A stretch of 64,000 nucleotides of DNA from Streptantibioticus silvisoli (lineage in GTDB: Bacteria > Actinomycetota > Actinomycetes > Streptomycetales > Streptomycetaceae): positions 62,001 through 126,000 of the forward strand of contig NZ_JAAGKO020000019.1 of NCBI RefSeq assembly GCF_027947535.2. The letters are read 5' to 3'. A program made the translations under genes and the position numbers. Shown one piece after another: positions 1-64,000 of this stretch; the first letter of the stretch is position 1; every line of letters starts with the position of its first letter. The notes below the pieces were generated by a model. The model searched no databases, had not been told where the DNA came from, and saw only the letters and a list, made by a program, of their open reading frames with translations.

Positions 1-582
1 ATGACCGACGTGCCGAAGCCGGTGCTGGGCGTGCTCGTCGCGCTGAACACGGTGATGGCGGTGGCCTTGCAGGTGCCGGCCACCCGCGGCGCCGGGACCA
101 CCGCCGGCGCCGCGCGGCTGGCCCGGCGTGCGGCCTGGTCCATGGCCGCGGCCTGCCCGGTCCTCGCCCTGAGCGGGGCGACCCACGGCTGGCTGACCGT
201 GGTCGTGCTGGGCGTGGCCGTGGTCCTCACCACGATGACGGAGCTGTGGATATCCGCTGCCCAGTGGTTCGTCAACACCGACCTGCCGCCTGCGGACCGC
301 CGGGGCGCGTACGCCGGGGCGAGCCGCATGCTGAACAGCGTGTTCCAGATGATCGGCCCGGCTTCCACCACGTTCCTGGCCATTCGCACCGGCGGCTGGG
401 GCTGGTGGGTGGTCGCGGCCCTGTTCGCCGCGTGCGCCTTCGCCGTCCGTCCGGCGATGACCGCGGCGACCCGTCGCCCCCGCTACGGCGAACGTACCGT
501 GCGGGTGCCCGACACCGCTCCGGCCGTGGCGCGGGTGCCCGTCACCGGACGGAGCACCGTGCGGTCGGGGGCGCGTCCGTGA
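1..582 (+). CDS. MFS transporter, C-terminal part (cut by window edge)
   Basis: This is the last 193 residues of what looks like a 12-TM major facilitator; the beginning lies outside the window, so the ATG at position 1 is probably internal. Several hydrophobic segments are visible, including VLGVLVALNTVMAVALQ, WLTVVVLGVAVVLTTMTEL and WWVVAALFAACAF. Between them is a hydrophilic turn (DLPPADRRGAYAGASRM), and the sequence ends in an Arg/Pro-rich cytoplasmic tail. The substrate cannot be told. The family call rests on this pattern, not on a decisive motif. Confidence 0.7.
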   Translation: MTDVPKPVLGVLVALNTVMAVALQVPATRGAGTTAGAARLARRAAWSMAAACPVLALSGATHGWLTVVVLGVAVVLTTMTELWISAAQWFVNTDLPPADRRGAYAGASRMLNSVFQMIGPASTTFLAIRTGGWGWWVVAALFAACAFAVRPAMTAATRRPRYGERTVRVPDTAPAVARVPVTGRSTVRSGARP

Positions 583-1155
583 ACCGCCGGGTGTGACCCG
601 TGAGCACCCGGCTCCGGGCGGCCCCGCGCGCGGTCGGCCGGAGCCCGGGGAGCGGGCACGGCAGCCCCGCCCCCCGTACGTCCCCGGAGGGCCCCGTTGC
701 GTGGACACTGAAAGCAAGCACGTAAACCGATGCTCCTTGCGGGGTCACGTCTTGCCGCGACGTGGCGGGGCAACGGGGTGGGACAGTGAGGATTCGAGGA
801 GGCTGACCATGTCGTCGCGCCGTGTCGAGTGGCGTTCCTGTTGCTGCGGCGGTGCTGCTTCGCCACGCCCTTGCCTGCGGACCACGACGACGTGGCGGCC
901 TTCTTCCGGTTGTGCTTGCGCCAGTCGTCGCAGATGCGGGAGTACGCCATGAGGAAGGCCGAGTCCGGGTGCAGGCGGGCAAGCTCCGCTGGGGGAGCGA
1001 GGCCGGCGGGCTTGCCTCGCAGGTCAAGATCGGTTGGGCCTGTCGTGTCGGTTGGAGTAGGGCCGACAGCCTCTGGATTGGGTACTGCGTCTTCTTCCCG
1101 GCTCCACGGCCTCGCAAGGTGGGCCGCACGGACCCGGTCGTGCGACGATGCCGGG
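583..1155. other. 573-base gap, no convincing gene
   Basis: The stretch from about 690 to 1120 is less GC-biased than its surroundings and has no frame with good codon bias. On the minus strand around 830-1030 a short translated piece ([18 protein letters not shown]) looks more protein-like than the rest and could be a gene remnant; I do not recognise it. The -10 box for the next gene closes the gap. Confidence 0.5.
1144..1149 (+). promoter_or_regulatory. -10 box GACGAT, leaderless start
   Basis: GACGAT is followed by exactly six bases and then the ATG at 1156, the spacing shared by about a dozen genes here. It suggests a transcript starting at the start codon. Confidence 0.45.
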
Positions 1156-3204
1156 ATGAACCGCCTGGCCGACGCGACCTCCCCGTACCTCCTCCAGCAC
1201 GCCGACAACCCCGTCGACTGGTGGCCCTGGTCGCCCGAGGCGTTCGAGGAGGCTCGGCGGCGGAACGTGCCCGTGCTGTTGTCGGTGGGTTACTCCGCGT
1301 GCCACTGGTGTCACGTCATGGCTCGGGAGAGCTTCGAGGACGAGGTGACGGCTGCCGTCGTCAATGACGGGTTCGTGGCGGTCAAGGTGGACCGTGAGGA
1401 GCGGCCGGACGTTGACGCGGTCTACATGGAGGCCGTGCAGGCCGCCACCGGGCAGGGCGGCTGGCCGATGACCGTCTTCCTGACCCCCGACGCCGAACCC
1501 TTCTACTTCGGCACCTACTTCCCGCCCGCGCCGCGCTCCGGCATGCCCGCGTTCCGCCAGGTGCTCGACGGGGTCTCCACGGCGTGGCGGGACCGGCGCG
1601 AGGAGGTCGCGGAGGTGGCGGCCCGGATCACCGCCGACCTCGCCCGGCGGAGCGTCACCGCCGCGCTGCCCGGTGGCCAGGTGCCCCGTGGGGCCGAACT
1701 CGACTCCGCCGTACGGGTGTTGGCGGATGAGTACGACGCCGTGCACGGCGGCTTCGGCGGGGCGCCGAAGTTTCCGCCGTCCATGGTGCTGGAGTTCCTG
1801 CTGCGCCACCACGCCCGCACCGGATCGCCCGAGTCGCTGGCGATGGCCGAGGAGACCTGCGAGGCGATGGCCCGCGGCGGGATGTACGACCAGCTCGGCG
1901 GCGGATTCGCCCGCTACACGGTCGACCACACCTGGACCGTTCCGCACTTCGAGAAGATGCTCAGCGACAACGCGCTGCTGTGCCGGGTCTACACCCACCT
2001 GTGGCGTACCACCGGATCGCCGCTGGCCGAACGCGTCGCGCTGGAGACCGCGGCGTTCATGGTCCGCGAACTCGGCACCCCCGAGGGCGGGTTCGCCTCC
2101 GCGCTGGACGCCGACAGCGACATCGCCGGCGGCGGCCACGCCGAGGGCGCGTTCTACGTGTGGACCCCGCGGGAACTCGACGAGGCGCTCGGCGCGGACG
2201 ACGCCGCCCTCGCCAGGGAGTACTTCGGCGTCACCGACGCGGGCAACTTCGAGGCCGGCGCCTCCGTACTGCGGCTGCCGCACCGGGACGTGGACCCCGC
2301 CGAACGCGTCGAGGCCGTCCGCCGGCGGCTGACGACCGTACGCGCCTCCCGGCCGCGGCCGGGACGGGACGACAAGGTGGTCGCCGCCTGGAACGGGCTG
2401 GCCGTCGCCGCGCTCGCCGAGACCGGCGCGATCTTCGGCCGCGACGACCTGGTCCGGGCCGCCGAGTCCGCCGCCGGCCTGCTGCTGCGGATCCACCTCG
2501 GCGAGGACGGCCGGCTCGCCCGCACCTCCCGCGACGGCCGGGCCGGGGGCAACGCCGGCGTGCTGGAGGACTACGCCGATGTCGCCGAGGGCCTGATCAC
2601 GCTGGCCGGCGTCACCGGCGAGCCCGCCTGGCTGGAGTCGGCCGGCCGGCTGCTGGAGGTGGTCCTGGACCACTTCACCGGTGAGGACGGCGCCTTCCAC
2701 GACACCGCCGACGACGCCGAGGCGCTGATCCGCCGCCCGCAGGACCCCACCGACAACGCGGCGCCGTCGGGCTGGACCGCCGCGGCCGGCGCCCTGCTGT
2801 CCTACGCCGCCCACACCGGCTCCGCCCGGCACCGGGACGCCGCCGTCCGCGGACTCGGCGTGGTCGGCGCCCTCGCCGCGACCGCGCCGCGGTTCATCGG
2901 CTGGGGCCTGGCGGTGGCCGAGGCCGCGCTCGACGGACCGCGCGAGGTGGCCGTCGCCGGGCCGGCCGGCCACGCCGGCACCGACGCGCTGCGCCGGGCC
3001 GCCCTGCTGGCCACCGCCCCCGGCGCGGTCCTCGCGGTCGGCGAGCCCGACACGCCCGGATTCCCCCTGCTGGCCGACCGCCACCTGCTCGGCGGCGCCC
3101 CGACGGCCTACGTCTGCCGCGGCTTCGTCTGCTCCCTGCCGGTCACCGACGCCCGCGGCCTGACGGAACGCCTCAGCCGCGACACGACCGGGCAGGGCTC
3201 GTAA
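1156..3204 (+). CDS. DUF255 thioredoxin-domain protein (YyaL/SPATA20 family)
   Basis: A 682-residue protein, normal for the family. The N-terminal thioredoxin-like domain has the family signature NPVDWWPW (residues 18-25), CHWC at 49-52, then [10 protein letters not shown] and [11 protein letters not shown]. The remainder is an (alpha/alpha)6-barrel, N-acylglucosamine-2-epimerase-like region (for example [14 protein letters not shown] and [12 protein letters not shown]). The biochemical role of the family is not settled. I chose the ATG at 1156 because the family always begins [12 protein letters not shown] and because a -10 box sits six bases upstream; the frame stays open further upstream but without protein-like sequence. 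Confidence 0.92.
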
Positions 3205-3555
3205 CTCCGGCGGAACGTGGCGTTCCACTACGGGTGACGTGGGTGGCGTTCCGCTACGGATGACGTGGAGGACGTGGCGTTCCGCTGCGGGTGGCGTGGG
3301 CGACGTCGGCGTCGCGGGGCGTCACCCCGCGGCGCGGACCGCTGACGGAAGCGGACCACCGCACGGGCCCCGTGGGCCGGTCACCGCACAACGGTCAGCG
3401 CGGCCGGTGAACGCGATACGGCCACCGCGGACCGGTCGACGACGCCGGTCACCGCGGACCACCGGCCCCTGCCCGGCCACCGCGGACCGGTCGACGCCGC
3501 CGATCACCGCCGACCACCGAAAACCCCCGCCCCGCCCCCGAGACCCCGCGCCCCC
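3205..3555. repeat. Gap with two families of short direct repeats
   Basis: About 3217-3300 holds three imperfect copies of a unit near GTGGCGTTCCGCTACGG followed by GTGACGTGG. About 3419-3500 holds two copies of GCCACCGCGGACCGGTCGACG plus degenerate copies. No gene or clear terminator is visible. Confidence 0.6.
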
Positions 3556-4173
3556 TCACCGCGACCCCGTCATCCCCTCCGAGATCATCGTGAGCGTGCG
3601 GTCCAGCAGGTCCGGCAGGGGTTCGGCCGCGCCGGTCTCCGACCAGTACAGCAGCGCCTCGGTCCAGCCGCCCATCAACGCCCCGGCCAGTACGCGCAGT
3701 TCGAGGTCGTCGGCGGGCCGGCCGTCCCGCTGGGAGAGCGCGCCGGTCAGCAGGCGCTGCGCGGTCACCATGTTCTCGCCCAGCCGGGTGCGGATCGCCG
3801 GCACCTGCCGGCACAGCCGCATGCGCAGCAGGATCTCCCCGCGGTCCTCCTGGAACATCTGGCGGGCCGCGTCCGCGATCGCCGCCCGCATGCTCACCAC
3901 CAGCGGTTCGCCGGCCGGCCGGGAGGCGATCGCGGCCCGCATCACCGGGTCGTACTCGTCGCTGAGGACCACGTCCTCCTTCGTCGGGAAGTACCGGAAG
4001 AAGGTGCTGGGGGAGACCTCCGCGTCGGCGGCGATCTGCTCGACGGGCGTGGCCTCGTACCCCTGCGACTCGAAGAGCCGGTAGGCGGCGGTCCGGATCG
4101 CCCGCCGGGTCTTGATCTTCTTGCGTTCCCGCAGGCTCGGCGCGGGAGGGTCCGAAGGGGTCGCAGAAGCCAT
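3556..4173 (-). CDS. TetR/AcrR-family transcriptional regulator
   Basis: A 205-residue regulator. The helix-turn-helix is clear near residues 42-68 (TPVEQIAADAEVSPSTFFRYF, then PTKEDVV), preceded by a basic stretch (RERKKIKTRRAIRTAA). The C-terminal ligand domain resembles the TetR_C group seen in many Streptomyces regulators of unknown ligand. An upstream ATG at 4191 would add six residues. I prefer 4173 because GACAAT lies six bases before it, as in the other leaderless genes here. No obvious target gene is adjacent, since neighbours are separated by repeat-rich gaps. Confidence 0.9.
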   Translation of the reverse strand: MASATPSDPPAPSLRERKKIKTRRAIRTAAYRLFESQGYEATPVEQIAADAEVSPSTFFRYFPTKEDVVLSDEYDPVMRAAIASRPAGEPLVVSMRAAIADAARQMFQEDRGEILLRMRLCRQVPAIRTRLGENMVTAQRLLTGALSQRDGRPADDLELRVLAGALMGGWTEALLYWSETGAAEPLPDLLDRTLTMISEGMTGSR

Positions 4174-4538
4174 GCGGTCATTGTCGTGCATCCGCCCCAC
4201 GGCACCGTCCGCTCTGCCGCACGGCACCGGCCCACTCTCCCGCGGGCCCGCCCGCCCGTGCTTGCGGCGCCCCTCCGCGCCTGCGACGCCCCGGCCGGAG
4301 ACCGGCCGAACCGGCGCCGAACCCCGCGCCGAGCCCCGGCCGCAACCGCGCCGAACCCCGCACCGAACCCCGGCCGCACCCACGCCGAACCCCGGCCGCA
4401 CCCACGCCGAACCCCCGCGCAACCCGCGGAGCGGACGGTCGAACGGGATCGAACGGATATGTCGGCGGAAATGTGGCGGGGGTTGAGCCGGACGTATGAC
4501 CGAAAAGGGGAGAAACGATTCCCTAAAGCCGGTAAGCG
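4174..4538. other. 365-base gap with 22-base direct repeats
   Basis: Apart from the TetR -10 box (GACAAT, read on the minus strand at 4180-4185), the gap contains Pro/Arg-rich shadow coding. At roughly 4360-4420 there are direct repeats of a unit near CGAACCCCGGCCGCACCCAC. The last 100 bases before the hemolysin gene end are less GC-rich. Confidence 0.5.
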
Positions 4539-5240
4539 TTATTTATGGCTGTACGCGACCAGCGAGATCCCCACGTAGTGCACGGCGAACGCGGCCAGCG
4601 TGAGCGAGTGGAAGACCTCGTGGAAGCCGAAGTAGCGCGGGGAGGGGTTGGGGCGCTTGATGCCGTAGATCACCCCGCCGGCGCTGTAGAGCAGGCCGCC
4701 GACCGCCACGCAGACCAGGACGGCCACCCCGCCGGTGCGCATGAAGTCGGGCAGGAAGAAGACCGCGGCCCAGCCCAGGGCCAGGTAGCACGGGGTGTAG
4801 AGCCAGCGCGGCGCGCCGACCCAGAAGACCCGGAAGGCGATACCGGCCAGCGCTCCCGCCCAGACGAACCACAGCAGTGCGACCGCGGTGCCGTGCGGGA
4901 GCAGGAGTATCGCGAGGGGGGTGTAGGTGCCGGCGATGATCAGGAAGATGTTCGCGTGGTCCAGCCGCCGCAGGACGGCGTACGCCTTCGGGCCCCAGTT
5001 CCCCCGGTGGTAGAGCGCGCTCACCCCGAACAGCAGGCAGGCGCTGAGGGTGTAGACGGCGCAGGCGATCCGGGCTCGCGGGCTGTCGGCGAGCGCGGTG
5101 AGCGCCACTCCGGCGATCAGGGCGGCCGGGAACATCCCGGCGTGCAGCCATCCGCGCAGCTTGGGCTTCACGACGGCGTTTGCGTGCTCGGCGGCGGTGG
5201 CAACCGCGGCCTTCACGGGAGTTTCCTCGACCGGGGTCAT
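4539..5240 (-). CDS. Hemolysin III / TrhA-family membrane protein
   Basis: A 233-residue protein with about seven hydrophobic segments. It carries the PAQR-superfamily signature positions: SALYHRGNW near residue 80, LDHANIFLIIAGTYTP, and FHEVFHSLTLAAFAVHY near the C terminus, with the Ser, Asp and His residues of this metal-binding hydrolase-like fold. The family includes YqfA/TrhA, linked to membrane energetics; lysis is not implied by the name. Start at 5240 is supported by TAGAGT seven bases upstream and by the family's usual N-terminal length. Confidence 0.93.
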   Translation of the reverse strand: MTPVEETPVKAAVATAAEHANAVVKPKLRGWLHAGMFPAALIAGVALTALADSPRARIACAVYTLSACLLFGVSALYHRGNWGPKAYAVLRRLDHANIFLIIAGTYTPLAILLLPHGTAVALLWFVWAGALAGIAFRVFWVGAPRWLYTPCYLALGWAAVFFLPDFMRTGGVAVLVCVAVGGLLYSAGGVIYGIKRPNPSPRYFGFHEVFHSLTLAAFAVHYVGISLVAYSHK

Positions 5241-5247
5241 GGCGGCC

Positions 5248-5253
5248 ACTCTA
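5248..5253 (-). promoter_or_regulatory. -10 box TAGAGT for hemolysin III gene
   Basis: Read on the minus strand, TAGAGT lies seven bases before the ATG at 5240, implying a leaderless or nearly leaderless mRNA. Confidence 0.45.
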
Positions 5254-5498
5254 CCTACGCGTCCGTAGGTTACGTCCGGGTCATGAAACGGGCGAGAAGT
5301 GGCAATGCTCACCCCTCGGGGGGTGGACAGCACAGATGTCATGGGTGGACACTCATATGAGCAGACACTCATGTGAGTGCGGTCGGTACCGGATGAGCGG
5401 GCGCGCGAAAGCATCCGGGCCGCAGCCCCCAAGGGGCCGAACACCAACCCTCAACATCTGACGCCCGGGACGTGCGGACCGGGCGGGACGGAGCGATC

Positions 5499-7343
5499 GT
5501 GGCGCGCGGAAATGCGGCTCCCATCAGCCGGCAGGAAGCTCCCACCAGTCACCAGGAACTGATCGCCTGGGTCGACGGGATCGCCGACCTGACCCAGCCC
5601 GACGAGATCGTGTGGTGCGACGGCTCCGAGGAGGAGTACCAGCGCCTGTGCGACGAACTCGTCGAGCGCGGGACGTTCAAGCGGCTCGACCCGGTGCACC
5701 GCCCCAACTCCTTCTATGCCGCCTCCGACCCGAGCGACGTGGCACGGGTGGAGGACCGGACCTTCATCTGCTCCGAGCGCGAGCAGGACGCCGGCCCCAC
5801 CAACCACTGGAAGGCCCCCGCCGAGATGCGGGAGATCTTCGCCGGCGACGACGGGCTGTTCCGCGGCTCGATGCGCGGCCGGACCATGTACGTGGTGCCC
5901 TTCTGCATGGGCCCGGTCGGCTCGCCGCTGTCGGCGCTCGGCGTGGAGATCACCGACTCCGCCTACGTCGCCGTCTCGATGCGCACCATGACCCGGATGG
6001 GCAGCCGGGTGCTGGAGGAACTCGGCGACGACGGCTTCTTCGTCCGGGCCGTCCACACCCTCGGGGCCCCGCTGGCGCCCGGCGCCAAGGACGTGCCGTG
6101 GCCGTGCAACACCACCAAGTACATCTCGCACTTCCCCGAGAGCCGGGAGATCTGGTCCTACGGCTCCGGCTACGGCGGCAACGCGCTGCTGGGCAAGAAG
6201 TGCTACGCCCTGCGCATCGCGTCGGTGATGGCCCGCGACGAGGGCTGGCTCGCCGAGCACATGCTCATCCTCAAGCTCACCCCGCCGCAGGGCGCGCCGC
6301 AGTACGTGGCGGCCGCGTTCCCCTCCGCCTGCGGCAAGACCAACCTGGCCATGCTGGAGCCGACGATCCCCGGCTGGAGCGTGGAGACCGTCGGCGACGA
6401 CATCGCCTGGATGCGCTTCGGTGAGGACGGCCGGCTGTACGCCATCAACCCGGAGGCCGGCTTCTTCGGCGTCGCCCCCGGCACCGGTGAACACACCAAC
6501 GCCAACGCCATGAAGACCATGTACGGCAACTCGATCTTCACCAACGTGGCGCTCACCGACTCCGGCGACGTGTGGTGGGAGGGCATGACCGAGCAGCCGC
6601 CCGCCCACCTCACCGACTGGAAGGGCAACGCCTGGACGCCGCAGTCCGGCACCCCGGCCGCCCACCCCAACGCCCGGTTCACCGTGCCGGCCTCGCAGTG
6701 CCCGATCATCGCGCCGGAGTGGCAGGACCCGCAGGGCGTGCCGATCTCCGCGATCCTGTTCGGCGGCCGCCGCGCCAGCGCCGTCCCGCTGGTCACCGAG
6801 TCCTTCGACTGGCAGCACGGGGTCTTCCTCGGCGCCAACGTGGCCTCGGAGAAGACCGCCGCCGCCGAGGGCAAGGTCGGCGAACTGCGCCGCGACCCGT
6901 TCGCCATGCTGCCGTTCTGCGGCTACAACATGGGCGACTACTTCGCGCACTGGCTGCGGATCGGCCGGCAGGCGCACGAGCGCGGCGACGGTGACAAGCT
7001 GCCGCGGATCTTCTACGTCAACTGGTTCCGCAAGGACGCCGGCGGCCGCTTCGTGTGGCCCGGCTTCGGCGAGAACAGCCGGGTGCTCAAGTGGGTCGTC
7101 GAGCGCCTCGCCGGCCGCGGCGACTCGGTGGAGACGCCCATCGGCCACCTGCCGGCGCCGGGCGCCCTCGACACCGAGGGCCTCGACATCGACCAGGCCG
7201 ACCTCGACCTGCTGCTGTCGGTCGACCCGGAGGTCTGGCGCGAGGAGGCGGCGCTGATCCCCGGCCACCTGGAGACCTTCGGCGAGCACACCCCGGCCGA
7301 GCTGTGGGACGAGTACCGCTCGCTGGTGCGCCGCCTCGGCTGA
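5499..7343 (+). CDS. pckG: GTP-dependent phosphoenolpyruvate carboxykinase
   Basis: Catalyses oxaloacetate + GTP to phosphoenolpyruvate + GDP + CO2, the entry step of gluconeogenesis, in the cytosol. The 614-residue protein has the GTP-type PEPCK kinase loop with its reactive cysteine ([12 protein letters not shown] near residue 275), the metal and substrate region [31 protein letters not shown], and the C-terminal FPWxN-like GTP site region. The GTG at 5499 is preferred over an in-frame GTG at 5472 because a GGGACGGAG ribosome site lies just upstream and the length fits the family. It is monocistronic and ends at a strong hairpin shared with the convergent aminotransferase. Confidence 0.97.
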
Positions 7344-7470
7344 CGCGGCGCCGCGGAATCCGGCCCGTCCCCGCGCGTGCGGCGCGGCGGGCGGGCCGGC
7401 GGCGAGGCACGAACCCCCCGGCGGGCACCCCGACCAAGACCGCCTGCCGCGGGACGACGCCGACCCTCAA

Positions 7471-7520
7471 CGCACGGGGGCCCGGTCCACGACCGATGTC
7501 GTGGGCCGGGCCCCCGTGCG
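7471..7520. terminator. Bidirectional hairpin terminator, pckG / aminotransferase
   Basis: Two 20-base arms, CACGGGGGCCCGGTCCACGA and TCGTGGGCCGGGCCCCCGTG, pair with one mismatch around a 6-base loop, between two convergent genes. Confidence 0.85.
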
Positions 7521-7538
7521 GTGCCGGACCGGCCGGCG

Positions 7539-8750
7539 TCAGGGCTGGCTGTAGCCGTCCAGGAAACGCCCTATCCGGGTGATCGCCTCGGTCAGGTCCT
7601 CCGCGCGGGGAAGGGTGACGATGCGGAAGTGGTCCGGCTCGGGCCAGTTGAAGCCGGTGCCGTGCACGATCATGATCTTCTCGGCGCGCAGCAGGTCCAG
7701 GACCATCTGCCGGTCGTCCTTGATCTTGTAGACGTCCGGGTCCAGCCGGGGGAACGCGTAGAGCGCGCCGCGCGGCTTGACGCAGGTGACGCCCGGGATC
7801 GCGGTCAGCGCCTGGTAGGCGGCGTCCCGCTGGGCGCGCAGCCGGCCGCCGGGCAGCACCAGCGGGTTGATCGACTGGAAGCCGCCGAGCGCGGTGGCGA
7901 TGGCGTGCTGGGCGGGCATGTTGGCGCACAGCCGCATGTTCGCCAGGATCGTCAGACCCTCTATGTAACTGCTCGCGTGCTTCTTCGGACCGCACACCGC
8001 CATCCACCCGCTGCGGTAGCCGGCCACCCGGTACGCCTTCGACAGGCCGTTGAACGTCAGGGTGAGCAGGTCCGGGGCGATGGCCGAGGTCGGGGTGTGG
8101 GTGGCGTCGTCGTAGAGGATCTTGTCGTAGATCTCGTCGGAGCAGACCACCAGGCGGTGCCGGCGCGCGATGTCGGTCAGGCCGCGCAGCAGCTCGTCGT
8201 CGTAGACGGCGCCGGTCGGGTTGTTCGGGTTGATGATGACGATCGCCTTGGTGCGGTCGGTCACCTTGCGCTCGATGTCGGCCAGGTCCGGCATCCAGTC
8301 GGCCTGCTCGTCGCACCGGTAGTGCACCGCGGTGCCGCCGGCCAGCGAGACGGACGCCGTCCACAGCGGGTAGTCCGGCGCCGGGACCAGCACCTCGTCG
8401 CCGTCGTCGAGCAGCGCCTGCATCGACATCTGGATCAGCTCGGAGACGCCGTTGCCGAGGTAGACGTCCTCGACGTCGAGCGGGACGTCCTTGGTCTGGT
8501 AGTGCTGCACCACCGCGCGCCGCGCCGACAGCAGCCCCTTGGCGTCCCCGTAGCCGTGCGCGTCACGCAGCGTGCGCAGCATGTCCTCGAGGATCTCCGG
8601 CGGGCACTCGAAGCCGAACGGCGCCGGGTTGCCGGTGTTGAGCTTCAGGATGCGGTGGCCCGCCGCCTCAAGCCGCATCGCTTCTTCGAGAACCGGGCCC
8701 CGGATCTCGTAACAGACGTTGGCGAGCTTCGTCGACTGGATCACCTGCAT
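7539..8750 (-). CDS. alaA: PLP-dependent aminotransferase, AlaA-like
   Basis: A fold-type I aminotransferase of 403 residues, close in length and sequence pattern to the glutamate-pyruvate aminotransferase AlaA. Landmarks are the cofactor-site region YGDAKGLLSAR, INPNNPTGAVY, the SDEIYDK aspartate/tyrosine pair, the Schiff-base lysine in GLSKAYRVAGYRSGW (near residue 239), and the substrate arginine in HFRIVTLP. The product would be alanine from pyruvate and glutamate, or the reverse. The ATG at 8750 has TAGTGT six bases upstream. The symbol is by similarity; related aminotransferases exist in this family. Confidence 0.9.
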   Translation of the reverse strand: MQVIQSTKLANVCYEIRGPVLEEAMRLEAAGHRILKLNTGNPAPFGFECPPEILEDMLRTLRDAHGYGDAKGLLSARRAVVQHYQTKDVPLDVEDVYLGNGVSELIQMSMQALLDDGDEVLVPAPDYPLWTASVSLAGGTAVHYRCDEQADWMPDLADIERKVTDRTKAIVIINPNNPTGAVYDDELLRGLTDIARRHRLVVCSDEIYDKILYDDATHTPTSAIAPDLLTLTFNGLSKAYRVAGYRSGWMAVCGPKKHASSYIEGLTILANMRLCANMPAQHAIATALGGFQSINPLVLPGGRLRAQRDAAYQALTAIPGVTCVKPRGALYAFPRLDPDVYKIKDDRQMVLDLLRAEKIMIVHGTGFNWPEPDHFRIVTLPRAEDLTEAITRIGRFLDGYSQP

Positions 8751-8756
8751 GCCGAC

Positions 8757-8762
8757 ACACTA
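8757..8762 (-). promoter_or_regulatory. -10 box TAGTGT for aminotransferase gene
   Basis: TAGTGT on the minus strand, six bases before the ATG at 8750. Confidence 0.5.
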
Positions 8763-8771
8763 CCGGGGGCG

Positions 8772-10403
8772 TTACGCGCCGTGCTGGGTGTTTTCCGCCA
8801 CGCGGTACCCCCGGCCGCGCACCGACCGGCCCGCGGTGACGGCGGTGCGCCGGCCGTCGTCCACGGTGAGGTGGCCGTCGATCAGCACGTACGGGATGCC
8901 GGTGGGCGCGGTGCGCGGCCGCTCGAAGGTGGCGCCGGCGCCGACCGTGCCGGGGTCGAAGAGGACCAGGTCGGCGCGGTGCCCGGCGCGGACCAGACCC
9001 CGGTCGGTCAGGCCGAGGCGGGCGGCCGGGCGGCCGGTGAGCCGGGCCACCGCGGCCGGCAGCGTCAGGACGCCCAGCTCGCGGACGTAGGTGCCCAGAT
9101 AACGGGGGAAGGTGCCGTACGCGCGCGGATGCGGCTTGTCACCCATCAGGATGCCGTCGCTGCCGCCGGTGTGCGCCGGATGCCGCATGATCGCCCGCAC
9201 GTTCGACTCGTCGCCGACGTGCTGGAGGATCGCGGTGCCCAGCCGGTCGGCCAGCAGCAGCCGCCGGGCCACCGCGAACGGCTCCTCGCCGCTGTCGCGG
9301 GCCAGGGCCGCCACCGTGCGGCCGGCGAGCCGGCGCAGGGCGGGGTCGGCGACACCGGAGATCTCGATGGTCTCCCAGTCGATCGGCACACCGTGGCAGC
9401 CGTCGGAGCCATCCACCTCCAGCACCTGCCGGATCCGCGCCGCGCTCGACTCGTCGCGCAGCCGGGCCAGCGTGGCGGCCGGTCCGCCGTCCAGCGCCCA
9501 GCCCGGCAGCATCGCGGCCAGCGTCGTGCAGCCCGGCGTGTACGGGTAGGTGTCCAGGCTCAGGTCGCAGCCGCCGTCGATCGCCGCGTCCAGCAGCGCC
9601 AGCAGTTCGCCCGCCCGGCCGGCGTTGACGGTGAAGTTCATGGTCGCGTGCGCCAGGTGCAGCGCACACCCGGCACTCCTGGCCACGTCGATCACCTCCT
9701 GGTAGGCGGCGAGCGCGCCGGCGCCGTAACTGCGGTGGTGCGGGCACCAGTAGCCGCCGTGCCGGGCCACCACCCGGCACAGCGCGGTCAGTTCGGCGGT
9801 GTCGGCGTACATCCCGGGCGCGTACGTCAGCCCCGACGACAGGCCCACCGCGCCCTCGCGCATCCCGGCGTCGACCAGGGACCGCATCCGGTCCAGTTCG
9901 GCGCCGGTGGCCGGCCGGTCGTGCCAGCCGACCGCCATCGCCCGCACGGTGCCCTGCGGGATCAGGTAGGCGGCGTTGACCGCGACACCCCGGTCCAGCC
10001 GGTCGAGGTAGCCGCCGACGGTGCGCCAGTCGAACGTGACGTCGTCGCCGGGGCCGTTCCAGCCGGTGATCTGCGTCCGTACGGCGGACAGCGTGGCGTC
10101 GTCGGCCGGCGCGTAGGACAGCCCATCCTGGCCGAGCACCTCCAAGGTGACGCCCTGGAGCGCCTTCGCCTCGTGCGCCGGGTCGCGCAGCAGGGCGAGG
10201 TCGCTGTGCGCGTGCATGTCGATGAAGCCCGGTGCCAGCGCCAGCCCGTCGGCGTCCAGCGTGCGGCGGGCCGACGGGCGCGGTCCGCCGTCCCGGGGGC
10301 GGTGGATGCGCGCGATCCGCCCGCCGGCCAGCGCGACGTCGGCCCGGTAGCCGTCGGCGCCGGTGCCGTCGAAGACCGTGGCGCCCCGCAGTACGAGATC
10401 CAC
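8772..10403 (-). CDS. N-acyl-D-amino-acid deacylase (amidohydrolase family)
   Basis: A 543-residue amidohydrolase. It begins with the small beta domain (VDLVLRGATVFDGTGADGYRADVAL), followed by the metal-binding HAH in PGFIDMHAHSDLALL near residue 65. Conserved D-aminoacylase blocks follow: EVLGQDGLSYAP, VGLSSGLTYAPGMYA, HHRSYG, the ILMGDKPHPRAYGTFPRYLG loop, and a C-terminal RADLVLFDP. It would release D-amino acids from N-acyl-D-amino acids. The GTG start at 10403 lies five bases after the stop of the upstream PLP gene, so the two are co-transcribed. A possible D-amino-acid catabolic pair is inferred from that partner. Confidence 0.92.
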   Translation of the reverse strand: MDLVLRGATVFDGTGADGYRADVALAGGRIARIHRPRDGGPRPSARRTLDADGLALAPGFIDMHAHSDLALLRDPAHEAKALQGVTLEVLGQDGLSYAPADDATLSAVRTQITGWNGPGDDVTFDWRTVGGYLDRLDRGVAVNAAYLIPQGTVRAMAVGWHDRPATGAELDRMRSLVDAGMREGAVGLSSGLTYAPGMYADTAELTALCRVVARHGGYWCPHHRSYGAGALAAYQEVIDVARSAGCALHLAHATMNFTVNAGRAGELLALLDAAIDGGCDLSLDTYPYTPGCTTLAAMLPGWALDGGPAATLARLRDESSAARIRQVLEVDGSDGCHGVPIDWETIEISGVADPALRRLAGRTVAALARDSGEEPFAVARRLLLADRLGTAILQHVGDESNVRAIMRHPAHTGGSDGILMGDKPHPRAYGTFPRYLGTYVRELGVLTLPAAVARLTGRPAARLGLTDRGLVRAGHRADLVLFDPGTVGAGATFERPRTAPTGIPYVLIDGHLTVDDGRRTAVTAGRSVRGRGYRVAENTQHGA

Positions 10404-10408
10404 GGCGG

Positions 10409-11665
10409 TCAGAAGAAGGTGCGGACGAGGTCCGTCACCGTGCCGTCGTCCTGCACGACCGGGATCAGCCGCCACTTGTCGAACGTGGTGCACGGGTGCG
10501 ACACGCCCAGCGACACCCAGTCGCCGACCTCGATCCGCGCGCCGGGGCCGACCCGTACGAAGGTGTGCTGGTCGGCCATGCCGGTCACCTGGAGCCCGTC
10601 CGCCGCCCGTTCGGCGCCGGTGTCCGGATCGCGCACGGTCAGCGGCACCGGCAGGTCCATGTCCATCGGCGCGTCCCGCTTGCCGGCGTTCAGCAGCGCC
10701 AGCCCCGGTTCCGGGCGGGAGACGACGTGCGTCCACAGCCGCAGCGCGGGCCGCAACGAGCCCTCGGACGCGGCGCGTTCGCGGAACGGGGTGATCTGCT
10801 CGTAGTGCCCGTCGTCGTGCGTGACGTAGGCGCCGGAACGCAGCACCTTGCGCAGCGGGCGGCTCAGCGGCCCGGCGTCCTCCAGCACCGCGGCCACCGT
10901 GTCGAACCACGCGCTGCCGCCGGCGCTGACCACGATCTCACCGGCCCGCGCGAACCGCCCGGCGGCGTCGAACCGCCGTGCCAGCGCCAGCAGTTGCTCC
11001 AGCCAGGCGCGGACGGTCTGTTCGGTCTTCACCGGCAGCTCGCCCTCGTAGCCGGCCACCCCGGTCAGCCGCAGGTGCGCGGAGGCGGCCACCGCGTCGG
11101 CCACCGCGTCGGCGGTGGCGGTGTCGCGCACGCCGGTGCGGCCGCCGTCGGCGCCGAGTTCGACCACCACGTCGACGGTGGTGGTCAGGTGACGGTCCAT
11201 CAGTTCCACGCCGCGCACCGAGTCGACGTAGGTGATCAGGGCGAAGCCGGGGTCGGCGGCCAGTTCGGCCGACAGCCAGCGCAGCGCGGCCGGGTCGACC
11301 ACCTCGTTGGCCAGGAAGATCCGCTGCACGCCGAACGCCCGGTAGACCCGCGCCTGCCACGCGGTGGCCGCGGTGATCCCCCAGGCGCCGTGCGCGAGCT
11401 GGCGCTCGAAGAGCCGCGGGGCCATCGACGTCTTGCCGTGCGGGGCGAACGACAGCCCGTGCGCGCCGGCGTAGCGGCCCAGCGCGGTGAGGTTGTGCTC
11501 CAGCGCGGCGGCACCCAGGGTGAGCACCGGGGTGGTGAAGCCGCCGTCGAACAGCGACCGCTGCTGCGCGGCGAGTTCGGCTACCGTGAGGCCGGCGGCG
11601 TCGGCCGGCAGGCCCTTGAACCGGTGGTCGACGCGTTCCAGGTCCAGGCTGTCGGTGTCCAACAC
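10409..11665 (-). CDS. D-threonine aldolase / DSD1-like PLP enzyme (amino acid deaminase)
   Basis: A fold-type III PLP enzyme of 418 residues. The alanine-racemase-like N-terminal barrel carries PHGKTSMAP with Lys78 as the likely PLP lysine. The C-terminal region matches D-serine dehydratase/D-threonine aldolase proteins, ending with a zinc-ligand-like VSLGVSHPCTTFDKW (His and Cys). Such enzymes eliminate or cleave beta-hydroxy D-amino acids. The GTG at 11665 has GGAAGGAAC upstream. It leads a two-gene operon with the deacylase and is divergent from RidA, which detoxifies the enamine/imine intermediates that such PLP enzymes release. The exact substrate is not known. Confidence 0.88.
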   Translation of the reverse strand: MLDTDSLDLERVDHRFKGLPADAAGLTVAELAAQQRSLFDGGFTTPVLTLGAAALEHNLTALGRYAGAHGLSFAPHGKTSMAPRLFERQLAHGAWGITAATAWQARVYRAFGVQRIFLANEVVDPAALRWLSAELAADPGFALITYVDSVRGVELMDRHLTTTVDVVVELGADGGRTGVRDTATADAVADAVAASAHLRLTGVAGYEGELPVKTEQTVRAWLEQLLALARRFDAAGRFARAGEIVVSAGGSAWFDTVAAVLEDAGPLSRPLRKVLRSGAYVTHDDGHYEQITPFRERAASEGSLRPALRLWTHVVSRPEPGLALLNAGKRDAPMDMDLPVPLTVRDPDTGAERAADGLQVTGMADQHTFVRVGPGARIEVGDWVSLGVSHPCTTFDKWRLIPVVQDDGTVTDLVRTFF

Positions 11666-11700
11666 GTTCCTTCCGTCGCCGCGCGGGCCGCCCCGGGTCG

Positions 11701-11729
11701 TTGCCCGGGTATGCCCTGCTGTCTAACAT
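11701..11729 (+). promoter_or_regulatory. Promoter for ridA-like gene
   Basis: TTGCCC (11701-11706) and TAACAT (11724-11729) are separated by 17 bases, a good sigma-70-type (HrdB) pair in the divergent region. Confidence 0.55.
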
Positions 11730-11782
11730 CCCGGTCACCGCGGGTCAACGACACGCCCCCCACCCTTCAGGAAGGCCCCACC

Positions 11783-12187
11783 ATGAGCGAGAAGACCGCG
11801 ATCACCCCGCCGACCCACACCACGCCCCCGGCGCGGTTCTCGCACGGTGTCCGCAAGGGCGGCATCCTCCAGGTCGCCGGCCAGGTCGGATTCCTGCCGG
11901 CCGCCGGCGGCCAGTCCCACCCGGTGCCGGCCGGCCCCACGCTGCGCGAGCAGACCCTCCAGACGCTGGCCAACGTCCACGCCGTCCTGGAGGCGGGCGG
12001 CGCGGGCTGGCACGACGTCGTCATGGTCCGCGTCTACCTGACCGACACCGCGCACTTCGCCGAGTTCAACGCGGTCTACGACGAGGTGCTGGCCACCGTC
12101 GCGGTGCCGCCGGCCCGTACCACCGTCTACGTCGGACTGCCGCAGGGCCTGCTGGTGGAGATCGACGCGATGGCGGTCCTGGACTGA
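11783..12187 (+). CDS. RidA family enamine/imine deaminase
   Basis: A 134-residue RidA/YjgF/UK114 protein. Visible family features are the GQVGFLP segment, LREQTLQTLANVHAVLEAGGA, VMVRVYLTD, and the carboxylate-binding arginine in PPARTTVYV, followed by LVEIDAMAV. RidA proteins hydrolyse reactive enamines and imines made by PLP enzymes. The start at 11783 is set by an AGGAAGG ribosome site about eight bases upstream. Its position head-to-head with the PLP deaminase/deacylase operon suggests a shared job in D-amino-acid breakdown; that is inference. Confidence 0.93.
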   Translation: MSEKTAITPPTHTTPPARFSHGVRKGGILQVAGQVGFLPAAGGQSHPVPAGPTLREQTLQTLANVHAVLEAGGAGWHDVVMVRVYLTDTAHFAEFNAVYDEVLATVAVPPARTTVYVGLPQGLLVEIDAMAVLD

Positions 12188-12200
12188 CCCGCCTCCCGCG

Positions 12201-12239
12201 CGGCGGCCGGCGCCCCTTGGTGGGGGACGCCGGCCGCCG
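12201..12239. terminator. Hairpin terminator, RidA gene / chitinase
   Basis: Arms CGGCGGCCGGCG and CGCCGGCCGCCG flank a loop that can itself pair (CCCC with GGGG), between convergent genes. Confidence 0.75.
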
Positions 12240-12260
12240 TGCGCGGGGCGGTGCGGGCCG

Positions 12261-13730
12261 TTACGACAGCGCGTGGACGTGCGCGCCGACGCTTGTGGCG
12301 AACTGGTTGCCGTTGGAGGCGTCCCAGTTGGTGGACCAGGTCATGGCACCGCGCAGCGTCGGCCAGGTGGTCGGCGGCTTGAAGGTGCCGCAGGAGGTGC
12401 CCTGGGTCAGGCAGTCCAGGGCGTCGTTGACCACGGTGGGCGAGACGTAGCCGCTGCCCGCCGCGCTGGAGGAGGCCGGCACGCCGATGCCGACCTGGGA
12501 CGGCGACAGGCCGGCCTGGATGGCGGTGCAGGCCATCGAGGTGATGAAGTCGACCGTGCCCTCGGAGTAGACGCCGCCGTCACAGCCGTTCATCGAACCG
12601 CTGTTGTAGTACTGGGTGTTGACGACGGTGAGGATGTCCTTGATCTGCAGCGCGGTCGCCAGGTAGTCGCTGGAGGCGCTGAGCATGTCGATGGTCTGCG
12701 GCGCCATCGTCACCACCAGCCCCGATCCGGCCAGCGACGACAGGCTGTGCAGCGCCTGGCTCATGTACGTCGGGTTGATGCCGTTCTCCAGGTCGATGTC
12801 GACCCCGTCGAACCCGTAGGACTGCATCAGCGCGTACACGCTGTTGGCGAAGTTGGTCGCCGAGGCGGAGTCCGTCACCGAGATGGTGCCGTTCTGCCCG
12901 CCCACCGAGATGACGACCTTCTTGCCGGCCGCGTGGGCGGCGGTGATGTCCGCCTTGAACTGCGCGTCGCTGTAGTTCAGGCAGGAGTCCAGGCTGAAGT
13001 CGACCGCGCCCGGCGTGGTGGTGGCGGTGGCGAACGCCACGGCGATGATGTCGTACGCGCTGTTGACGTCCGACAGCTTCTGCACGGTGGCGCCGTTGCA
13101 GAAGTCCTGCCAGTAGCCGGTGACGGCGTGGGTCGGCACGCCGGCCCCGCCGGTCGGCGGGCTGGTGGGCGGCGGCGAGGTGGGCGGCGGGCTGGTCGGC
13201 GGCGGCGTGGGCGTCCCGCCGCTGCCGGCCGGTCCGGCCAGGGCCACGTCGTCGGCGAAGTACGCCGGCTCCCCGTACCAGCCGTGCAGGTAGACGGTGA
13301 CCGACGTGGTCTTCGCGCCGGTGGTGAACGACGTCGTCAGCTGCTGCCACGACGACGCCGACGGGGTCCACGTCGACGGGTCGGTGCCGCCGGTGCCGCT
13401 GGCGCCCAGGTAGACGTAGGAGCCCTGCACCCAGGCGCTCAGGGTGTAGGAGGAGTCGGGCTGGACGCTGACGGTCTGCGAGCACTGCGCGTCGTCGGAC
13501 GAGGACGGCACCGCCTTCAGCGCCGAACTGCCGCTGTGGACCGGGCTGCTGACCGCCGAACCACTGCTCGCGGCGCAGTTCCAGCCGCCCAGGCCGGACT
13601 CGAACCCCGGGTCGGCGGTGAGGTTGGCGGTGGCCGCCTGGGCACCGACGGCGCTGACGCCGAGGCCCAGCGCGGCGGCCGAGACCACCGCGGCGGTGAT
13701 GAGGGAGAGGGTGGGCGCACGACCTGACAT
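12261..13730 (-). CDS. Secreted GH18 chitinase with N-terminal carbohydrate-binding module
   Basis: A 489-residue exported enzyme for chitin breakdown. A Sec signal peptide (hydrophobic AAVVSAAALGLGVSAVGA, cleavage near AQA) is followed by a beta-sandwich carbohydrate-binding region (about 35-165, starting LTADPGFESGLGGWNC). Next come a Pro/Thr/Ser linker (PTPPPTSPPPTS) and a GH18 catalytic domain. The catalytic DxxDxDxE motif is present as DGVDIDLE near residue 310, with YWQDF and MAPQT nearby. The ATG at 13730 has GGAGG nine bases upstream. Two dre-like sites upstream point to control by DasR and N-acetylglucosamine metabolites. Confidence 0.95.
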   Translation of the reverse strand: MSGRAPTLSLITAAVVSAAALGLGVSAVGAQAATANLTADPGFESGLGGWNCAASSGSAVSSPVHSGSSALKAVPSSSDDAQCSQTVSVQPDSSYTLSAWVQGSYVYLGASGTGGTDPSTWTPSASSWQQLTTSFTTGAKTTSVTVYLHGWYGEPAYFADDVALAGPAGSGGTPTPPPTSPPPTSPPPTSPPTGGAGVPTHAVTGYWQDFCNGATVQKLSDVNSAYDIIAVAFATATTTPGAVDFSLDSCLNYSDAQFKADITAAHAAGKKVVISVGGQNGTISVTDSASATNFANSVYALMQSYGFDGVDIDLENGINPTYMSQALHSLSSLAGSGLVVTMAPQTIDMLSASSDYLATALQIKDILTVVNTQYYNSGSMNGCDGGVYSEGTVDFITSMACTAIQAGLSPSQVGIGVPASSSAAGSGYVSPTVVNDALDCLTQGTSCGTFKPPTTWPTLRGAMTWSTNWDASNGNQFATSVGAHVHALS

Positions 13731-13779
13731 ACAGGTGCCTCCAGGGGGGACGGCGCGGCGCGCGTCGGGAGGGAGGAGC

Positions 13780-13810
13780 ATTGGTACGGACCAAAGTGGT
13801 CCAGACCAGT
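13780..13810 (-). promoter_or_regulatory. Tandem DasR-type operator (dre) sites
   Basis: Positions 13795-13810 read AGTGGTCCAGACCAGT, one base away from the core TGGTCTAGACCA of the DasR consensus. Positions 13780-13795 read ATTGGTACGGACCAAA, with the same TGGT-N4-ACCA halves, and overlap it by one base. They lie 50-80 bases upstream of the chitinase start. Confidence 0.8.
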
Positions 13811-14224
13811 AGGCATGTCAAGGGTTCGCGCACGGGCAAGACGCGCCGGGGGCGGTCACCCGACCGCCGAGCGGGGGTTGGCTCCGCCGGGTGGGGTGGT
13901 GCGTGCACGGGTGTGGTGGGTGGGCTGGCGGTGGCGCGGGTACCGGTGGTGGTCGCGCCGTGCGGTTGGCCCGAACGCCAGCCGCAGGCCAGGCCGTCCG
14001 CCGCCCCCGAAGCGGCCCCCGCCGACCCCTTCACCCGCCCAGGCCCGGCGCCGGCCGACCCGTTCGCCCACCCAAGCCCGGCGCAGCCGCCCCCTTGCGG
14101 AAGTCCCCGTACCGCTTCCGGAAGGCCCTGTTCATCCCCGGAAAGACGGATAGGCTGCGCAACCGGGGCGGTCATGACCCGGGTGAGCTACCTTCAGGAG
14201 CGGTGAGAAACAGGGGGGTTGGCG
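13811..14224. other. Gap between chitinase and pilus locus
   Basis: A 32-base unit beginning GCCGACCC is present twice (about 14021-14052 and 14054-14085). A candidate promoter for the pilus locus is CTGTTC (14128-14133) with TAGGCT (14151-14156), 17 bases apart. A 10-base palindrome GGTCATGACC lies at 14170-14179, just downstream of the likely transcription start. No gene is convincing here. Confidence 0.45.
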
Positions 14225-15145
14225 ATGTCAACCGTCATAGGCGCGACCGGCGCGGACCTGCTGCTGCCGGTCCCGGACCGGGACACCCCGGCCGCACTGG
14301 TGCTCGGCGCACCCGCCGACCAGTCGCTCGACGACGCCCTGGAGACCGCCTGGTCCGCGTTGCAGGCCGTCGGCCACCTGGTCGTCGTGGTGCCCGCCGC
14401 GCTGTCCGCCGCCCACCGCGGCCGGCTGCGCGCGGTGCGCTCGCTGCTGGAGAGCGACCGGATGGCCCTGGTGGACATCGACCTGCCGCCGCTGGCGACC
14501 GCCCTGCTCGTGGAGCAGTTGCGCCGCATCTCCCCCTACGACCTGGGCCCCGGCGTCATCGCCTCCGCCGCCCGGCTGCTCGCCCACTACCTGCACGCCG
14601 GCGCCGTGCTGGGCAGCGTCGCCAAGCTCGACCGGGTCGACGTCGGGCTCGGCACCCACCTGAAGTCCCTGCTGCCCGGCGCCCGGTTCGCCGTCCAGGC
14701 CGCGCCCGCCGCCTCGCTGACCCAGCTGGCCGACGACACCCGGCTGCCCGGCCCCGACTACGCCACCGGGCTCGCCTGGGCCGCGCCGGCCGGCCACTCC
14801 GGCCGCGGCCACGCCGCCGGCCACCCGCCGGCCGGGCCGGGGCTGGGGGAGGAATGGGTCAAGGACCGCCTGGCGGCCGACTGGAAGTGCCAGTATGTGC
14901 GGCAGGTGCCACTGCCCGAGGGGTCCGCGCGATGGTGGGGAACAGCCAAGGTCGTCGAGTTCGCCGCGTACATCGCCGACGTCGGCGTGCTGTACCAGCT
15001 GGTCGGCTCCGCGCACCGCGCGCCCTGCCGCTGGTGCGGGCTCGAACTCGTCGGCGACCGCTGCGCGTTCTGCTCGTCCCCGCTGACCACCGCCGCACCG
15101 GCGCCGGCCCCGGCCGGCAACCCGTCGCGGCGGCACGGCGGTTGA
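14225..15145 (+). CDS. Unknown protein with C-terminal zinc ribbon, first gene of Tad locus
   Basis: A 306-residue protein I do not recognise. The N-terminal half (VLVLGAPADQS, HLVVVVPAALSAAHRGRLRAVRSLL) looks like an alpha/beta domain. The middle is amphipathic. The end has two Cys-x2-Cys pairs (CRWCGLELVGDRCAFC near residue 280), typical of a structural zinc ribbon, then an Ala/Pro tail. It has no signal peptide or membrane segment. It stands about 100 bases upstream of the RcpC/CpaB-like gene in the same direction, so it is probably part of the pilus operon and may be an assembly or regulatory factor. ATG 14225 follows a G-rich AGGGGGG site. Confidence 0.7.
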   Translation: MSTVIGATGADLLLPVPDRDTPAALVLGAPADQSLDDALETAWSALQAVGHLVVVVPAALSAAHRGRLRAVRSLLESDRMALVDIDLPPLATALLVEQLRRISPYDLGPGVIASAARLLAHYLHAGAVLGSVAKLDRVDVGLGTHLKSLLPGARFAVQAAPAASLTQLADDTRLPGPDYATGLAWAAPAGHSGRGHAAGHPPAGPGLGEEWVKDRLAADWKCQYVRQVPLPEGSARWWGTAKVVEFAAYIADVGVLYQLVGSAHRAPCRWCGLELVGDRCAFCSSPLTTAAPAPAPAGNPSRRHGG

Positions 15146-15251
15146 CCCGCGTGACCGCCGACACCCGCCGCAACGCGGCCCCTTCGCCGTCCGCCCCCGT
15201 CCCCCCGCCCGAGTCCAGCGCGGCTCTCGTCCCCTGTGATTGGTCCAGTCG

Positions 15252-15977
15252 ATGAACTCACGCCAGCGGCGCGGTGTCCTCCTGCTCGCGCTGTCCGTCC
15301 TGTGCGCGGCCGCCGCCTTCTTCGGCGTGCTGACCGTCGTCAACGACGTGGACTCCAAGGTCGGTCCGCAGACGACCGCCTACGAGCTGAACCAGGACAT
15401 AGCCGCCTACCAGGCGCTCAGCCCCGGACAGTTCACCAAGGTCTCCATACCCAGCCGCTGGCTGCCGTCGACCGCGGTGACCTCGCTGGCCGCGGTGAGC
15501 GGCAAGATCGCCGCCACCCCGCTCACCAAGGGCTCACTGCTCCAGACCGACATGGTCTCCGGCCGGCCGCGGCTGAAGGCCGGTGAGCAGGAGATCGCCA
15601 TCATGGTCGACGCCGAGACCGGTGTGGCCGGCACCATCGAACCCGGCGACCAGGTCAACATCTTCGCCACCTTCGGCGGCGCCGGCGTCAACGGCACCAC
15701 CGCGGGCGCCCAGACCCCGCAGTCGCGGATCATCGTCACCGGTGCCCAGGTGCTCGACATCGGCAAGATCACCCAGGCGAGCCAGACCAGCGACCAGTCC
15801 GACGCCCGCGACACCGGACGCGAAGTGCCCATCACCTTCGCGCTCGACACCGAGGACGCCCAGCGGGTCGCCTACGCCGAGTCGTTCGCCACCCGCGTCC
15901 GCCTCGCCCTGGTCGCCCCCGGCAGCCCCGCGATCCCCAAGGCCCAGCGGACCTACACCCTCAACGGCGACAGGTGA
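15252..15977 (+). CDS. cpaB: Flp pilus assembly protein RcpC/CpaB (SAF domain)
   Basis: A 241-residue membrane-anchored protein. One N-terminal transmembrane helix (GVLLLALSVLCAAAAFFGVL) is followed by a SAF-like domain (TPLTKGSLLQTDMV) and an RcpC/CpaB periplasm-type domain (IAIMVDAETGVAGTIEPGDQVNIFATF, then ITFALDTEDAQRVAYAESFATRVRLALV). In Gram-negatives CpaB accompanies the secretin; in a Gram-positive it probably helps the pilus cross the wall. The ATG at 15252 is preferred over an in-frame TTG at 15240. Its stop is seven bases before the TadZ start. Confidence 0.9.
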   Translation: MNSRQRRGVLLLALSVLCAAAAFFGVLTVVNDVDSKVGPQTTAYELNQDIAAYQALSPGQFTKVSIPSRWLPSTAVTSLAAVSGKIAATPLTKGSLLQTDMVSGRPRLKAGEQEIAIMVDAETGVAGTIEPGDQVNIFATFGGAGVNGTTAGAQTPQSRIIVTGAQVLDIGKITQASQTSDQSDARDTGREVPITFALDTEDAQRVAYAESFATRVRLALVAPGSPAIPKAQRTYTLNGDR

Positions 15978-15984
15978 GCCACCG

Positions 15985-17280
15985 ATGACGATCCGCATTC
16001 TGCCCGCCGCGGACCCCGAGGCGGCCCGGACCGCGGTCTCGCTGACCGGGCAGCTGCCCGGCGCCGAACCGGTGCCGCCGGTCGCCGACTCCGTCACCCT
16101 GCTCGCCACCCTGGAACGGCTCGGCGCCGCCGGACTCGACGAACTGCCCGACGTCGTCCTGGTCCACGAACGCATCGGCCCGCTGCCCGCGCTGGAACTG
16201 GTCCGGGAGGTCGCGCTGCGCTTCCCGGCCGTCGGCGTCGTGCTGATGTCCGCCGACACCGGCCCGGCCGTCTACTCCGCCGCCATGGACGCCGGAGCCC
16301 GCGGCGTGGTCGCCCTGCCGCTGTCCTACGAGGAGCTGGCCCCCCGCGTCCAGGCCGCCGCCGGCTGGGCGGCCGGGGTGCGCCGGCACCTGGGCGGCGG
16401 CGACGGCACCCAGGCCGGACCGGCCGGCACGGTGGTCACCGTCTGCGGCGCCAAGGGCGGCGTCGGCACCACGGTCGCCGCCGTCCAGCTCGCGCTGGCC
16501 GCCCGGTCGGCCGGCGTGCCGGTCGCCCTGGTCGACCTGGACCTGCAGACCGGCGACCTGGCCTCCTACCTCGACGTGCAGTTCCGCCGCTCGGTCGCCG
16601 ACCTCGCCGAGATCACCGACATCTCCCCCCGGGTGCTCGCCGACGCGATGTTCTCCCACCCCAGCGGCCTGTCGCTGCTGCTGGCCCCGGCCGACGGCGA
16701 ACAGGGCGAGACCGTCACCGACCGCGCCGCCCGGCAGATCGTCACCGCGCTGCGCTCCCGGTTCGCCGTCGTCGTGGTGGACTGCGGCTCGCAGCTCAGC
16801 GGCGCCGGCGCGGTCGCCGTCGAACTCGCCGACACCGCGCTGCTGCTGACCACCCCCGACGTCGTCTCGGTCCGCGCCGCCAAACGCACCGTGCGGATGT
16901 GGGACCGCCTCCAGGTCCGCAAGCCGCAGGACATCCGGATGGTCGTCAACCGCATCGGCCGGCAGACCGAGATACAGCCGCCGCTGGTGGAACGCATCAC
17001 CGGCACCCCGGTCACCCGGGCCGCGGTGCCGGCCGCCTTCAAGGAGCTCCAGCCCGTCGTCGACAGCGGCCACCTCGACGAGCTCGACGCCCGCTCCACC
17101 GTCCGGCAGGCGCTGTGGGCGCTGGCCGCCGAGATCGGCATCCTCACCCCGGCCGCCGCGCCGCCGGCCGGCCCCGCCGCCGCGGCCCCGCCACCGGCCG
17201 GCGCCCCGCGCCGCCTCGGCCGCCGCGACCCCCGGCGTGCCATCGGACCCGGCAACACCCCGACCACCGGCGGGAGTTGA
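15985..17280 (+). CDS. TadZ/CpaE-like MinD-family ATPase
   Basis: A 431-residue protein with an N-terminal atypical receiver-like domain (about 1-130; PDVVLVHERIGPLPALELV, VGVVLMSADTG) and a MinD/ParA-type ATPase domain. The deviant Walker A motif is CGAKGGVGTTVAAVQLA near residue 155, followed by VALVDLDLQTGDL and VVVVDCGSQL. The TadZ/CpaE family places the pilus machine in the cell. The last 50 residues are Ala/Pro-rich and probably disordered. It is in an operon with the CpaB-like gene (7-base gap) and the TadE-like genes (5-base gap). Confidence 0.9.
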   Translation: MTIRILPAADPEAARTAVSLTGQLPGAEPVPPVADSVTLLATLERLGAAGLDELPDVVLVHERIGPLPALELVREVALRFPAVGVVLMSADTGPAVYSAAMDAGARGVVALPLSYEELAPRVQAAAGWAAGVRRHLGGGDGTQAGPAGTVVTVCGAKGGVGTTVAAVQLALAARSAGVPVALVDLDLQTGDLASYLDVQFRRSVADLAEITDISPRVLADAMFSHPSGLSLLLAPADGEQGETVTDRAARQIVTALRSRFAVVVVDCGSQLSGAGAVAVELADTALLLTTPDVVSVRAAKRTVRMWDRLQVRKPQDIRMVVNRIGRQTEIQPPLVERITGTPVTRAAVPAAFKELQPVVDSGHLDELDARSTVRQALWALAAEIGILTPAAAPPAGPAAAAPPPAGAPRRLGRRDPRRAIGPGNTPTTGGS

Positions 17281-17285
17281 CGATC

Positions 17286-17684
17286 ATGACCCTGACGTGG
17301 AGGTGGCGGGCGGCCGGCCCGCTGCCGCGCCCGGCCGGCGACCGCGGCCAGGTCAGCGTCGAACTGCTGGGCATCACCCCGCTCATCCTCGCCGTCCTGG
17401 TGGTGGTCTGGCAGTTCGTGGTGATCGGCTACGGCTTCGTGCTGGCCGGCAACGCCGCCGACCAGGCCGCCCGCGCCGCCGCCGTCGGCCACGACGCCGG
17501 CGCCGCCGCCCGCGCCGACCTGCCGTCCGCCGCCTGGGTCTCCGGCGCCTCCGTCGCCGTCGGCACCGACGGCGACGTCGTCACCGCCCGCGTCAGCCTG
17601 CGGGTGCCGCTGCTCGTGCCGGGGCTGCTCTCCCTGCCGTTCACCGTCACCGGTGACGGCGGCGCCGCGAAGGAGACCCCGTGA
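17286..17684 (+). CDS. TadE-like minor pilin (first of two)
   Basis: A 132-residue TadE-type pseudopilin. The short basic leader ends DRGQVSVELLG, where prepilin peptidase would cut after Gly and leave Glu near position +5. One hydrophobic helix follows (TPLILAVLVVVWQFVVIGYGFVLA), then a small extracytoplasmic domain. Minor pilins of this type sit in the Tad pilus and need the peptidase encoded about 7 kb downstream. Its stop overlaps the start of the next gene by four bases, giving translational coupling. Confidence 0.85.
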   Translation: MTLTWRWRAAGPLPRPAGDRGQVSVELLGITPLILAVLVVVWQFVVIGYGFVLAGNAADQAARAAAVGHDAGAAARADLPSAAWVSGASVAVGTDGDVVTARVSLRVPLLVPGLLSLPFTVTGDGGAAKETP

Positions 17685-18130
17685 CGCGCGCCGGCCACCG
17701 GCGGGCGCGGCCGGCACGGGCTCTGCGGCCGTTCGGGCAGGCGTTCGGGCGGGCGGTCGGGCGGCGGGCGTCCGGCCGGCCGCGGGACGGCCGGGCCGCC
17801 GCCCGCGACCGCGGATCGGCCGCCGTGGAGTTCCTCGGCTTCCTGCCGATCCTGCTGCTTGTCGCGCTGGCCGGCGTCCAGCTCGGCCTGCTGGCCTACG
17901 CCGGCAGCCAGGCCGGCACCGCGGCCCGGGCCGCCGCCCGCACCGGCCGGGCCGCCGCCGGCAGCGCCTCGGTCAGCGGCTGGCTGCACCCCAGCGTCCG
18001 GGTCGGACAGGGCGGCGACCGGACCACCGCCACCGTCACCCTCCAGGTGCCGTCCGTCCTGCCCGGCATCTCCATCCTCGGCCCGGTCACCCGCCGCGCC
18101 ACCATGCCCTGGGACGGAACTCCACGATGA
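17681..18130 (+). CDS. TadE-like minor pilin (second)
   Basis: A 149-residue partner of the preceding gene, begun with GTG inside its stop (GTGA). A long Arg/Pro/Gly-rich leader of about 45 residues precedes the processing motif RGSAAVEFLGFLPILLLVALAGVQL. The mature part has one helix and a small domain. Glu at the expected +5 position (AAVEF) supports pilin-like processing. The long basic leader is unusual, and an internal start is possible. It overlaps tadA by four bases (ATGA). Confidence 0.82.
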   Translation: MTRAGHRRARPARALRPFGQAFGRAVGRRASGRPRDGRAAARDRGSAAVEFLGFLPILLLVALAGVQLGLLAYAGSQAGTAARAAARTGRAAAGSASVSGWLHPSVRVGQGGDRTTATVTLQVPSVLPGISILGPVTRRATMPWDGTPR

Positions 18131-19467
18131 GCGGCCTGCGTTCACGCATCAACACCCCCGAGGAGGTCTCCGAGCACCACCAGGAGACCCACCTGACCGC
18201 GGTCTACCGGGCCAAGCTGCTGGAGGAGATCGACCTCGCGGAGATGTCCTCGCTCGGCATGGCCGAACGCCGCGGTCGGCTGGAACGGGTCCTGGGCCAC
18301 ATCATCAGCCGCGAGGGCCCGGTGCTGTCCACCGCCGAACGCGCCTCGCTCATCCGCCGGGTCGTCGACGAGGCCCTCGGCCTGGGTGTCCTGGAACCGC
18401 TGCTGGAGGACGCCTCCATCACCGAGATCATGGTCAACGGCCCCGACCAGGTCTACGTCGAACGGGCCGGCCGCGTCGAACTGCTCAACGCCCGGTTCGC
18501 CAGCACCGAGCAGCTGATGCAGACCATCGAACGCATCGTCTCCACCGTCAACCGCCGGGTGGACGAGTCCAATCCGATGGTCGACGCCCGCCTGCCGTCC
18601 GGCGAACGGGTCAACGTCATCATCCCGCCGCTGTCGCTGACCGGCCCCACCCTCACCATCCGCCGCTTCCCGCGCTCCTACACCCTCGCCGAACTCCTCG
18701 AACTGGGCACCCTCGACGAGCACATGCTCATGCTGCTCAACGGCCTGGTGCGGGCGAAGTTCAACGTGATCGTCTCCGGCGCCACCGGCTCCGGCAAGAC
18801 CACGCTGCTCAACGCGCTGTCCGGCCTCATCCCGGAGGGCGAGCGGATCATCACCGTCGAGGACGCCGCCGAACTCCAGCTCCAGCAGAGCCACGTCATC
18901 CGGCTGGAGAGCCGGCCGCCCAACGTCGAGGGCAAGGGCCGCATCACCATCCGCGACCTGGTCCGCAACTCGCTGCGCATGCGCCCCGACCGGGTCATCG
19001 TCGGCGAGGTCCGCGGCGGCGAGACTCTCGACATGCTCCAGGCCATGTCCACCGGCCACGACGGCTCGCTGGCCACCGTGCACGCCAACTCCGCCGAGGA
19101 CGCGCTCATGCGGCTCCAGACGCTGGCGTCGATGAGCGAGGTCAAGGTGCCGTTCGAGGCGCTGCGCGACCAGATCAACAGCGCCGTCGACGTCCTGGTC
19201 CAGCTGACCCGCAACGCCGACGGCAGCCGCCGCATCACCGAGATCGCCGTGCTGTCCTCCCGCGGCCGCGAGGACTTCAAGCTGGCCACCGTCGGCGCGT
19301 TCCGCTCCGCCCCGCTGGGCGCCGACCGGGTCACCCGCGGCCACTTCGAGCACCACCCGCTGCCGCGCCGGGTCGCCGACCGCCTCTACCTGGCCGGCGA
19401 GTCCGTGCCGCCCGCCTTCGGCGTGGCCACCTCCACCGAACAGCTCGCCCTGCGAAAGGCCGAATAG
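18127..19467 (+). CDS. tadA: TadA/CpaF secretion ATPase
   Basis: The 446-residue hexameric ATPase that powers pilin assembly. Landmarks are the N-terminal helical domain, ITEIMVNGPDQVYVERAGRVE, the Walker A SGATGSGKTTLLN near residue 222, the Asp-box IITVEDAAELQL, the Walker B MRPDRVIVGEVRGGE, and the His box STGHDGSLATVHANS. It acts at the cytoplasmic face with TadB and TadC. It starts inside the stop of the TadE-like gene and ends two bases before tadB, so the genes are tightly coupled. Confidence 0.96.
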   Translation: MSGLRSRINTPEEVSEHHQETHLTAVYRAKLLEEIDLAEMSSLGMAERRGRLERVLGHIISREGPVLSTAERASLIRRVVDEALGLGVLEPLLEDASITEIMVNGPDQVYVERAGRVELLNARFASTEQLMQTIERIVSTVNRRVDESNPMVDARLPSGERVNVIIPPLSLTGPTLTIRRFPRSYTLAELLELGTLDEHMLMLLNGLVRAKFNVIVSGATGSGKTTLLNALSGLIPEGERIITVEDAAELQLQQSHVIRLESRPPNVEGKGRITIRDLVRNSLRMRPDRVIVGEVRGGETLDMLQAMSTGHDGSLATVHANSAEDALMRLQTLASMSEVKVPFEALRDQINSAVDVLVQLTRNADGSRRITEIAVLSSRGREDFKLATVGAFRSAPLGADRVTRGHFEHHPLPRRVADRLYLAGESVPPAFGVATSTEQLALRKAE

Positions 19468-19469
19468 CC

Positions 19470-20408
19470 ATGGAGACGATGGGCTGGGTGGCGCTCGGCG
19501 CGACCCTCGCCGCCTGCGTGCTCGCGGTCGCCGGACTGCGCGCCTGGGCCCAGGGCGCCGTCCAGCGGCAGGCCCTGGTCGACCGGCTCACCGACGACGA
19601 CCGCGCCCGCCGCCCCGGCCGCCACGAGCGCTTCTCCCGGTTCGACGTCACCGTGCGCCGCACCCGCTACGGCCGCGCCCTGGACCACCGGCTGGCCGCC
19701 ACCGGACTCGACGTCTCCCCGGGCGAGTTCACCGTCTACCTGGCCCTGGCGGTGGCCGTCGTGTGGCTGCTGGCCGGCACGCTGATGGCACCGTTCTTCG
19801 GCCCGATCGCCGCCGCCGTCGCCGTCTGGTCGGCCTACGCGTTCCTCAACTGGCGCCGCCAGAAGCGCATCGAGCACTTCATCGGCCAACTGCCCGAACT
19901 CGCAAGGCTGCTGGCCAACAGCGCCGCCGCCGGACTGGCGCTGCGCACCTCCATCGGACTGGCCGCCGACGAACTCGACGCCCCGGCCGGCGAGGAGCTG
20001 ACCCGGGTCGCCGACGCGCTCGCCGTCGGCAGGTCCCTGGAGGAGGCGCTCGGCGACCTCAAGAACCGGCTGCCGTCGCGCGAACTGGCCGTCATGGTCA
20101 CCACGCTGGTGCTGTCCAGCAAGGCCGGCGGCACCCTGGTGGGCTCGCTGCGCAACCTCACCGAGACCCTGGAGGAGCGCAAGGAGACCCGCCGCGAGGT
20201 GCGCACCACGCTGTCCCAGGTCACCATCACCGCCTACGCGGTGCCCGGCATCGGCCTGGGCGCGCTGCTGCTGCTCAACAAGATGTCCCCCGGCGCGCTG
20301 GCCGCCATGACCGGCACCTTCCTCGGCGAGGCCGCCGTCGTGGCGGCCCTGGTCCTGTACGCCGTCGGCTTCGTGCTGATCCGGCGGATGGCGAGGATCG
20401 ATGTCTGA
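19470..20408 (+). CDS. tadB: TadB-like inner-membrane platform protein (T2SF domain)
   Basis: A 312-residue type II/IV secretion F-domain protein. An N-terminal helix (VALGATLAACVLAVAGL) is followed by a pair of membrane segments around residues 90-125, the cytoplasmic T2SF helical domain (FIGQLPELARLLANSAAAGLALRT, LEEALGDLKNRLPSRELAVMVTTLVLSSKAGG), and C-terminal helices. It forms the platform with TadC on which TadA acts. It ends inside a 27-codon frame that links it to tadC. Confidence 0.9.
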   Translation: METMGWVALGATLAACVLAVAGLRAWAQGAVQRQALVDRLTDDDRARRPGRHERFSRFDVTVRRTRYGRALDHRLAATGLDVSPGEFTVYLALAVAVVWLLAGTLMAPFFGPIAAAVAVWSAYAFLNWRRQKRIEHFIGQLPELARLLANSAAAGLALRTSIGLAADELDAPAGEELTRVADALAVGRSLEEALGDLKNRLPSRELAVMVTTLVLSSKAGGTLVGSLRNLTETLEERKETRREVRTTLSQVTITAYAVPGIGLGALLLLNKMSPGALAAMTGTFLGEAAVVAALVLYAVGFVLIRRMARIDV

Positions 20409-20484
20409 CCGCGCCGTGCCACCCGGCGGCCCCGAACCGGGCCGCCGCGCCGAGGAGTCCGCACCGTTGGAGGAGGAAGCGTGA
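20401..20484 (+). CDS. 27-codon linker ORF between tadB and tadC
   Basis: ATG at 20401 overlaps the tadB stop by eight bases, and its TGA overlaps the tadC GTG by four bases (GTGA). The product would be a 27-residue acidic, Pro-rich peptide (MSDRAVPPGG...). Its own 3' end holds the GGAGGAGG-type ribosome site of tadC. It may exist mainly to carry ribosomes from tadB to tadC; whether the peptide is stable is unknown. Confidence 0.4.
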   Translation: MSDRAVPPGGPEPGRRAEESAPLEEEA

Positions 20485-21371
20485 TCGCCCTGCTGCTCGC
20501 GCTGGGGACCGCGGTGTCGGTCGCCGGGATCTGCTACGGCGTCTCGCTCTACCGCCGCGAGGCCAGACTCCCCGACGACCTGGCCGTCGCCCTGGAGGTC
20601 GGCGCCACCCGGACCACCGCCGTCGGCTCGGCCGTCGACCGGCTCGGCATGCGGTACGCGCCGTCCGTGCTGCGCCTGATGGGCCCGGCCCGGGTCGGCA
20701 GGCTGCGCCGCCGGCTGGACCTGGCCGGCAACCCCGGCGGCCTCACCGTCGACCGCTACGCCGCCCGCCGGGCCGTCTACGGCTTCCTGGGCTTCTTCGG
20801 CGCCGTCGTCATGCTGCTGCGCGGCGAGTACCCGCTGACGCTGGTGCTGCTGGCGTTCGGCCTGTGGTGGACCGACCTGGGCATCTGGCTGGCGGTGCGC
20901 GAGCGCCGGACGGAGATCGAACGCACCCTCGCCGACTTCCTGGACGTGCTGGCGGTCGTGGTCAGCGCCGGCCTCGGCTTCCGGCAGGCGCTGGAGCGGG
21001 TCGCCGACAGCTACCAGGGGCCCTGGGCCGACGAGGTCCGCATCACGCTGCGCCAGATGGACATGGGCGTCAGCCGCCGGCAGGCCTTCGACGAACTGCG
21101 CCGCCGCAACGACTCCGAACAGGTCGCCCAGTTCACCTCCGCGCTCCAGCAGGGCGAGGAACTCGGCGCCCCGATCGCCGACACCCTCATCCAGATCGCC
21201 AAGGACATGCGCCGCGCCGACGCCCAGAACGCCCGCCGCCGGGCCGCCCGCGCGGTGCCCAAGTCCACCGTGGTCATCACCACGTTCATGGTTCCGGCCA
21301 CCATGATCCTGCTCATCGCCGGCTTCTTCCTCGGCAACAACATCAACTTCGGCCAGGTGCTCGGGCGTTGA
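20481..21371 (+). CDS. tadC: TadC-like inner-membrane platform protein (T2SF, DUF5936-like)
   Basis: A 296-residue second platform protein. It has an N-terminal helix (IALLLALGTAVSVAGICYGV), two central membrane segments (VYGFLGFFGAVVMLL, LTLVLLAFGLWWTDLGIWLAV), the T2SF domain (LADFLDVLAVVVSAGLGFRQALERVA, then FDELRRRND, QFTSALQQGEELGAPIADTL), and a C-terminal helix TMILLIAGFFLGNNINF. GTG 20481 follows GGAGGAGG. It is the last gene before a 340-base gap in front of the pilin, which therefore probably has its own promoter. Confidence 0.9.
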   Translation: MIALLLALGTAVSVAGICYGVSLYRREARLPDDLAVALEVGATRTTAVGSAVDRLGMRYAPSVLRLMGPARVGRLRRRLDLAGNPGGLTVDRYAARRAVYGFLGFFGAVVMLLRGEYPLTLVLLAFGLWWTDLGIWLAVRERRTEIERTLADFLDVLAVVVSAGLGFRQALERVADSYQGPWADEVRITLRQMDMGVSRRQAFDELRRRNDSEQVAQFTSALQQGEELGAPIADTLIQIAKDMRRADAQNARRRAARAVPKSTVVITTFMVPATMILLIAGFFLGNNINFGQVLGR

Positions 21372-21711
21372 GGACCGCGAGCGGCACCGGGACGGAATGG
21401 CCGGAACTTTCCTTCGCGATGGCAACGAGACTCTTTGCGATCGCAACGGAATGTGGGACGCTCGACCCGATCGCCAGGGCGATGCCGAATGCGGAGAACT
21501 GATCTCATGTCAGCTCGCGCGGGAAAAATCATGCCCCGGGGCCACACTGGTGTCCCGGAACCCTCGAATCCCAACGCCTCCTCCCTCTACGCTTTTCGGG
21601 TCGCCCACAGCACGGTGCCGGGAGGGCCCCGGGACGCGGACGACGAAGGGACTGAGTGCCCGGCCCGGCGTCCGACCACCGCCGCGGCTCACACCGTAGG
21701 AGGGGTTCGTC
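21372..21711. other. 340-base regulatory gap upstream of the pilin gene
   Basis: The gap holds a pair of 15-base repeats (listed separately) and a possible -10 box TACGCT at 21588-21593. Reading frames across it lack coding character. It would give the pilin mRNA a 5' leader of roughly 100 bases or more. Confidence 0.5.
21413..21448. promoter_or_regulatory. Candidate operator: two 15-base repeats 21 bases apart
   Basis: TTCGCGATGGCAACG (21413-21427) and TTTGCGATCGCAACG (21434-21448) are offset by 21 bases, two helical turns. The second contains the perfect palindrome TTGCGATCGCAA (21435-21446). This suggests cooperative binding of a regulator upstream of the pilin gene. Confidence 0.5.
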
Positions 21712-21945
21712 GTGTCGAAGCACATCGCTCTGAGGGCCGTAGTGGCCAGCCGGTCGCACCTGACGGGATGGAAGAACACCGCGATCGCCAGAATCAACGC
21801 CCGGTCCGACCGGGGCCAGACCTCGGTGGAGTACCTGGGCATCATCGCGGTCGTGGTGCTGATCGTGGCCGCGATCCTGGGCACCAATATCGGCCAGACG
21901 ATCTACAACGCGATCACCACCCAGATCGCCAAGGTCGCCGGGTAG
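21712..21945 (+). CDS. flp: Flp-family major pilin
   Basis: A 77-residue Flp/Fap pilin. A 34-residue basic leader precedes the processing site RG|QTSVEYLG (Glu at +5, Tyr at +6, the classical Flp motif). A hydrophobic stem (IIAVVVLIVAAILGTNIG) and a very short C-terminal tail follow, as in other Flp pilins. The GTG start has AGGAGGGG upstream. It should be cut by the A24 peptidase at 24674 and assembled by TadA/B/C. Confidence 0.94.
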   Translation: MSKHIALRAVVASRSHLTGWKNTAIARINARSDRGQTSVEYLGIIAVVVLIVAAILGTNIGQTIYNAITTQIAKVAG

Positions 21946-21947
21946 GT

Positions 21948-22652
21948 GTGAGAACGGGAATGCTGCGCCGTCCCCCTGGCGGCGATCGCGGGCAGGCGCT
22001 GCCCGTCTACATCACGGTGATCGGCGCGCTGCTGTTCCTCGCGTTCGCGTTCTTCGCGGTCGGCCAGGCCGCCGTCACCCGCAACGGCGCGCAGACCGCG
22101 GCCGACGCCGCCGCGCTGGCCGCGGCCCAGGACCGCGCGGGGCAGCTGCACGACCAGTTGCTGCACGTTTTCCAGGGCGGACCGCTCGACGGCGTCGGTC
22201 AGTTGCTGGGCGGCGTCTTCCCCGGCCTGACCGACTCCTGCGGCCGGGCGGCGCAGTTCGCGCGGGACAACGACGCGCGGACCACCGCCTGCGACCTGAC
22301 ACCGGACGGCGACGGCTACCGGGTGACCGTGCTGAGCACCGGCACCGTCGGCCACTCGGTCATCCCCGGTACCCAGAACAAGAGGGCGCGGGCCGGCGCG
22401 ACCGCCGAACTCACCCCGCAGTGCACCTGGCAGGCGGCCCCGACGCCCAGCACGAGCGCGAGCGCGCCGGCCGGCGGCGCGACCCCCGCGCCGACCCCCA
22501 CCCCGACCGGCACACCGCCCACCGGACCCGGTGCGAACCCGCCCTCGCCGGGAACGCTCCGGTGCCAGGGCGGCACCTGGACCGTCGACCCCGCGAACCC
22601 CACCGGATTCCCCACCGTCGCGGACCTCTTCCACGTCCACCTCACCAGTTGA
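21948..22652 (+). CDS. TadG-like Tad-locus protein
   Basis: A protein of about 234 residues. The start GDRGQALPVYITVIGALLFLAFAFFAVGQ followed by AVTRNGAQTAADAAALAAAQD is the TadE/TadG-like N-terminal module of putative Flp pilus-assembly proteins. The extracytoplasmic part contains Cys residues (DSCGRA, TACDL, QCTW, LRCQGG) and a Thr/Pro/Ala-rich linker near the end. The start is either GTG 21948, two bases after the pilin stop, or ATG 21960; neither has a strong ribosome site. It may anchor or cap the pilus. Confidence 0.8.
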   Translation: MRTGMLRRPPGGDRGQALPVYITVIGALLFLAFAFFAVGQAAVTRNGAQTAADAAALAAAQDRAGQLHDQLLHVFQGGPLDGVGQLLGGVFPGLTDSCGRAAQFARDNDARTTACDLTPDGDGYRVTVLSTGTVGHSVIPGTQNKRARAGATAELTPQCTWQAAPTPSTSASAPAGGATPAPTPTPTGTPPTGPGANPPSPGTLRCQGGTWTVDPANPTGFPTVADLFHVHLTS

Positions 22653-22668
22653 CCAGCGAAGGAACGGC

Positions 22669-23259
22669 ATGAAGAACAACCGGCAGACCCAGCGCACCGC
22701 CAGGGCCGCGTCCGCCGTCGCCATGGCCGCCGCGCTGGCCCTCACCGTCACCGCCTGCGGCGGCCGGTCCGACGAGACCACCACCGCCAAACCGGCCACC
22801 ACCGGCGCCGGTACCCCCGCCGCGCCGAGCACCGGCGCGACCACCGGCCCGAACCCCGCCCAGGTACTGGCCACCATCAAGGGCCCGCAGGGCATCGTGA
22901 TCACCCTGACCTCCGCCGCACGGGAGACCGGCGGCTTCGTCACGGTCCAGGGCACGGTGCACAACACCGGCACGCACCCCTACACCGGTGCCACGTACTG
23001 GGTCGGTGACGAGGCGGCCCTGCAGAAGAACGGCGGCTCGCTCGCCGGCGCCTCGCTGGTCGACATGGCCGGCAAGAAGCGCTACTACGTGCTGCGCGAC
23101 ACCGACGGCAACTGCCTGTGCACCGTCAAGCTCGACATCATCGAGCCGGGCGCCACCGTGCCGATCTTCGCGCAGTTCCCCGCGCCGCCCGCGACCACCA
23201 CGCAGGTGGACTTCGACCTGCCCACCATGCCGACCGCGTCGATCGTGATCTCCCAGTGA
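22669..23259 (+). CDS. Lipoprotein in the Tad locus
   Basis: A 196-residue protein with a lipoprotein signal: a basic N terminus, AVAMAAALALTV, and lipobox TVTAC with the lipidated Cys followed by GGRSD. After a Thr/Ala/Pro-rich spacer, a compact beta-rich domain (IVITLTSAARETGGFVTVQGTVHN) suggests an immunoglobulin-like fold. It would be tethered to the outer face of the membrane. ATG 22669 follows GAAGGAA. It lies between the TadG-like and OmpA-like genes with short gaps, so it belongs to the pilus transcript. Confidence 0.85.
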   Translation: MKNNRQTQRTARAASAVAMAAALALTVTACGGRSDETTTAKPATTGAGTPAAPSTGATTGPNPAQVLATIKGPQGIVITLTSAARETGGFVTVQGTVHNTGTHPYTGATYWVGDEAALQKNGGSLAGASLVDMAGKKRYYVLRDTDGNCLCTVKLDIIEPGATVPIFAQFPAPPATTTQVDFDLPTMPTASIVISQ

Positions 23260-23270
23260 GGACGGCGCCG

Positions 23271-23948
23271 ATGACCCCCACCGCCCGCAGGATGGCCCGC
23301 GGCCTGGCCGCCGCCGGGTACGTGGTCGTGCTCACCGCCGTGGGCCCGACCGCCCCGGCCCGGGCCGCCGGCGCCCCGCCGCCCGCGCCGCCCACCGCGT
23401 CCGCGGCGCCGGTGACCGTCGACCCGCACGCGGACGGGCTGCGCCTGAAGCCGGGCGCGACGCTGGCGGCGCCCAAGGTGCTGGACGTCGTCAGCGTCGT
23501 GGAGGACTCCGACGGTGACGAGCGCCGGTCCGACACCACGGCCGCCGTCACCTTCGACCTCCAGGCGGAGGTGCTGTTCACCAAGGACAGCGCCCACCTG
23601 AGCCCGGACGCCAGTTCGCGCATCGAGGCCATCGCCGACGAGATCATCCGGCAGAGCGCCAAACTCGTCCGGGTCTCGGGCTTCACCGACAACCTCGGCA
23701 GCCACGCGCACGGCGTCGTGCTGTCCAAGCAGCGCGCCGAGGCCGTCTACTCGGCGCTGGCCAAGGACCTGCCCGACGACGGCACCATCCAGTTCCAGGT
23801 GCGCGGCTACGCCGAGGACTACCCCATCGCCGACAACTCCACCGAGGCCGGCCGCCGGCAGAACCGCCGCGTCGAGATCACCTTCGCCAAGAGCGACGAC
23901 GCAACGGACCCGACGGACCCGGACGCCGACGCGGACGGCACGTCGTAG
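23271..23948 (+). CDS. Secreted OmpA-domain protein
   Basis: A 225-residue exported protein. The signal peptide ends near ARA (TAPARAAGA). The C-terminal OmpA/MotB domain (about 100-215) carries the peptidoglycan-binding pattern: VLFTKDSAHLSPDASSRIEAIADEI, VSGFTDNLGSHAHGVVLSKQRAEAVYSAL and NRRVEITF, with the conserved Asp and Arg. It would hold the pilus machine or neighbouring lipoprotein to the cell wall. It is the last gene of the + strand cluster before the convergent DUF192 gene. Confidence 0.93.
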   Translation: MTPTARRMARGLAAAGYVVVLTAVGPTAPARAAGAPPPAPPTASAAPVTVDPHADGLRLKPGATLAAPKVLDVVSVVEDSDGDERRSDTTAAVTFDLQAEVLFTKDSAHLSPDASSRIEAIADEIIRQSAKLVRVSGFTDNLGSHAHGVVLSKQRAEAVYSALAKDLPDDGTIQFQVRGYAEDYPIADNSTEAGRRQNRRVEITFAKSDDATDPTDPDADADGTS

Positions 23949-23954
23949 CCCCGG

Positions 23955-24329
23955 TCAGTCCCGCTGCGCCAGCTCCACCACCGTCCCGCGCCGCAGCCCC
24001 CACCCCGCCATCGCCCCGGCCCGCGCCTCCAGCACGTACCGGGACCGGGGCCGGGGCAGCCCCATGCGGCCGGGCGGCATGGTCCGCACCGCCAGCACCC
24101 GCGAGCGCCGGTCCAGGTAGGCGACGTCGATCGCGAACCGCATGCGGAAGGTGTGCACCCCGCTCGCCGGGGCCAGCAGCAGGGCGCCCTCGACCCCGTC
24201 CCGGCCCAGCAGCCCCCGGGTCCGGGCCGCGTACGAGGCGGCGACCTCCAGCGGCACCACCGCACCGTCCCCGCCGTCCGCCGCCGGTACCCGCAGCACC
24301 CCCGGACCGTCGCTCCACCGCCGCCGCAT
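23955..24329 (-). CDS. DUF192 family protein
   Basis: A 124-residue DUF192 protein. It has the family's RTRGLLGRDGVEGALLLAP, HTFRMRFAIDVAYLDRRSRVLAVRTMPPGR and YVLEARAGAMAGWGLRRGTVVEL. The function of the family is unknown. It lacks a signal peptide here, although many relatives are exported. It lies opposite the pilus genes, six bases from the OmpA-domain gene's stop, and interrupts the otherwise + strand cluster. Confidence 0.9.
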   Translation of the reverse strand: MRRRWSDGPGVLRVPAADGGDGAVVPLEVAASYAARTRGLLGRDGVEGALLLAPASGVHTFRMRFAIDVAYLDRRSRVLAVRTMPPGRMGLPRPRSRYVLEARAGAMAGWGLRRGTVVELAQRD

Positions 24330-24673
24330 CGCCGTCCTCCTCCCGGCGCGTCAACTCCGGTGCGCGCCGTCATCCCACGGATTCTCCGCCAGTCGCCCGC
24401 GCCGCGTGTCGCAACGCGGGCATCCGTCGCCGGGCGCGCTAGGCTGAAACTCCCCCCCTCGGGCCGGCCCGCCTTTCCGCGCGGACCGGCCCGTCCCCTT
24501 TTCCGGGGGTTTCCGGCCGCTCCGGCCTCTCCCCGCTTCTCCCGGTTTCCCCGCCTCTCCGGCCCCCAGCGCCCCGGCCACCCTGCGCCGGCGCTCGGCA
24601 GGCTCGCTCCCGAACCCCCGCCCCCACGCTCCCGCCCCTCGTCCCCGCCACCGGTGCCCGGTAGCGTCGCCCC
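24330..24673. other. Gap with a long pyrimidine-rich tract
   Basis: From about 24475 to 24560 the + strand is strongly C/T-biased (runs such as CCCCTTTTCC, CTCTCCCCGCTTCTCCC). A TAGGCT -10-like box lies at 24440-24445. No gene is visible. The -10 of the prepilin peptidase gene closes the gap. Confidence 0.5.
24662..24667 (+). promoter_or_regulatory. -10 box TAGCGT for prepilin peptidase gene
   Basis: TAGCGT, six bases, then the GTG at 24674: the leaderless arrangement. Confidence 0.5.
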
Positions 24674-25315
24674 GTGCATGTTGTCGTCGTCGTGGCGGCC
24701 GCCGTGTGGGGGCTGGGGAGCGGGCTGGCCGCGGCCACCGTGCCGTGGCGCCGGTGGCTGGGGGAGGAGCCGGTGGCCGGGGCGGTCCGGCCGGCCGGGC
24801 CCGCCGTGCTGGGCGCGGTGGTGTGCGCGGCGCTGGCACTGCCCGGGCCGGCGCGTCCGGAGCTGGCGGTGTGGCTGCTCCTGGTGCCGGTCGCGCTGCT
24901 GCTGGCCCGGGTGGACCTGGCCGTCAAACGGCTCCCGGACGTGCTGACGCTCCCGGCCGCGGCGGGCACCGCCGTGCTGCTGGGCGGCGCGGCGCTGCTT
25001 CCCGGCCACGACGGCTCGTGGCCCCGGGCGCTGCTGGGCGGCGCGGTGCTCGGCGGGGTCTACTTCACGCTGATGATGATCAACCCGGCCGGCCTGGGAT
25101 TCGGCGACGTCAAGCTCGCCCCGGCGCTCGGTCTGGCGCTGGCCTGGTACGGCTGGCGCACGCTGTTCCTGGGCACCTTCCTCGCCTTCGCCCTCGGCGC
25201 GCTGACCGCCCTCGCCCTGCTCGCCGCCCGCCGCGCCCACCGCGGGACCGCGCTGCCCTTCGGCCCCTTCATGCTGCTGGGCGCGCTCACGGCCCTGCTG
25301 CTGGCGGCGCGGTAG
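24674..25315 (+). CDS. A24-family prepilin peptidase (TadV/CpaA type)
   Basis: A 213-residue membrane aspartyl protease that trims the leaders of Flp and TadE-like pilins. Two catalytic aspartates are visible: one in LLARVDLAVKRLPD near residue 80 and one in the GFGDVKLAP motif (GxGD) near residue 143. Around these are six or so membrane helices. It lacks the N-terminal cysteine methylase domain of PilD, as expected for the Tad group. It has its own leaderless promoter, so it can be expressed apart from the pilus operon. Confidence 0.92.
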   Translation: MHVVVVVAAAVWGLGSGLAAATVPWRRWLGEEPVAGAVRPAGPAVLGAVVCAALALPGPARPELAVWLLLVPVALLLARVDLAVKRLPDVLTLPAAAGTAVLLGGAALLPGHDGSWPRALLGGAVLGGVYFTLMMINPAGLGFGDVKLAPALGLALAWYGWRTLFLGTFLAFALGALTALALLAARRAHRGTALPFGPFMLLGALTALLLAAR

Positions 25316-25375
25316 CCCCCGTGCCCCCTCCGGCGCCCGTGGCGGGGCCGGGGCGGGGGCCGGGGCGGGCCGGTA

Positions 25376-25455
25376 GCCACCGCACCGTCAGCCCACCGCA
25401 CCGTCAGCCACCGCACCGTCAGCCACCGCACCGGGAGCCCACCGCACCGTCAGCC
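25376..25455. repeat. Tandem 15-16-base repeats
   Basis: About five copies of a unit near CCACCGCACCGTCAGC, one copy with CGGGAG in place of CGTCAG, between the prepilin peptidase gene and a convergent reductase gene. Confidence 0.8.
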
Positions 25456-25495
25456 GGTGCGGCGGTGCGGCGGTCCGGCGTGCTGCGGTGCGGGG

Positions 25496-26515
25496 TCAGG
25501 CCTTGGCGTCCGGGTCCTCGGCGTGGGCGTCCATGGCCGTCAGCTCCTCCGGCGTCAGTGCCGGGGCCGTCAGCGCCGCGACGTTGGACTCCAACTGGGC
25601 GACGGAGGAGGCGCCGATGAGGGCGGAGGTCATCCGCGGGTCGCGCAGCACCCACGACAGGGCGAGCTGGGCGAGGGACTGGCCGCGGCCGGCCGCGATC
25701 TCGTTCAGCGCCCGCAGCCGGGCCACCAGGGAGTCGGTGAGCAGGCCGGGGTCGAGGGACTTGCCCTGGGTGGCGCGGGAGCCCTCCGGGATGCCGTGCA
25801 GGTACTTGTCCGTCAGCAGGCCCTGCGCCAGCGGTGCGAAGGAGATGCAGCCCATGCCCTCCCCCTCCAGCGCGTCGAGCAGCCCGTCGGCCTCGATCCA
25901 GCGGTTCAGCAGCGAGTAGGACGGCTGGTGGATCAGCGCCGGCACCCCCATCTCCCGCAGCAGGCGGGCGGCCGCCACGGTGCGTTCGGCGCTGTAGGAC
26001 GACAGGCCGACGTAGAGCGCCTTGCCCTGCCGGACGGCGGACGCCAGCGCGCCCATCGTCTCCTCCAGCGGGGTGTCGGGGTCGAAGCGGTGGGAGTAGA
26101 AGATGTCGACGTATTCCAGGCCCATCCGCGTCAGTGACTGGTCCAGGGAGGCCGTCAGGTACTTGCGCGAGCCCCATTCGCCGTACGGGCCGGGCCACAT
26201 GTCGTAGCCGGCCTTGGTGGAGACGACCAACTCGTCGCGGTACGGCCGGAAGTCCTGGGCCATCAGCCGGCCGAAGTTCGACTCCGCGGAGCCGTAGGGC
26301 GGACCGTAGTTGTTGGCCAGGTCGAAGTGGGTGACGCCCAGGTCGAACGCCCGCCGCAGGATGGCGCGTTGCGAGTCCAGGGTGCGGTCGCCGCCGAAGT
26401 TGTGCCACAACCCCAGGGAGATGGCGGGCAGTTTGAGGCCGCTGCGGCCGCTGCGGCGGTAGGGCATGGCGTCGTAGCGCTCGTCCAGGGCCCGGTAGAG
26501 GGGGGTTACGTTCAT
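25496..26515 (-). CDS. Aldo/keto reductase, YghZ (L-glyceraldehyde 3-phosphate reductase) type
   Basis: A 339-residue NADPH-dependent reductase with a TIM-barrel fold. The catalytic tetrad can be placed at Asp and Tyr in THFDLANNYGPPYGSAE, Lys in ELVVSTKAGYDMW, and His in DIFYSHRFDPDTPLEE. The insert GPYGEWGSRKYL matches the YghZ/AKR14 branch, which reduces L-glyceraldehyde 3-phosphate and methylglyoxal. ATG 26515 has TAGGCA seven bases upstream. It is a single-gene unit divergent from the prenyltransferase. Confidence 0.93.
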   Translation of the reverse strand: MNVTPLYRALDERYDAMPYRRSGRSGLKLPAISLGLWHNFGGDRTLDSQRAILRRAFDLGVTHFDLANNYGPPYGSAESNFGRLMAQDFRPYRDELVVSTKAGYDMWPGPYGEWGSRKYLTASLDQSLTRMGLEYVDIFYSHRFDPDTPLEETMGALASAVRQGKALYVGLSSYSAERTVAAARLLREMGVPALIHQPSYSLLNRWIEADGLLDALEGEGMGCISFAPLAQGLLTDKYLHGIPEGSRATQGKSLDPGLLTDSLVARLRALNEIAAGRGQSLAQLALSWVLRDPRMTSALIGASSVAQLESNVAALTAPALTPEELTAMDAHAEDPDAKA

Positions 26516-26727
26516 GGACCGATGCCTATCACGCCTGGCCCATCACGAGGGTGGTGCGGGATCGGGCCCGGTGGCCGGGCCCCGTGGCGGCGCCGCTTGC
26601 TGCGGGGACGCCGGACCGGGCGGGGCAGGACGCCGCTCCGCGGGGCCGAAGACCTTACCCGGTTCGTTACCCTCCTACACCCCGCAGTATGGTGACAGCG
26701 GGGTTCGTGATTTCAAGGGGCTGACGT

Positions 26728-27489
26728 ATGAATCTGCGCGACCTGGTGTACCGGCTCTACGCACGCCGGGTCGAGTCCCGCCTGGACCAGGCGCAGAGCC
26801 CCAAGCACATCGGTGTCATCCTCGACGGCAACCGGCGCTGGGCCAAGGCCGCGAAGAGCACCACCGAGCAGGGCCACCGGGCCGGCGCCGACAAGATCGG
26901 CGAGATGCTCGGCTGGTGCGAGGAGACCGGTGTCGAGGTGGTCACCCTGTGGCTGCTGTCCACCGACAACCTGCACCGGCCGGCCGAGGAACTCAGCCCG
27001 CTGCTGGGCATCATCGAGGACGCGGTGACCGGGCTGGCCGAGACCGGCCGCTGGCGGGTCCACCACGTCGGCGCCATGGACCTGCTGCCGGGGCACACCC
27101 AGCAGGTGCTCAAGCAGGCCGAGGAGGTCACCGACGGCGTCAAGGGCCTGCTGGTCAACGTGGCGGTCTGCTACGGCGGCCGCCAGGAGATCGCCGACGC
27201 GGTCCGGTCGTTGTTGCGTGACCATGCCACGCGTGGTACCTCGGTGGAGGACATCGCCGAGGTGCTGGACATCGACCACATCGCCGAACACCTCTACACC
27301 CGGGGCCAGCCCGACCCCGATCTGATCATCCGTACGTCGGGTGAGCAGCGGCTGTCCGGTTTCATGCTCTGGCAGTCCGCACACTCGGAGTACTACTTCT
27401 GCGAGGTCTTCTGGCCGGCGTTCCGCAAGGTGGACTTCCTGCGGGCGCTGCGCGACTACACCGCCCGGCACCGGCGCTACGGCAACTGA
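26728..27489 (+). CDS. uppS: Z-prenyl diphosphate synthase (UppS family)
   Basis: A 253-residue cis-prenyltransferase that extends allylic diphosphates with isopentenyl diphosphate, providing lipid carriers for wall synthesis. Family blocks are HIGVILDGNRRWAK with the catalytic Asp33, LWLLSTDNLHRP, VNVAVCYGGRQEI, and the C-terminal LIIRTSGEQRLSGFMLWQSAHSEYYF. Actinobacteria often carry two or more of these with different chain lengths, and the product length cannot be read from sequence alone. ATG 26728 is preceded by AAGGGG. A strong terminator follows. Confidence 0.93.
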   Translation: MNLRDLVYRLYARRVESRLDQAQSPKHIGVILDGNRRWAKAAKSTTEQGHRAGADKIGEMLGWCEETGVEVVTLWLLSTDNLHRPAEELSPLLGIIEDAVTGLAETGRWRVHHVGAMDLLPGHTQQVLKQAEEVTDGVKGLLVNVAVCYGGRQEIADAVRSLLRDHATRGTSVEDIAEVLDIDHIAEHLYTRGQPDPDLIIRTSGEQRLSGFMLWQSAHSEYYFCEVFWPAFRKVDFLRALRDYTARHRRYGN

Positions 27490-27515
27490 GCCACCGAAGA
27501 CACCTCGCACCACCC

Positions 27516-27546
27516 CAGGGCCCGGCGCCGCGCGCGCCGGGCCCTG
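27516..27546 (+). terminator. Hairpin terminator after uppS
   Basis: CAGGGCCCGGCGC and a matching downstream GCGCCGGGCCCTG arm form a long GC stem with a four-base loop. Confidence 0.8.
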
Positions 27547-27960
27547 ATGTGTACCCGGGCGGCGGCCGCCCCACCCGCGCGGCACGCCCGCCCGGCCGGT
27601 TCGCGGGAACTCTTTACCGCGGCACGCCCGGTGTTTTACCGTCGTTTGGCCCAATACCGTCGCGCGGGTCCCTGACGCCCCCGGTGGACCATCCCGCCGC
27701 ATACGCGACTCGTGATGCGGGAATACCCACATCAGGCCGACACCCGGGCCACGGGCGTCGGACGGCAGCGGGAGGCACCGTGCCTTCCGCCCGGGAGGCC
27801 CATTGCACACGGACGTGCTGTCATCGGACCGCGTGGCCCGCCTTGAGCCGGAGGGCCGCGGTACGGCCCGTTCAACGGCCGGGCCTGTTGCCGCGCCCCG
27901 CGCGGAAAACCCGCGACCTCGTCGCACCCTGACACCTCTCCCGAGGGGGTTCGTCCACCC
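27547..27960. other. Gap upstream of phoH2
   Basis: An AT-richer patch at 27610-27662 contains TTTACC, TTTTACCGTCG and AATACCGTCG; TACCGTCG recurs at 27637 and 27655. A possible promoter is TGTTTT (27632-27637) with TACCGT (27655-27660). That would leave a leader of nearly 300 bases. No gene is supported. Confidence 0.4.
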
Positions 27961-29280
27961 GTGGTAGCCAGCAAGAGCCGCCGGGACAACGACCGGCGCA
28001 CCTACGTACTCGACACCAGCGTGCTGCTCGCCGACCCAGGAGCCGTCAACCGGTTCGACGAGCACGAGGTCGTGCTCCCGATCGTGGTGGTGACGGAACT
28101 GGAGGCCAAGCGCCACCACCCGGAGCTGGGCTACTTCGCCCGCCAGGCGCTGCGGCTGCTCGACGAGTACCGGATCAAATTCGGCCGGCTGGACGCCCCC
28201 ATCCCCATCGGGGAGATCGGCGGTTCGCTGCGCGTCGAGCTGAACCACTCCGACCCGGGCATCCTGCCGGCCGGCTTCCGGCTCGGCGACAACGACTCGC
28301 GCATCCTCGCCGTGGCCCGCAACCTCCAGGCCGAGGGGTACGACGTCACCGTCGTCTCCAAGGACCTGCCGCTGCGCATCAAGGCGTCGTCGGTGGGGCT
28401 GCTGGCCGAGGAGTACCGGGCGGAACTGGCCATCACCTCCGGGTACACCGGGATGGCCGAGCTCCAGGTGGGTGCCGAAGAGGTCGACGCGCTGTTCGCC
28501 GACGAGGTCACCGACGTGGCGGGTACCGAGGAACTGCCGGTGCACACCGGTCTGGTACTCCAGTCGGACCGTGGAAAGGCACTCGGCCGGGTGACGGAGG
28601 GCGGCCAGGTCCGGCTGGTGCGCGGCGACCGGGAGGCGTTCGGGCTGCACGGGCGCAGCGCGGAGCAGCGGATCGCGCTGGACCTGCTGCTGGACCCGGA
28701 GGTCGGCATCGTCTCGCTGGGCGGCCGGGCCGGCACCGGCAAGTCGGCGCTGGCGCTGTGCGCGGGCCTGGAGGCGGTGCTGGAGCGCCGCCAGCACCGC
28801 AAGGTGATGGTCTTCCGCCCGCTGTACGCGGTCGGCGGCCAGGAACTGGGCTACCTGCCGGGCAGCGAGGCGGAGAAGATGGGCCCGTGGGCCCAGGCGG
28901 TCTTCGACACGCTGTCCGCGGTGACCTCGTCCGACGTCATCGAGGAGGTGGTGGAGCGCGGCATGCTGGAGGTGCTGCCGCTGACCCACATCCGCGGCCG
29001 TTCGCTGCACGACGCGTTCGTCATCGTGGACGAGGCGCAGTCGCTGGAGCGCAACGTGCTGCTGACGGTGCTGTCGCGGATCGGGGCCGGCTCGCGGGTG
29101 GTGCTCACGCACGACGTGGCGCAGCGCGACAACCTGCGGGTGGGCCGCTACGACGGTGTGGTGGCCGTCGTGGAGAAGCTGAAGGGGCACCCGCTGTTCG
29201 CACACGTGACCCTCACCCGGTCCGAACGTTCGCCGATCGCCGCCCTGGTGACCGAGATGCTGGAGGACATCCAGCCGTAG
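27961..29280 (+). CDS. phoH2: PhoH2: PIN-domain RNase fused to PhoH-type ATPase
   Basis: A 439-residue two-domain protein. The N-terminal PIN nuclease domain (about 12-150) has acidic residues in [31 protein letters not shown] and VVSKDLPLR. The C-terminal PhoH ATPase has Walker [14 protein letters not shown] near residue 258, [17 protein letters not shown], and Walker [12 protein letters not shown]. PhoH2 proteins unwind and cut RNA. GTG 27961 follows GAGGGGG. A symmetric hairpin stands 70 bases after the stop. Confidence 0.95.
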
Positions 29281-29347
29281 GGGCCGGGCGGCGCGGTCGC
29301 TGCGCGTCACACAACGACCGCCGCCGGTAACGGAGTTGAGGTTCTGG

Positions 29348-29377
29348 GCTGCTGCGTCCCGAAAGGGGCGCAGCAGC
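29348..29377 (+). terminator. Hairpin terminator after phoH2
   Basis: GCTGCTGCG and CGCAGCAGC pair, with an inner CCC-GAAA-GGG tetraloop stem, followed by TTA. Confidence 0.8.
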
Positions 29378-29499
29378 TTAGCCATGTTCGGGGCCGCGGG
29401 GTGGGGGTTTGCGCCAACTGGCCGCGCCAAACGCGCTGTGACGTTCGCCACGCAACTGGGAATTGCCTTGGCGCGTCACTGTCGGGCAGGGTGTGAGGC

Positions 29500-29748
29500 T
29501 GTCAGGCCCCGCTTGCGGCAACACCGCGATCCCCCCGGGGAGCGCGAAACCACCAGAACTGAACAGCTTTCGCCGTAAGCCGCCCAGCACCACGCGGACT
29601 CCGCCCCTTGACGGGGGCCGGGGGATCGCACCGGGCCAGTACCTCCCGTGACCAACCCGGACCCCGGTCCGGACCTAGGGGAGGACAGCGTCAGGGGCAA
29701 GATTGCGTCCGCGCGGTCACCACGCGGGCGACGCTGGAAGGAAAACGT
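29500..29748 (+). promoter_or_regulatory. Long structured leader of the SLT gene; possible c-di-AMP (ydaO) riboswitch
   Basis: The segment holds CCCCGGGGAGCGCGAAACC (29533 on), CAGCTTTCGCCGTAAGCCG (about 29564 on) and a stem CCGGACC-CC-GGTCCGG (29657-29672). Streptomyces cell-wall hydrolase genes of this type are known to have ydaO leaders, and parts of the core look similar. I cannot align the full core by eye, so this is tentative. Confidence 0.4.
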
Positions 29749-30432
29749 GTGAGCCGGATCTCCGTCCGGGGTATCGCCGTCGCGTCGGCAACCGCGGTCA
29801 CCACCGTCGGTGCCGTCGTCGGTATGGCCTCAGGCAGCGATGCGACCGCCGCAGCCGCTCAGCCGGTCGCCGACTCGGTCACGCTGGACTCCATCGCCAG
29901 TGCGCAGCAGGCCGACGCCATGACGGCCTCGCTGACCGAGCAGGCCCAGACGCAGCAGGCGGAAGCCGAGGCCACGGCCAAGAAGCAGGCCGAGGAAGCG
30001 GCGCGCAAGCAGGCCGCCGCCGAAGCCGCGAAGAAGAAGGCCGAAGCGGAAGCCGCGGCGAAGGCGAAGGCCGAGGCGGCCGCCGCCAAGGCCAAGGCGC
30101 AGAAGATCGCCACCGAGGCCGCCGCGACCGGCAACTACTCGGTCTCCGCCGTGCAGGCGATGGCGCAGCAGATCGTCGGCAACGCCACCCAGTACCAGTG
30201 CTTCTCGTGGATCGTCTCGCGCGAGAGCGGCTGGAACTACCGCGCCACCAACGCCTCCTCCGGCGCCTACGGTCTGGTCCAGGCACTGCCCGGCTCGAAG
30301 ATGTCCTCGGCGGGCGCCGACTGGCAGACCAACCCGGCCACCCAGATCAAGTGGGGCATGAGCTACATGAACAGCCGCTACGGCAGCCCCTGCGGCGCCC
30401 AGCAGTTCTGGGAAGCCAACGGCTGGTACTGA
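29749..30432 (+). CDS. Secreted SLT-type transglycosylase (muralytic enzyme)
   Basis: A 227-residue exported protein. The signal segment (IAVASATAVTTVGAVVGMASG) is followed by an Ala/Glu/Lys-rich coiled-coil-like stretch (about 60-125; AEAEATAKKQAEEAARKQAAAEAA). The C-terminal lysozyme-like domain carries the likely catalytic Glu in SWIVSRESGWNY, then SSGAYGLVQALPG and NSRYGSPCGAQQFWEANGWY with a Cys pair across the domain. It cleaves peptidoglycan; Streptomyces relatives act in germination and growth. GTG 29749 is set by GGAAGGAAAAC. A T-tailed terminator follows. Confidence 0.92.
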   Translation: MSRISVRGIAVASATAVTTVGAVVGMASGSDATAAAAQPVADSVTLDSIASAQQADAMTASLTEQAQTQQAEAEATAKKQAEEAARKQAAAEAAKKKAEAEAAAKAKAEAAAAKAKAQKIATEAAATGNYSVSAVQAMAQQIVGNATQYQCFSWIVSRESGWNYRATNASSGAYGLVQALPGSKMSSAGADWQTNPATQIKWGMSYMNSRYGSPCGAQQFWEANGWY

Positions 30433-30455
30433 CCGCCGCCCCGCGCCTCACACGG

Positions 30456-30491
30456 AAACCCCCGACCTGGTCCCGGACCGGTCGGGGTTTT
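30456..30491 (+). terminator. Rho-independent terminator with T tail
   Basis: CCCCGACC and GGTCGGGG pair around TGGTCCCGGACC, followed by TTTT, 25 bases after the SLT gene stop. Confidence 0.85.
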
Positions 30492-30596
30492 GCGTTGGGG
30501 CGACGCAACCCCGGAGCGGGGTAACGTCGTCATCCTCACCACATCACACAAACGGCGACAGGTACACGACAGGCCCGGCTCCGGGTCGGGGCGGGG

Positions 30597-31991
30597 ATGG
30601 AAACGGACATGCCGGACAGACGCAAATGGGCCGCCGGGATCGCCGACGCCATCGCGCGCGCCGCCGAGCGGCGTGAGGCGGGGCGGGCCGCGATGAAACG
30701 CGGCCACGACCACCCCGACGACCAGCCCGACCGCGGCCACCCCGACCACGTCCCGCCGCCGCCCGCCTACGCGCCGGCCGTCGCCGCGCCGCGCGACCCG
30801 GTCACCGCCGTGCCCTGGGGGGTGCGGGTCGCCGCCGAGGTCGGCTGGCGGTTCGTGGTCCTGGCGATCACCCTGTACGTGCTGATGCGGGTGATCGGCG
30901 CCCTGGAGCTGGTGGTGCTGGCGTTCGTCGCCGCGCTGCTGATCACCGCGCTGCTCCAGCCGGTGGTGGCCAGGCTGCGCCGGGCCGGCGTGCCCCGGGG
31001 GCTGGCCACCGCGATCACCTTCATCAGCGGCTTCGTGGTGATGGGCCTGGTGGGCTGGTTCGTGGTCTGGCAGGTGATCGAGAACACCGATCAGCTGTCT
31101 GACCAGCTCCAGAACGGCGTCGGGCAGTTGAAGGGCTGGCTGCTGCACTCGCCGTTCCACGTCACCGAGACCCAGCTCAACCAGATCGCCCGCAACCTGC
31201 AGAACGCCATCGGCACCAACGCCGAGGAGATCACCTCGGCCGGCCTCCAGGGCGTCACGCTGATCATCGAGTTCTTCACCGCCGCGTTCCTGGCGATGTT
31301 CTCCACGCTGTTCCTGCTCTACGACGGGCACAACGTGTGGAACTGGGTGCTCAAGCTCTTCCCGCGCGAGGCCCGCGAAGGGGTGGCCGGCGCCGGACCG
31401 CGGGCCTGGCGGACGCTGACGCTCTACGTGCGCGGCACGGTCGTGGTGGCGTTCATCGACGCGGTCTTCATCGGTACCGGGCTGTTCTTCCTGGGCGTGC
31501 CGATGGCGGTGCCGCTCGCGGTGCTGATCTTCCTGGGCGCCTTCATCCCGCTGGTCGGCGCGGTGGCCTCCGGGGCGGTCGCGATGATCGTCGCGCTGGT
31601 GACCCAGGGGCCGTTCACCATGCTCATGGTGCTGGCCGTGGTGCTGGCCGTGCAGCAGATCGAGGGCCACGTCCTCCAGCCGTTCATCCTGGGCCGCGCG
31701 GTCCGCGTCCACCCGCTGGCCGTGGTGCTGTCGGTGGCCTCCGGGGCGCTCATCGCCGGCGTCGGCGGTGCCGTGGTCGCGGTGCCGCTGGTCGCGGTGA
31801 CCAACACCACCGTCGGCTACCTGCGGTCGCACTCAGCGGAGAACGCGCTGCGCCGGTCGGCCGCCCCGCCCGGTGCGACCGCCTCCGCGGTCGCACCGGT
31901 GCTCGCCGAGCCGGCCGCCGAGGACACCGCCGGCGACAGCGCGACCGGCGCCGGGAACGACGACGGCGGGGACGAGCCCACCGGGCGGTGA
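30597..31991 (+). CDS. AI-2E family transporter (PerM/TqsA-like)
   Basis: A membrane protein of about 464 residues. A hydrophilic His/Asp/Pro-rich N-terminal region of 70 residues precedes the AI-2E transporter fold: helices at VVLAITLYVLMRVI, LVVLAFVAALLITALLQPVV, TFISGFVVMGLVGWFVVW, then a soluble loop with NQIARNLQN. The C-terminal helices contain GVPMAVPLAVLIFLGAFIPLVG, QQIEGHVLQPFILG and GGAVVAVPLVAV. The substrate is unknown. ATG 30597 or 30609 could start it. A bidirectional hairpin separates it from ahpD. Confidence 0.88.
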   Translation: METDMPDRRKWAAGIADAIARAAERREAGRAAMKRGHDHPDDQPDRGHPDHVPPPPAYAPAVAAPRDPVTAVPWGVRVAAEVGWRFVVLAITLYVLMRVIGALELVVLAFVAALLITALLQPVVARLRRAGVPRGLATAITFISGFVVMGLVGWFVVWQVIENTDQLSDQLQNGVGQLKGWLLHSPFHVTETQLNQIARNLQNAIGTNAEEITSAGLQGVTLIIEFFTAAFLAMFSTLFLLYDGHNVWNWVLKLFPREAREGVAGAGPRAWRTLTLYVRGTVVVAFIDAVFIGTGLFFLGVPMAVPLAVLIFLGAFIPLVGAVASGAVAMIVALVTQGPFTMLMVLAVVLAVQQIEGHVLQPFILGRAVRVHPLAVVLSVASGALIAGVGGAVVAVPLVAVTNTTVGYLRSHSAENALRRSAAPPGATASAVAPVLAEPAAEDTAGDSATGAGNDDGGDEPTGR

Positions 31992-32077
31992 CCGGCGGCC
32001 CCGGCGCGGTCGCGGGAGACGACAGCGCCCCGGCGCCGGACGCGGGTGCGACGGGGGCGCCGGACGCGGGTACGACG

Positions 32078-32122
32078 AAGGCGGTGGAGCACCGGGGGTC
32101 ACCCGGCGGCTCCACCGCCTTT
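32078..32122. terminator. Bidirectional terminator, AI-2E gene / ahpD
   Basis: AAGGCGGTGGAGC pairs with GCTCCACCGCCTT, with AA and TT at the edges so it can work in both directions. Just upstream (about 32033-32080) a unit near GCGCCGGACGCGGGTGCGACG occurs twice. Confidence 0.85.
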
Positions 32123-32271
32123 GGCCGTCACCGCTCCCGCCGGGCCGCACCGGGCGCGCGGGCCCGGCGCCGAGGTCCGGGGCCCGCGTCCGGCACGGAG
32201 GTCCGGCGCCGACGTCCTGCGTGACTGCCCGGCACGGATGTCCGCCGGATCGGGAGCGCGGTGACGCGCGC

Positions 32272-32808
32272 TCACCGGTCGGCGAGCGTCTCCTCGGTGT
32301 CGAGGGTGACCGCCACCGCGTGCACGACGGAGGCGATCTTCACGGCCTCCTGCACGGTCTCGCGCGACAGGCCGGCCTTGCGCAGCACCTGCTCGTGCGA
32401 GTCCAGGCACTGGCCGCAGCCGTTGATCGCGGAGACCGCGAACGACCACAGCTCGAAGTCGGCCTTGTCCACGCCCGGGTTGCCGATGACGTTCATCCGC
32501 AGGCCGGCGCGCAGGTTGCCGTACTCGGGGTCGGACAGCAGGTGCCGGGTGCGGTAGAAGACGTTGTTCATCGCCATCACCGCGGCCGCCGCCTTCGCCG
32601 CGGTGTACGCCTGCGGGCTCAGCACGGCCCTGGCCTCCGGCTCCAGCTCGCGCAGCACGGTCCTGCCGCGCGAGGCGATCGCCACCGCCAGCACCGTGCC
32701 CCACAGCGCCTGCGCCGGGAGCTCGGAGTTGCCGATGACGGAGCCGAGGTTGAGCTTGAGGTCCTTGGCGTAGTCCGGCAGCGCGGACTTCAGAGCGTCG
32801 AGCGACAT
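32272..32808 (-). CDS. ahpD: Alkyl hydroperoxide reductase AhpD
   Basis: A 178-residue carboxymuconolactone-decarboxylase-fold disulfide reductase. The CxxC pair Cys131 and Cys134 sits in [12 protein letters not shown] with His138, matching the actinobacterial AhpD active site. It keeps AhpC reduced, linking it to lipoyl-protein electron donors in mycobacteria. It is the second gene of the ahpC-ahpD operon, seven bases after the ahpC stop. Confidence 0.97.
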
Positions 32809-32815
32809 GTCCGGC

Positions 32816-33373
32816 TCACTCGCCCGACAGCAGCGCGACCGGGTCGAGGGTCTGCTCGCCCTTGTTCCAGTTGCACGGGCACAGCTCGTCGGTCTGGAGG
32901 GCGTCCAGCACCCGCAGGACCTCCTTGGGGTTGCGGCCCACGGAACCGGCGGTGACCATCGAGAACTGGATCTCGCCGTTCTGGTCGACGACGAAGACCG
33001 CGCGCTGCGCGAAGCCGTCCTCGCCCTCGACGCCGAGCGCGCGCATCAGCTCGTGCTTGGAGTCGGCCAGCATCGGGAACGGCAGGTCGGCCAGGTCGGG
33101 GTGGTCCTTGCGCCACGCGTGGTGGACGAACTCCGAGTCACCGGACAGGCCCAGCACCTGCGCGTCGCGGTCGGCGAACTCCTCGTTGAGGCGGCCGAAC
33201 GCGGCGATCTCGGTCGGACAGACGAAGGTGAAGTCCTTCGGCCAGAAGAACACCACCTGCCAGCTGTTGCGGTACTGCTCCGAGCTGTACTCCTTGAGCT
33301 CCAGCTTGTCCGCCGAGGGTCCCTCGACGCCCATGAGCTTCCACGCGGGGAACTTGTCACCGACCGTGAGCAC
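32816..33373 (-). CDS. ahpC: Peroxiredoxin AhpC
   Basis: A 185-residue typical peroxiredoxin. The peroxidatic Cys52 is in FTFVCPTE and the resolving cysteines in [11 protein letters not shown] near residue 165. It reduces hydrogen peroxide, organic peroxides and peroxynitrite in the cytosol using AhpD as partner. The GTG start at 33373 is marked by AAGGAG seven bases upstream. The gene is transcribed divergently from oxyR across a 220-base region carrying repeated GCGATA elements, so OxyR control is very likely. Confidence 0.97.
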
Positions 33374-33596
33374 TTGTCACTCCTTGCTGTACGAGTTGTA
33401 TTCTGCCACCGTCTCACGCCGGGATTGATTCGGAAAAATTCATCCGTCCCGGAGGGTTGACAACGAATGCCTATCGCTGTGGCGCGTCCCACCCCGCAGC
33501 GGGCCCGCCCCCTGAGCAGGACCTCCGGCGCCGCCGTACTACAGTGCATTGATCGGGAAGGCAGTTCGCGATACCGCCATGCGATAGGAATGAGTT
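33374..33596. promoter_or_regulatory. ahpC-oxyR divergent control region
   Basis: CCTATCGC (33470-33477) and GCGATAGG (33581-33588) form an inverted pair about 100 bases apart, and GCGATA is repeated at 33568-33573. GATA-N9-TATC spans 33583-33599, at the oxyR start. TTGTCA on the minus strand or TTGACA on the plus strand near 33456 are candidate -35 elements. The GATA/TATC halves resemble mycobacterial OxyR sites. Confidence 0.55.
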
Positions 33597-34532
33597 ATCA
33601 AAACGCCGCGTCAGCCCACGCTCGCCCAACTGCGTGCCTTCGTCGCCGTCGCGGAGCACCTGCACTTCCGGGACGCGGCCGCCGCCACCGGGGCCAGCCA
33701 GCCGGCGCTGTCCGCCGCCGTCGCCGCGCTGGAGGAGGTGCTGGGGATGCGGCTGCTGGAGCGCACCACGCGCCGCGTCCTGCTGACCCAGCCGGGCGAG
33801 CGGCTGGCGGCGCGGGCCCGGGCGGTGCTGGAGGCGGTCGGCGAACTGCTGGAGGAGGCCGACGCGGTACGGGCGCCGTTCACCGGCGCGCTGCGGCTCG
33901 GCGTCATCCCCACCGTCGCGCCCTACCTGCTGCCGACCGTGCTGGCGCTGGTCCGGCGCCGGTACCCCGACCTGGACCTGCAGGTGCACGAGGAGCCCAC
34001 CGCCGCCCTGCTGGACGGTCTGGCGGCCGGCCGGCTGGACCTGCTGCTGCTCGCCGTCCCGCTGGGCCTGCCGACGATCACCGAACTCCCGCTGTTCGAC
34101 GAGGACTTCGTGCTGGTCGTACCGGACGGCCACCGGCTCGCCGGCCGCGAGGACATACCGCGCTCCGAACTGCGCGAGCTGGACCTGCTGCTGCTGTCCG
34201 AGGGGCACTGCCTGCGCGACCAGGCGCTCGACGTCTGCCGCGAGGCCGGCCGCCCGGACGGCACGCCGGTCACCACCAGCGCGGCCGGCCTGTCCACCCT
34301 GGTCCAGCTGGTCGCCGGCGGGCTGGGCACCACCTTGCTGCCGCGCACCGCGGTCCGCGTCGAGGTGGCCCGTGGCGGCCGGCTGGCCACCGGCGCCTTC
34401 CGGCACCCGGCGCCCTCCCGGCGGATCGCGCTGGCCATGCGCTCCGGCGCGGCGCGGGCGGAGGAGTTCGCCGCGTTCGCCGGCGCCCTGCGCGAGGACC
34501 TGCGCCCGCTGCCGGTGCGGATCGCTGACTGA
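33597..34532 (+). CDS. oxyR: OxyR-type LysR regulator, no ordinary start codon
   Basis: A LysR protein. The N-terminal winged HTH reads QPTLAQLRAFVAVAEHLHFRD then SQPALSAAVAALEEVLG, LLERTTRRVLLT. The effector domain has the OxyR-type redox cysteines: SEGHCLRDQALDVCREAG. It activates ahpCD. The frame is open from 33594, but between the TGA at 33591 and residue 'Q' there is no ATG, GTG or TTG; the only ATG (33590) is in another frame. The best start is ATC at 33597, seven bases after AGGA, giving 311 residues. A one-base indel is the alternative. Confidence 0.85.
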   Translation: MKTPRQPTLAQLRAFVAVAEHLHFRDAAAATGASQPALSAAVAALEEVLGMRLLERTTRRVLLTQPGERLAARARAVLEAVGELLEEADAVRAPFTGALRLGVIPTVAPYLLPTVLALVRRRYPDLDLQVHEEPTAALLDGLAAGRLDLLLLAVPLGLPTITELPLFDEDFVLVVPDGHRLAGREDIPRSELRELDLLLLSEGHCLRDQALDVCREAGRPDGTPVTTSAAGLSTLVQLVAGGLGTTLLPRTAVRVEVARGGRLATGAFRHPAPSRRIALAMRSGAARAEEFAAFAGALREDLRPLPVRIAD

Positions 34533-34898
34533 CGCAACGTCAGACGGCGTGCGGGCTGCGGCGGTTGACGCTGCGCCGTGCCGCCGCACCGCAGTCGCCC
34601 ACGCCACGACCGCGCCGGGTTCCGGTCCCGTGCGGGCGGCCGGGGGCGGGCAGGCGGCAGGCGTGCGGGCGGCCGGAGGTCGGGTACGCGGCAGGCGTGC
34701 CGGCGTCCGGGACAGGGACGGGCCGCAGCCGTGCGGGCGGTCCGGGGCTCGGGTACGCGGCAGCCGTGCGCCGGTGCAAGACCTTCACCGGGGCCGGAAA
34801 AAAAGATGCGACTGCCGCCCATCCGTTCCCCCTCCGGCTCCGAAGAAAGGGAGGAGAGCACACGCGAGTGGCCGCACGGCGGCAAGGAGGCGGACGGG
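34533..34898. repeat. Gap with four tandem 34-base repeats
   Basis: Units at 34629-34661, 34662-34695, 34696-34729 and 34730-34764 share the pattern CGTGCGGGCGGCCGG...GTACGCGGCAGG, with a partial fifth copy after. The unit length is not a multiple of three. Beyond it, 34795-34885 is less GC-rich with no clear gene. Confidence 0.75.
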
Positions 34899-35132
34899 GT
34901 GAGTGACATGGCGTCCCCGCGGCGCGGCACGGTCCCGGCACCGGGCCGCGCGCGCGGCGCGCGCCACCCCCGTCCCCTCCTCGCCGTCGTCGACCTCCCG
35001 GCCACCGCGGCACGCGGCGCCCACCCGGCGCCCGGCAGACCTGGCGGACCCACGCCCCGGACGCGAAGAGCGGCCGGGACGGTTCAGGCCGGCCGGGCCC
35101 GAGGCAGAGGCCGCGGCCCGGACGCGTCGTAA
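34899..35132 (+). CDS. Possible small basic protein (77 residues)
   Basis: GTG at 34899 has a perfect AAGGAGG eight bases upstream, the best ribosome site in this gap. The frame encodes a 77-residue Arg/Pro/Gly-rich peptide (VSDMASPRRGTVPAPGRARG...) and its TAA falls at the centre of a 27-base palindrome. A second frame starting four bases later is also open, so the coding claim is weak. It is not recognised; the composition is typical of non-coding GC-rich DNA. Confidence 0.25.
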   Translation: MSDMASPRRGTVPAPGRARGARHPRPLLAVVDLPATAARGAHPAPGRPGGPTPRTRRAAGTVQAGRARGRGRGPDAS

Positions 35133-35144
35133 CGACGCGTCCGG
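35118..35144. terminator. Perfect 13+1+13 palindrome
   Basis: CCGGACGCGTCGT and ACGACGCGTCCGG flank a single A. It could be a terminator hairpin for the small ORF ending inside it, or a protein-binding site. The 200 bases between it and the next gene hold nothing obvious. Confidence 0.6.
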
Positions 35145-35328
35145 CTCTCCCGGCGGTCCGGCGGCACACCCGCAAAACCCCTCGCGCCTCGCCCACCAGC
35201 AGCGCCCGCAGTGCCCGCGGCGGCTGCCGGCGGCACCCCGGGCAACGGCACGAGCGCCGCCGTCCACCCGGACGCGGCTGTCGCGGGTGTCACAACGGCG
35301 TTCCCCCGTACGGCGGTTCGGGCCGTGC

Positions 35329-35334
35329 CAGACT
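35329..35334 (+). promoter_or_regulatory. -10 box CAGACT, leaderless start
   Basis: CAGACT, six bases, then ATG 35341. Confidence 0.35.
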
Positions 35335-35340
35335 CCGGGC

Positions 35341-35937
35341 ATGAGCGGTGACGCGCCCCCGGGGGCCGTGGTCCGGCGCAACCGGGCGGTCGTGCCGACC
35401 GTCGTGGGGCTGGTGCTGTTCGCGCTTCCCACGGTGTGGTTCGGCCTGCGGACCGGCCCGCCGCCCCCGCTCTACGCCGCGGTGCTGCCCTTGGTGGCGG
35501 TGGTGGCCCTCGGCTCGGCGTTCTACGCCTGGATCATGCACCGTTACGGCTCGCCCGGCCTGCGCCCGCCGCCCGCCTGGCGGCAGGCGGTGGCGCTGTC
35601 GCGGGTGCTGTCCTTCTGGTACACCGCCGCCTCCCCGGTCCTGCTGCCCCTCAGCCTGTTCGTCGCCCCCGTGCTGTGCCTGGTGCTCCTCGCGGTGCTG
35701 GTCCTCAACGCGCTCGGCACCTACCTGGTGCGCGAACGGTCGATGAAGGGCGTCGTGCTGAAGCTGATCGGGCTGGTCCCGGTGGCGATCGGCGGGGCCC
35801 TGCCCCTCGTCGGGCGGCCCGGCGGTGGGTGGGTGGTCGGCGACTCCTGGATCTCGCTGTGGTGCTGGGCCATGCTCGACCTCGGAGTCCTGCTGACCGG
35901 TGCCGCCCTCGCCGCCCGCCGCCACGACCGGCGCTGA
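35341..35937 (+). CDS. Unknown multi-spanning membrane protein
   Basis: A 198-residue protein with about five hydrophobic segments: VVPTVVGLVLFALPTVWFGL, YAAVLPLVAVVALGSAFYAW, VLLPLSLFVAPVLCLVLLAVLVL, LIGLVPVAIGGALPLV, and LWCWAMLDLGVLLTGAALAA. It has no motif I can assign. The start is supported by a -10 box six bases upstream and by a short hydrophilic N terminus. It converges on the ABC exporter operon, with only 11 bases between stops and no clear hairpin. Confidence 0.75.
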   Translation: MSGDAPPGAVVRRNRAVVPTVVGLVLFALPTVWFGLRTGPPPPLYAAVLPLVAVVALGSAFYAWIMHRYGSPGLRPPPAWRQAVALSRVLSFWYTAASPVLLPLSLFVAPVLCLVLLAVLVLNALGTYLVRERSMKGVVLKLIGLVPVAIGGALPLVGRPGGGWVVGDSWISLWCWAMLDLGVLLTGAALAARRHDRR

Positions 35938-35948
35938 GCGCCCCCGCC

Positions 35949-38342
35949 TCACTCCGTCCGCAGGCCCTCGGGGCGCATCATCCGCCACAGCGGCGGCAGG
36001 CTGGCCAGCGTGACGACCAGGACGACCCCCGCGGCGATACCGGTGAGCGTGCCGATGCCGGACCAGTCGTAGCCGCCCGGGGTGTGGGAGATCGCCCGCA
36101 GCAGTGCGCCCAGGCTCAGGCCGCCGGCCACCGCGAGCGCCAGGCCCAGCACCACCGGGACCGCGGTCTGCCACAGCACCGACGCGCCCAGCGTGCCGCG
36201 CCGGGTGCCGAAGGCCACCAGGACCGCCAGCAGCCGCCTGCGGTCGCGCAGTTGCTCCAGCGTCGACACCAGCAGGCTCGCCCCGATCAGCGCCAGCACC
36301 ACCGTCGCGCCGGCCAGCACCGCCCGCCGGATTCCGCTGAACGGGCCGGAGGTGTCGGTCGCGGACAGCATGACCGTCGGATCGCTCGGGTCGAACCGGA
36401 CGGCGGTGTTGCGCACCTGGTCCGGCGCGTCCGCGACCCCGGGCGCCAGCGTGAGGCTGATCTGCACCTGCGGGTCGGCCAGCGCGGCGGTCGACAGCGC
36501 CTGCGGGGTGGCCAGCACCCCGGTGTGCTGCGCGCCGGTCGCGTCCACGTGCGCCGTGCCGGTGCGGGCGGTCGCCGGAACGGTCCACGGCCGCGCGGAC
36601 CCCGCCGAGGTGGCCGCGGGGTCCGGCACCGCCAGGTCGATCGTCTCGCCCGGCCGGACCACCGGTTGGCCCGAATCGCCCTCACCGATCAGGTAGACGC
36701 TGCCGGGCCGGCACCCGTGCTCGCCGGTGTACGCCTCCAACTGCGGGCAGCCGGCCACCGTCAGGGAGATCTGCGGCACGTCGGCGAACACGTCCGGGTC
36801 GTGCTTGCGGGCGAACACCGCCCGCGCCCGGGCCAGGGCCGGCACCGTCGCGGCGACCGCGGTGGTGGCGCTCCGCACGCCGGTCACTCCCGGCGTACCG
36901 CGGAACGCGCTGACCACCGCGCCGGGGTCGGTGCCCTTCGGCAGGTCGATGTAGGCGGCCATCTGCGCCTGCGCGGTGTTCTGCCCGGTGGGCCTGGTGT
37001 ACTGGGTGCCGACCCCGCTCATCAGCGTCATCACCGCGATGGCGCCGGCCACCGCGACCGTGATCCCGCTGACCATGCGGGCCGCCGACCCCGGGGTCAA
37101 CTGAAGCCTGCGGCACGCCAGTTGCCACGGCACCGACCCTGCGCCGCCGAGCCGGCGCACGGTGGCCTCCACCAGCCACGGCAGCAGCGCGGTCAGCCCG
37201 ACCAGCAGCAGCGCGGCGCCGGCGCCGACCTGGATCTCGCCCACCGTGTCGCTCACGCCGCCGCGCCCGGCCTTCGGGTACAGCAGCGCCGCGCCGGCCA
37301 GCGGCATCGCCAGCCGCCACAGCAGCCGGCGCCGGCGCGGCGCCGCGTTGCGCACCACCCCGAGCGGCTCGATGGCCACCCCGCGCAGCGCCAGCAGCGT
37401 CACCGCGATCGCCGACAGCGGTACCGCCACCGCGATCAGCACGGTCAGCGCGGTCTCGGGCCGCAGGTCGGACGGGAAGAAGCTCAGCCCGTACAGCGTG
37501 ACGTCGCTCGCCAGCTGCCGTACGCCCAGGAAGAGCGCCGCGCCGACCGCCAGCCCCAGCAGCGAGCCGAAGGCCGCCTCACCGGCCGCGATCCGGCAGA
37601 CCATCCGGCGGTCCGCGCCCACCAGGCGCAGGGCGGCGAGCCTGCGGTCCCGGCGTTCGCCGCCGAACCGGACGGCCGCGCCGATGAAGACGCCGACCGG
37701 TACCAGCAGCACCACGACGGCCACCACGACGAGCAGGATCAGCACCGGGTCCAGCGGTTGTTCGGAGGAACTGGCGCCGAAGTGGTCGATGCGGGCCGCG
37801 TTGTCGTTCAGCGTGGTCAGCTGCGGGTCGCCCGCGTAGTAGTAGAGGTCCCGCGGACCGCTGAGGCCGGCCGCGCCGATGGTCGCCACCGTCCGGTACG
37901 GCAGCCGCTCGCGCAGCAGCGCGCTGCCGGGGGCGTCGAGCAGGGCGTGCAGCGCGGGGGAGACGGCCATCTCGCCGGTGCCGGGCAGCCTGCTCAGGCC
38001 GGGCGGCAGCGCGGGGGAGGGCCCGTCGGGGCGGACCAGTTCGCCGGTGATGCCGTTGCCGCGGAAGGTGGTGGCGGCGTCGCGGGCCAGCAGGGTGTGC
38101 GGACCGGGCCCGGCGTGGGTGGCGTCGGAGTAGGAGGCCACCCGCTGGTCCTCGCGCACCGAGCGGGACTGGAAGGCGGCCGGGACGGAGGCGGCCAGCA
38201 GCAGCATGGCGACCCCCAGGCCGACGCCGACCGCGGTCAGCAGGGTGCGGGCCCAGCCCTCGCGGCCGCCGCCGACCGCGAACCGGACGCCGAAGGCGAG
38301 GTCGCGGGCCCAGACGCGGGCCGGGTTGCCGGAGGTGCTCAC
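35949..38342 (-). CDS. ABC exporter permease, FtsX/MacB-type
   Basis: A 797-residue permease with two FtsX-like cores. It has a first membrane helix (LLTAVGVGLGVAMLLLAASV), a large extracytoplasmic domain (about 60-210), three helices with VAVVVLLVPVGVFIGAAV and the ERRDRRLAALRLVGADRR coupling segment, a second half with MVSGITVAVAGAIAVM, another extracytoplasmic domain, and C-terminal helices. It probably exports peptides, lipids or antimicrobials. The GTG start overlaps the ATPase stop (GTGA), so the complex is made stoichiometrically. The substrate is unknown. Confidence 0.92.
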   Translation of the reverse strand: MSTSGNPARVWARDLAFGVRFAVGGGREGWARTLLTAVGVGLGVAMLLLAASVPAAFQSRSVREDQRVASYSDATHAGPGPHTLLARDAATTFRGNGITGELVRPDGPSPALPPGLSRLPGTGEMAVSPALHALLDAPGSALLRERLPYRTVATIGAAGLSGPRDLYYYAGDPQLTTLNDNAARIDHFGASSSEQPLDPVLILLVVVAVVVLLVPVGVFIGAAVRFGGERRDRRLAALRLVGADRRMVCRIAAGEAAFGSLLGLAVGAALFLGVRQLASDVTLYGLSFFPSDLRPETALTVLIAVAVPLSAIAVTLLALRGVAIEPLGVVRNAAPRRRRLLWRLAMPLAGAALLYPKAGRGGVSDTVGEIQVGAGAALLLVGLTALLPWLVEATVRRLGGAGSVPWQLACRRLQLTPGSAARMVSGITVAVAGAIAVMTLMSGVGTQYTRPTGQNTAQAQMAAYIDLPKGTDPGAVVSAFRGTPGVTGVRSATTAVAATVPALARARAVFARKHDPDVFADVPQISLTVAGCPQLEAYTGEHGCRPGSVYLIGEGDSGQPVVRPGETIDLAVPDPAATSAGSARPWTVPATARTGTAHVDATGAQHTGVLATPQALSTAALADPQVQISLTLAPGVADAPDQVRNTAVRFDPSDPTVMLSATDTSGPFSGIRRAVLAGATVVLALIGASLLVSTLEQLRDRRRLLAVLVAFGTRRGTLGASVLWQTAVPVVLGLALAVAGGLSLGALLRAISHTPGGYDWSGIGTLTGIAAGVVLVVTLASLPPLWRMMRPEGLRTE

Positions 38343-39061
38343 GCGGCGTGCTCCTGCTCCAGGTCGCGGCAGCGCCCGTCGCGGACCACGACCTCGCGGT
38401 CGGAGTAGGCGGCGACCCGGGGCTCGTGGGTGACCAGCACGACCGCGGCGCCGCTGTCCTTGGCGGCGGCGGCCAGCAGCCGCATCACGCGTTCACCGTT
38501 GAGGGAGTCCAGCGCGCCGGTCGGCTCGTCGGCGAAGACCAGCCGCGGACCGGTCACCAGGGCCCTGGCGACCGCGACGCGCTGGCCCTGGCCGCCGGAT
38601 ATCTCACCGGGCCGCTTGCCGGCCACCGTGTCGACCTCCAGCCGCGCCAGCCACTGCGCGGCCCGCTCCTGCGCCGGGCGGCGGCGCACCCCGTTCAGCC
38701 GCAGCGGCAGCGCGACGTTCTCCAGGCAGGTCAACTCCGGGACCAGCTGGCCGAACTGGAAGACGAAGCCGAACTCGCCGCGCCGCAGCGCGCTGCGTTC
38801 GGCGTCGGGCATGGCGGACATCTCCTGGTGCCGGTAGCGGACCTGGCCGCCGTCCGGCTGGACGATGCCGGCCAGGCAGTGCAGCAGGGTGGACTTGCCG
38901 GAACCGGACGGGCCCATGACCGCGACGACCTCGCCGGGGCGGATGGAGAAGTCCGCGGACTCCAGCGCCGGGGTGGCGCCGTAGGTCTTGCGCAGGCCGG
39001 TGGCGACCATCAGCAGGTCACCGGTGTCCGGCCCGGGGTCGGGGACGGGGACGGGCGTCAT
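38339..39061 (-). CDS. ABC exporter ATPase, LolD/MacB-type
   Basis: A 240-residue ATPase with Walker A MGPSGSGKSTLLH, Q-loop FVFQFGQLVPELTCLENVALPLR (typical of the LolD/MacB group), signature ISGGQGQRVAVARAL, Walker B LVFADEPTGALD, and switch VTHEPRVAAYSD. It energises the FtsX-type permease downstream. Its ATG overlaps the padR stop by four bases, so regulator, ATPase and permease are one translationally linked operon. Confidence 0.95.
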   Translation of the reverse strand: MTPVPVPDPGPDTGDLLMVATGLRKTYGATPALESADFSIRPGEVVAVMGPSGSGKSTLLHCLAGIVQPDGGQVRYRHQEMSAMPDAERSALRRGEFGFVFQFGQLVPELTCLENVALPLRLNGVRRRPAQERAAQWLARLEVDTVAGKRPGEISGGQGQRVAVARALVTGPRLVFADEPTGALDSLNGERVMRLLAAAAKDSGAAVVLVTHEPRVAAYSDREVVVRDGRCRDLEQEHAA

Positions 39062-39582
39062 CGGGTCACCTCCGAGGCGAGTTCGTCGATCCGGGCGGCG
39101 GTCAGTTCCAGCCAGCGCAGGTCGGCTTCCAGGTGGAACAGGGCGTGGTCGCAGACCAGTTGGTCGGCCAGGTCGCCGGTGGCCTTGCGGCGGGTCAGCT
39201 CGCGCATCAGCCGCAGGTGCTCGGCGCGCTGGGTGTCGAGCACGCCGACCGCCGGGCGGCCGGTCAGCAGCGCGAGGACGACCTTGGTGTACAGGGTGCT
39301 GTGCAGGTACGGTTCGGGCTTTTCCGGCTGGTCGAGCCAGCGGCCGACGTCGGTGACGCCGGCGTCGGTGATGGCGTACCGCTTGCGCTCGGGACCGTCG
39401 CCGGGCTCGGTGCCGTCGACGCGCACCAGCCCGTTCTTCAGCAGCCGGGCGAGGGTCGCGTAGACCTGGCCGTAGGCGAGCGGGCGGTCCTGGCCGAAGC
39501 GCTCGTCGAAGTTGCGCTTCAGGTCGTAGCCGTGCCGCGGTCCGGACTCCAGAAGTCCCAGGAAGGTGTGGCCGATTGACAT
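39058..39582 (-). CDS. PadR-family transcriptional regulator
   Basis: A 174-residue PadR repressor. The winged helix reads TFLGLLESGPRHGYDLKRNFDERFG, LAYGQVYATLARLLKNGLV, ERKRYAITDAG, and the C-terminal dimerisation helix is about 110-170 (TQRAEHLRLMRELTRRKATGDLADQL). It is the first gene of the ABC exporter operon. A perfect palindrome lies 22-40 bases upstream of the start, so autorepression relieved by an exported substrate is likely; the ligand is not known. TAGAGT seven bases before the ATG suggests a leaderless mRNA. Confidence 0.95.
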   Translation of the reverse strand: MSIGHTFLGLLESGPRHGYDLKRNFDERFGQDRPLAYGQVYATLARLLKNGLVRVDGTEPGDGPERKRYAITDAGVTDVGRWLDQPEKPEPYLHSTLYTKVVLALLTGRPAVGVLDTQRAEHLRLMRELTRRKATGDLADQLVCDHALFHLEADLRWLELTAARIDELASEVTR

Positions 39583-39589
39583 GCCGAGG

Positions 39590-39622
39590 ACTCTACACCA
39601 CGGGTATACACCATGTGTATAC
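39590..39622 (-). promoter_or_regulatory. padR operon promoter with palindromic operator
   Basis: The -10 box TAGAGT is at 39590-39595 (minus strand). GTATACAC-CAT-GTGTATAC (39604-39622) is a perfect 19-base palindrome covering the spacer and -35 zone, fitting repression by PadR. A second palindrome CATGATCATG follows at 39622-39631. Confidence 0.75.
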
Positions 39623-39785
39623 ATGATCATGGAACGGCGGTTTTCGCAGGTGGGAGCGGGTGTGGGGGTGGGCGATGGAGTGGGAGCGGGAGTGCGTGCG
39701 GGCGCCGGAACGGCTCGGGCCCGGGCCGCCAACGGCGGTCCGGGCCCCGGTCGATCGGCCCCCGTCCTGCTCGGCCCCCTCCCGG

Positions 39786-40088
39786 TCAGCTCCCGTCCTG
39801 CTGCGACTGCTCCTGCTGCGACTGCTCCGCCCGGCCCTCCTCCGGCCGGTCCCGATCCGCGTCGCGCGGGGGGCGGCCGCGGCGGGCGATCGGCCGTACC
39901 CCGGTCGGCAGCCGGCCGGCGTCGGTCAGCGCGCGCCGCAGCAGGAACTCGATCTGCGCGTTGGCGCTGCGCAGCTCGTCCGAGGCCCACCGGCTGACCG
40001 CGTCGTGGATGGCGGGGTCGAGCCGCAGCAGCACCTTCTTGCGCTCGCGATCGCGCTCGGTGCCGCGCGGCGCCTGGGAATCCGTCAC
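39786..40088 (-). CDS. Small ribbon-helix-helix (Arc-like) DNA-binding protein
   Basis: A 100-residue protein. Residues 15-55 (KKVLLRLDPAIHDAVSRWASDELRSANAQIEFLLRRAL) form a clear ribbon-helix-helix: a beta strand of alternating charged and hydrophobic residues, then two helices. The tail is rich in Arg, Glu, Gln and Asp and probably disordered. The GTG start overlaps the SPFH gene stop by four bases, so the two are co-translated. It probably controls its own operon. Confidence 0.88.
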   Translation of the reverse strand: MTDSQAPRGTERDRERKKVLLRLDPAIHDAVSRWASDELRSANAQIEFLLRRALTDAGRLPTGVRPIARRGRPPRDADRDRPEEGRAEQSQQEQSQQDGS

Positions 40089-41029
40089 GCGTACAGGGTG
40101 CCGGTGTTCAGCACCGGCTGGGCGGCCCGCTCGCCGCAGAGCACCACCAGCAGGTTGCTGACCATCGCGGCCTTGCGCTCCTCGTCGAGGTCGACCAGCC
40201 CCTGTTCCGCGATGCGTTGCAGGGCGGACTCCACCATGCCGACCGCGCCGTCCACGATGGTGGCCCGGGCGGCCACGATGGCGCCGGCCTGCTGGCGCTG
40301 CAGCATGGCCGAGGCGATCTCCGGCGCGTACGCGAGGTGGGTGAAGCGCGACTCGATGATCCGCACGCCGGCCGACTCCACCCGGGCGGAGATCTCCGTC
40401 GACAACTGCTCGGTGATGATCTCCGCGTTCTCCCGCAGGCTCAGCTCCTCGGTGCCGTGCGCGTCGTAGGCGTAGTGGGTGGCGATGTGCCGGACCGCGG
40501 TGTCGGTCTGGATGGAGACGAACTTGGTGAAGTCGTCCACCTCGAAGACCGCCTGGGCGGTGTCGGTGACCCGCCAGACCACCACGCAGGAGATCTCGAT
40601 CGGGTTGCCGTAGGCGTCGTTGACCTTCAGCACCGCCGTCTCGTGGTTGCGCAGCCGGGTGGAGATGGCCCGGCGCGAGGTGAACGGGTTGACCCACCGC
40701 AGGCCGTCCTCGCGGATGGTGCCGCGGTAGCGGCCGAACAGCTGGATGACCCGGGCCTGGCCGGGGGCGACCTGGGTCAGGCCGCGCATCATCAGTGCGT
40801 TCAGCACGATCAGCGCGACGCCGATCCACACCAGGGCGACCGACAGGTCCGACGACATCCCGTCCGCCTGGTTGCCGCCCAGCACCATCAGCGTGATGGC
40901 GGCGGCGAGCACGAACGGCGCCGCGAGCAGGAACGGCAGCCCCGCCGAACCCGTCGCCCGGCGTTCGGCCACTCGCGGCTTGGGCATCTGCGGTACGTCG
41001 CTGACCTGCGACCGGTCGGTGTCGGGCAT
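40085..41029 (-). CDS. SPFH-domain (slipin/prohibitin-like) membrane protein
   Basis: A 314-residue protein. Two hydrophobic segments (PFLLAAPFVLAAAITLMVLGG and VALVWIGVALIVLNALM) are followed by the SPFH domain from LTQVAPGQARVIQLFGRYRGTIREDGLRWVNPF to SLRENAEIITEQLSTEISARVESAGVRIIESRFTHLAYAPEIASAMLQRQQAGAIVAARATIVDGAVGMV. Such proteins form membrane scaffolds linked to microdomains and stress. It is paired with the ribbon-helix-helix protein and divergent from the class A penicillin-binding protein. GAGGGAAG lies before the ATG. Confidence 0.93.
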   Translation of the reverse strand: MPDTDRSQVSDVPQMPKPRVAERRATGSAGLPFLLAAPFVLAAAITLMVLGGNQADGMSSDLSVALVWIGVALIVLNALMMRGLTQVAPGQARVIQLFGRYRGTIREDGLRWVNPFTSRRAISTRLRNHETAVLKVNDAYGNPIEISCVVVWRVTDTAQAVFEVDDFTKFVSIQTDTAVRHIATHYAYDAHGTEELSLRENAEIITEQLSTEISARVESAGVRIIESRFTHLAYAPEIASAMLQRQQAGAIVAARATIVDGAVGMVESALQRIAEQGLVDLDEERKAAMVSNLLVVLCGERAAQPVLNTGTLYA

Positions 41030-41078
41030 GGCTTCCCTCGTTTCCCAGCGGTGGTGCGTGCTGTCACGCTCCTAGCAA

Positions 41079-41135
41079 AGTGATAGCACATTTTTTGGTT
41101 CCGGGAACCTGGCGTGGCTCTTCTCACGCCCCAGG
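41079..41135. promoter_or_regulatory. Divergent control region, SPFH / PBP
   Basis: It contains GTGATAGCAC (41080-41089, a near palindrome next to a six-T run), the perfect palindrome GGTTCC-G-GGAACC (41097-41109), and a hairpin CCTGGCGTG...CACGCCCCAGG (41108-41135). TAAGGT at 41165-41170 is a possible -10 for the PBP gene. Any of these could be operators; none matches a motif I know. Confidence 0.4.
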
Positions 41136-41229
41136 AGGGCTGATTTCGTGCGACTTTCGTCAAATAAGGTCAGGTGCCGGTGTTAAGTTCGTCGGTCTGC
41201 GCCGAGGTGTGTTACGAGGGAGTCAGGCC

Positions 41230-43458
41230 GTGGGAACCAGGGGCAAGGTGAAGCCGACCCGCGTGGAACGGCAGGGGGGCAAACCCAGACGCCGGATCCT
41301 GCGGTGGGTCCTCGGGGGCGTCTTCCTCATCGTGCTGGCCGGCATGGGCGCGTTCCTGGCGCTCTACTACTCGGTGAACATCCCCGACGCCAACAGCGCC
41401 GCCACCGCCCAGGCCAACATCTACCAGCTGTCCAACGGCCAGGTCATCGCCCGCACCGGCCAGATCAACCGGCAGAAGGTGGAGCTGGACCAGGTGCCGC
41501 TGCCGGTGCAGCACGCCTTCGTGGCCGCCGAGAACAAGACGTTCTACACCGACAGCGGCGTGGACCTGAAGGGCATGGCCCGCGGCGTCTACAACACGCT
41601 GTCCGGCAAGGGCACCCAGGGCGGCTCGACCATCACCCAGCAGTACGTCAAGAACTACTACCTGGAGCAGAACCAGACCGTCAGCCGCAAGGCCAAGGAA
41701 CTGATCATCTCGCTCAAGGTCGACCAGGACGTCAGCAAGAGCCAGATACTCGACGGCTACCTCAACACCTGCTACTTCGGCCGCGGCGCCTACGGCATCC
41801 AGGCCGCCGCCCAGGCCTACTACGGCATCGACGCCGGCAAGCTGACCGTCGAGCAGGGCGCCTACCTCGCCGCGCTGGTCCAGGCGCCCAGCGAGTACGA
41901 CATGGCCGTCGCCGACCCCACCGAGAAGCAGCTCGCGCTGGCCCGGTGGCACTACGTGCTGAACAACATGGTCGGCATGAAGTGGCTCACCCCGCAGGCG
42001 CTGGCCAAGGCGACGTTCCAGCAGCCGATCAAGCCCAAGCCCGCCCCCGGACTGACCGGCCAGAACAGCTACCTGGTCACTCTCGCCCAGGACGAGCTCA
42101 ACGCGTCCGGCGAACTGCCCACCGCCCAGCTGGCGGCCGGCGGGTACACCGTCACGCTGAGCATCGACCCGGCCAAGCAGAAGGACCTGCTGGCGGCGGT
42201 CAAGACCCAGGTCACCGACCGGCTCAACACCAAGCTGCGGCCCAAGGACGCCAACGCCCAGGTCGGCGCGGCCTCCGTCGACCCGAGTACCGGCTACATC
42301 GTGGCCCTGTACGGCGGCGTCGGCCCCCCGCAGCACTACGAGCCCAACGAGACCCGCGCCGACTACCAGGTCGCCTCCACGTTCAAGCCGGTCGAGCTGG
42401 CCTCGGCGCTGGAGAACAAGGCGACCGACCAGGCCGGTCAGCCGATCACGGCGAACACCGTCTACAGCGGCAAGTCCGGCCGCCCGGTGGTCGGCACCTC
42501 GGTGCCGTTCGCGCCGCCCAACGAGGACGGCGCCAACTACGGCGACATCACCGTGCAGAAGGCGATGGACGACTCGGTCAACTCCGTCTTCGCCCAGCTC
42601 GCGGTGGACGTGGGGCTGGACAAGGTCGCCAACACCGCGGTCTCGCTCGGCATGCCCGCCGACACCCCCGACCTGCGCGAGGGCCCGGCCATCGCGCTCG
42701 GCACCATGGGCGCGAGCCCGCTGACCATGGCCGGCATCTACGCCACGTTCGACAACCACGGCGTCAAGGTCACCCCGACCATCGTCAAGTCCGTGGTACG
42801 CGCCGGCCAGAAGGTCGCGCTGAAGAACCCCATCGGCAGCCAGGTCATCAGCCGCGACACCGCCGACTCGGTCACCTCGGTGCTCACCGGTGTGGTCAAC
42901 TCCGGTACCGGTACCGCCGCCCGGCAGCCCAGCCAGGTGGCCGGCAAGACCGGCACGTCCGACAACAACAAGTCGGCCTGGTTCACCGGCTACACCCCGG
43001 ACCTGGTCACCTCGGTGGGCATGTTCGGCCAGGACGCCAAGACCAACGCCCAGGTCCCGCTGACCGGCACCGGCAGCCCCGACCCGCAGTTCCGCGTCAA
43101 CGGCGGCGGCTACCCGGCGCAGATCTGGGGCCAGTACACCCACGCCGCGCTGGAGAGCCGGCCGCCGCGCAAGTTCGACCTGGAGACCGACCAGGGCGAC
43201 GCCGTCGCGCCGCCGCCCAGCCCGTCGGTGTCGGTGTCGGCCCCGGCGTCCTCCGCGCCGCCGTCGACGCCGCCGTCCAGCCCGCCGCCGTCCCTGCCGC
43301 CGTCCAGCCCGCCGGTGTCGCCGCCGGTCTCCGGCTCGCCGCCGCCCGGCCAGCCCACCGGCCCGCCGAGCCCGTCCACCTCGCTCTCCCCGGGGACGAC
43401 CCAGCCGCAGTACCGCCAGGCCCAGCGCGCCACCCGCAGCGGCTCCGCCACCCCGTGA
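41230..43458 (+). CDS. Class A (bifunctional) penicillin-binding protein
   Basis: A 742-residue wall synthase anchored by one N-terminal helix (ILRWVLGGVFLIVLAGMGAFLAL). The GT51 glycosyltransferase domain contains AAENKTFYTDSGVD with the catalytic Glu, GGSTITQQYVKNYYL, and RKAKELIISLKVDQ. The transpeptidase domain has SxxK in VASTFKPVE (Ser near residue 390), SVN in DDSVNSVFA, and KTG in AGKTGTSDNNKSAWFTGY. A long Pro/Ser-rich tail (about 660-742) is exposed outside the membrane. GTG 41230 follows GAGGGAGT. Confidence 0.96.
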   Translation: MGTRGKVKPTRVERQGGKPRRRILRWVLGGVFLIVLAGMGAFLALYYSVNIPDANSAATAQANIYQLSNGQVIARTGQINRQKVELDQVPLPVQHAFVAAENKTFYTDSGVDLKGMARGVYNTLSGKGTQGGSTITQQYVKNYYLEQNQTVSRKAKELIISLKVDQDVSKSQILDGYLNTCYFGRGAYGIQAAAQAYYGIDAGKLTVEQGAYLAALVQAPSEYDMAVADPTEKQLALARWHYVLNNMVGMKWLTPQALAKATFQQPIKPKPAPGLTGQNSYLVTLAQDELNASGELPTAQLAAGGYTVTLSIDPAKQKDLLAAVKTQVTDRLNTKLRPKDANAQVGAASVDPSTGYIVALYGGVGPPQHYEPNETRADYQVASTFKPVELASALENKATDQAGQPITANTVYSGKSGRPVVGTSVPFAPPNEDGANYGDITVQKAMDDSVNSVFAQLAVDVGLDKVANTAVSLGMPADTPDLREGPAIALGTMGASPLTMAGIYATFDNHGVKVTPTIVKSVVRAGQKVALKNPIGSQVISRDTADSVTSVLTGVVNSGTGTAARQPSQVAGKTGTSDNNKSAWFTGYTPDLVTSVGMFGQDAKTNAQVPLTGTGSPDPQFRVNGGGYPAQIWGQYTHAALESRPPRKFDLETDQGDAVAPPPSPSVSVSAPASSAPPSTPPSSPPPSLPPSSPPVSPPVSGSPPPGQPTGPPSPSTSLSPGTTQPQYRQAQRATRSGSATP

Positions 43459-43510
43459 CACCCCAGCAGGGCCCGGCGTCCTTCCCGGACGCCGGGCCCT
43501 GCTGGGTGTC
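43457..43510. terminator. Bidirectional terminator, PBP / catalase
   Basis: Arms of about 24 bases (GACACCCCAGCAGGGCCCGG... and its complement) with one bulged C and a five-base loop; the stem begins within the PBP stop codon. Confidence 0.88.
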
Positions 43511-43534
43511 CGCCCGCCGTGCCGCGGCTCGCGG

Positions 43535-44983
43535 TCAGCCGCCGTTGACCGCGGTGGCGATGCGGTCGCCGGTCTCCTTGTCGATGCTGCGCCAGTAGCG
43601 CAGCGCCCGGTCCAGCACCGGCCGGCTCACGCCGTCCATCAGGTGCCCGGCGACGTTCGACACCAGCCGGGTGCGCGCCGCGTCGTCCAGCACCTGGCGC
43701 ACCATCGTCCCCGGCTGGCCGAAGTCGTCGTCCTCGCGGTGCGCGGTGTACGCCTCGCGGACCATCTCGCCGGCCGCGCGCCAGCCGGCGATGTCCCGGT
43801 GGGCCTCCGCCGAGGCCGCCGGGCCGCCGTAGGAGTTCGGCGCGTACGGCGCACCGGTACGGGCCGGCTCGAAGCGCATCGGGCCGTCCTTGGCGTAGGA
43901 GTGCACCGGCACGTGCGGCCGGTTCGGCGGCAGCTGCGCGTAGTTCGGGCCGATCCGGTAGCGGTGGGTGTCGGGGTAGGAGAACAGCCGGCCCAGCAGC
44001 ATCTTGTCCGGGGAGGGCGCGATGCCCGGCACCATGTTGGCCGGCTCGAACGCCGCCTGCTCGATGTGGACGTGGAAGTCCTCGGGGTTCTTGTCCAGCC
44101 GCATCCGGCCGACCTCGATCAGCGGGTAGTCGCCGTGCGGCCACACCTTCGTCAGGTCGAACGGGTTGAACCGGTAGTCCGGGGCGTCGTCGAACGGCAT
44201 GACCTGCACGTACAGCGTCCACGACGGGTGGTCGCCGCGCTCGATGGCCTGCCACAGGTCCTGCCGGTGCAGGTCGGCGTTCTCCCCGGCCAGCCGGTCG
44301 GCGTCCTGCTGGGGGAGGTAGTCGATGCCCTGGTCGGTCTTGAAGTGGTACTTCACCCAGAACTTCTCGCCGCCGCCGTTGACCCACATGAACGTGTGCG
44401 ACCCGTAGCCGTTCATATGACGGTACGACTTCGGGATGCCGCGGTCGCCCATCAGCCACGTCACCTGGTGCGCCGACTCCGGCGACAGCGTCCAGAAGTC
44501 CCACTGCATGTCGTTGTCGCGCAGACCGTTGTCCGGGCGGCGCTTCTGCGAGCGGATGAAGTCCTGGAACTTGATGGTGTCCCGCACGAAGAAGACCGGC
44601 GTGTTGTTGCCCACCAGGTCGTAGTTGCCGTGCTGGGTGTAGAACTTCAGCGCGAAGCCGCGCGGGTCGCGCCAGGTGTCCGGGCTGCCCTGCTCACCGG
44701 CCACCGTGGAGAACCGGGCCAGCATGTCGGTGCTGCGGCCCGGCTGGAACAGGTCCGCCCTGGTGAACTGGCTGACGTCGTTCGTCACCTCGAAGACGCC
44801 GTAGGCACCGCTGCCCTTGGCGTGCACCACCCGCTCCGGCACCCGTTCCCGGTTGAACTGGGCCATCTTCTCGATCAGGTAGTGGTCCTGGAGCAGGATC
44901 GGGCCGTCCGGGCCGATGGTCAGCGAGTGCTCGTCGCTCTCGACCGGGATGCCGGCGTTGTTGGTCGTGTGGGGGCTGGTCAT
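43535..44983 (-). CDS. Heme catalase (clade 3-like, small subunit)
   Basis: A 482-residue monofunctional catalase that converts hydrogen peroxide to water and oxygen. The active-site His is in [16 protein letters not shown] near residue 55, the distal Asn in [15 protein letters not shown], and the proximal Tyr in [16 protein letters not shown]. Length and the absence of a flavodoxin-like tail match small-subunit catalases. The ATG at 44983 follows GGGAGAG. It lies 10 kb from ahpCD-oxyR and may share peroxide control, although no GCGATA-type site is obvious upstream. Confidence 0.96.
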
Positions 44984-45167
44984 CGGGCGTCTCTCCCAAT
45001 GGTGGGGGTTCGGGCCGCTGTGTCCTTGCTCCGCAGTCAACCGCCGGGCCGACACATCGGCAACAGGTGGACGAAGCAAAGCTAACCCGTTGTCAGCCGC
45101 CCAAACGGGAAGCCGCCCCCCGGGCCCCCGCGCCCGCCGCGCCCCCCGCGCCCCCGGGCCCGCCGCG

Positions 45168-47237
45168 TCAGGGCAGCGTCAGCTCGAACCACACCACCTT
45201 CCCGGCACTCAGCCGGGTGGCGCCCCACCGCTGCGCCAGCCGCTGCACCAGGAACAGCCCGCGGCCGTTCTCGTCCTGGATGCCCGCGTGCCGCAGCCGC
45301 GGCAGCTGCGGCGCGTCGTCGCCGACCTCGCAGCGCAGCACGTCGGTACGCAGCAGGCGCAGCGTGATGGGCCGTCCGGCGTACCGGACCGCGTTCGTCA
45401 CGATCTCGCTGACCAGCAGCTCCACCGAGTCCGTCAGCTCCTCCAGGCCCCAGCGGTCCAGCGCCCGCCGCACCAGCCGCCGCGCGTGCCCGGCGGTGCG
45501 CGGATGCGGCTCCAGGAACCAGTACGCCACGTCGCCCGGCGCGATCCCGTCGAACCGGGCCGCCAGCAGCGCGATGTCGTCGTCGCGGTCGCCCGGGCCC
45601 AGGATGTCCAGCACCTCGTCGCACAACGGCTCCAGCGGCGGCGGGCACACGATGGACCCCACCGACCCCAGCCGCTCGCGCAGCCGTTCGATCCCGGCCC
45701 ACACGTCCCGGGTCCGCGACTCCACCAGACCGTCGGTGTACAGCAGCAGCGTCGCCCCGGCCGGCGCCGGCAGCTCCACCGCGTCGAACGGCACCCCGCC
45801 CACCCCGATCGGCGCGCCCTCCGGCACCTTCAGCACCTCGGTACGGCCGTCCGCGTGCAGCATCACGGGCGGCGGATGCCCGGCGTTCGCCACCACCAGG
45901 CGGTGCGCGATCGGGTCGTAGACCGCGTACACGCACGTCGCCATCCGGTCGTGGCCCAGCCGCTGCGCCTGCTCGTCGAGGTGGTAGAGCACCTCCTGCG
46001 GCGGCAGGTCGAGACCGGCCAGCGTCTGCACCGTCGTGCGCAGCTGGCCCATGATGGCCGCCGACTGCATCGAATGGCCCATCACGTCGCCGACCACCAG
46101 CGCCACCCGGCTGCCCGGCAGCGGGATCGCGTCGTACCAGTCACCGCCGACCCGCGCGGTCTCCGCCGCCGGCAGGTACCGGCTCGCCAGCCGCACCCCG
46201 GTCGGCTGCGGCAGCGAGTCCGGCAGCATCGCGCGCTGCAACTGGTCGGCGATGTAGGCCTCCCGGCCGTACAGCACCGCCTTGTCCACCCCCAGCGCGG
46301 TGTGCGTCGCCAGCTGCGCCGCCACCAGCAGGTCGTCGCCCTCGAACGCCGGACGGTCCGCCCGCCGCAGCATCACCGCCGCGCCGATCACCCGCCGCCG
46401 CCCCCGCAGCGGCGCCAGGATCGCCCGGCGGCCGGCCGGCATCTCGCAGGCCACCAGCTCCGCCAGCGCGCCGGACGCCAGCGGCAGGTCCGCGAACAGC
46501 GGCCGCACCCCGCGCAGCACCTCCGCCAGCGGCCCGTCCGCGCGCACGTGCGTGGTCTCCGAGGCACCGCTGACCTCCGGCGCCTGCGCCAGCGGCAACC
46601 GGGTCGCCGCCCCCGGCCCGTCCGGCAGCGGGGTCTCCGTCGCCTCCTCCGGAACGCGGTCGGTGCGCCGCAGCCGCAGTACCAGCGGCTCCACCGGCCG
46701 CTCGTCGCCGACCGGCAGCGGATCGCGCAGGTAGACCAGGATCGCGTCGGCGAACGCCGGCACCACCGAACGGCACAGCCCCAGCACGATCTCGTCCAGG
46801 TCCATGCCGCGCGCGATGCGCCGGGTGGCGGCACCCACGTACCGCAGCCGGGACGTCTCGCTCTCCGCCGCACCCGCGTGCGCGCCGCCGCCGCGCCGGC
46901 CGCCCTGGGCCGGCCGGCCGCCGCCGGGGGCGGCCTGCTGGTCGCCGCCGCGGCCCGAACCGCCGCCGCGCCCGCCGCCGCTGCCGCCCCGCGCGGTGCG
47001 CGGTTTGGACCGCGGCGCGGTGGCGTCCGCCGCCGCCCGGCCGCCCGGGGCCCGCGGGTCCGGCGGTGCCGCCTGCGCGGGTACCGCCGGCTCACCGTCC
47101 GGTGCCGGCTCGTGCGGGCGCGCCTCGTCGGTCTCGCCGGCGCTGTTCTCCTCGGCCGCCCGCCTGGGGGCGCGGTGCTCCGTCACGCTGGGGGTTCCAT
47201 CCATATCCGTCCGTACGCCGCCGGGAGGCCCGTACAT
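45168..47237 (-). CDS. GAF + SpoIIE (PP2C) phosphatase + HATPase switch protein
   Basis: A protein of about 689 residues with three parts. After a disordered, Gly/Arg-rich first 120 residues comes a GAF-like sensor (about 130-310). The PP2C SpoIIE domain follows (about 330-545; [70 protein letters not shown]). Last is an RsbW-type HATPase ([29 protein letters not shown]). It would both phosphorylate and dephosphorylate anti-anti-sigma proteins. The start may be 47237 or ATG 47204. It follows the methyltransferase by four bases. Confidence 0.92.
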
Positions 47238-47241
47238 CGGC

Positions 47242-47934
47242 TCAGGCCTGCCGTCGGCAGTGCAGGAAGATCTGCTCCTCCGGCGGCACCTGGGTGCTCG
47301 CCGGGGCGTACGAGTGACTGGACTCCTCCACCACGTCGAAGCCGGCGTCCATCACAACAAGGCGCAACTCGTCCCGCAAATATCCCGATACCCGGATCGT
47401 CGTGTCCAGGAACGGAATCGGGAAATCATCCACGTCGGCTTCCACCATCCCGAGCGCCAGCAGCCCCCCGGGACGCAGCAGCGCGGCGATCATGCGCAGC
47501 GCGTGCGGGATCTCGTGGCGGGGCAGCATCAGCAGCGAGAAGAACGCCGCCACCCCGTCGTAGCGCCCGTCGCCGCCGGCCAGCGCCTCGGCCGGCCCGC
47601 CGTCGCGCAGGTCGGCCAGGTCGAGGTGGTGGATGTCGGCCTGCGGCACGTTGGCGCGGGCGAGTTCCACCATCAGCCGGGAGGCGTCCACCCCGGTGAC
47701 GCGGTGGCCGGCGTCCACCAGTTGCCGGGCGGTCGGCAGCCCGGAGCCGCAGCCCAGGTCGAGCACGGCCGCGCCGGCCGGCAGCGAGGCCGCCAGCCAC
47801 GCGCCGGCCGCCCACTGGCCCTCCTTGAGCGGGAACGCCTGGTCGTACCGCTCACCGATGGCGTCGAACGCCTCGGCCTGACCGTCGCGATCGCGGCCCA
47901 ACTCGTCGTAGTGGCCGATGACTTCGGACTCCAC
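47242..47934 (-). CDS. SAM-dependent methyltransferase (class I)
   Basis: A 230-residue Rossmann-fold methyltransferase. Motif I is AVLDLGCGSGLPTARQL near residue 58, followed by the acidic residue in VTGVDASRLMVELA and motif post-I LDLADL. The late region FFSLLMLPRHEIPHALRMIAALLRPGGLLALG is typical of small-molecule methyltransferases. The substrate is unknown. Starts at GTG 47934 with GGGAG upstream. It is the first gene of a two-gene unit with the SpoIIE/HATPase protein, which is unusual company and may mean that a methylated product is linked to the switch. Confidence 0.88.
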   Translation of the reverse strand: MESEVIGHYDELGRDRDGQAEAFDAIGERYDQAFPLKEGQWAAGAWLAASLPAGAAVLDLGCGSGLPTARQLVDAGHRVTGVDASRLMVELARANVPQADIHHLDLADLRDGGPAEALAGGDGRYDGVAAFFSLLMLPRHEIPHALRMIAALLRPGGLLALGMVEADVDDFPIPFLDTTIRVSGYLRDELRLVVMDAGFDVVEESSHSYAPASTQVPPEEQIFLHCRRQA

Positions 47935-48021
47935 GTGTTCCCCGACTCCCTGCTTCCCCGACCCAGCGTCAAGTCCGGCTGCCGACTTGCGTTTCCCTGA
48001 GTACTCAAACTGCGAAGGACG

Positions 48022-48049
48022 ATCCTATGTATGAAGAGGCGGGGGTCAA
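48022..48049 (-). promoter_or_regulatory. Promoter for methyltransferase/SpoIIE operon
   Basis: On the minus strand TTGACC (48044-48049) and TAGGAT (48022-48027) are 16 bases apart, a good HrdB-type promoter, about 85 bases upstream of the GTG. Confidence 0.6.
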
Positions 48050-48065
48050 CAGGAGGCTTACCCAA

Positions 48066-48794
48066 TCAGTTGCTTCCGCTCACGGTACCCGCACCGCCCC
48101 CGGCCGCGGGGGTGAACCGGTCCCAATCGTCGGGCAGTGCCGGCACCGGCCACGCCGGGTCCGGCCGCCAGTCCTGCCAGCCGTCCCCGAACGGCGGGCC
48201 GCCCGCCTCGATCACCCGCACCGCGCGGGCCCCGGCCGAGCGCACCCGCTCGGCGAGTTCCGCCTCCATCAGCCCGTCGGCCTGCGCCTGCGCGAACTCG
48301 TCCTCGTCCCGCCAGCCCCACGTCCGGTCCGGATTGACGTGGATGTCGAGGAAGTGGTCCTGGGAGTCCACCCCGCCCGCCCATCGGCGGCGCGGCTCCT
48401 CGAGGTTCACGTACCAGTTCTTGAACCGCCAGCCCGGCTCCCAGAACAGCCACACCGACCACGGCTCGTCCGGCCGCGCCAGCTTCAGCACCCCGGTGCC
48501 CCACCAGCGCTCCACCCGCGTCGTGCGCGGCTTGCGGTACCGGGTCGCCAGCGGTTCGCGGTAGACCGGCGTGCCGTCCGCCAGCACCGGCTTGACGCAC
48601 CGGGTGCCCGGCGCCATCCACACCGCCAGCACCTCCGGATCGTCGCGGACCACGGTCACCGGTCTTGCGATGTGCACCTGGTCGCGGTGCCCGGGCCCGT
48701 TGCCCCGGTACCGCCACAACACCTGTGTCCCCGGCCGCCAGTAGGTGTCTCTCGCGCCTCCTGGCGGGAAGGCGGTGGAAGATTCGGCTGTCAT
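48066..48794 (-). CDS. DUF402 domain protein
   Basis: A 242-residue protein. The DUF402 (FomD-like phosphatase) region holds VLKLARPDEPWSVWLFWEPGWRFKNWYVNLEEPRRR, VDSQDHFLDIHVNPDRTWGWRDEDEFAQAQADGLM, with the acidic cluster (DSQDHFLD, DEDEF) expected to bind metal. Relatives hydrolyse nucleotide-linked intermediates, but the substrate here is unknown. TAGGAT lies six bases before ATG 48794. Downstream is the methyltransferase promoter, with no clear hairpin. Confidence 0.9.
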   Translation of the reverse strand: MTAESSTAFPPGGARDTYWRPGTQVLWRYRGNGPGHRDQVHIARPVTVVRDDPEVLAVWMAPGTRCVKPVLADGTPVYREPLATRYRKPRTTRVERWWGTGVLKLARPDEPWSVWLFWEPGWRFKNWYVNLEEPRRRWAGGVDSQDHFLDIHVNPDRTWGWRDEDEFAQAQADGLMEAELAERVRSAGARAVRVIEAGGPPFGDGWQDWRPDPAWPVPALPDDWDRFTPAAGGGAGTVSGSN

Positions 48795-48800
48795 GAACCG

Positions 48801-48806
48801 ATCCTA
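48801..48806 (-). promoter_or_regulatory. -10 box TAGGAT for DUF402 gene
   Basis: TAGGAT on the minus strand, six bases before ATG 48794. Confidence 0.5.
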
Positions 48807-48887
48807 GGAGCCGCGGGCCGTCCCGGTAACCGGGTGTGACATGACGTCACAGCCGCGTCACACGGCACCGGCCCGGCCGACCAGGCG

Positions 48888-50288
48888 TCATGGCCGCGTC
48901 ATGCGCAGGACATCCAGCGCCTCGTCGAGCTGCGCCTCGGTCAGGTCGCCGCGCTCGACGTAGCCGCGCGCCAGCACCACCTCGCGGATCGTCGAACCCT
49001 CCGCCAGCGCCTGCTTGGCCACCTTGGCGGCCTCCTCGTAGCCGATGTACCGGTTCAGCGGCGTGACCACCGACGGCGAGGACTCCGCGTACCGCCGGGC
49101 CCGCTCCACGTTGGCCGTCACCCCCGACACCGCGCGGTCCGCCAGCAGCCGCGTCACGTTCGCCAGCAGCCGCACCGACCGCAGCACGTTGTCCGCGATC
49201 ACCGGCAGCGTCACGTTCAGCTCGAACGTGCCGGACGCCCCCGCCCACGCCACCGTCGCGTCGTTGCCCACCACCTGGGCCGCGACCATCACCACCGCCT
49301 CCGGGATCACCGGGTTGACCTTGCCCGGCATGATCGACGAACCCGGTTGCAGGTCCGGCAGGTTGATCTCCGCCAGGCCGGCCCGCGGCCCGGAGCCCAT
49401 CCACCGCAGGTCGTTGGCGATCTTCGTCAGCCCGACCGCGATCACCCGCAGCTGCCCGGAGGTCTCCACGATCGCGTCCCGCGCGCCCTGCGCCTCGAAG
49501 TGGTCGCGCGCCTCGGTCAGCGGCAGGCCGCTGTCTCCGGCGAGTTTCTCCACGACCGCCTTCGCGAACCCGGGCGGGGTGTTGATCCCGGTGCCCACCG
49601 CCGTGCCGCCCAGCGGGAGTTCGGCCAGCCGCGGCAGCGTGGACAGCAGCCGCTCCACCCCGTAGCGCACCTGGGCGGCGTACCCGCCGAACTCCTGGCC
49701 CAGCGTCACCGGCGTGGCGTCCATCAGGTGGGTGCGCCCGGCCTTCACCACGTCGGCGAACTCCGCCGCCTTCGCCTCCAGCGCGGTCGCCAGGTACTCC
49801 AGCGCCGGGATCAGGTCCCGCACCACCGCCGAGGTCGTCGCGATGTGGATCGCGGAGGGGAAGACGTCGTTGGAGGACTGGGAGGCGTTCACCTCGTCGT
49901 TGGGGTGCACCGGCCGGTCCCCGCCCAGCCGCTCGGCGGCCAGCGTCGCGATCACCTCGTTGGCGTTCATGTTCGACGACGTGCCCGACCCGGTCTGGAA
50001 GACGTCCACCGGGAACTCCGCGTCCCAGCGCCCGTCCGCCACCTCGCCGGCCGCTGCGGCGATCGCCGCCGCGACCCGCGCGTCCACCACGCCCAGGTCG
50101 GCGTTGACCAGCGCCGCGGCCGCCTTGATCCGGCCCAGCGCCTCGATCAGCGCCCGCTCGATCGGCTGCCCCGACACCGGGAAGTTCTCCACCGCCCGCT
50201 GCGTCTGCGCCCGCCACTTCGCCTTCGCCGGAACCCGCACCTCACCCATCGAGTCGTGCTCGGTCCGGAACGCGTCCTTGTCACTCAT
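48888..50288 (-). CDS. fumC: Class II fumarate hydratase
   Basis: A 466-residue iron-independent fumarase that interconverts fumarate and malate in the TCA cycle. Blocks seen: [56 protein letters not shown], and the superfamily signature [12 protein letters not shown] with the catalytic Ser. The ATG at 50288 is preferred to an upstream ATG at 50369 because MSDKD begins the family-typical N terminus. A second, class I fumarase is encoded 1.7 kb upstream, with only the XRE gene between. Confidence 0.96.
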
Positions 50289-50612
50289 ACCTATGACAGT
50301 GCCCCGGACGCCGCGTTCTGTTCCCGGCGGACACCGGGTGCGCCCGATCGGGGTGGGCGCGGTGCTCACCGGGCGCGGTGCTCACCGGACGCGGGCGCGG
50401 TGCTCACCGGAGGCGGACGCGGTGGCCGCCGGACGCGGACGCGGTGCCGCCGGGTGCGGTGCTCACCGGAGGCGGCGGGTCACCGGAGGCGGTGGGCCGC
50501 CGGATCGCGGGTGCCGCCGTCCGCCGGGGCACGTCCGCCGGGGCACGTCCGCCCGGTCACGGCCGCCCGGTCACGGCCGCCGGGTCACGGCCGCCCGGTC
50601 ACGGCCGCCGGG
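50289..50612. repeat. Repeat-filled gap between fumC and the XRE gene
   Basis: About 50360-50500 has degenerate copies of GCGGTGCTCACCGGA(G/C)GCGG. About 50527-50550 has two copies of CGGGGCACGTCCGC. Both run into the 14-base array listed next. No gene. Confidence 0.7.
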
Positions 50613-50620
50613 TCACGGCC
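50551..50620. repeat. Five tandem 14-base repeats ending in a stop codon
   Basis: Five head-to-tail units of GCC(C/G)GGTCACGGCC at 50551, 50565, 50579, 50593 and 50607. The last unit supplies the TGA of the XRE regulator (50613-50615). Confidence 0.9.
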
Positions 50621-51659
50621 GCCGGGCGCTGGCGAAGGCCACGAACGCGGTCCACTGGGCGGCGCCGAACGTCAGGACCGGGCCGGCCGGGTCCTTGGAG
50701 TCGCGGACGGCGACCGTGCCGCCGTCGCGGGCGACCTCGACGCAGTTGCCGCCCTCGGGGCCGCTGTGGCTGGAGGCACGCCAGGGGACCGGGAACCGCG
50801 GGGCCCGGGCGAACGCGGTGAACCGGTACTCCCGCGCGAGCGTGTCGATCAGCGCGGCCGACTCCTGCGGTGGCAGCGCGGCGGCCCGCACCAGGTCGAA
50901 GCTCTGCCGCAGTCTGCGCACGATGGCCGGATCCGACAGCACCTGCCCGGCGCACGGGCCCTCGACGTAGGCGACGGTCGGCTGGTCCCGCAGCTCCATC
51001 AACGTCACCGAGCCCGAGGCCAGCGCGTGGGCGCCGGCCGAGAAGGGCAGCACCTGGATGACCACGCGGTGGGTGCCGATCAGCTGGGTGAGGTGCAGCA
51101 GCTGCCCCCGCATGACCTCCGGCCCGCCGACCGGGGTGCGCAGCACGGACTCGTGGATGATCACCCACAGTTGCGCCCCGCACGTGCCGTCCTTGGTGCG
51201 CAGGACCTTCGCGCGGCCCATGCGGGTGGCGGTCCTGCGGTCGATCTCCTCCTCGGTCAGGAACGGGCTGCCGGCCCGGAAGACCGCCCGCGCGTAGTCC
51301 GGGGTCTGGAGCAGCCCGAACACCAGCGTCGCGGAGAAGTCCTCGATCTTCGTCGCCATCTGCTCGTTCTTCGCCTGGTGCTGGAAGTAGTCGGGGAAGT
51401 ACGGCGTCCGCGTCGCCATCTCCCACACCCGGGTCAGGTGGCCGTCCGAGGCCAGCACTACGTCCATGTGCTCGACGTCCTGCCGGCGTTTCGGCCACCG
51501 CGCGCCGGTCTCGAACAGGCCGACGTAGGAGCCCGTGATGTACAGGAGTTTGCCCAGTTCGGCCTGGGTGAGGCCGGCCGCCTCCCGCAGCCGGCGGAAC
51601 TCCGAGCCGAAGAAGGCGCGCGGGTTGCTCGACCCGTCGATCTCCTTGATGTTGACCAT
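50613..51659 (-). CDS. XRE regulator fused to DUF5753 and DUF397
   Basis: A 348-residue, three-part protein. The XRE helix-turn-helix is at about 18-75 (EFRRLREAAGLTQAELGKLL, SYVGLFETGARWP), DUF5753 at about 100-285 (LLQTPDYARAVF, EEEIDRRTATRMGRAKVL, VIIHESVLRTPVGG). Residues 289-348 are a DUF397 domain (WRASSHSG, EGGNCVEVA, VAVRDSKDPAGPVLTF, QWTAFV). DUF397 is normally a separate small gene next to the regulator, so a fusion is unusual. The ATG at 51659 follows GGGGAG. Targets are unknown. Confidence 0.92.
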   Translation of the reverse strand: MVNIKEIDGSSNPRAFFGSEFRRLREAAGLTQAELGKLLYITGSYVGLFETGARWPKRRQDVEHMDVVLASDGHLTRVWEMATRTPYFPDYFQHQAKNEQMATKIEDFSATLVFGLLQTPDYARAVFRAGSPFLTEEEIDRRTATRMGRAKVLRTKDGTCGAQLWVIIHESVLRTPVGGPEVMRGQLLHLTQLIGTHRVVIQVLPFSAGAHALASGSVTLMELRDQPTVAYVEGPCAGQVLSDPAIVRRLRQSFDLVRAAALPPQESAALIDTLAREYRFTAFARAPRFPVPWRASSHSGPEGGNCVEVARDGGTVAVRDSKDPAGPVLTFGAAQWTAFVAFASARRP

Positions 51660-51865
51660 CGCGGACTCCCCGTGGTGCGGTGCGGCACGGTGCCGTGGGC
51701 GGTCTTGCACCCTAGTGCCGCCCATCAGCAGCTGGTAGCGCTTCCAGCACAATGGGTGACGAATGCCGTAGTCCCCGCACCGCGCCCGGTTGACCCCGGT
51801 TGACGCGGCCCGCGCGGGACGGCGCACGCGGCCCGGCGCGGCGGCACCGCCCGCGCGGCCCGGCG

Positions 51866-51914
51866 CACGCAGTACGGCCCGGGGCGTTGTCGCTGCCCCG
51901 GGCCGTACTGCGTG
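51866..51914 (-). terminator. Hairpin terminator after class I fumarase
   Basis: CACGCAGTACGGCCCGGGGC pairs perfectly with its downstream complement across a nine-base loop, 40 bases past the fumarase stop. Confidence 0.85.
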
Positions 51915-51951
51915 GATGCGGTGATGTGACGTGACGTGCGGTGCCGCGCGG

Positions 51952-53607
51952 TCAGGACCGGGCGCGCACCGGGATCGAGGTGAAGGTGGGGGCGGGGGAG
52001 GGGTCGGTGAAGAAGTCGTTGCCCTTGTCGTCCACGACGATGAAGGCGGGGAAGTCCTCGACCTCGATCCTCCAGACCGCCTCCATGCCGAGTTCGGCGT
52101 ACTCCAGGACGTCGACCTTCTTGATGCAGTCCTGGGCGAGCCGGGCGGCCGGGCCGCCGATGGAGCCGAGGTAGAACCCGCCGTGCGCCGCGCACGCCGT
52201 GGTGACCTGGGTCGAGCGGTTGCCCTTGGCGAGCATGACCAGGGAGCCGCCGGCCGCCTGGAACTGCTCGACGTAGGCGTCCATCCGGCCCGCGGTGGTG
52301 GGGCCGAACGACCCGGACGCGTAGCCCTCGGGGGTCTTGGCCGGCCCGGCGTAGTAGACGGCGTGGTCGCGCAGGTACTGCGGCATCTCCTCGCCGGCGT
52401 CGAGACGTTCCTTGATCTTGGCGTGCGCGATGTCGCGGGCCACCACCAGCGGCCCCGACAGCGACAGCCGGGTCTTGACCGGGTACTTCGTCAGCTCCGC
52501 GCGGATCTCGCTCATCGGACGGTTGAGGTCGACGCGCACCACGTCGTCGTCGAGGTGCTCGTCGGTGGTCTCCGGCAGGAACCGCGCCGGGTCGGTCTCC
52601 AGCTGCTCCAGGAAGACGCCCTCGGCGGTGATCTTCGCCTTCGCCTGCCGGTCGGCCGAGCAGGAGACCGCGATGGCCACCGGGCAGGACGCACCGTGCC
52701 GCGGCAGCCGCACCACCCGCACGTCGTGGCAGAAGTACTTGCCGCCGAACTGCGCGCCGATGCCGATCCGCTGGGTCAGCTCGAAGACCTTCTGCTCCAG
52801 CTCGCGGTCCCGGAAGCCGTGGCCGGCCGGCGAACCCTGCGCCGGCAGCTCGTCGAGGTAGTGCGCGGAGGCGTACTTGGCGGTCTTCAGCGCGAACTCC
52901 GCCGACGTGCCGCCCACCACGATCGCCAGGTGGTACGGCGGGCAGGCCGCGGTGCCCAGCGAGCGGATCTTCTCCTCCAGGAACCGCATCATGGACGCCT
53001 CGTTGAGGACGGCCTTGGTCTCCTGGTAGAGGAACGACTTGTTCGCCGAACCGCCGCCCTTGGCCATGAACAGGAACTTGTAGGCGTCGCCGTCGGTCGC
53101 GTACAGCTCGATCTGGGCCGGCAGGTTGGAGCCGGTGTTGCGCTCGTCCCACATCGTCAGCGGCGCCATCTGCGAGTACCGCAGGTTGAGCTTGGTGTAC
53201 GCGTCGAAGATGCCGCGCGACAGGGCCTCCTCGTCACCGCCGGAGGTCAGCACGTGCTGGCCGCGCTTGCCCATCACGATCGCGGTGCCGGTGTCCTGGC
53301 ACATCGGCAGCACGCCCGCGGCGGCGATGTTGGCGTTCTTCAGCAGGTCCAGCGCCACGAACCGGTCGTTGGCGCTGGCCTGCGGGTCGTCCAGGATCCG
53401 CCGCAGCTGCGCGAGGTGCTCCGGGCGCAGGTAGTGCGAGATGTCGTGCATCGCCTCGGCCGCCAGCAGCCGCAGCGCCTCCGGCTCGACGGTGAGGAAG
53501 GTGCGCCCGCCCGCCTCGACGGTGGACACGCCCTCGGAGGTCACCAGGCGGTACGGCGTCTCGTCCGCACCGGTCGGCAGCAGATCCGTATGGACGAACT
53601 CGGGCAT
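51952..53607 (-). CDS. Class I (iron-sulfur) fumarate hydratase
   Basis: A 551-residue 4Fe-4S fumarase. Candidate cluster cysteines lie in [35 protein letters not shown] and a third in the C-terminal half of the alpha domain ([12 protein letters not shown]); the beta domain has [17 protein letters not shown] and [17 protein letters not shown]. Starts at ATG 53607. It interconverts fumarate and malate but is oxygen-sensitive, complementing the FumC encoded nearby. It is divergent from the DUF1707 gene. Confidence 0.95.
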
Positions 53608-53720
53608 CGTGATCAGTTCCTCACTCGGCGGCGTCGACGAAGCCCGACCAGCGTATGCCGCCGCGCCGGGCCGTCGCGGCCGGGGGACGGTGTCCCTGGT
53701 CACGATCTATCGCGTTTGGC

Positions 53721-53726
53721 TATCGT
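53721..53726 (+). promoter_or_regulatory. -10 box TATCGT for DUF1707 gene
   Basis: TATCGT, six bases, then the GTG at 53733. Confidence 0.5.
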
Positions 53727-53732
53727 GGGGGC

Positions 53733-54416
53733 GTGGACGAGTCACCGCTCCAGAAGCGAGAGCAGCAGCCCCAGAACCCCCCGGCGCGCAAGCCTTACGC
53801 CGAGGCCGACATCCGCGCCTCCGACGCGGACCGCGACCGGGTCGCGGAGATCCTGGGGGAGGCGCTCGCCGAGGGCCGCCTCGACCCCGAGGAGCACTCC
53901 GAGCGGATCGACGCCGTCTACCGGGCGAAGACCGTCGGCGCGCTGGAGCCGCTGGTACGGGACCTGCCGGCCGTTCCCGGCGGCGCGGTGCCCCGGCCGG
54001 CGCCGCGGGACCGGTCCGGCGGCGAGTACGCCGGGTCCGACGGCGAGGCGGACAACCTGGTCGCCGTCTTCAGCGGCGCCAGCCGCAAGGGCCGCTGGCG
54101 CGTCGGGCGCCGCACCAACGCGTTCGCCTGCTTCGGCGGCGTCGAACTGGACCTGACCGAGGCGGTCTTCGAACACCGCGAGGTGCGGATCAACACCGTC
54201 TCGATCTTCGGCGGTACCGACATCAAGCTCCCGGAGAACGTGACGCTGCGCTGCACCGGCACCGGCATCTTCGGCGGGTTCGACGTCGACAGCCACGAGT
54301 CGGCCGACCCGGACGCGCCGGTCGTGGTCATCACCGGCCTCGCCCTGTTCGGCGGCACCAGCGCCAAGCGCCGGGTCGGCCGGCGGCTGAAGTCGTGGGG
54401 CCGGGGCCGGGGCTGA
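53733..54416 (+). CDS. DUF1707 protein with LiaF-like C-terminal domain
   Basis: A 227-residue soluble protein. DUF1707 is at about 25-75 (IRASDADRDRVAEILGEALAEGRLDPEEHSERIDAVYRAKTVGALEPLVRDLP). The C-terminal half (AVFSGASRKGRWRV, ACFGGVELDLTEAVF, INTVSIFGGTDIKLPENV, GIFGGFDV) repeats a beta-helical F-x-G-G pattern like the LiaF/cell-wall-response domain. A role in envelope stress is likely from the family but not shown. It has a leaderless GTG start. A 250-base gap with a possible TACTCT box (54521-54526) separates it from the WhiB gene. Confidence 0.87.
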   Translation: MDESPLQKREQQPQNPPARKPYAEADIRASDADRDRVAEILGEALAEGRLDPEEHSERIDAVYRAKTVGALEPLVRDLPAVPGGAVPRPAPRDRSGGEYAGSDGEADNLVAVFSGASRKGRWRVGRRTNAFACFGGVELDLTEAVFEHREVRINTVSIFGGTDIKLPENVTLRCTGTGIFGGFDVDSHESADPDAPVVVITGLALFGGTSAKRRVGRRLKSWGRGRG

Positions 54417-54668
54417 CGGTCGGCGCCACCCCGCCGCAGAGCCGGTCACCGTTGTCAACTCCTGGGGCGACAAAGCGGGTTGAGACACCAGAATTCCGGG
54501 ATCGAGGGGCGTGCGGACGCGTACTCTCCGCATGAACGGACGCACAACGGGTAAGCCTCCCGGCGACGTCTCTCGTACGGCTGGGCGGGGAACACGTGAT
54601 GAGGACAGCTGTGCGCAGCGGCGGGCCAGGGTGACACACAACGCCGAAGCCGTCGTCAGGAGTACCCC

Positions 54669-55022
54669 GTGCTGCAACCGATCGAGTCCGCGAAGGACGC
54701 GACCACGTCCTCGTATCGTCACCCCCGGGATCTGGCCGGCCCGTGGCACGCGGAGGCGGCCTGCCGCCGTGACGAAGCGGGCATGTTCTTCGCTCCGTCG
54801 AAGGAGCCGACCGCCGCGCGGCTGTCTCGCGAGGAGGCCGCCAAACAGGTCTGTGCGCGCTGTCCCGTCATGCTGGAGTGCCGCGAGCACGCGCTGCTCC
54901 AGCCCGAGCCCTATGGGGTGTGGGGCGGACTGACCGCCGCCGAACGCCGCGTGGTGCTCGCCCGGCGGCGGCGCCGGGACGTGGAACTCCAGCGTGCCAC
55001 CCGGATCGCCGCGGCGGGCTGA
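54669..55022 (+). CDS. WhiB-family iron-sulfur regulator
   Basis: A 117-residue Wbl protein. Four cluster cysteines are visible at Cys32 (AACRRDEAGMFF), Cys62 and Cys65 (VCARCPVMLEC), and Cys71. The GVWGG turn is near residue 83, followed by a basic tail (RRRRRD) for DNA contact. Wbl proteins bind sigma factor and respond to redox or nitric oxide. I recall that WblI of Streptomyces coelicolor lies near glpX, which fits here but was not checked. GTG 54669 follows a GTCAGGAG site. A long leader may precede it. Confidence 0.95.
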   Translation: MLQPIESAKDATTSSYRHPRDLAGPWHAEAACRRDEAGMFFAPSKEPTAARLSREEAAKQVCARCPVMLECREHALLQPEPYGVWGGLTAAERRVVLARRRRRDVELQRATRIAAAG

Positions 55023-55034
55023 CCACCCGACCGG

Positions 55035-55071
55035 AGCGGGGCCCCGCCGTCGTGGACGGCGGGGCCCCGCT
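55035..55071. terminator. Bidirectional terminator, WhiB gene / glpX
   Basis: AGCGGGGCCCCGCCGTC pairs perfectly with GACGGCGGGGCCCCGCT across GTG. Confidence 0.9.
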
Positions 55072-55095
55072 TCCGTGCCTGGCGCAGGGCGCCGG

Positions 55096-56127
55096 TCAGT
55101 TGGCGCGGTCGAAGTCGATCGCGCTGTAGGCGCGCAGCTTCGACAGCCGGTGGGTCGCCTCGACCTGCCGGATGGTGCCGGACTTCGAACGCATGACCAG
55201 CGACGAGGTGGTCGCGGTCTCCGCGCGGTACCGCACACCGCTGAGCAGGTCCCCGCCGGTGATGCCGGTGGCCACGAAGAAGACGTTCTCCCCGCTGACC
55301 AGGTCGCCGGTGTGCAGCACCCGGTCCAGGTCGTGCCCGGCCTCCAGCGCCCGGCGGCGTTCCGCGTCGTCCTTGGGCCACAGCCGGCCCTGGAACGTGC
55401 CGCCCAGGCACTTGATCGCGCAGGCCGCGATGATGCCCTCCGGGGTGCCGCCGATGCCCAGCAGCAGGTCGACGCCGGTGCCGTCGCGGGCCGCCATGAT
55501 CGCGCCGGCCACGTCGCCGTCCGCGATGAACTTGATCCGGGCGCCGGTCTCGCGGATCTGCTGGACCAGCCCGTCGTGCCGCGGCCGGTCCAGCACCATG
55601 ACGGTGACGTCCTCCGGGGCGCCGCCCTTCGCCCGGGCGACCCGGCGGATGTTCACCGCCACCGGCGCGGTGATGTCCACGTAGTCGGCCGCCTCCGGGC
55701 CGGTGACCAGCTTGTCCATGTAGAACACCGCCGACGGGTCGTACATCGCGCCGCGTTCGGCCACCGCCAGGACGGAGACCGCGTTCGGCATCCCCTTGGC
55801 GGTCAGCGTGGTGCCGTCCACCGGGTCCACGGCGACGTCGCACTCCGCGCCGGTCCCGTCGCCGACCCGCTCCCCGTTGAAGAGCATCGGCGCCTCGTCC
55901 TTCTCGCCTTCGCCGATGACGACGACGCCGTTCATCGAGACGGTGTGCACGAGCGTGCGCATGGCCTTGACGGCCGCGCCGTCCGCGCCGTTCTTGTCGC
56001 CGCGCCCGACCCAGCGGCCGGCGGCCATCGCCGCGGCCTCGGTGACGCGGACCAGTTCCAGGGCCAGGTTGCGATCGGGGTCCTCCGGACCCACTTCGAG
56101 CTGGGACGGCATGTTGTGTTCGGTCAT
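55096..56127 (-). CDS. glpX: Class II fructose-1,6-bisphosphatase
   Basis: A 343-residue phosphatase that releases phosphate from fructose 1,6-bisphosphate in gluconeogenesis. Lithium-sensitive phosphatase motifs are present: [25 protein letters not shown], and [11 protein letters not shown] with the metal-binding aspartates. Later GIGGTPEGI and [14 protein letters not shown] match class II enzymes. The ATG at 56127 is chosen over an upstream ATG at 56190 because [35 protein letters not shown] is the usual actinobacterial start. Confidence 0.97.
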
Positions 56128-56286
56128 CGGAGCGCACCTTTCTGTACGGCGACGGCCGGAAATGAGGGTGCTGCGACTGTATCGGCCCACCGTTCAGGTT
56201 GAGCAGGGCCCACCTCACATGAGCGGCCCGCGCTGTGACGTTTACCCCGGGGGCGACCCCTGACGCGGACCGCCGCGGGGATGGGG

Positions 56287-56292
56287 GACCAT
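56287..56292 (+). promoter_or_regulatory. -10 box GACCAT for DUF4245 gene
   Basis: GACCAT, six bases (GGGGAG), then GTG 56299. The same bases could serve as a ribosome site for an upstream start, so this is less certain than other cases. Confidence 0.35.
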
Positions 56293-56298
56293 GGGGAG

Positions 56299-56826
56299 GT
56301 GGCAGAGCAGCGTGGCAAGCAGACCGTCCGGGACATGGTGCTGTCGATCGCGGTGATCGGCGTCGTCGTGGCCGGCGTCTACGTCTTCATCCCCCGGTCC
56401 GGGCACGACCCGGTGCACCCGGTGAGTTACCGCGTCGAACTGGACCTGGCCCGCCGCGCGGCGCCCTACCCGGTCGCCGGTCCCTCGGGCCTGTCGCGCC
56501 AGTGGCGGGCGACCTCGGTGTCCTACGACGGCGCCGACCCCAGGGCGGACCACTGGCACCTGGGGTTCATCGACCCGCAGAACCAGTACGCCGCCGTCGA
56601 GCAGACCAACGCCGGCGCCGCGTCGTTCATCGCCTCGGTCACCCAGCAGTCGCACCGCGACGGCACGCAGACCGTCTCCGGCACCACCTGGCAGCGCTAC
56701 GGCGGCGGCCGCTACCGCGCGCTGGCCCGCACCACGACCGGCGCCCACGGCGGCACCACCGTGGTCCTCGGCACCGCGCCGTACAGCCAGCTCGCCCAAC
56801 TCGCGGGCGCGTTGCGCACGTCGTGA
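56299..56826 (+). CDS. DUF4245 family membrane-anchored protein
   Basis: A 175-residue protein with one N-terminal membrane anchor (MVLSIAVIGVVVAGVYVFIP) and an extracytoplasmic DUF4245 domain (WRATSVSYDGADPRADHWHLGFIDPQNQYAAVEQTNA, then TWQRYGGGRYRALARTT). The function of the family is unknown; it is conserved next to glpX and xseAB in actinobacteria as far as I recall. An in-frame ATG at 56281 would add six residues. Confidence 0.85.
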   Translation: MAEQRGKQTVRDMVLSIAVIGVVVAGVYVFIPRSGHDPVHPVSYRVELDLARRAAPYPVAGPSGLSRQWRATSVSYDGADPRADHWHLGFIDPQNQYAAVEQTNAGAASFIASVTQQSHRDGTQTVSGTTWQRYGGGRYRALARTTTGAHGGTTVVLGTAPYSQLAQLAGALRTS

Positions 56827-56867
56827 CGCGCGGGGTCACCTGCTGTGCGGGGTGACTCCGTCGGGGT

Positions 56868-56932
56868 CGGTGCGGTCGCCTGCCGGGCGGGGTGTTCGCG
56901 TTCGCGCCGGTGCGGTCGCCTGCCGGGCGGGG
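56868..56932. repeat. Two 25-base direct repeats, 40 bases apart
   Basis: CGGTGCGGTCGCCTGCCGGG plus CGGGG occurs at 56868-56892 and 56908-56932, in the gap between DUF4245 and xseB. A shortened third copy begins near 56948. Confidence 0.85.
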
Positions 56933-56973
56933 GTGACCCCGTCCCACCGGTGCGGTCGGTCCCCGTGCGGCGG

Positions 56974-57231
56974 TCACTCCCCGCGCGGCGCGTTCGCGTC
57001 CCCGTCCCCGTCGGTGCCGTCGGCCTGCCGGTCGCCGGACAGCGCCGCGTCCAGCCGGGCGCGGGCGCCGTCCAGCCAGCGGCGGCACACCCGGGCCAGC
57101 TCCTCGCCGCGCTCCCACAGCGCCAGCGACTCCTCCAGCGTCGAGCCGCCCGCCTCCAGCCGCCGGACGACGTCGACCAGCTCGTCGCGCGCTTCCTCGT
57201 ACCCCAGGGTGTCCCCAGCCGTCTCAGCCAT
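56974..57231 (-). CDS. xseB: Exodeoxyribonuclease VII small subunit
   Basis: An 85-residue all-helical protein with the XseB core GYEEARDELVDVVRRLEAGGSTLEESLALWERGEELARVCRRWLDGARARLDAAL. It binds XseA to form exonuclease VII, which degrades single-stranded DNA. The acidic tail after residue 65 is non-conserved. TAGGCT stands six bases before ATG 57231, so it has its own leaderless promoter despite being next to xseA. Confidence 0.96.
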   Translation of the reverse strand: MAETAGDTLGYEEARDELVDVVRRLEAGGSTLEESLALWERGEELARVCRRWLDGARARLDAALSGDRQADGTDGDGDANAPRGE

Positions 57232-57237
57232 GCGGCA

Positions 57238-57243
57238 AGCCTA
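57238..57243 (-). promoter_or_regulatory. -10 box TAGGCT for xseB
   Basis: TAGGCT on the minus strand, six bases before ATG 57231. Confidence 0.5.
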
Positions 57244-57284
57244 GGCGCCCGCACGGACAGTCCCCGCTCAGGGCGCCTGCGGGG

Positions 57285-58520
57285 TCAGGCCCCGGCGGCG
57301 TTCTCCGGTGGCGCGTCGTCGCGGCGGACGGTGAAGGCGCCGTCGGCGACCCGGGCGCGCAGCACCTCGCCGTCCGCCACGTCGCCGGCCGCGCGCACCG
57401 CCGAACCGTCGGCGCGCTGGAGCACCGCGTAGCCGCGGGTCAGCGTGGCGGCCGGGGACAGGGCGACGACCCGGGCGCGGGTGTGCGACAGCTCGGCGTC
57501 GGCGCGGTCCAGCAGGTGGCGCAGGTGCCGCCGGGCCCGCTCGGTCAGCGCGTCGGCCTCGGCCCTGCGGTCGTCGACCATGCGGTGCGGCCGGGCCATC
57601 GACGGCCGGCTGACCGCGGCGGCCAGTCCGCGTTCCTCCCGGTCCAGCAGGGCGCGCACCGCCCGCAGCGCCCGCTCGCGCGACTGCCGCACCCGGTCCA
57701 TCTCCTCGCCGACGTCCGGCACGATCTTCTTCGCCGCGTCGGTCGGCGTGGAGGCCCGCAGGTCGGCGACCAGGTCCAGCAGCGGCGAGTCCGGCTCGTG
57801 CCCGATGGCCGACACCACCGGCGTACGGCACGCCGCGACCGCCCGCACCAGCTCCTCGTCGGAGAACGGCAGCAGGTCCTCCACGCTGCCGCCGCCGCGG
57901 GCCACCACGATGACGTCGACGTCGTCGCGGGCGTCCAGCTCGCGGACCGCCTCGATCACCCGCGGGACCGCCAGCGCGCCCTGCACCGGCACGTTGCGCA
58001 CCTCGAACCGCACCGCCGGCCAGCGCAGCCGCGCGTTCTCCAGCACGTCGTGCTCGGCGGCCGACGCCCGCCCGCACACCAGCCCGATCAGCTGCGGCAG
58101 GAACGGCAGCGGCTTCTTGCGGTCCGCCGCGAACAGCCCCTCCGCCGCCAGCGTCCGCTTCAACCGCTCCAGCCGGGCCAGCAGTTCGCCGACGCCGACC
58201 GGTCGTATCTCCACCGCGCGCAACGACAACTGCCCGCGCGGCGCGTACCACTCGGGCTTGGCGTGCACCACCACCCGGGCGCCCTCGGTCACCGTGTCCG
58301 CGACCTCCTCGAAGACGCCGCGGAAGCACGTCACGGCGATCGAGATGTCGTACGACGGGTCGCGCAGCGTCAGGAAGACCACGCCCGCGCCCGGCCGCCG
58401 CGACAACTGGGTGATCTGCCCCTCGACCCAGACCGCGCCCAGCCGGTCGACCCACCCCCCGATCAGCCGCGAGACCTCGCCGACCGGGATCGGCGCTTGC
58501 GCCGACGTGCTGAGTGCCAT
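57285..58520 (-). CDS. xseA: Exodeoxyribonuclease VII large subunit
   Basis: A 411-residue subunit with an N-terminal OB-fold (about 15-110; [27 protein letters not shown]) and the catalytic region holding [70 protein letters not shown] and [20 protein letters not shown], followed by a coiled-coil stretch and the C-terminal [10 protein letters not shown]. It cuts single-stranded DNA with XseB. TAACCT lies six bases before ATG 58520. Confidence 0.97.
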
Positions 58521-58526
58521 ACCGGG

Positions 58527-58532
58527 AGGTTA
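58527..58532 (-). promoter_or_regulatory. -10 box TAACCT for xseA
   Basis: TAACCT on the minus strand, six bases before ATG 58520. Confidence 0.5.
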
Positions 58533-58722
58533 GCCGCCGCCACCGACAGCGCGGCGCCCCGCCGGCATCGCCTCCCGCCCCGCCGGCCGGGCCGCCCGCC
58601 CCGCCCGGCCCGGTCCCGCCGACCGGCCCGCTCGGCCCGGTCGGGCCGCCCGCTCGGCCCAACGGGGCGTGAAGGAGGGCGAAAGGGCGTGTCAGGCGCC
58701 GCCATCCGCCCCCCTCGTTGCC

Positions 58723-58728
58723 TACGTT
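58723..58728 (+). promoter_or_regulatory. -10 box TACGTT, leaderless start
   Basis: TACGTT, six bases, then GTG 58735. Confidence 0.45.
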
Positions 58729-58734
58729 GGTCCG

Positions 58735-59292
58735 GTGGAGCAACCCCGCACGCGCATTCCGCGCCCGTCCCCCGAAGAAGCGGGCGGGGGCGGTCCCCGG
58801 CTGTCGCGTTCCGCCTCCGACCGCCCGGCCGCCGGCCGTCCGCCCGGCAGGCCCGCCCGTCCGCCGTCCCGGCCCGGCGGCGTCCGTCCGCCGGGCCGCC
58901 CGGCCGCCCGGCTCACCGGCTTCGGCACCGGCGTCGTCCTGTGCGTCCTGACGCTGCTGGGCGGCGCCGCCAACCGGGTCTTCAGCGACGACCTCGGCGC
59001 CTTCTACGGCGTCGTCTTCGTACTGGCCAGCGTGGCCGCCGCCTGCTGGGTACGCCGCGCCGACCTGGCCGCCGCCCCGGTCGGCGCCCCGATCGCCTTC
59101 GCCCTGGGCGTGGCGGTCACCGGCGCGGACGGCGGAGGCGGCTTCCTGGGCTTCGTGGCCGCCACCGTCACCGGCCTGGCCACCCAGACGGGCTGGCTGT
59201 ACACCGGCACCGTGCTGTCCGCCGCGATCGCCACCGCCCGCTGGTTCGGCGCCCGCCGAGCGGAGGCGAAGGGGAGACCGGCGTCGGGGTGA
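58735..59292 (+). CDS. DUF6542-like membrane protein
   Basis: A 185-residue protein. A Pro/Arg/Gly-rich cytoplasmic head of about 60 residues is followed by four hydrophobic segments (FGTGVVLCVLTLLGGAAN, FYGVVFVLASVAAACWV, APIAFALGVAVTGADGGGGFLGFVAATVTGL, YTGTVLSAAIATARW). The match to DUF6542 is from memory of the conserved FxDD..G.fyG.vFvlas pattern. No enzyme motif is present. The GTG at 58735 is chosen by its -10 box; an in-frame start at 58669 is less likely. Confidence 0.7.
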   Translation: MEQPRTRIPRPSPEEAGGGGPRLSRSASDRPAAGRPPGRPARPPSRPGGVRPPGRPAARLTGFGTGVVLCVLTLLGGAANRVFSDDLGAFYGVVFVLASVAAACWVRRADLAAAPVGAPIAFALGVAVTGADGGGGFLGFVAATVTGLATQTGWLYTGTVLSAAIATARWFGARRAEAKGRPASG

Positions 59293-59717
59293 GGGTTGCC
59301 GACGTCGGCGGTGAGGGGGTTTCCGGCGGGGTGGGTGGCGCTGGGTGGTGGGCGGTGCGGCCGGTTTGCCGGTGCGGTGGGCGGTGCGGCCGGTTTGCCG
59401 GTGCGGTGGGCGGTGCGGCCGGTCACCGGTGCGGCTGGTCACCGGTGCGGTGGGTGGCGTTGGGCGGTGCGGCCGGTCACCGGTGCGGTGGGTGGGGCGG
59501 CGGCGGGGCCGGGGTGACGGTGCCCGGTGCGACCGGTTGCCGATGTCAACGGTGACCCGCGTATGCGGCCCGGGGTGAGCGGTACCGGCCCTGCGGGAGC
59601 GGAACGCTGCGTCCCCGGAGCCCTCGCGGCGGCGGGTCCCCGCGTGAGCGGTGCCTCCGCCCGGTCCGTACACCCGGAGCCCGCGTCCCCGGATTTCCCG
59701 CGGCGGCGGACCCCCGC

Positions 59718-59760
59718 GTGAGCGGTGACGGCGTTCTCAAGGAGCGCCGTCACCGCTCAC
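59718..59760. terminator. Perfect 16-base inverted repeat
   Basis: GTGAGCGGTGACGGCG and CGCCGTCACCGCTCAC flank an 11-base loop. It could terminate transcription from either side of the repeat-rich gap. Confidence 0.6.
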
Positions 59761-59844
59761 CACCGGCGTGTCGGAGCCGGGAGCCCGGCCGAGCCGGAGC
59801 CGGAGGTCCCCGGAGCCGGGCCCGGCCGGCGGCCGGAGAAGCGG

Positions 59845-59985
59845 ACAGAACCGGACGGAACCGGAACCGGAACCGGAACCGGAACCGGACGGGACCGGAC
59901 AGAACCGGGACCGGACAGAACCGGAACTGGCGGACCGGAACCGGACGAAACCGGAACCGGGGCGGAACCGGAACCGGCGGAGCCG
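59845..59985. repeat. CCGGAA/GGAACC hexanucleotide tract
   Basis: A microsatellite-like run of CCGGAA and CCGGAC units, with an uninterrupted (GGAACC)n core near 59857-59888. One frame reads as Glu-Pro repeats and another as Gly-Thr repeats. Confidence 0.8.
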
Positions 59986-60036
59986 ATAGGCGTCAGTGGG
60001 GGTCAGCGACGGACATCCCCCGCAACCCCCGGAGGG

Positions 60037-60771
<735 letters not shown>

Positions 60772-60777
60772 CCGTCC

Positions 60778-60783
60778 ACGCTA
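60778..60783 (-). promoter_or_regulatory. -10 box TAGCGT for ppgK
   Basis: TAGCGT on the minus strand, six bases before ATG 60771. Confidence 0.5.
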
Positions 60784-60879
60784 CGGCGGAACGCGTGCGG
60801 ACACCCCTCGTACGCGCCTTTCACCCGCAGGGAAACGGCCGCGTACGGAGGGGGTTGGGACGGACGGCGTCAGAAGGGG

Positions 60880-60957
60880 CGTGCGGCCTCGGGAGGTGCG
60901 TACGGCCTCAGGAGGTGCGTACTGGGTGGGGAGGGACGTACGGCCTCAGGAGGTGCG
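60880..60957. repeat. Three 21-base repeats reaching into ispH
   Basis: CGTACGGCCTCAGGAGGTGCG occurs at 60899-60919 and 60937-60957, with a variant at 60880-60900. The third copy contains the ispH stop codon (TGA at 60946-60948). Confidence 0.85.
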
Positions 60958-61941
60958 CGGGGCCGCGGCGCCGGTGCCGGCGGCCTCGGCGCGCAGGTCG
61001 CGGCGCAGCTCCTTGGGCAGCGAGAACTGGATGCTCTCGCGGGCGGAGGTGACGATCTCCACGTCCTCGTAGCCGTGGCCGGCCAGCCATTCCAGGACGC
61101 CGTCGACCAGGACCTCCGGCACCGAGGCGCCCGAGGTGACGCCGACGGTGCTCACGCCCTCCAGCCACGCCTCGTCGATCTCGTCGGCGAAGTCGACCAG
61201 GTGCGCGTCGCGGGCGCCGGCCTGGAGGGCGACCTCGACCAGCCGCACCGAGTTGGAGGAGTTCTTCGACCCGACGACGATCACCAGGTCGGCGTCGGCG
61301 CCGATCTGCTTGACGGCCACCTGGCGGTTCTGCGTGGCGTAGCAGATGTCGTCGCTGGGCGGGCTGACCAGCGTGGGGAACCGCTCCTTGAGGGCGTCGA
61401 CGGTCTCCATCGTCTCGTCCACCGACAGCGTGGTCTGCGACAGCCACACCAGCTTGTTCTCGTCGCGCACCCGCAGGCCGGGCACGTCCTGCGGGCCGTC
61501 CACCAGGTGGATGCGGTCCGGCGCCTCGCCCATGGTGCCGACGACCTCCTCGTGGCCCTCGTGGCCGATCAGCAGGATGTCGTAGTCCTCGCCGGCGAAG
61601 CGCTGGGCCTCCTTGTGGACCTTGGTCACCAGCGGGCAGGTGGCGTCGATCGACGCCAGGCTGCGGCCGGCGGCCTCCTCGTGCACGACGGGGGCGACGC
61701 CGTGCGCCGAGAAGATCACGATGGCGCCCTCGGGCACCTCCTGCGTCTCGTCGACGAAGATCGCGCCCTTCTTCTCCAGCGTCTGCACGACGTACTTGTT
61801 GTGGACGATCTGCTTGCGCACGTAGATCGGCGACCCGTACTGCTCCAGGGCCTTCTCGACGGTGATGACGGCGCGGTCCACACCGGCGCAGTACCCACGG
61901 GGGGCGGCGAGCAGGACCCGGCGTGATGTCTCAGCGGTCAT
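60946..61941 (-). CDS. ispH: 4-hydroxy-3-methylbut-2-enyl diphosphate reductase
   Basis: A 331-residue iron-sulfur enzyme that makes isopentenyl and dimethylallyl diphosphate, the last step of the MEP pathway. The three cluster cysteines are Cys18 in [12 protein letters not shown], one in [12 protein letters not shown] near residue 102, and one in [12 protein letters not shown] near 200. The substrate-binding SNSVRL and the VTSGASVPE region are also present. The C-terminal 15 residues are Ala/Thr-rich and end in a repeat. TACGAT stands six bases before ATG 61941. It feeds the prenyl synthase encoded at 26.7 kb. Confidence 0.97.
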
Positions 61942-61947
61942 GCCCCC

Positions 61948-61953
61948 ATCGTA
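61948..61953 (-). promoter_or_regulatory. -10 box TACGAT for ispH
   Basis: TACGAT on the minus strand, six bases before ATG 61941. Confidence 0.5.
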
Positions 61954-62050
61954 CGGGCGCTCGCGGCGGCGGCGTCGGGGGCCGGGCGCGGCGGCTTAGA
62001 CTGGGGCGCCGTACCCGCCCCCTCAACGCCTCGCACCGGGAAGTCGTCAC

Positions 62051-63139
<1,089 letters not shown>

Positions 63140-63574
63140 TTCGACCGTGCGCGAGGCCGTCCGACTCGCGGTGCAGCGGGCCGGGCGGCCTTGATGGTTC
63201 GTACCGGGGCCGTTCCGCGTAGGCGGACCACAGGTGGGTTTGGATGTTCGGCGTCCTGGCCACGGCGGTGTGGTCGCGGCACTCGGAGTCGGGCTTCCCG
63301 CAGAGCGCCGGTCCCGTCGACCACGCGGGGCCGGCGCCCTCGGCTCAGCGATGAGGTGCCCCCTGCGGTCGGACGCTCCCGCCGCCAGGAACGCCGACGC
63401 ACCGGATCAGGGGCGCCGTGGCCATAACGGTGGATTCGATCCACGTAGGAACCGATCCACGTAGGAACCGGTCTACGTAAGAAGCCGGCTCCGTTGATCG
63501 TCCCCAGCGGCGCGGTTCGCTTACGCCGTGCCGGAGGCGATCCGGCGCCGTTCTCCGGGGCCGGACCGTAACGG
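63140..63574. other. 435-base gap after ychF
   Basis: CGCGAG (63150-63155) and CTCGCG (63165-63170) form a weak hairpin just after ychF. Around 63200-63420 the DNA has lower GC bias and no gene I recognise. A triple repeat lies at 63437-63484. The rest up to 63574 is featureless. Confidence 0.5.
63437..63484. repeat. Three tandem 16-base repeats
   Basis: CGATCCACGTAGGAAC at 63437-63452 and 63453-63468, then the variant CGGTCTACGTAAGAAG at 63469-63484. Each contains CTACG or CCACGTA-type cores. Confidence 0.85.
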
Positions 63575-63937
63575 TTACTTCGCGCCCAGGAGTTCGAGGA
63601 CCTTGTTGATGGCCTCGACGACCGGTACGCCGACCGTGCCGATGGTCGCGGCGACGCCGGCGACGGCCAGCAGGGCGCGGTGCCGCTCCTGCGGCTGGAC
63701 GTTCGCCTCGGCACGCAGCGCCGGCAGGGAGTCGTCGAGCGCGGTGGCGCCGGCCGGTGTCACCTGGGTGCGCAGGGCCAGGACCAGGACGAACAGTTCA
63801 CGCAGAGCCTCCTGGACGGGTTGGGGGAGCTCCGGGGCCGGGGTGACCCGCTTGTCGATGCCCGTGTTGCCCGAGCCGCCGTGCATGGTGACGTGGTCGC
63901 CGCTGCCGAAGTAGTAGTGCTGGCTCGCGTCACTCAT
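63575..63937 (-). CDS. DUF5955-like protein with N-terminal GNTG motif
   Basis: A 120-residue protein. The N-terminal 30 residues contain HYYFGSGDHVTMHGGSGNTGI, a Gly-rich motif with alternating polar and hydrophobic residues. The C-terminal 80 residues form an all-helical domain (LPQPVQEALRELFVLVLALRTQV, QERHRALLAVAGVAATIG, PVVEAINKVLELLG) that I associate with DUF5955 of Streptomyces. The function is unknown. Its ATG overlaps the stop of the upstream gene by one base (TGATG), so the two are translated together. That gene ends in the same motif. Confidence 0.75.
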   Translation of the reverse strand: MSDASQHYYFGSGDHVTMHGGSGNTGIDKRVTPAPELPQPVQEALRELFVLVLALRTQVTPAGATALDDSLPALRAEANVQPQERHRALLAVAGVAATIGTVGVPVVEAINKVLELLGAK

Positions 63938-64000
63938 CAGCTCGCCATCCCGGTGTTGCCGGTGCCGCCGTACATGTTGACGTTGTCCCCGAAGTAGTAA
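63937..64000 (-). CDS. Unknown gene, C-terminal end only (cut by window edge)
   Basis: Only the last 20 residues are in the window: YYFGDNVNMYGG, TGNTG, then MAS and stop. The piece matches the start of the DUF5955-like protein encoded next. The body of the protein lies beyond the window, so its family cannot be called. Confidence 0.6.
   Translation of the reverse strand, partial: YYFGDNVNMYGGTGNTGMAS

Follow-up and report, generated by a model that had tools for sequence, protein, structure and literature searches.

Bacterial amyloid signalling pairs (BASS) are encoded by adjacent, overlapping genes and carry a common motif in the C-terminal tail of one protein and the N-terminal head of the other (Dyrka et al. 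2020, as cited in PMC7889193 and PMC8086366). One partner in such a pair is an NLR (NB-ARC/NACHT) protein, and its counterpart has a BELL domain or a different known effector domain. The BASS3 peptide from Frankia forms amyloid-like aggregates (PMC8086366). Effectors are brought to conflict systems by the adaptor EAD1 (PMC7159879).

The pair of genes investigated here lies at one end of a window of 64,000 nucleotides from Streptantibioticus silvisoli (G000:C42:62001-126000; positions are those of the window unless a contig is named), and has the same tail-to-head arrangement of a short motif, here called the tag. The upstream gene encodes a DUF6232 membrane protein and the downstream gene a small, predicted helical protein. 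We consider it probable, at roughly 0.6, that the two genes form a self-contained two-protein signalling module with tags that would co-assemble.

The gene pair in the window

The features of the pair are listed in Table 1, together with the tags of related pairs. The preliminary description had placed a YYFG...GNTG motif at the C terminus of the gene cut by the window edge and at the N terminus of its partner, had reported a one-base overlap between the two and had suggested that the pair continued outside the window. All of this was borne out: the overlap is present, the full upstream gene was read in L004 (248 amino acids from ATG), and Smith-Waterman alignment of both window proteins gave a score of 77, compared with 33.6 ± 5.4 for shuffled sequences (maximum 58; 0 of 2000 reached 77). 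The bodies outside the motif scored 26, against 33.1 ± 5.5 when shuffled, and have no similarity; the upstream gene is therefore not a tandem paralogue of its partner, an origin that had been named earlier as one refuting outcome. Among homologous pairs the overlap took the -3 form (ATGA) at 57 loci and the 0 form at 10.

Table 1. Features of the pair in the window and tags of related pairs
Feature	Position or locus	Strand	Tag (upstream / partner)	Remark
Small partner gene, 120 aa	63575..63937	-		N-terminal tag, then predicted four-helix bundle (residues 39-117); remote DUF5955 relative
N-terminal tag of small protein	63857..63919	-	HYYFGSGDHVTMHGGSGNTGI	residues 7-27
Stop/start overlap, one base (TGATG)	63937..63937	-		upstream TGA and next ATG share base 63937
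DUF6232 gene, 3' end	63937..64000	-		runs on past the window to G000:C42:126683 = L004:2684
C-terminal tag of DUF6232 protein	63946..64000	-	HYYFGDNVNMYGGTGNTGM	residues 228-246; first codon extends two bases beyond the window
DUF6232 tail / partner head	L127, L128		HGDVFAGDKFTGRGYNVNK / GDVFSGDKFTGQGYTVNK	
DUF6232 tail / partner head	L126		ARDTFNVSGGGRATVNN / GRDTFNVRDQGNVTVNN	
DUF6232 tail / partner head	L130		HLDNRGGRLGS / TLDNRGGFLGA	
DUF6232 tail / partner head	L109		QGDVIHQYGEGSIGKAQHSGSGNIGG / GDHIQQYGSGSIGKAEHTGSGDIVAGG	
DUF6232 tail / partner head	L129		HVGDRVMQIGDGNIGKV / HFGDSIHQVGDGNIGKI	
Tag from G302	G302		GDVFAGDKFTGRGYNVNKSG	mismatched to window tags
Second upstream family / DUF5955 protein	L264		GGNVTGNVQSGAHARATY / AGSVTGNVQTGSHARAEY	

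The upstream protein was matched by PF19744 (DUF6232) with an E value of 5e-22 and 79 bits, above the curated cut-off of 27.4. It has a proline-rich N terminus and two predicted transmembrane (TM) helices, and the AF2 model places helices at residues 101-133 and 143-169 with beta strands on either side; the architecture predicted for DUF6232 is a soluble beta domain split by a two-helix membrane hairpin. The C-terminal tail (HYYFGDNVNMYGGTGNTGMAS, 63940-64000) is likely to be cytoplasmic, a prediction based on the basic residues before the first membrane helix and on a hairpin that leaves both ends of the protein on one side. Within DUF6232 the highest conservation was found in the last 24 residues (entropy 0.70 vs 1.49). 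A PH-like fold was suspected for DUF6232 and is not claimed, since comparison of the AlphaFold models with PDB folds gave no significant match and PDB sequence searches gave none.

The small protein starts MSDASQHYYFGSGDHVTMHGGSGNTGID. In its AF2 model residues 1-33 have pLDDT values below 50 and the head, which holds the tag, is unstructured, followed by helices at residues 39-56, 61-74, 82-98 and 100-117; both tags are unstructured or of low confidence in the AlphaFold monomers. The C-terminal half is Gly/Ala-rich and hydrophobic (RALLAVAGVAATIGTVGVPVVEAINKVLELLG). The label 'DUF5955-like', as first given to this protein, holds for a remote relationship and not for a direct assignment. The window protein had no Pfam match, to either PF19380 (DUF5955) or PF19955 (EAD1), and the direct label was rejected as below the cut-off, but PF19380 matched 11 of 19 homologues (best 6e-4), and profile-profile comparison with DUF5955 by hhalign (probability 85%, E value 6e-6) supports remote homology.

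Canonical stand-alone DUF5955 proteins of Streptomycetaceae carry no obvious tag and, where present, usually occur in one copy; the genome of the window encodes one without a tag at G000:C45:126898-127152 (L273). Between ychF and the small gene lies a near-perfect tandem repeat (atccacgtaggaaccg, ~2.5 copies, 63436-63482).

Distribution of the pair

Relatives of the small protein were present in 44 of 249 Streptomycetaceae genomes, and at all 30 of the loci fetched first the gene immediately upstream was a DUF6232 gene; the two genes overlapped by one or four bases and carried the motif on either side of the junction. When 84,980 species genomes were scanned, 70 loci were returned, nearly all from Streptomyces and one from Kitasatospora. 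A tag-matched DUF6232 partner was found at 68 of these 70 named Streptomyces/Kitasatospora loci, a count that includes L207, where the intact tag lies ahead of the start codon chosen by the script and just its latter portion was recovered; the motif itself was one of the two seeds of the scan, so its conservation at these loci is partly built in. Support independent of the motif-seeded scan comes from a diverse DUF6232 alignment, in which the tail holds 5 of the 12 invariant columns. When DUF6232 genes were located by Pfam profile in 61 Streptomycetaceae genomes, 10 of 10 were paired and had matched tags.

The two exceptions among the 70 loci, L203 and L212, are both damaged. In L212 (Streptomyces albipurpureus) an apparent deletion through recombination between the motif copies has left the small protein fused with the tail of DUF6232, and L203 is a broken remnant in which recombination between both copies is probable.

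Two degenerate DNA motif patterns gave 29 and 24 matches in the 249 genomes, 53 in all, and every one lay in a DUF6232 pair, while reversed control patterns gave 0 matches in the same genomes; the patterns were derived from the pairs, and what they establish is the absence elsewhere in the 249 genomes of these tag sequences, not of every variant. One pair (G001) that had been overlooked by the protein search was added by these matches. For the patterns tested, the tags are nearly confined to the pair. The question raised at the outset, of whether the motif always occurs in adjacent genes, is answered affirmatively for the two patterns by 53 of 53 matches, and a common internal repeat is ruled out.

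Across 20 long loci the neighbourhoods vary: no third gene is conserved, no NLR occurs nearby, and no effector enzyme or defence gene adjoins the pair. Many pairs occupy chromosomal sites common to several species, for example the ubiD/menaquinone region. Neither protein matched PADLOC-DB, and PHROGs gave no match. In G430 and G338 (another family; L120, L121, L139-L142), DUF6232-like genes without a recognisable tag or tagged partner were seen in the stretches read, and 2/3 DUF6232-like genes per genome were near-tandem.

Joint variation of the tags

In other actinomycetes DUF6232 pairs carry quite different tags, each matched between its two genes (Table 1; the L130 DUF6232 query was without one middle piece upstream of the domain, which leaves the domain match unaffected). 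Smith-Waterman scores for 37 pairs, sorted by eye into six tag classes, had a cognate mean of 74 compared with 31.5 between classes, and the diagonal dominated the class matrix; the exception was L025, which fitted another class better than its own. This joint change of tags, over at least six tag classes, is the strongest evidence for the pairing. Because the tags of the two genes vary together in many actinomycetes, DUF6232 and the small protein very probably find each other through them, presumably by physical binding. As a pattern, the earlier proposal of a homotypic motif linking the two proteins is well supported: a short motif of homotypic type, which the tested patterns located nowhere but in the pair and which changes jointly in its two genes, appears to couple two co-encoded proteins.

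Some DUF6232 pairs have a RHIM/BASS3-like core (QIGDGNIG / QVGDGNIG), and the class B core, Q-x-G-x-x-N-[IV], fits the RHIM/BASS3 core. In a comparison with a single BASS3 peptide among BASS1-10, which is amyloid-forming (PMC8086366), the L129 tags gave p values of about 0.001-0.002, the range with L029 included was 0.001-0.03, and the window tags had no likeness beyond chance (p 0.28 and 0.06).

A shared motif might also be left over from duplication or gene conversion involving two adjacent coding stretches and play no part in any interaction. The motif copies are ~90 bp apart and have recombined together in L212, and probably in L203, as this origin would allow; however, codon use at identical residues was 0.654 within cognate pairs and 0.656 between loci, so recent conversion is not what keeps the tags alike, and the codons vary while the residues are held. 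On this codon comparison gene conversion was judged an unlikely cause and was rejected. The bodies of the proteins are also unrelated, and in further lineages, and next to different upstream proteins, unrelated tags are again matched; we regard a mere by-product as scarcely credible.

Other partners and other upstream proteins

The DUF6232 partner in L274 (G285) and in L275 (G317) is a tagged EAD1 protein, over the PF19955 cut-off in both cases (1.3e-15 and 5.4e-12 respectively), and in L143 (G563) it is EAD1-like as judged by eye. EAD1 copies number 8 in G285 and 7 in G317; the genome of the window (G000) encodes no EAD1 proteins, and there the output must run via the DUF5955-like domain. EAD1 and the DUF5955-like domain are alike in being small, all-helical and without enzymatic features.

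This substitution bears on a toxin-antitoxin-like reading, by which DUF6232 would restrain a membrane-active helical partner through the tags. Such a unit would be in keeping with two short genes that overlap and lack a conserved third one, and with the hydrophobic, Gly/Ala-rich C-terminal half of the partner. The helical domain is nevertheless replaceable by an EAD1 adaptor, for which we know of no toxic activity, and identical matched tags are commoner in co-assembly than in neutralisation; the reading is very unlikely to be correct.

A second upstream family, unrelated to DUF6232 (~500-640 amino acids; multi-TM, judging by its hydrophobic segments; no match to a Pfam family above cut-off), is paired with tagged DUF5955 proteins in L264-L271, L278-L296, L299 and L306, with tags such as NHGVIQQGGISVVGNQAIGQGATA / NHGVQQFGGQSQVGNQAIGQHARA; the tag scores were mostly above every shuffle, the exceptions being L270 and L271. 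L297, L298, L302 and L304 do not count, being either unpaired or misread. The upstream protein in L301 is a right-handed beta-helix protein (PF13229, 7.6e-42), and a DUF5955-like protein follows it, with the tags NNYYGPVFHQAVHHAQLAWNN / NNYDGPVFHCAVSGSQFAWNN (z 15). The pair in L305 has a matched tag very similar to that of L301.

Discussion

In the signalling module that we favour, the DUF6232 tail would serve as a short Gly/Asn-rich interaction tag, predicted to be cytoplasmic, and both tags would co-assemble in register as a cross-beta stack of an amyloid, RHIM-like type. A change at the membrane may expose or cluster the DUF6232 tails, which would then template the tags of the small protein and gather the helical bundles at the membrane, where the bundles might act themselves or recruit further proteins. 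Recruitment is the likelier output, because an EAD1 adaptor takes the place of the helical domain in relatives. Signalling would run from the membrane protein to the small protein, possibly in cell death, defence or development. Co-assembly of the tags at the membrane is favoured by the BASS-type layout, the class B RHIM/BASS3 core and the likely cytoplasmic tail, and it would probably take an amyloid form. Weighing against the module are the lack of likeness between the window tags and BASS3, the poorly resolved tags in the AlphaFold monomers, the varying neighbourhoods with no NLR, effector or defence gene, the negative PADLOC result, the absence of EAD1 from G000 and the exceptions L025, L270 and L271. 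The connection with conflict or signalling systems made in the preliminary description was upheld only in relatives, by the EAD1 partners and the RHIM/BASS3-like cores, but not by an NLR: Pfam detected no NB-ARC/NACHT (NLR) domain in either window protein, and no motif match fell outside DUF6232 pairs.

The tags might instead form a defined non-amyloid interface, for example two short strands completing one sheet, which would simply anchor the small protein on a complex in the membrane and have neither polymer nor immune role; the setting might be maintenance of the cell envelope or of development in streptomycetes. The sporadic yet long-lived presence of the pair, its occurrence at sites common to species (ubiD/menaquinone region) and the lack of defence neighbours and of a PADLOC match are consistent with this, and the polymerisation of the Gly/Asn-rich tags is a prediction. 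Such a tether does not readily account for the class B core, which fits that of RHIM/BASS3, the BASS3 peptide aggregating in amyloid-like form (PMC8086366), nor for a tail and head layout that is that of amyloid signalling pairs (PMC7889193), nor for the EAD1 partners that connect relatives with conflict systems. We hold the tether to be unlikely, though a serious alternative to co-assembling tags.

Beyond the window, the chances appear even that NLR-free two-gene signalosomes form a broad and so far unrecognised class in the Actinomycetes, in which several unrelated upstream proteins (DUF6232, the multi-TM family, beta-helix proteins) each have a private C-terminal amyloid-type tag that recurs at the N terminus of a small DUF5955-like or EAD1 adaptor, and in which tag identity would wire sensor to adaptor. 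DUF6232 and DUF5955, both domains of unknown function, gain a common testable role as the two members of pairs with matching tags. With so many private tags there is a natural panel for asking how parallel signalling lines are kept apart by short motifs, and tag pairs would extend bacterial prion-like signalling past NLRs, to proteins of the membrane and proteins built of repeats. The open-access literature searched contained no paper that names DUF6232 or DUF5955, and the pairing therefore appears undescribed there; some tags may have had earlier mention elsewhere.

Among the known systems, the EACC1-caspase 'System 4' (PMC7159879) was considered and did not fit. It is likewise a membrane-associated two-gene unit in actinobacteria, but its EACC1 is a single-TM domain with a caspase; neither window protein matches it and no peptidase is encoded. 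The EAD1 found behind the tag in G285, G317 and, by sequence, G563 brings the pairs close to the EAD adaptors of Kaur et al. (2020; PMC7159879); however, EADs are described as self-pairing, whereas here the short tag would be the pairing element, and the window partner has no EAD match. In contrast to BASS there is no NLR: the C-terminal tag is carried by DUF6232 membrane proteins, by the multi-TM family and by a beta-helix protein, whereas the bearers of the N-terminal tag are small and helical, either DUF5955-like or EAD1. The window tag differs from BASS3 in having one extra Gly and no Q, while the class B tags of L129 and L029 have the same core as this RHIM-like motif, Q-x-G-D-G-N-[IV]. 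Both have a short shared motif, C-terminal in one protein and N-terminal in its neighbour, and both have neighbouring or overlapping genes, filamentous actinobacterial hosts and several motif families unrelated in sequence. On these points the pair resembles BASS without an NLR.
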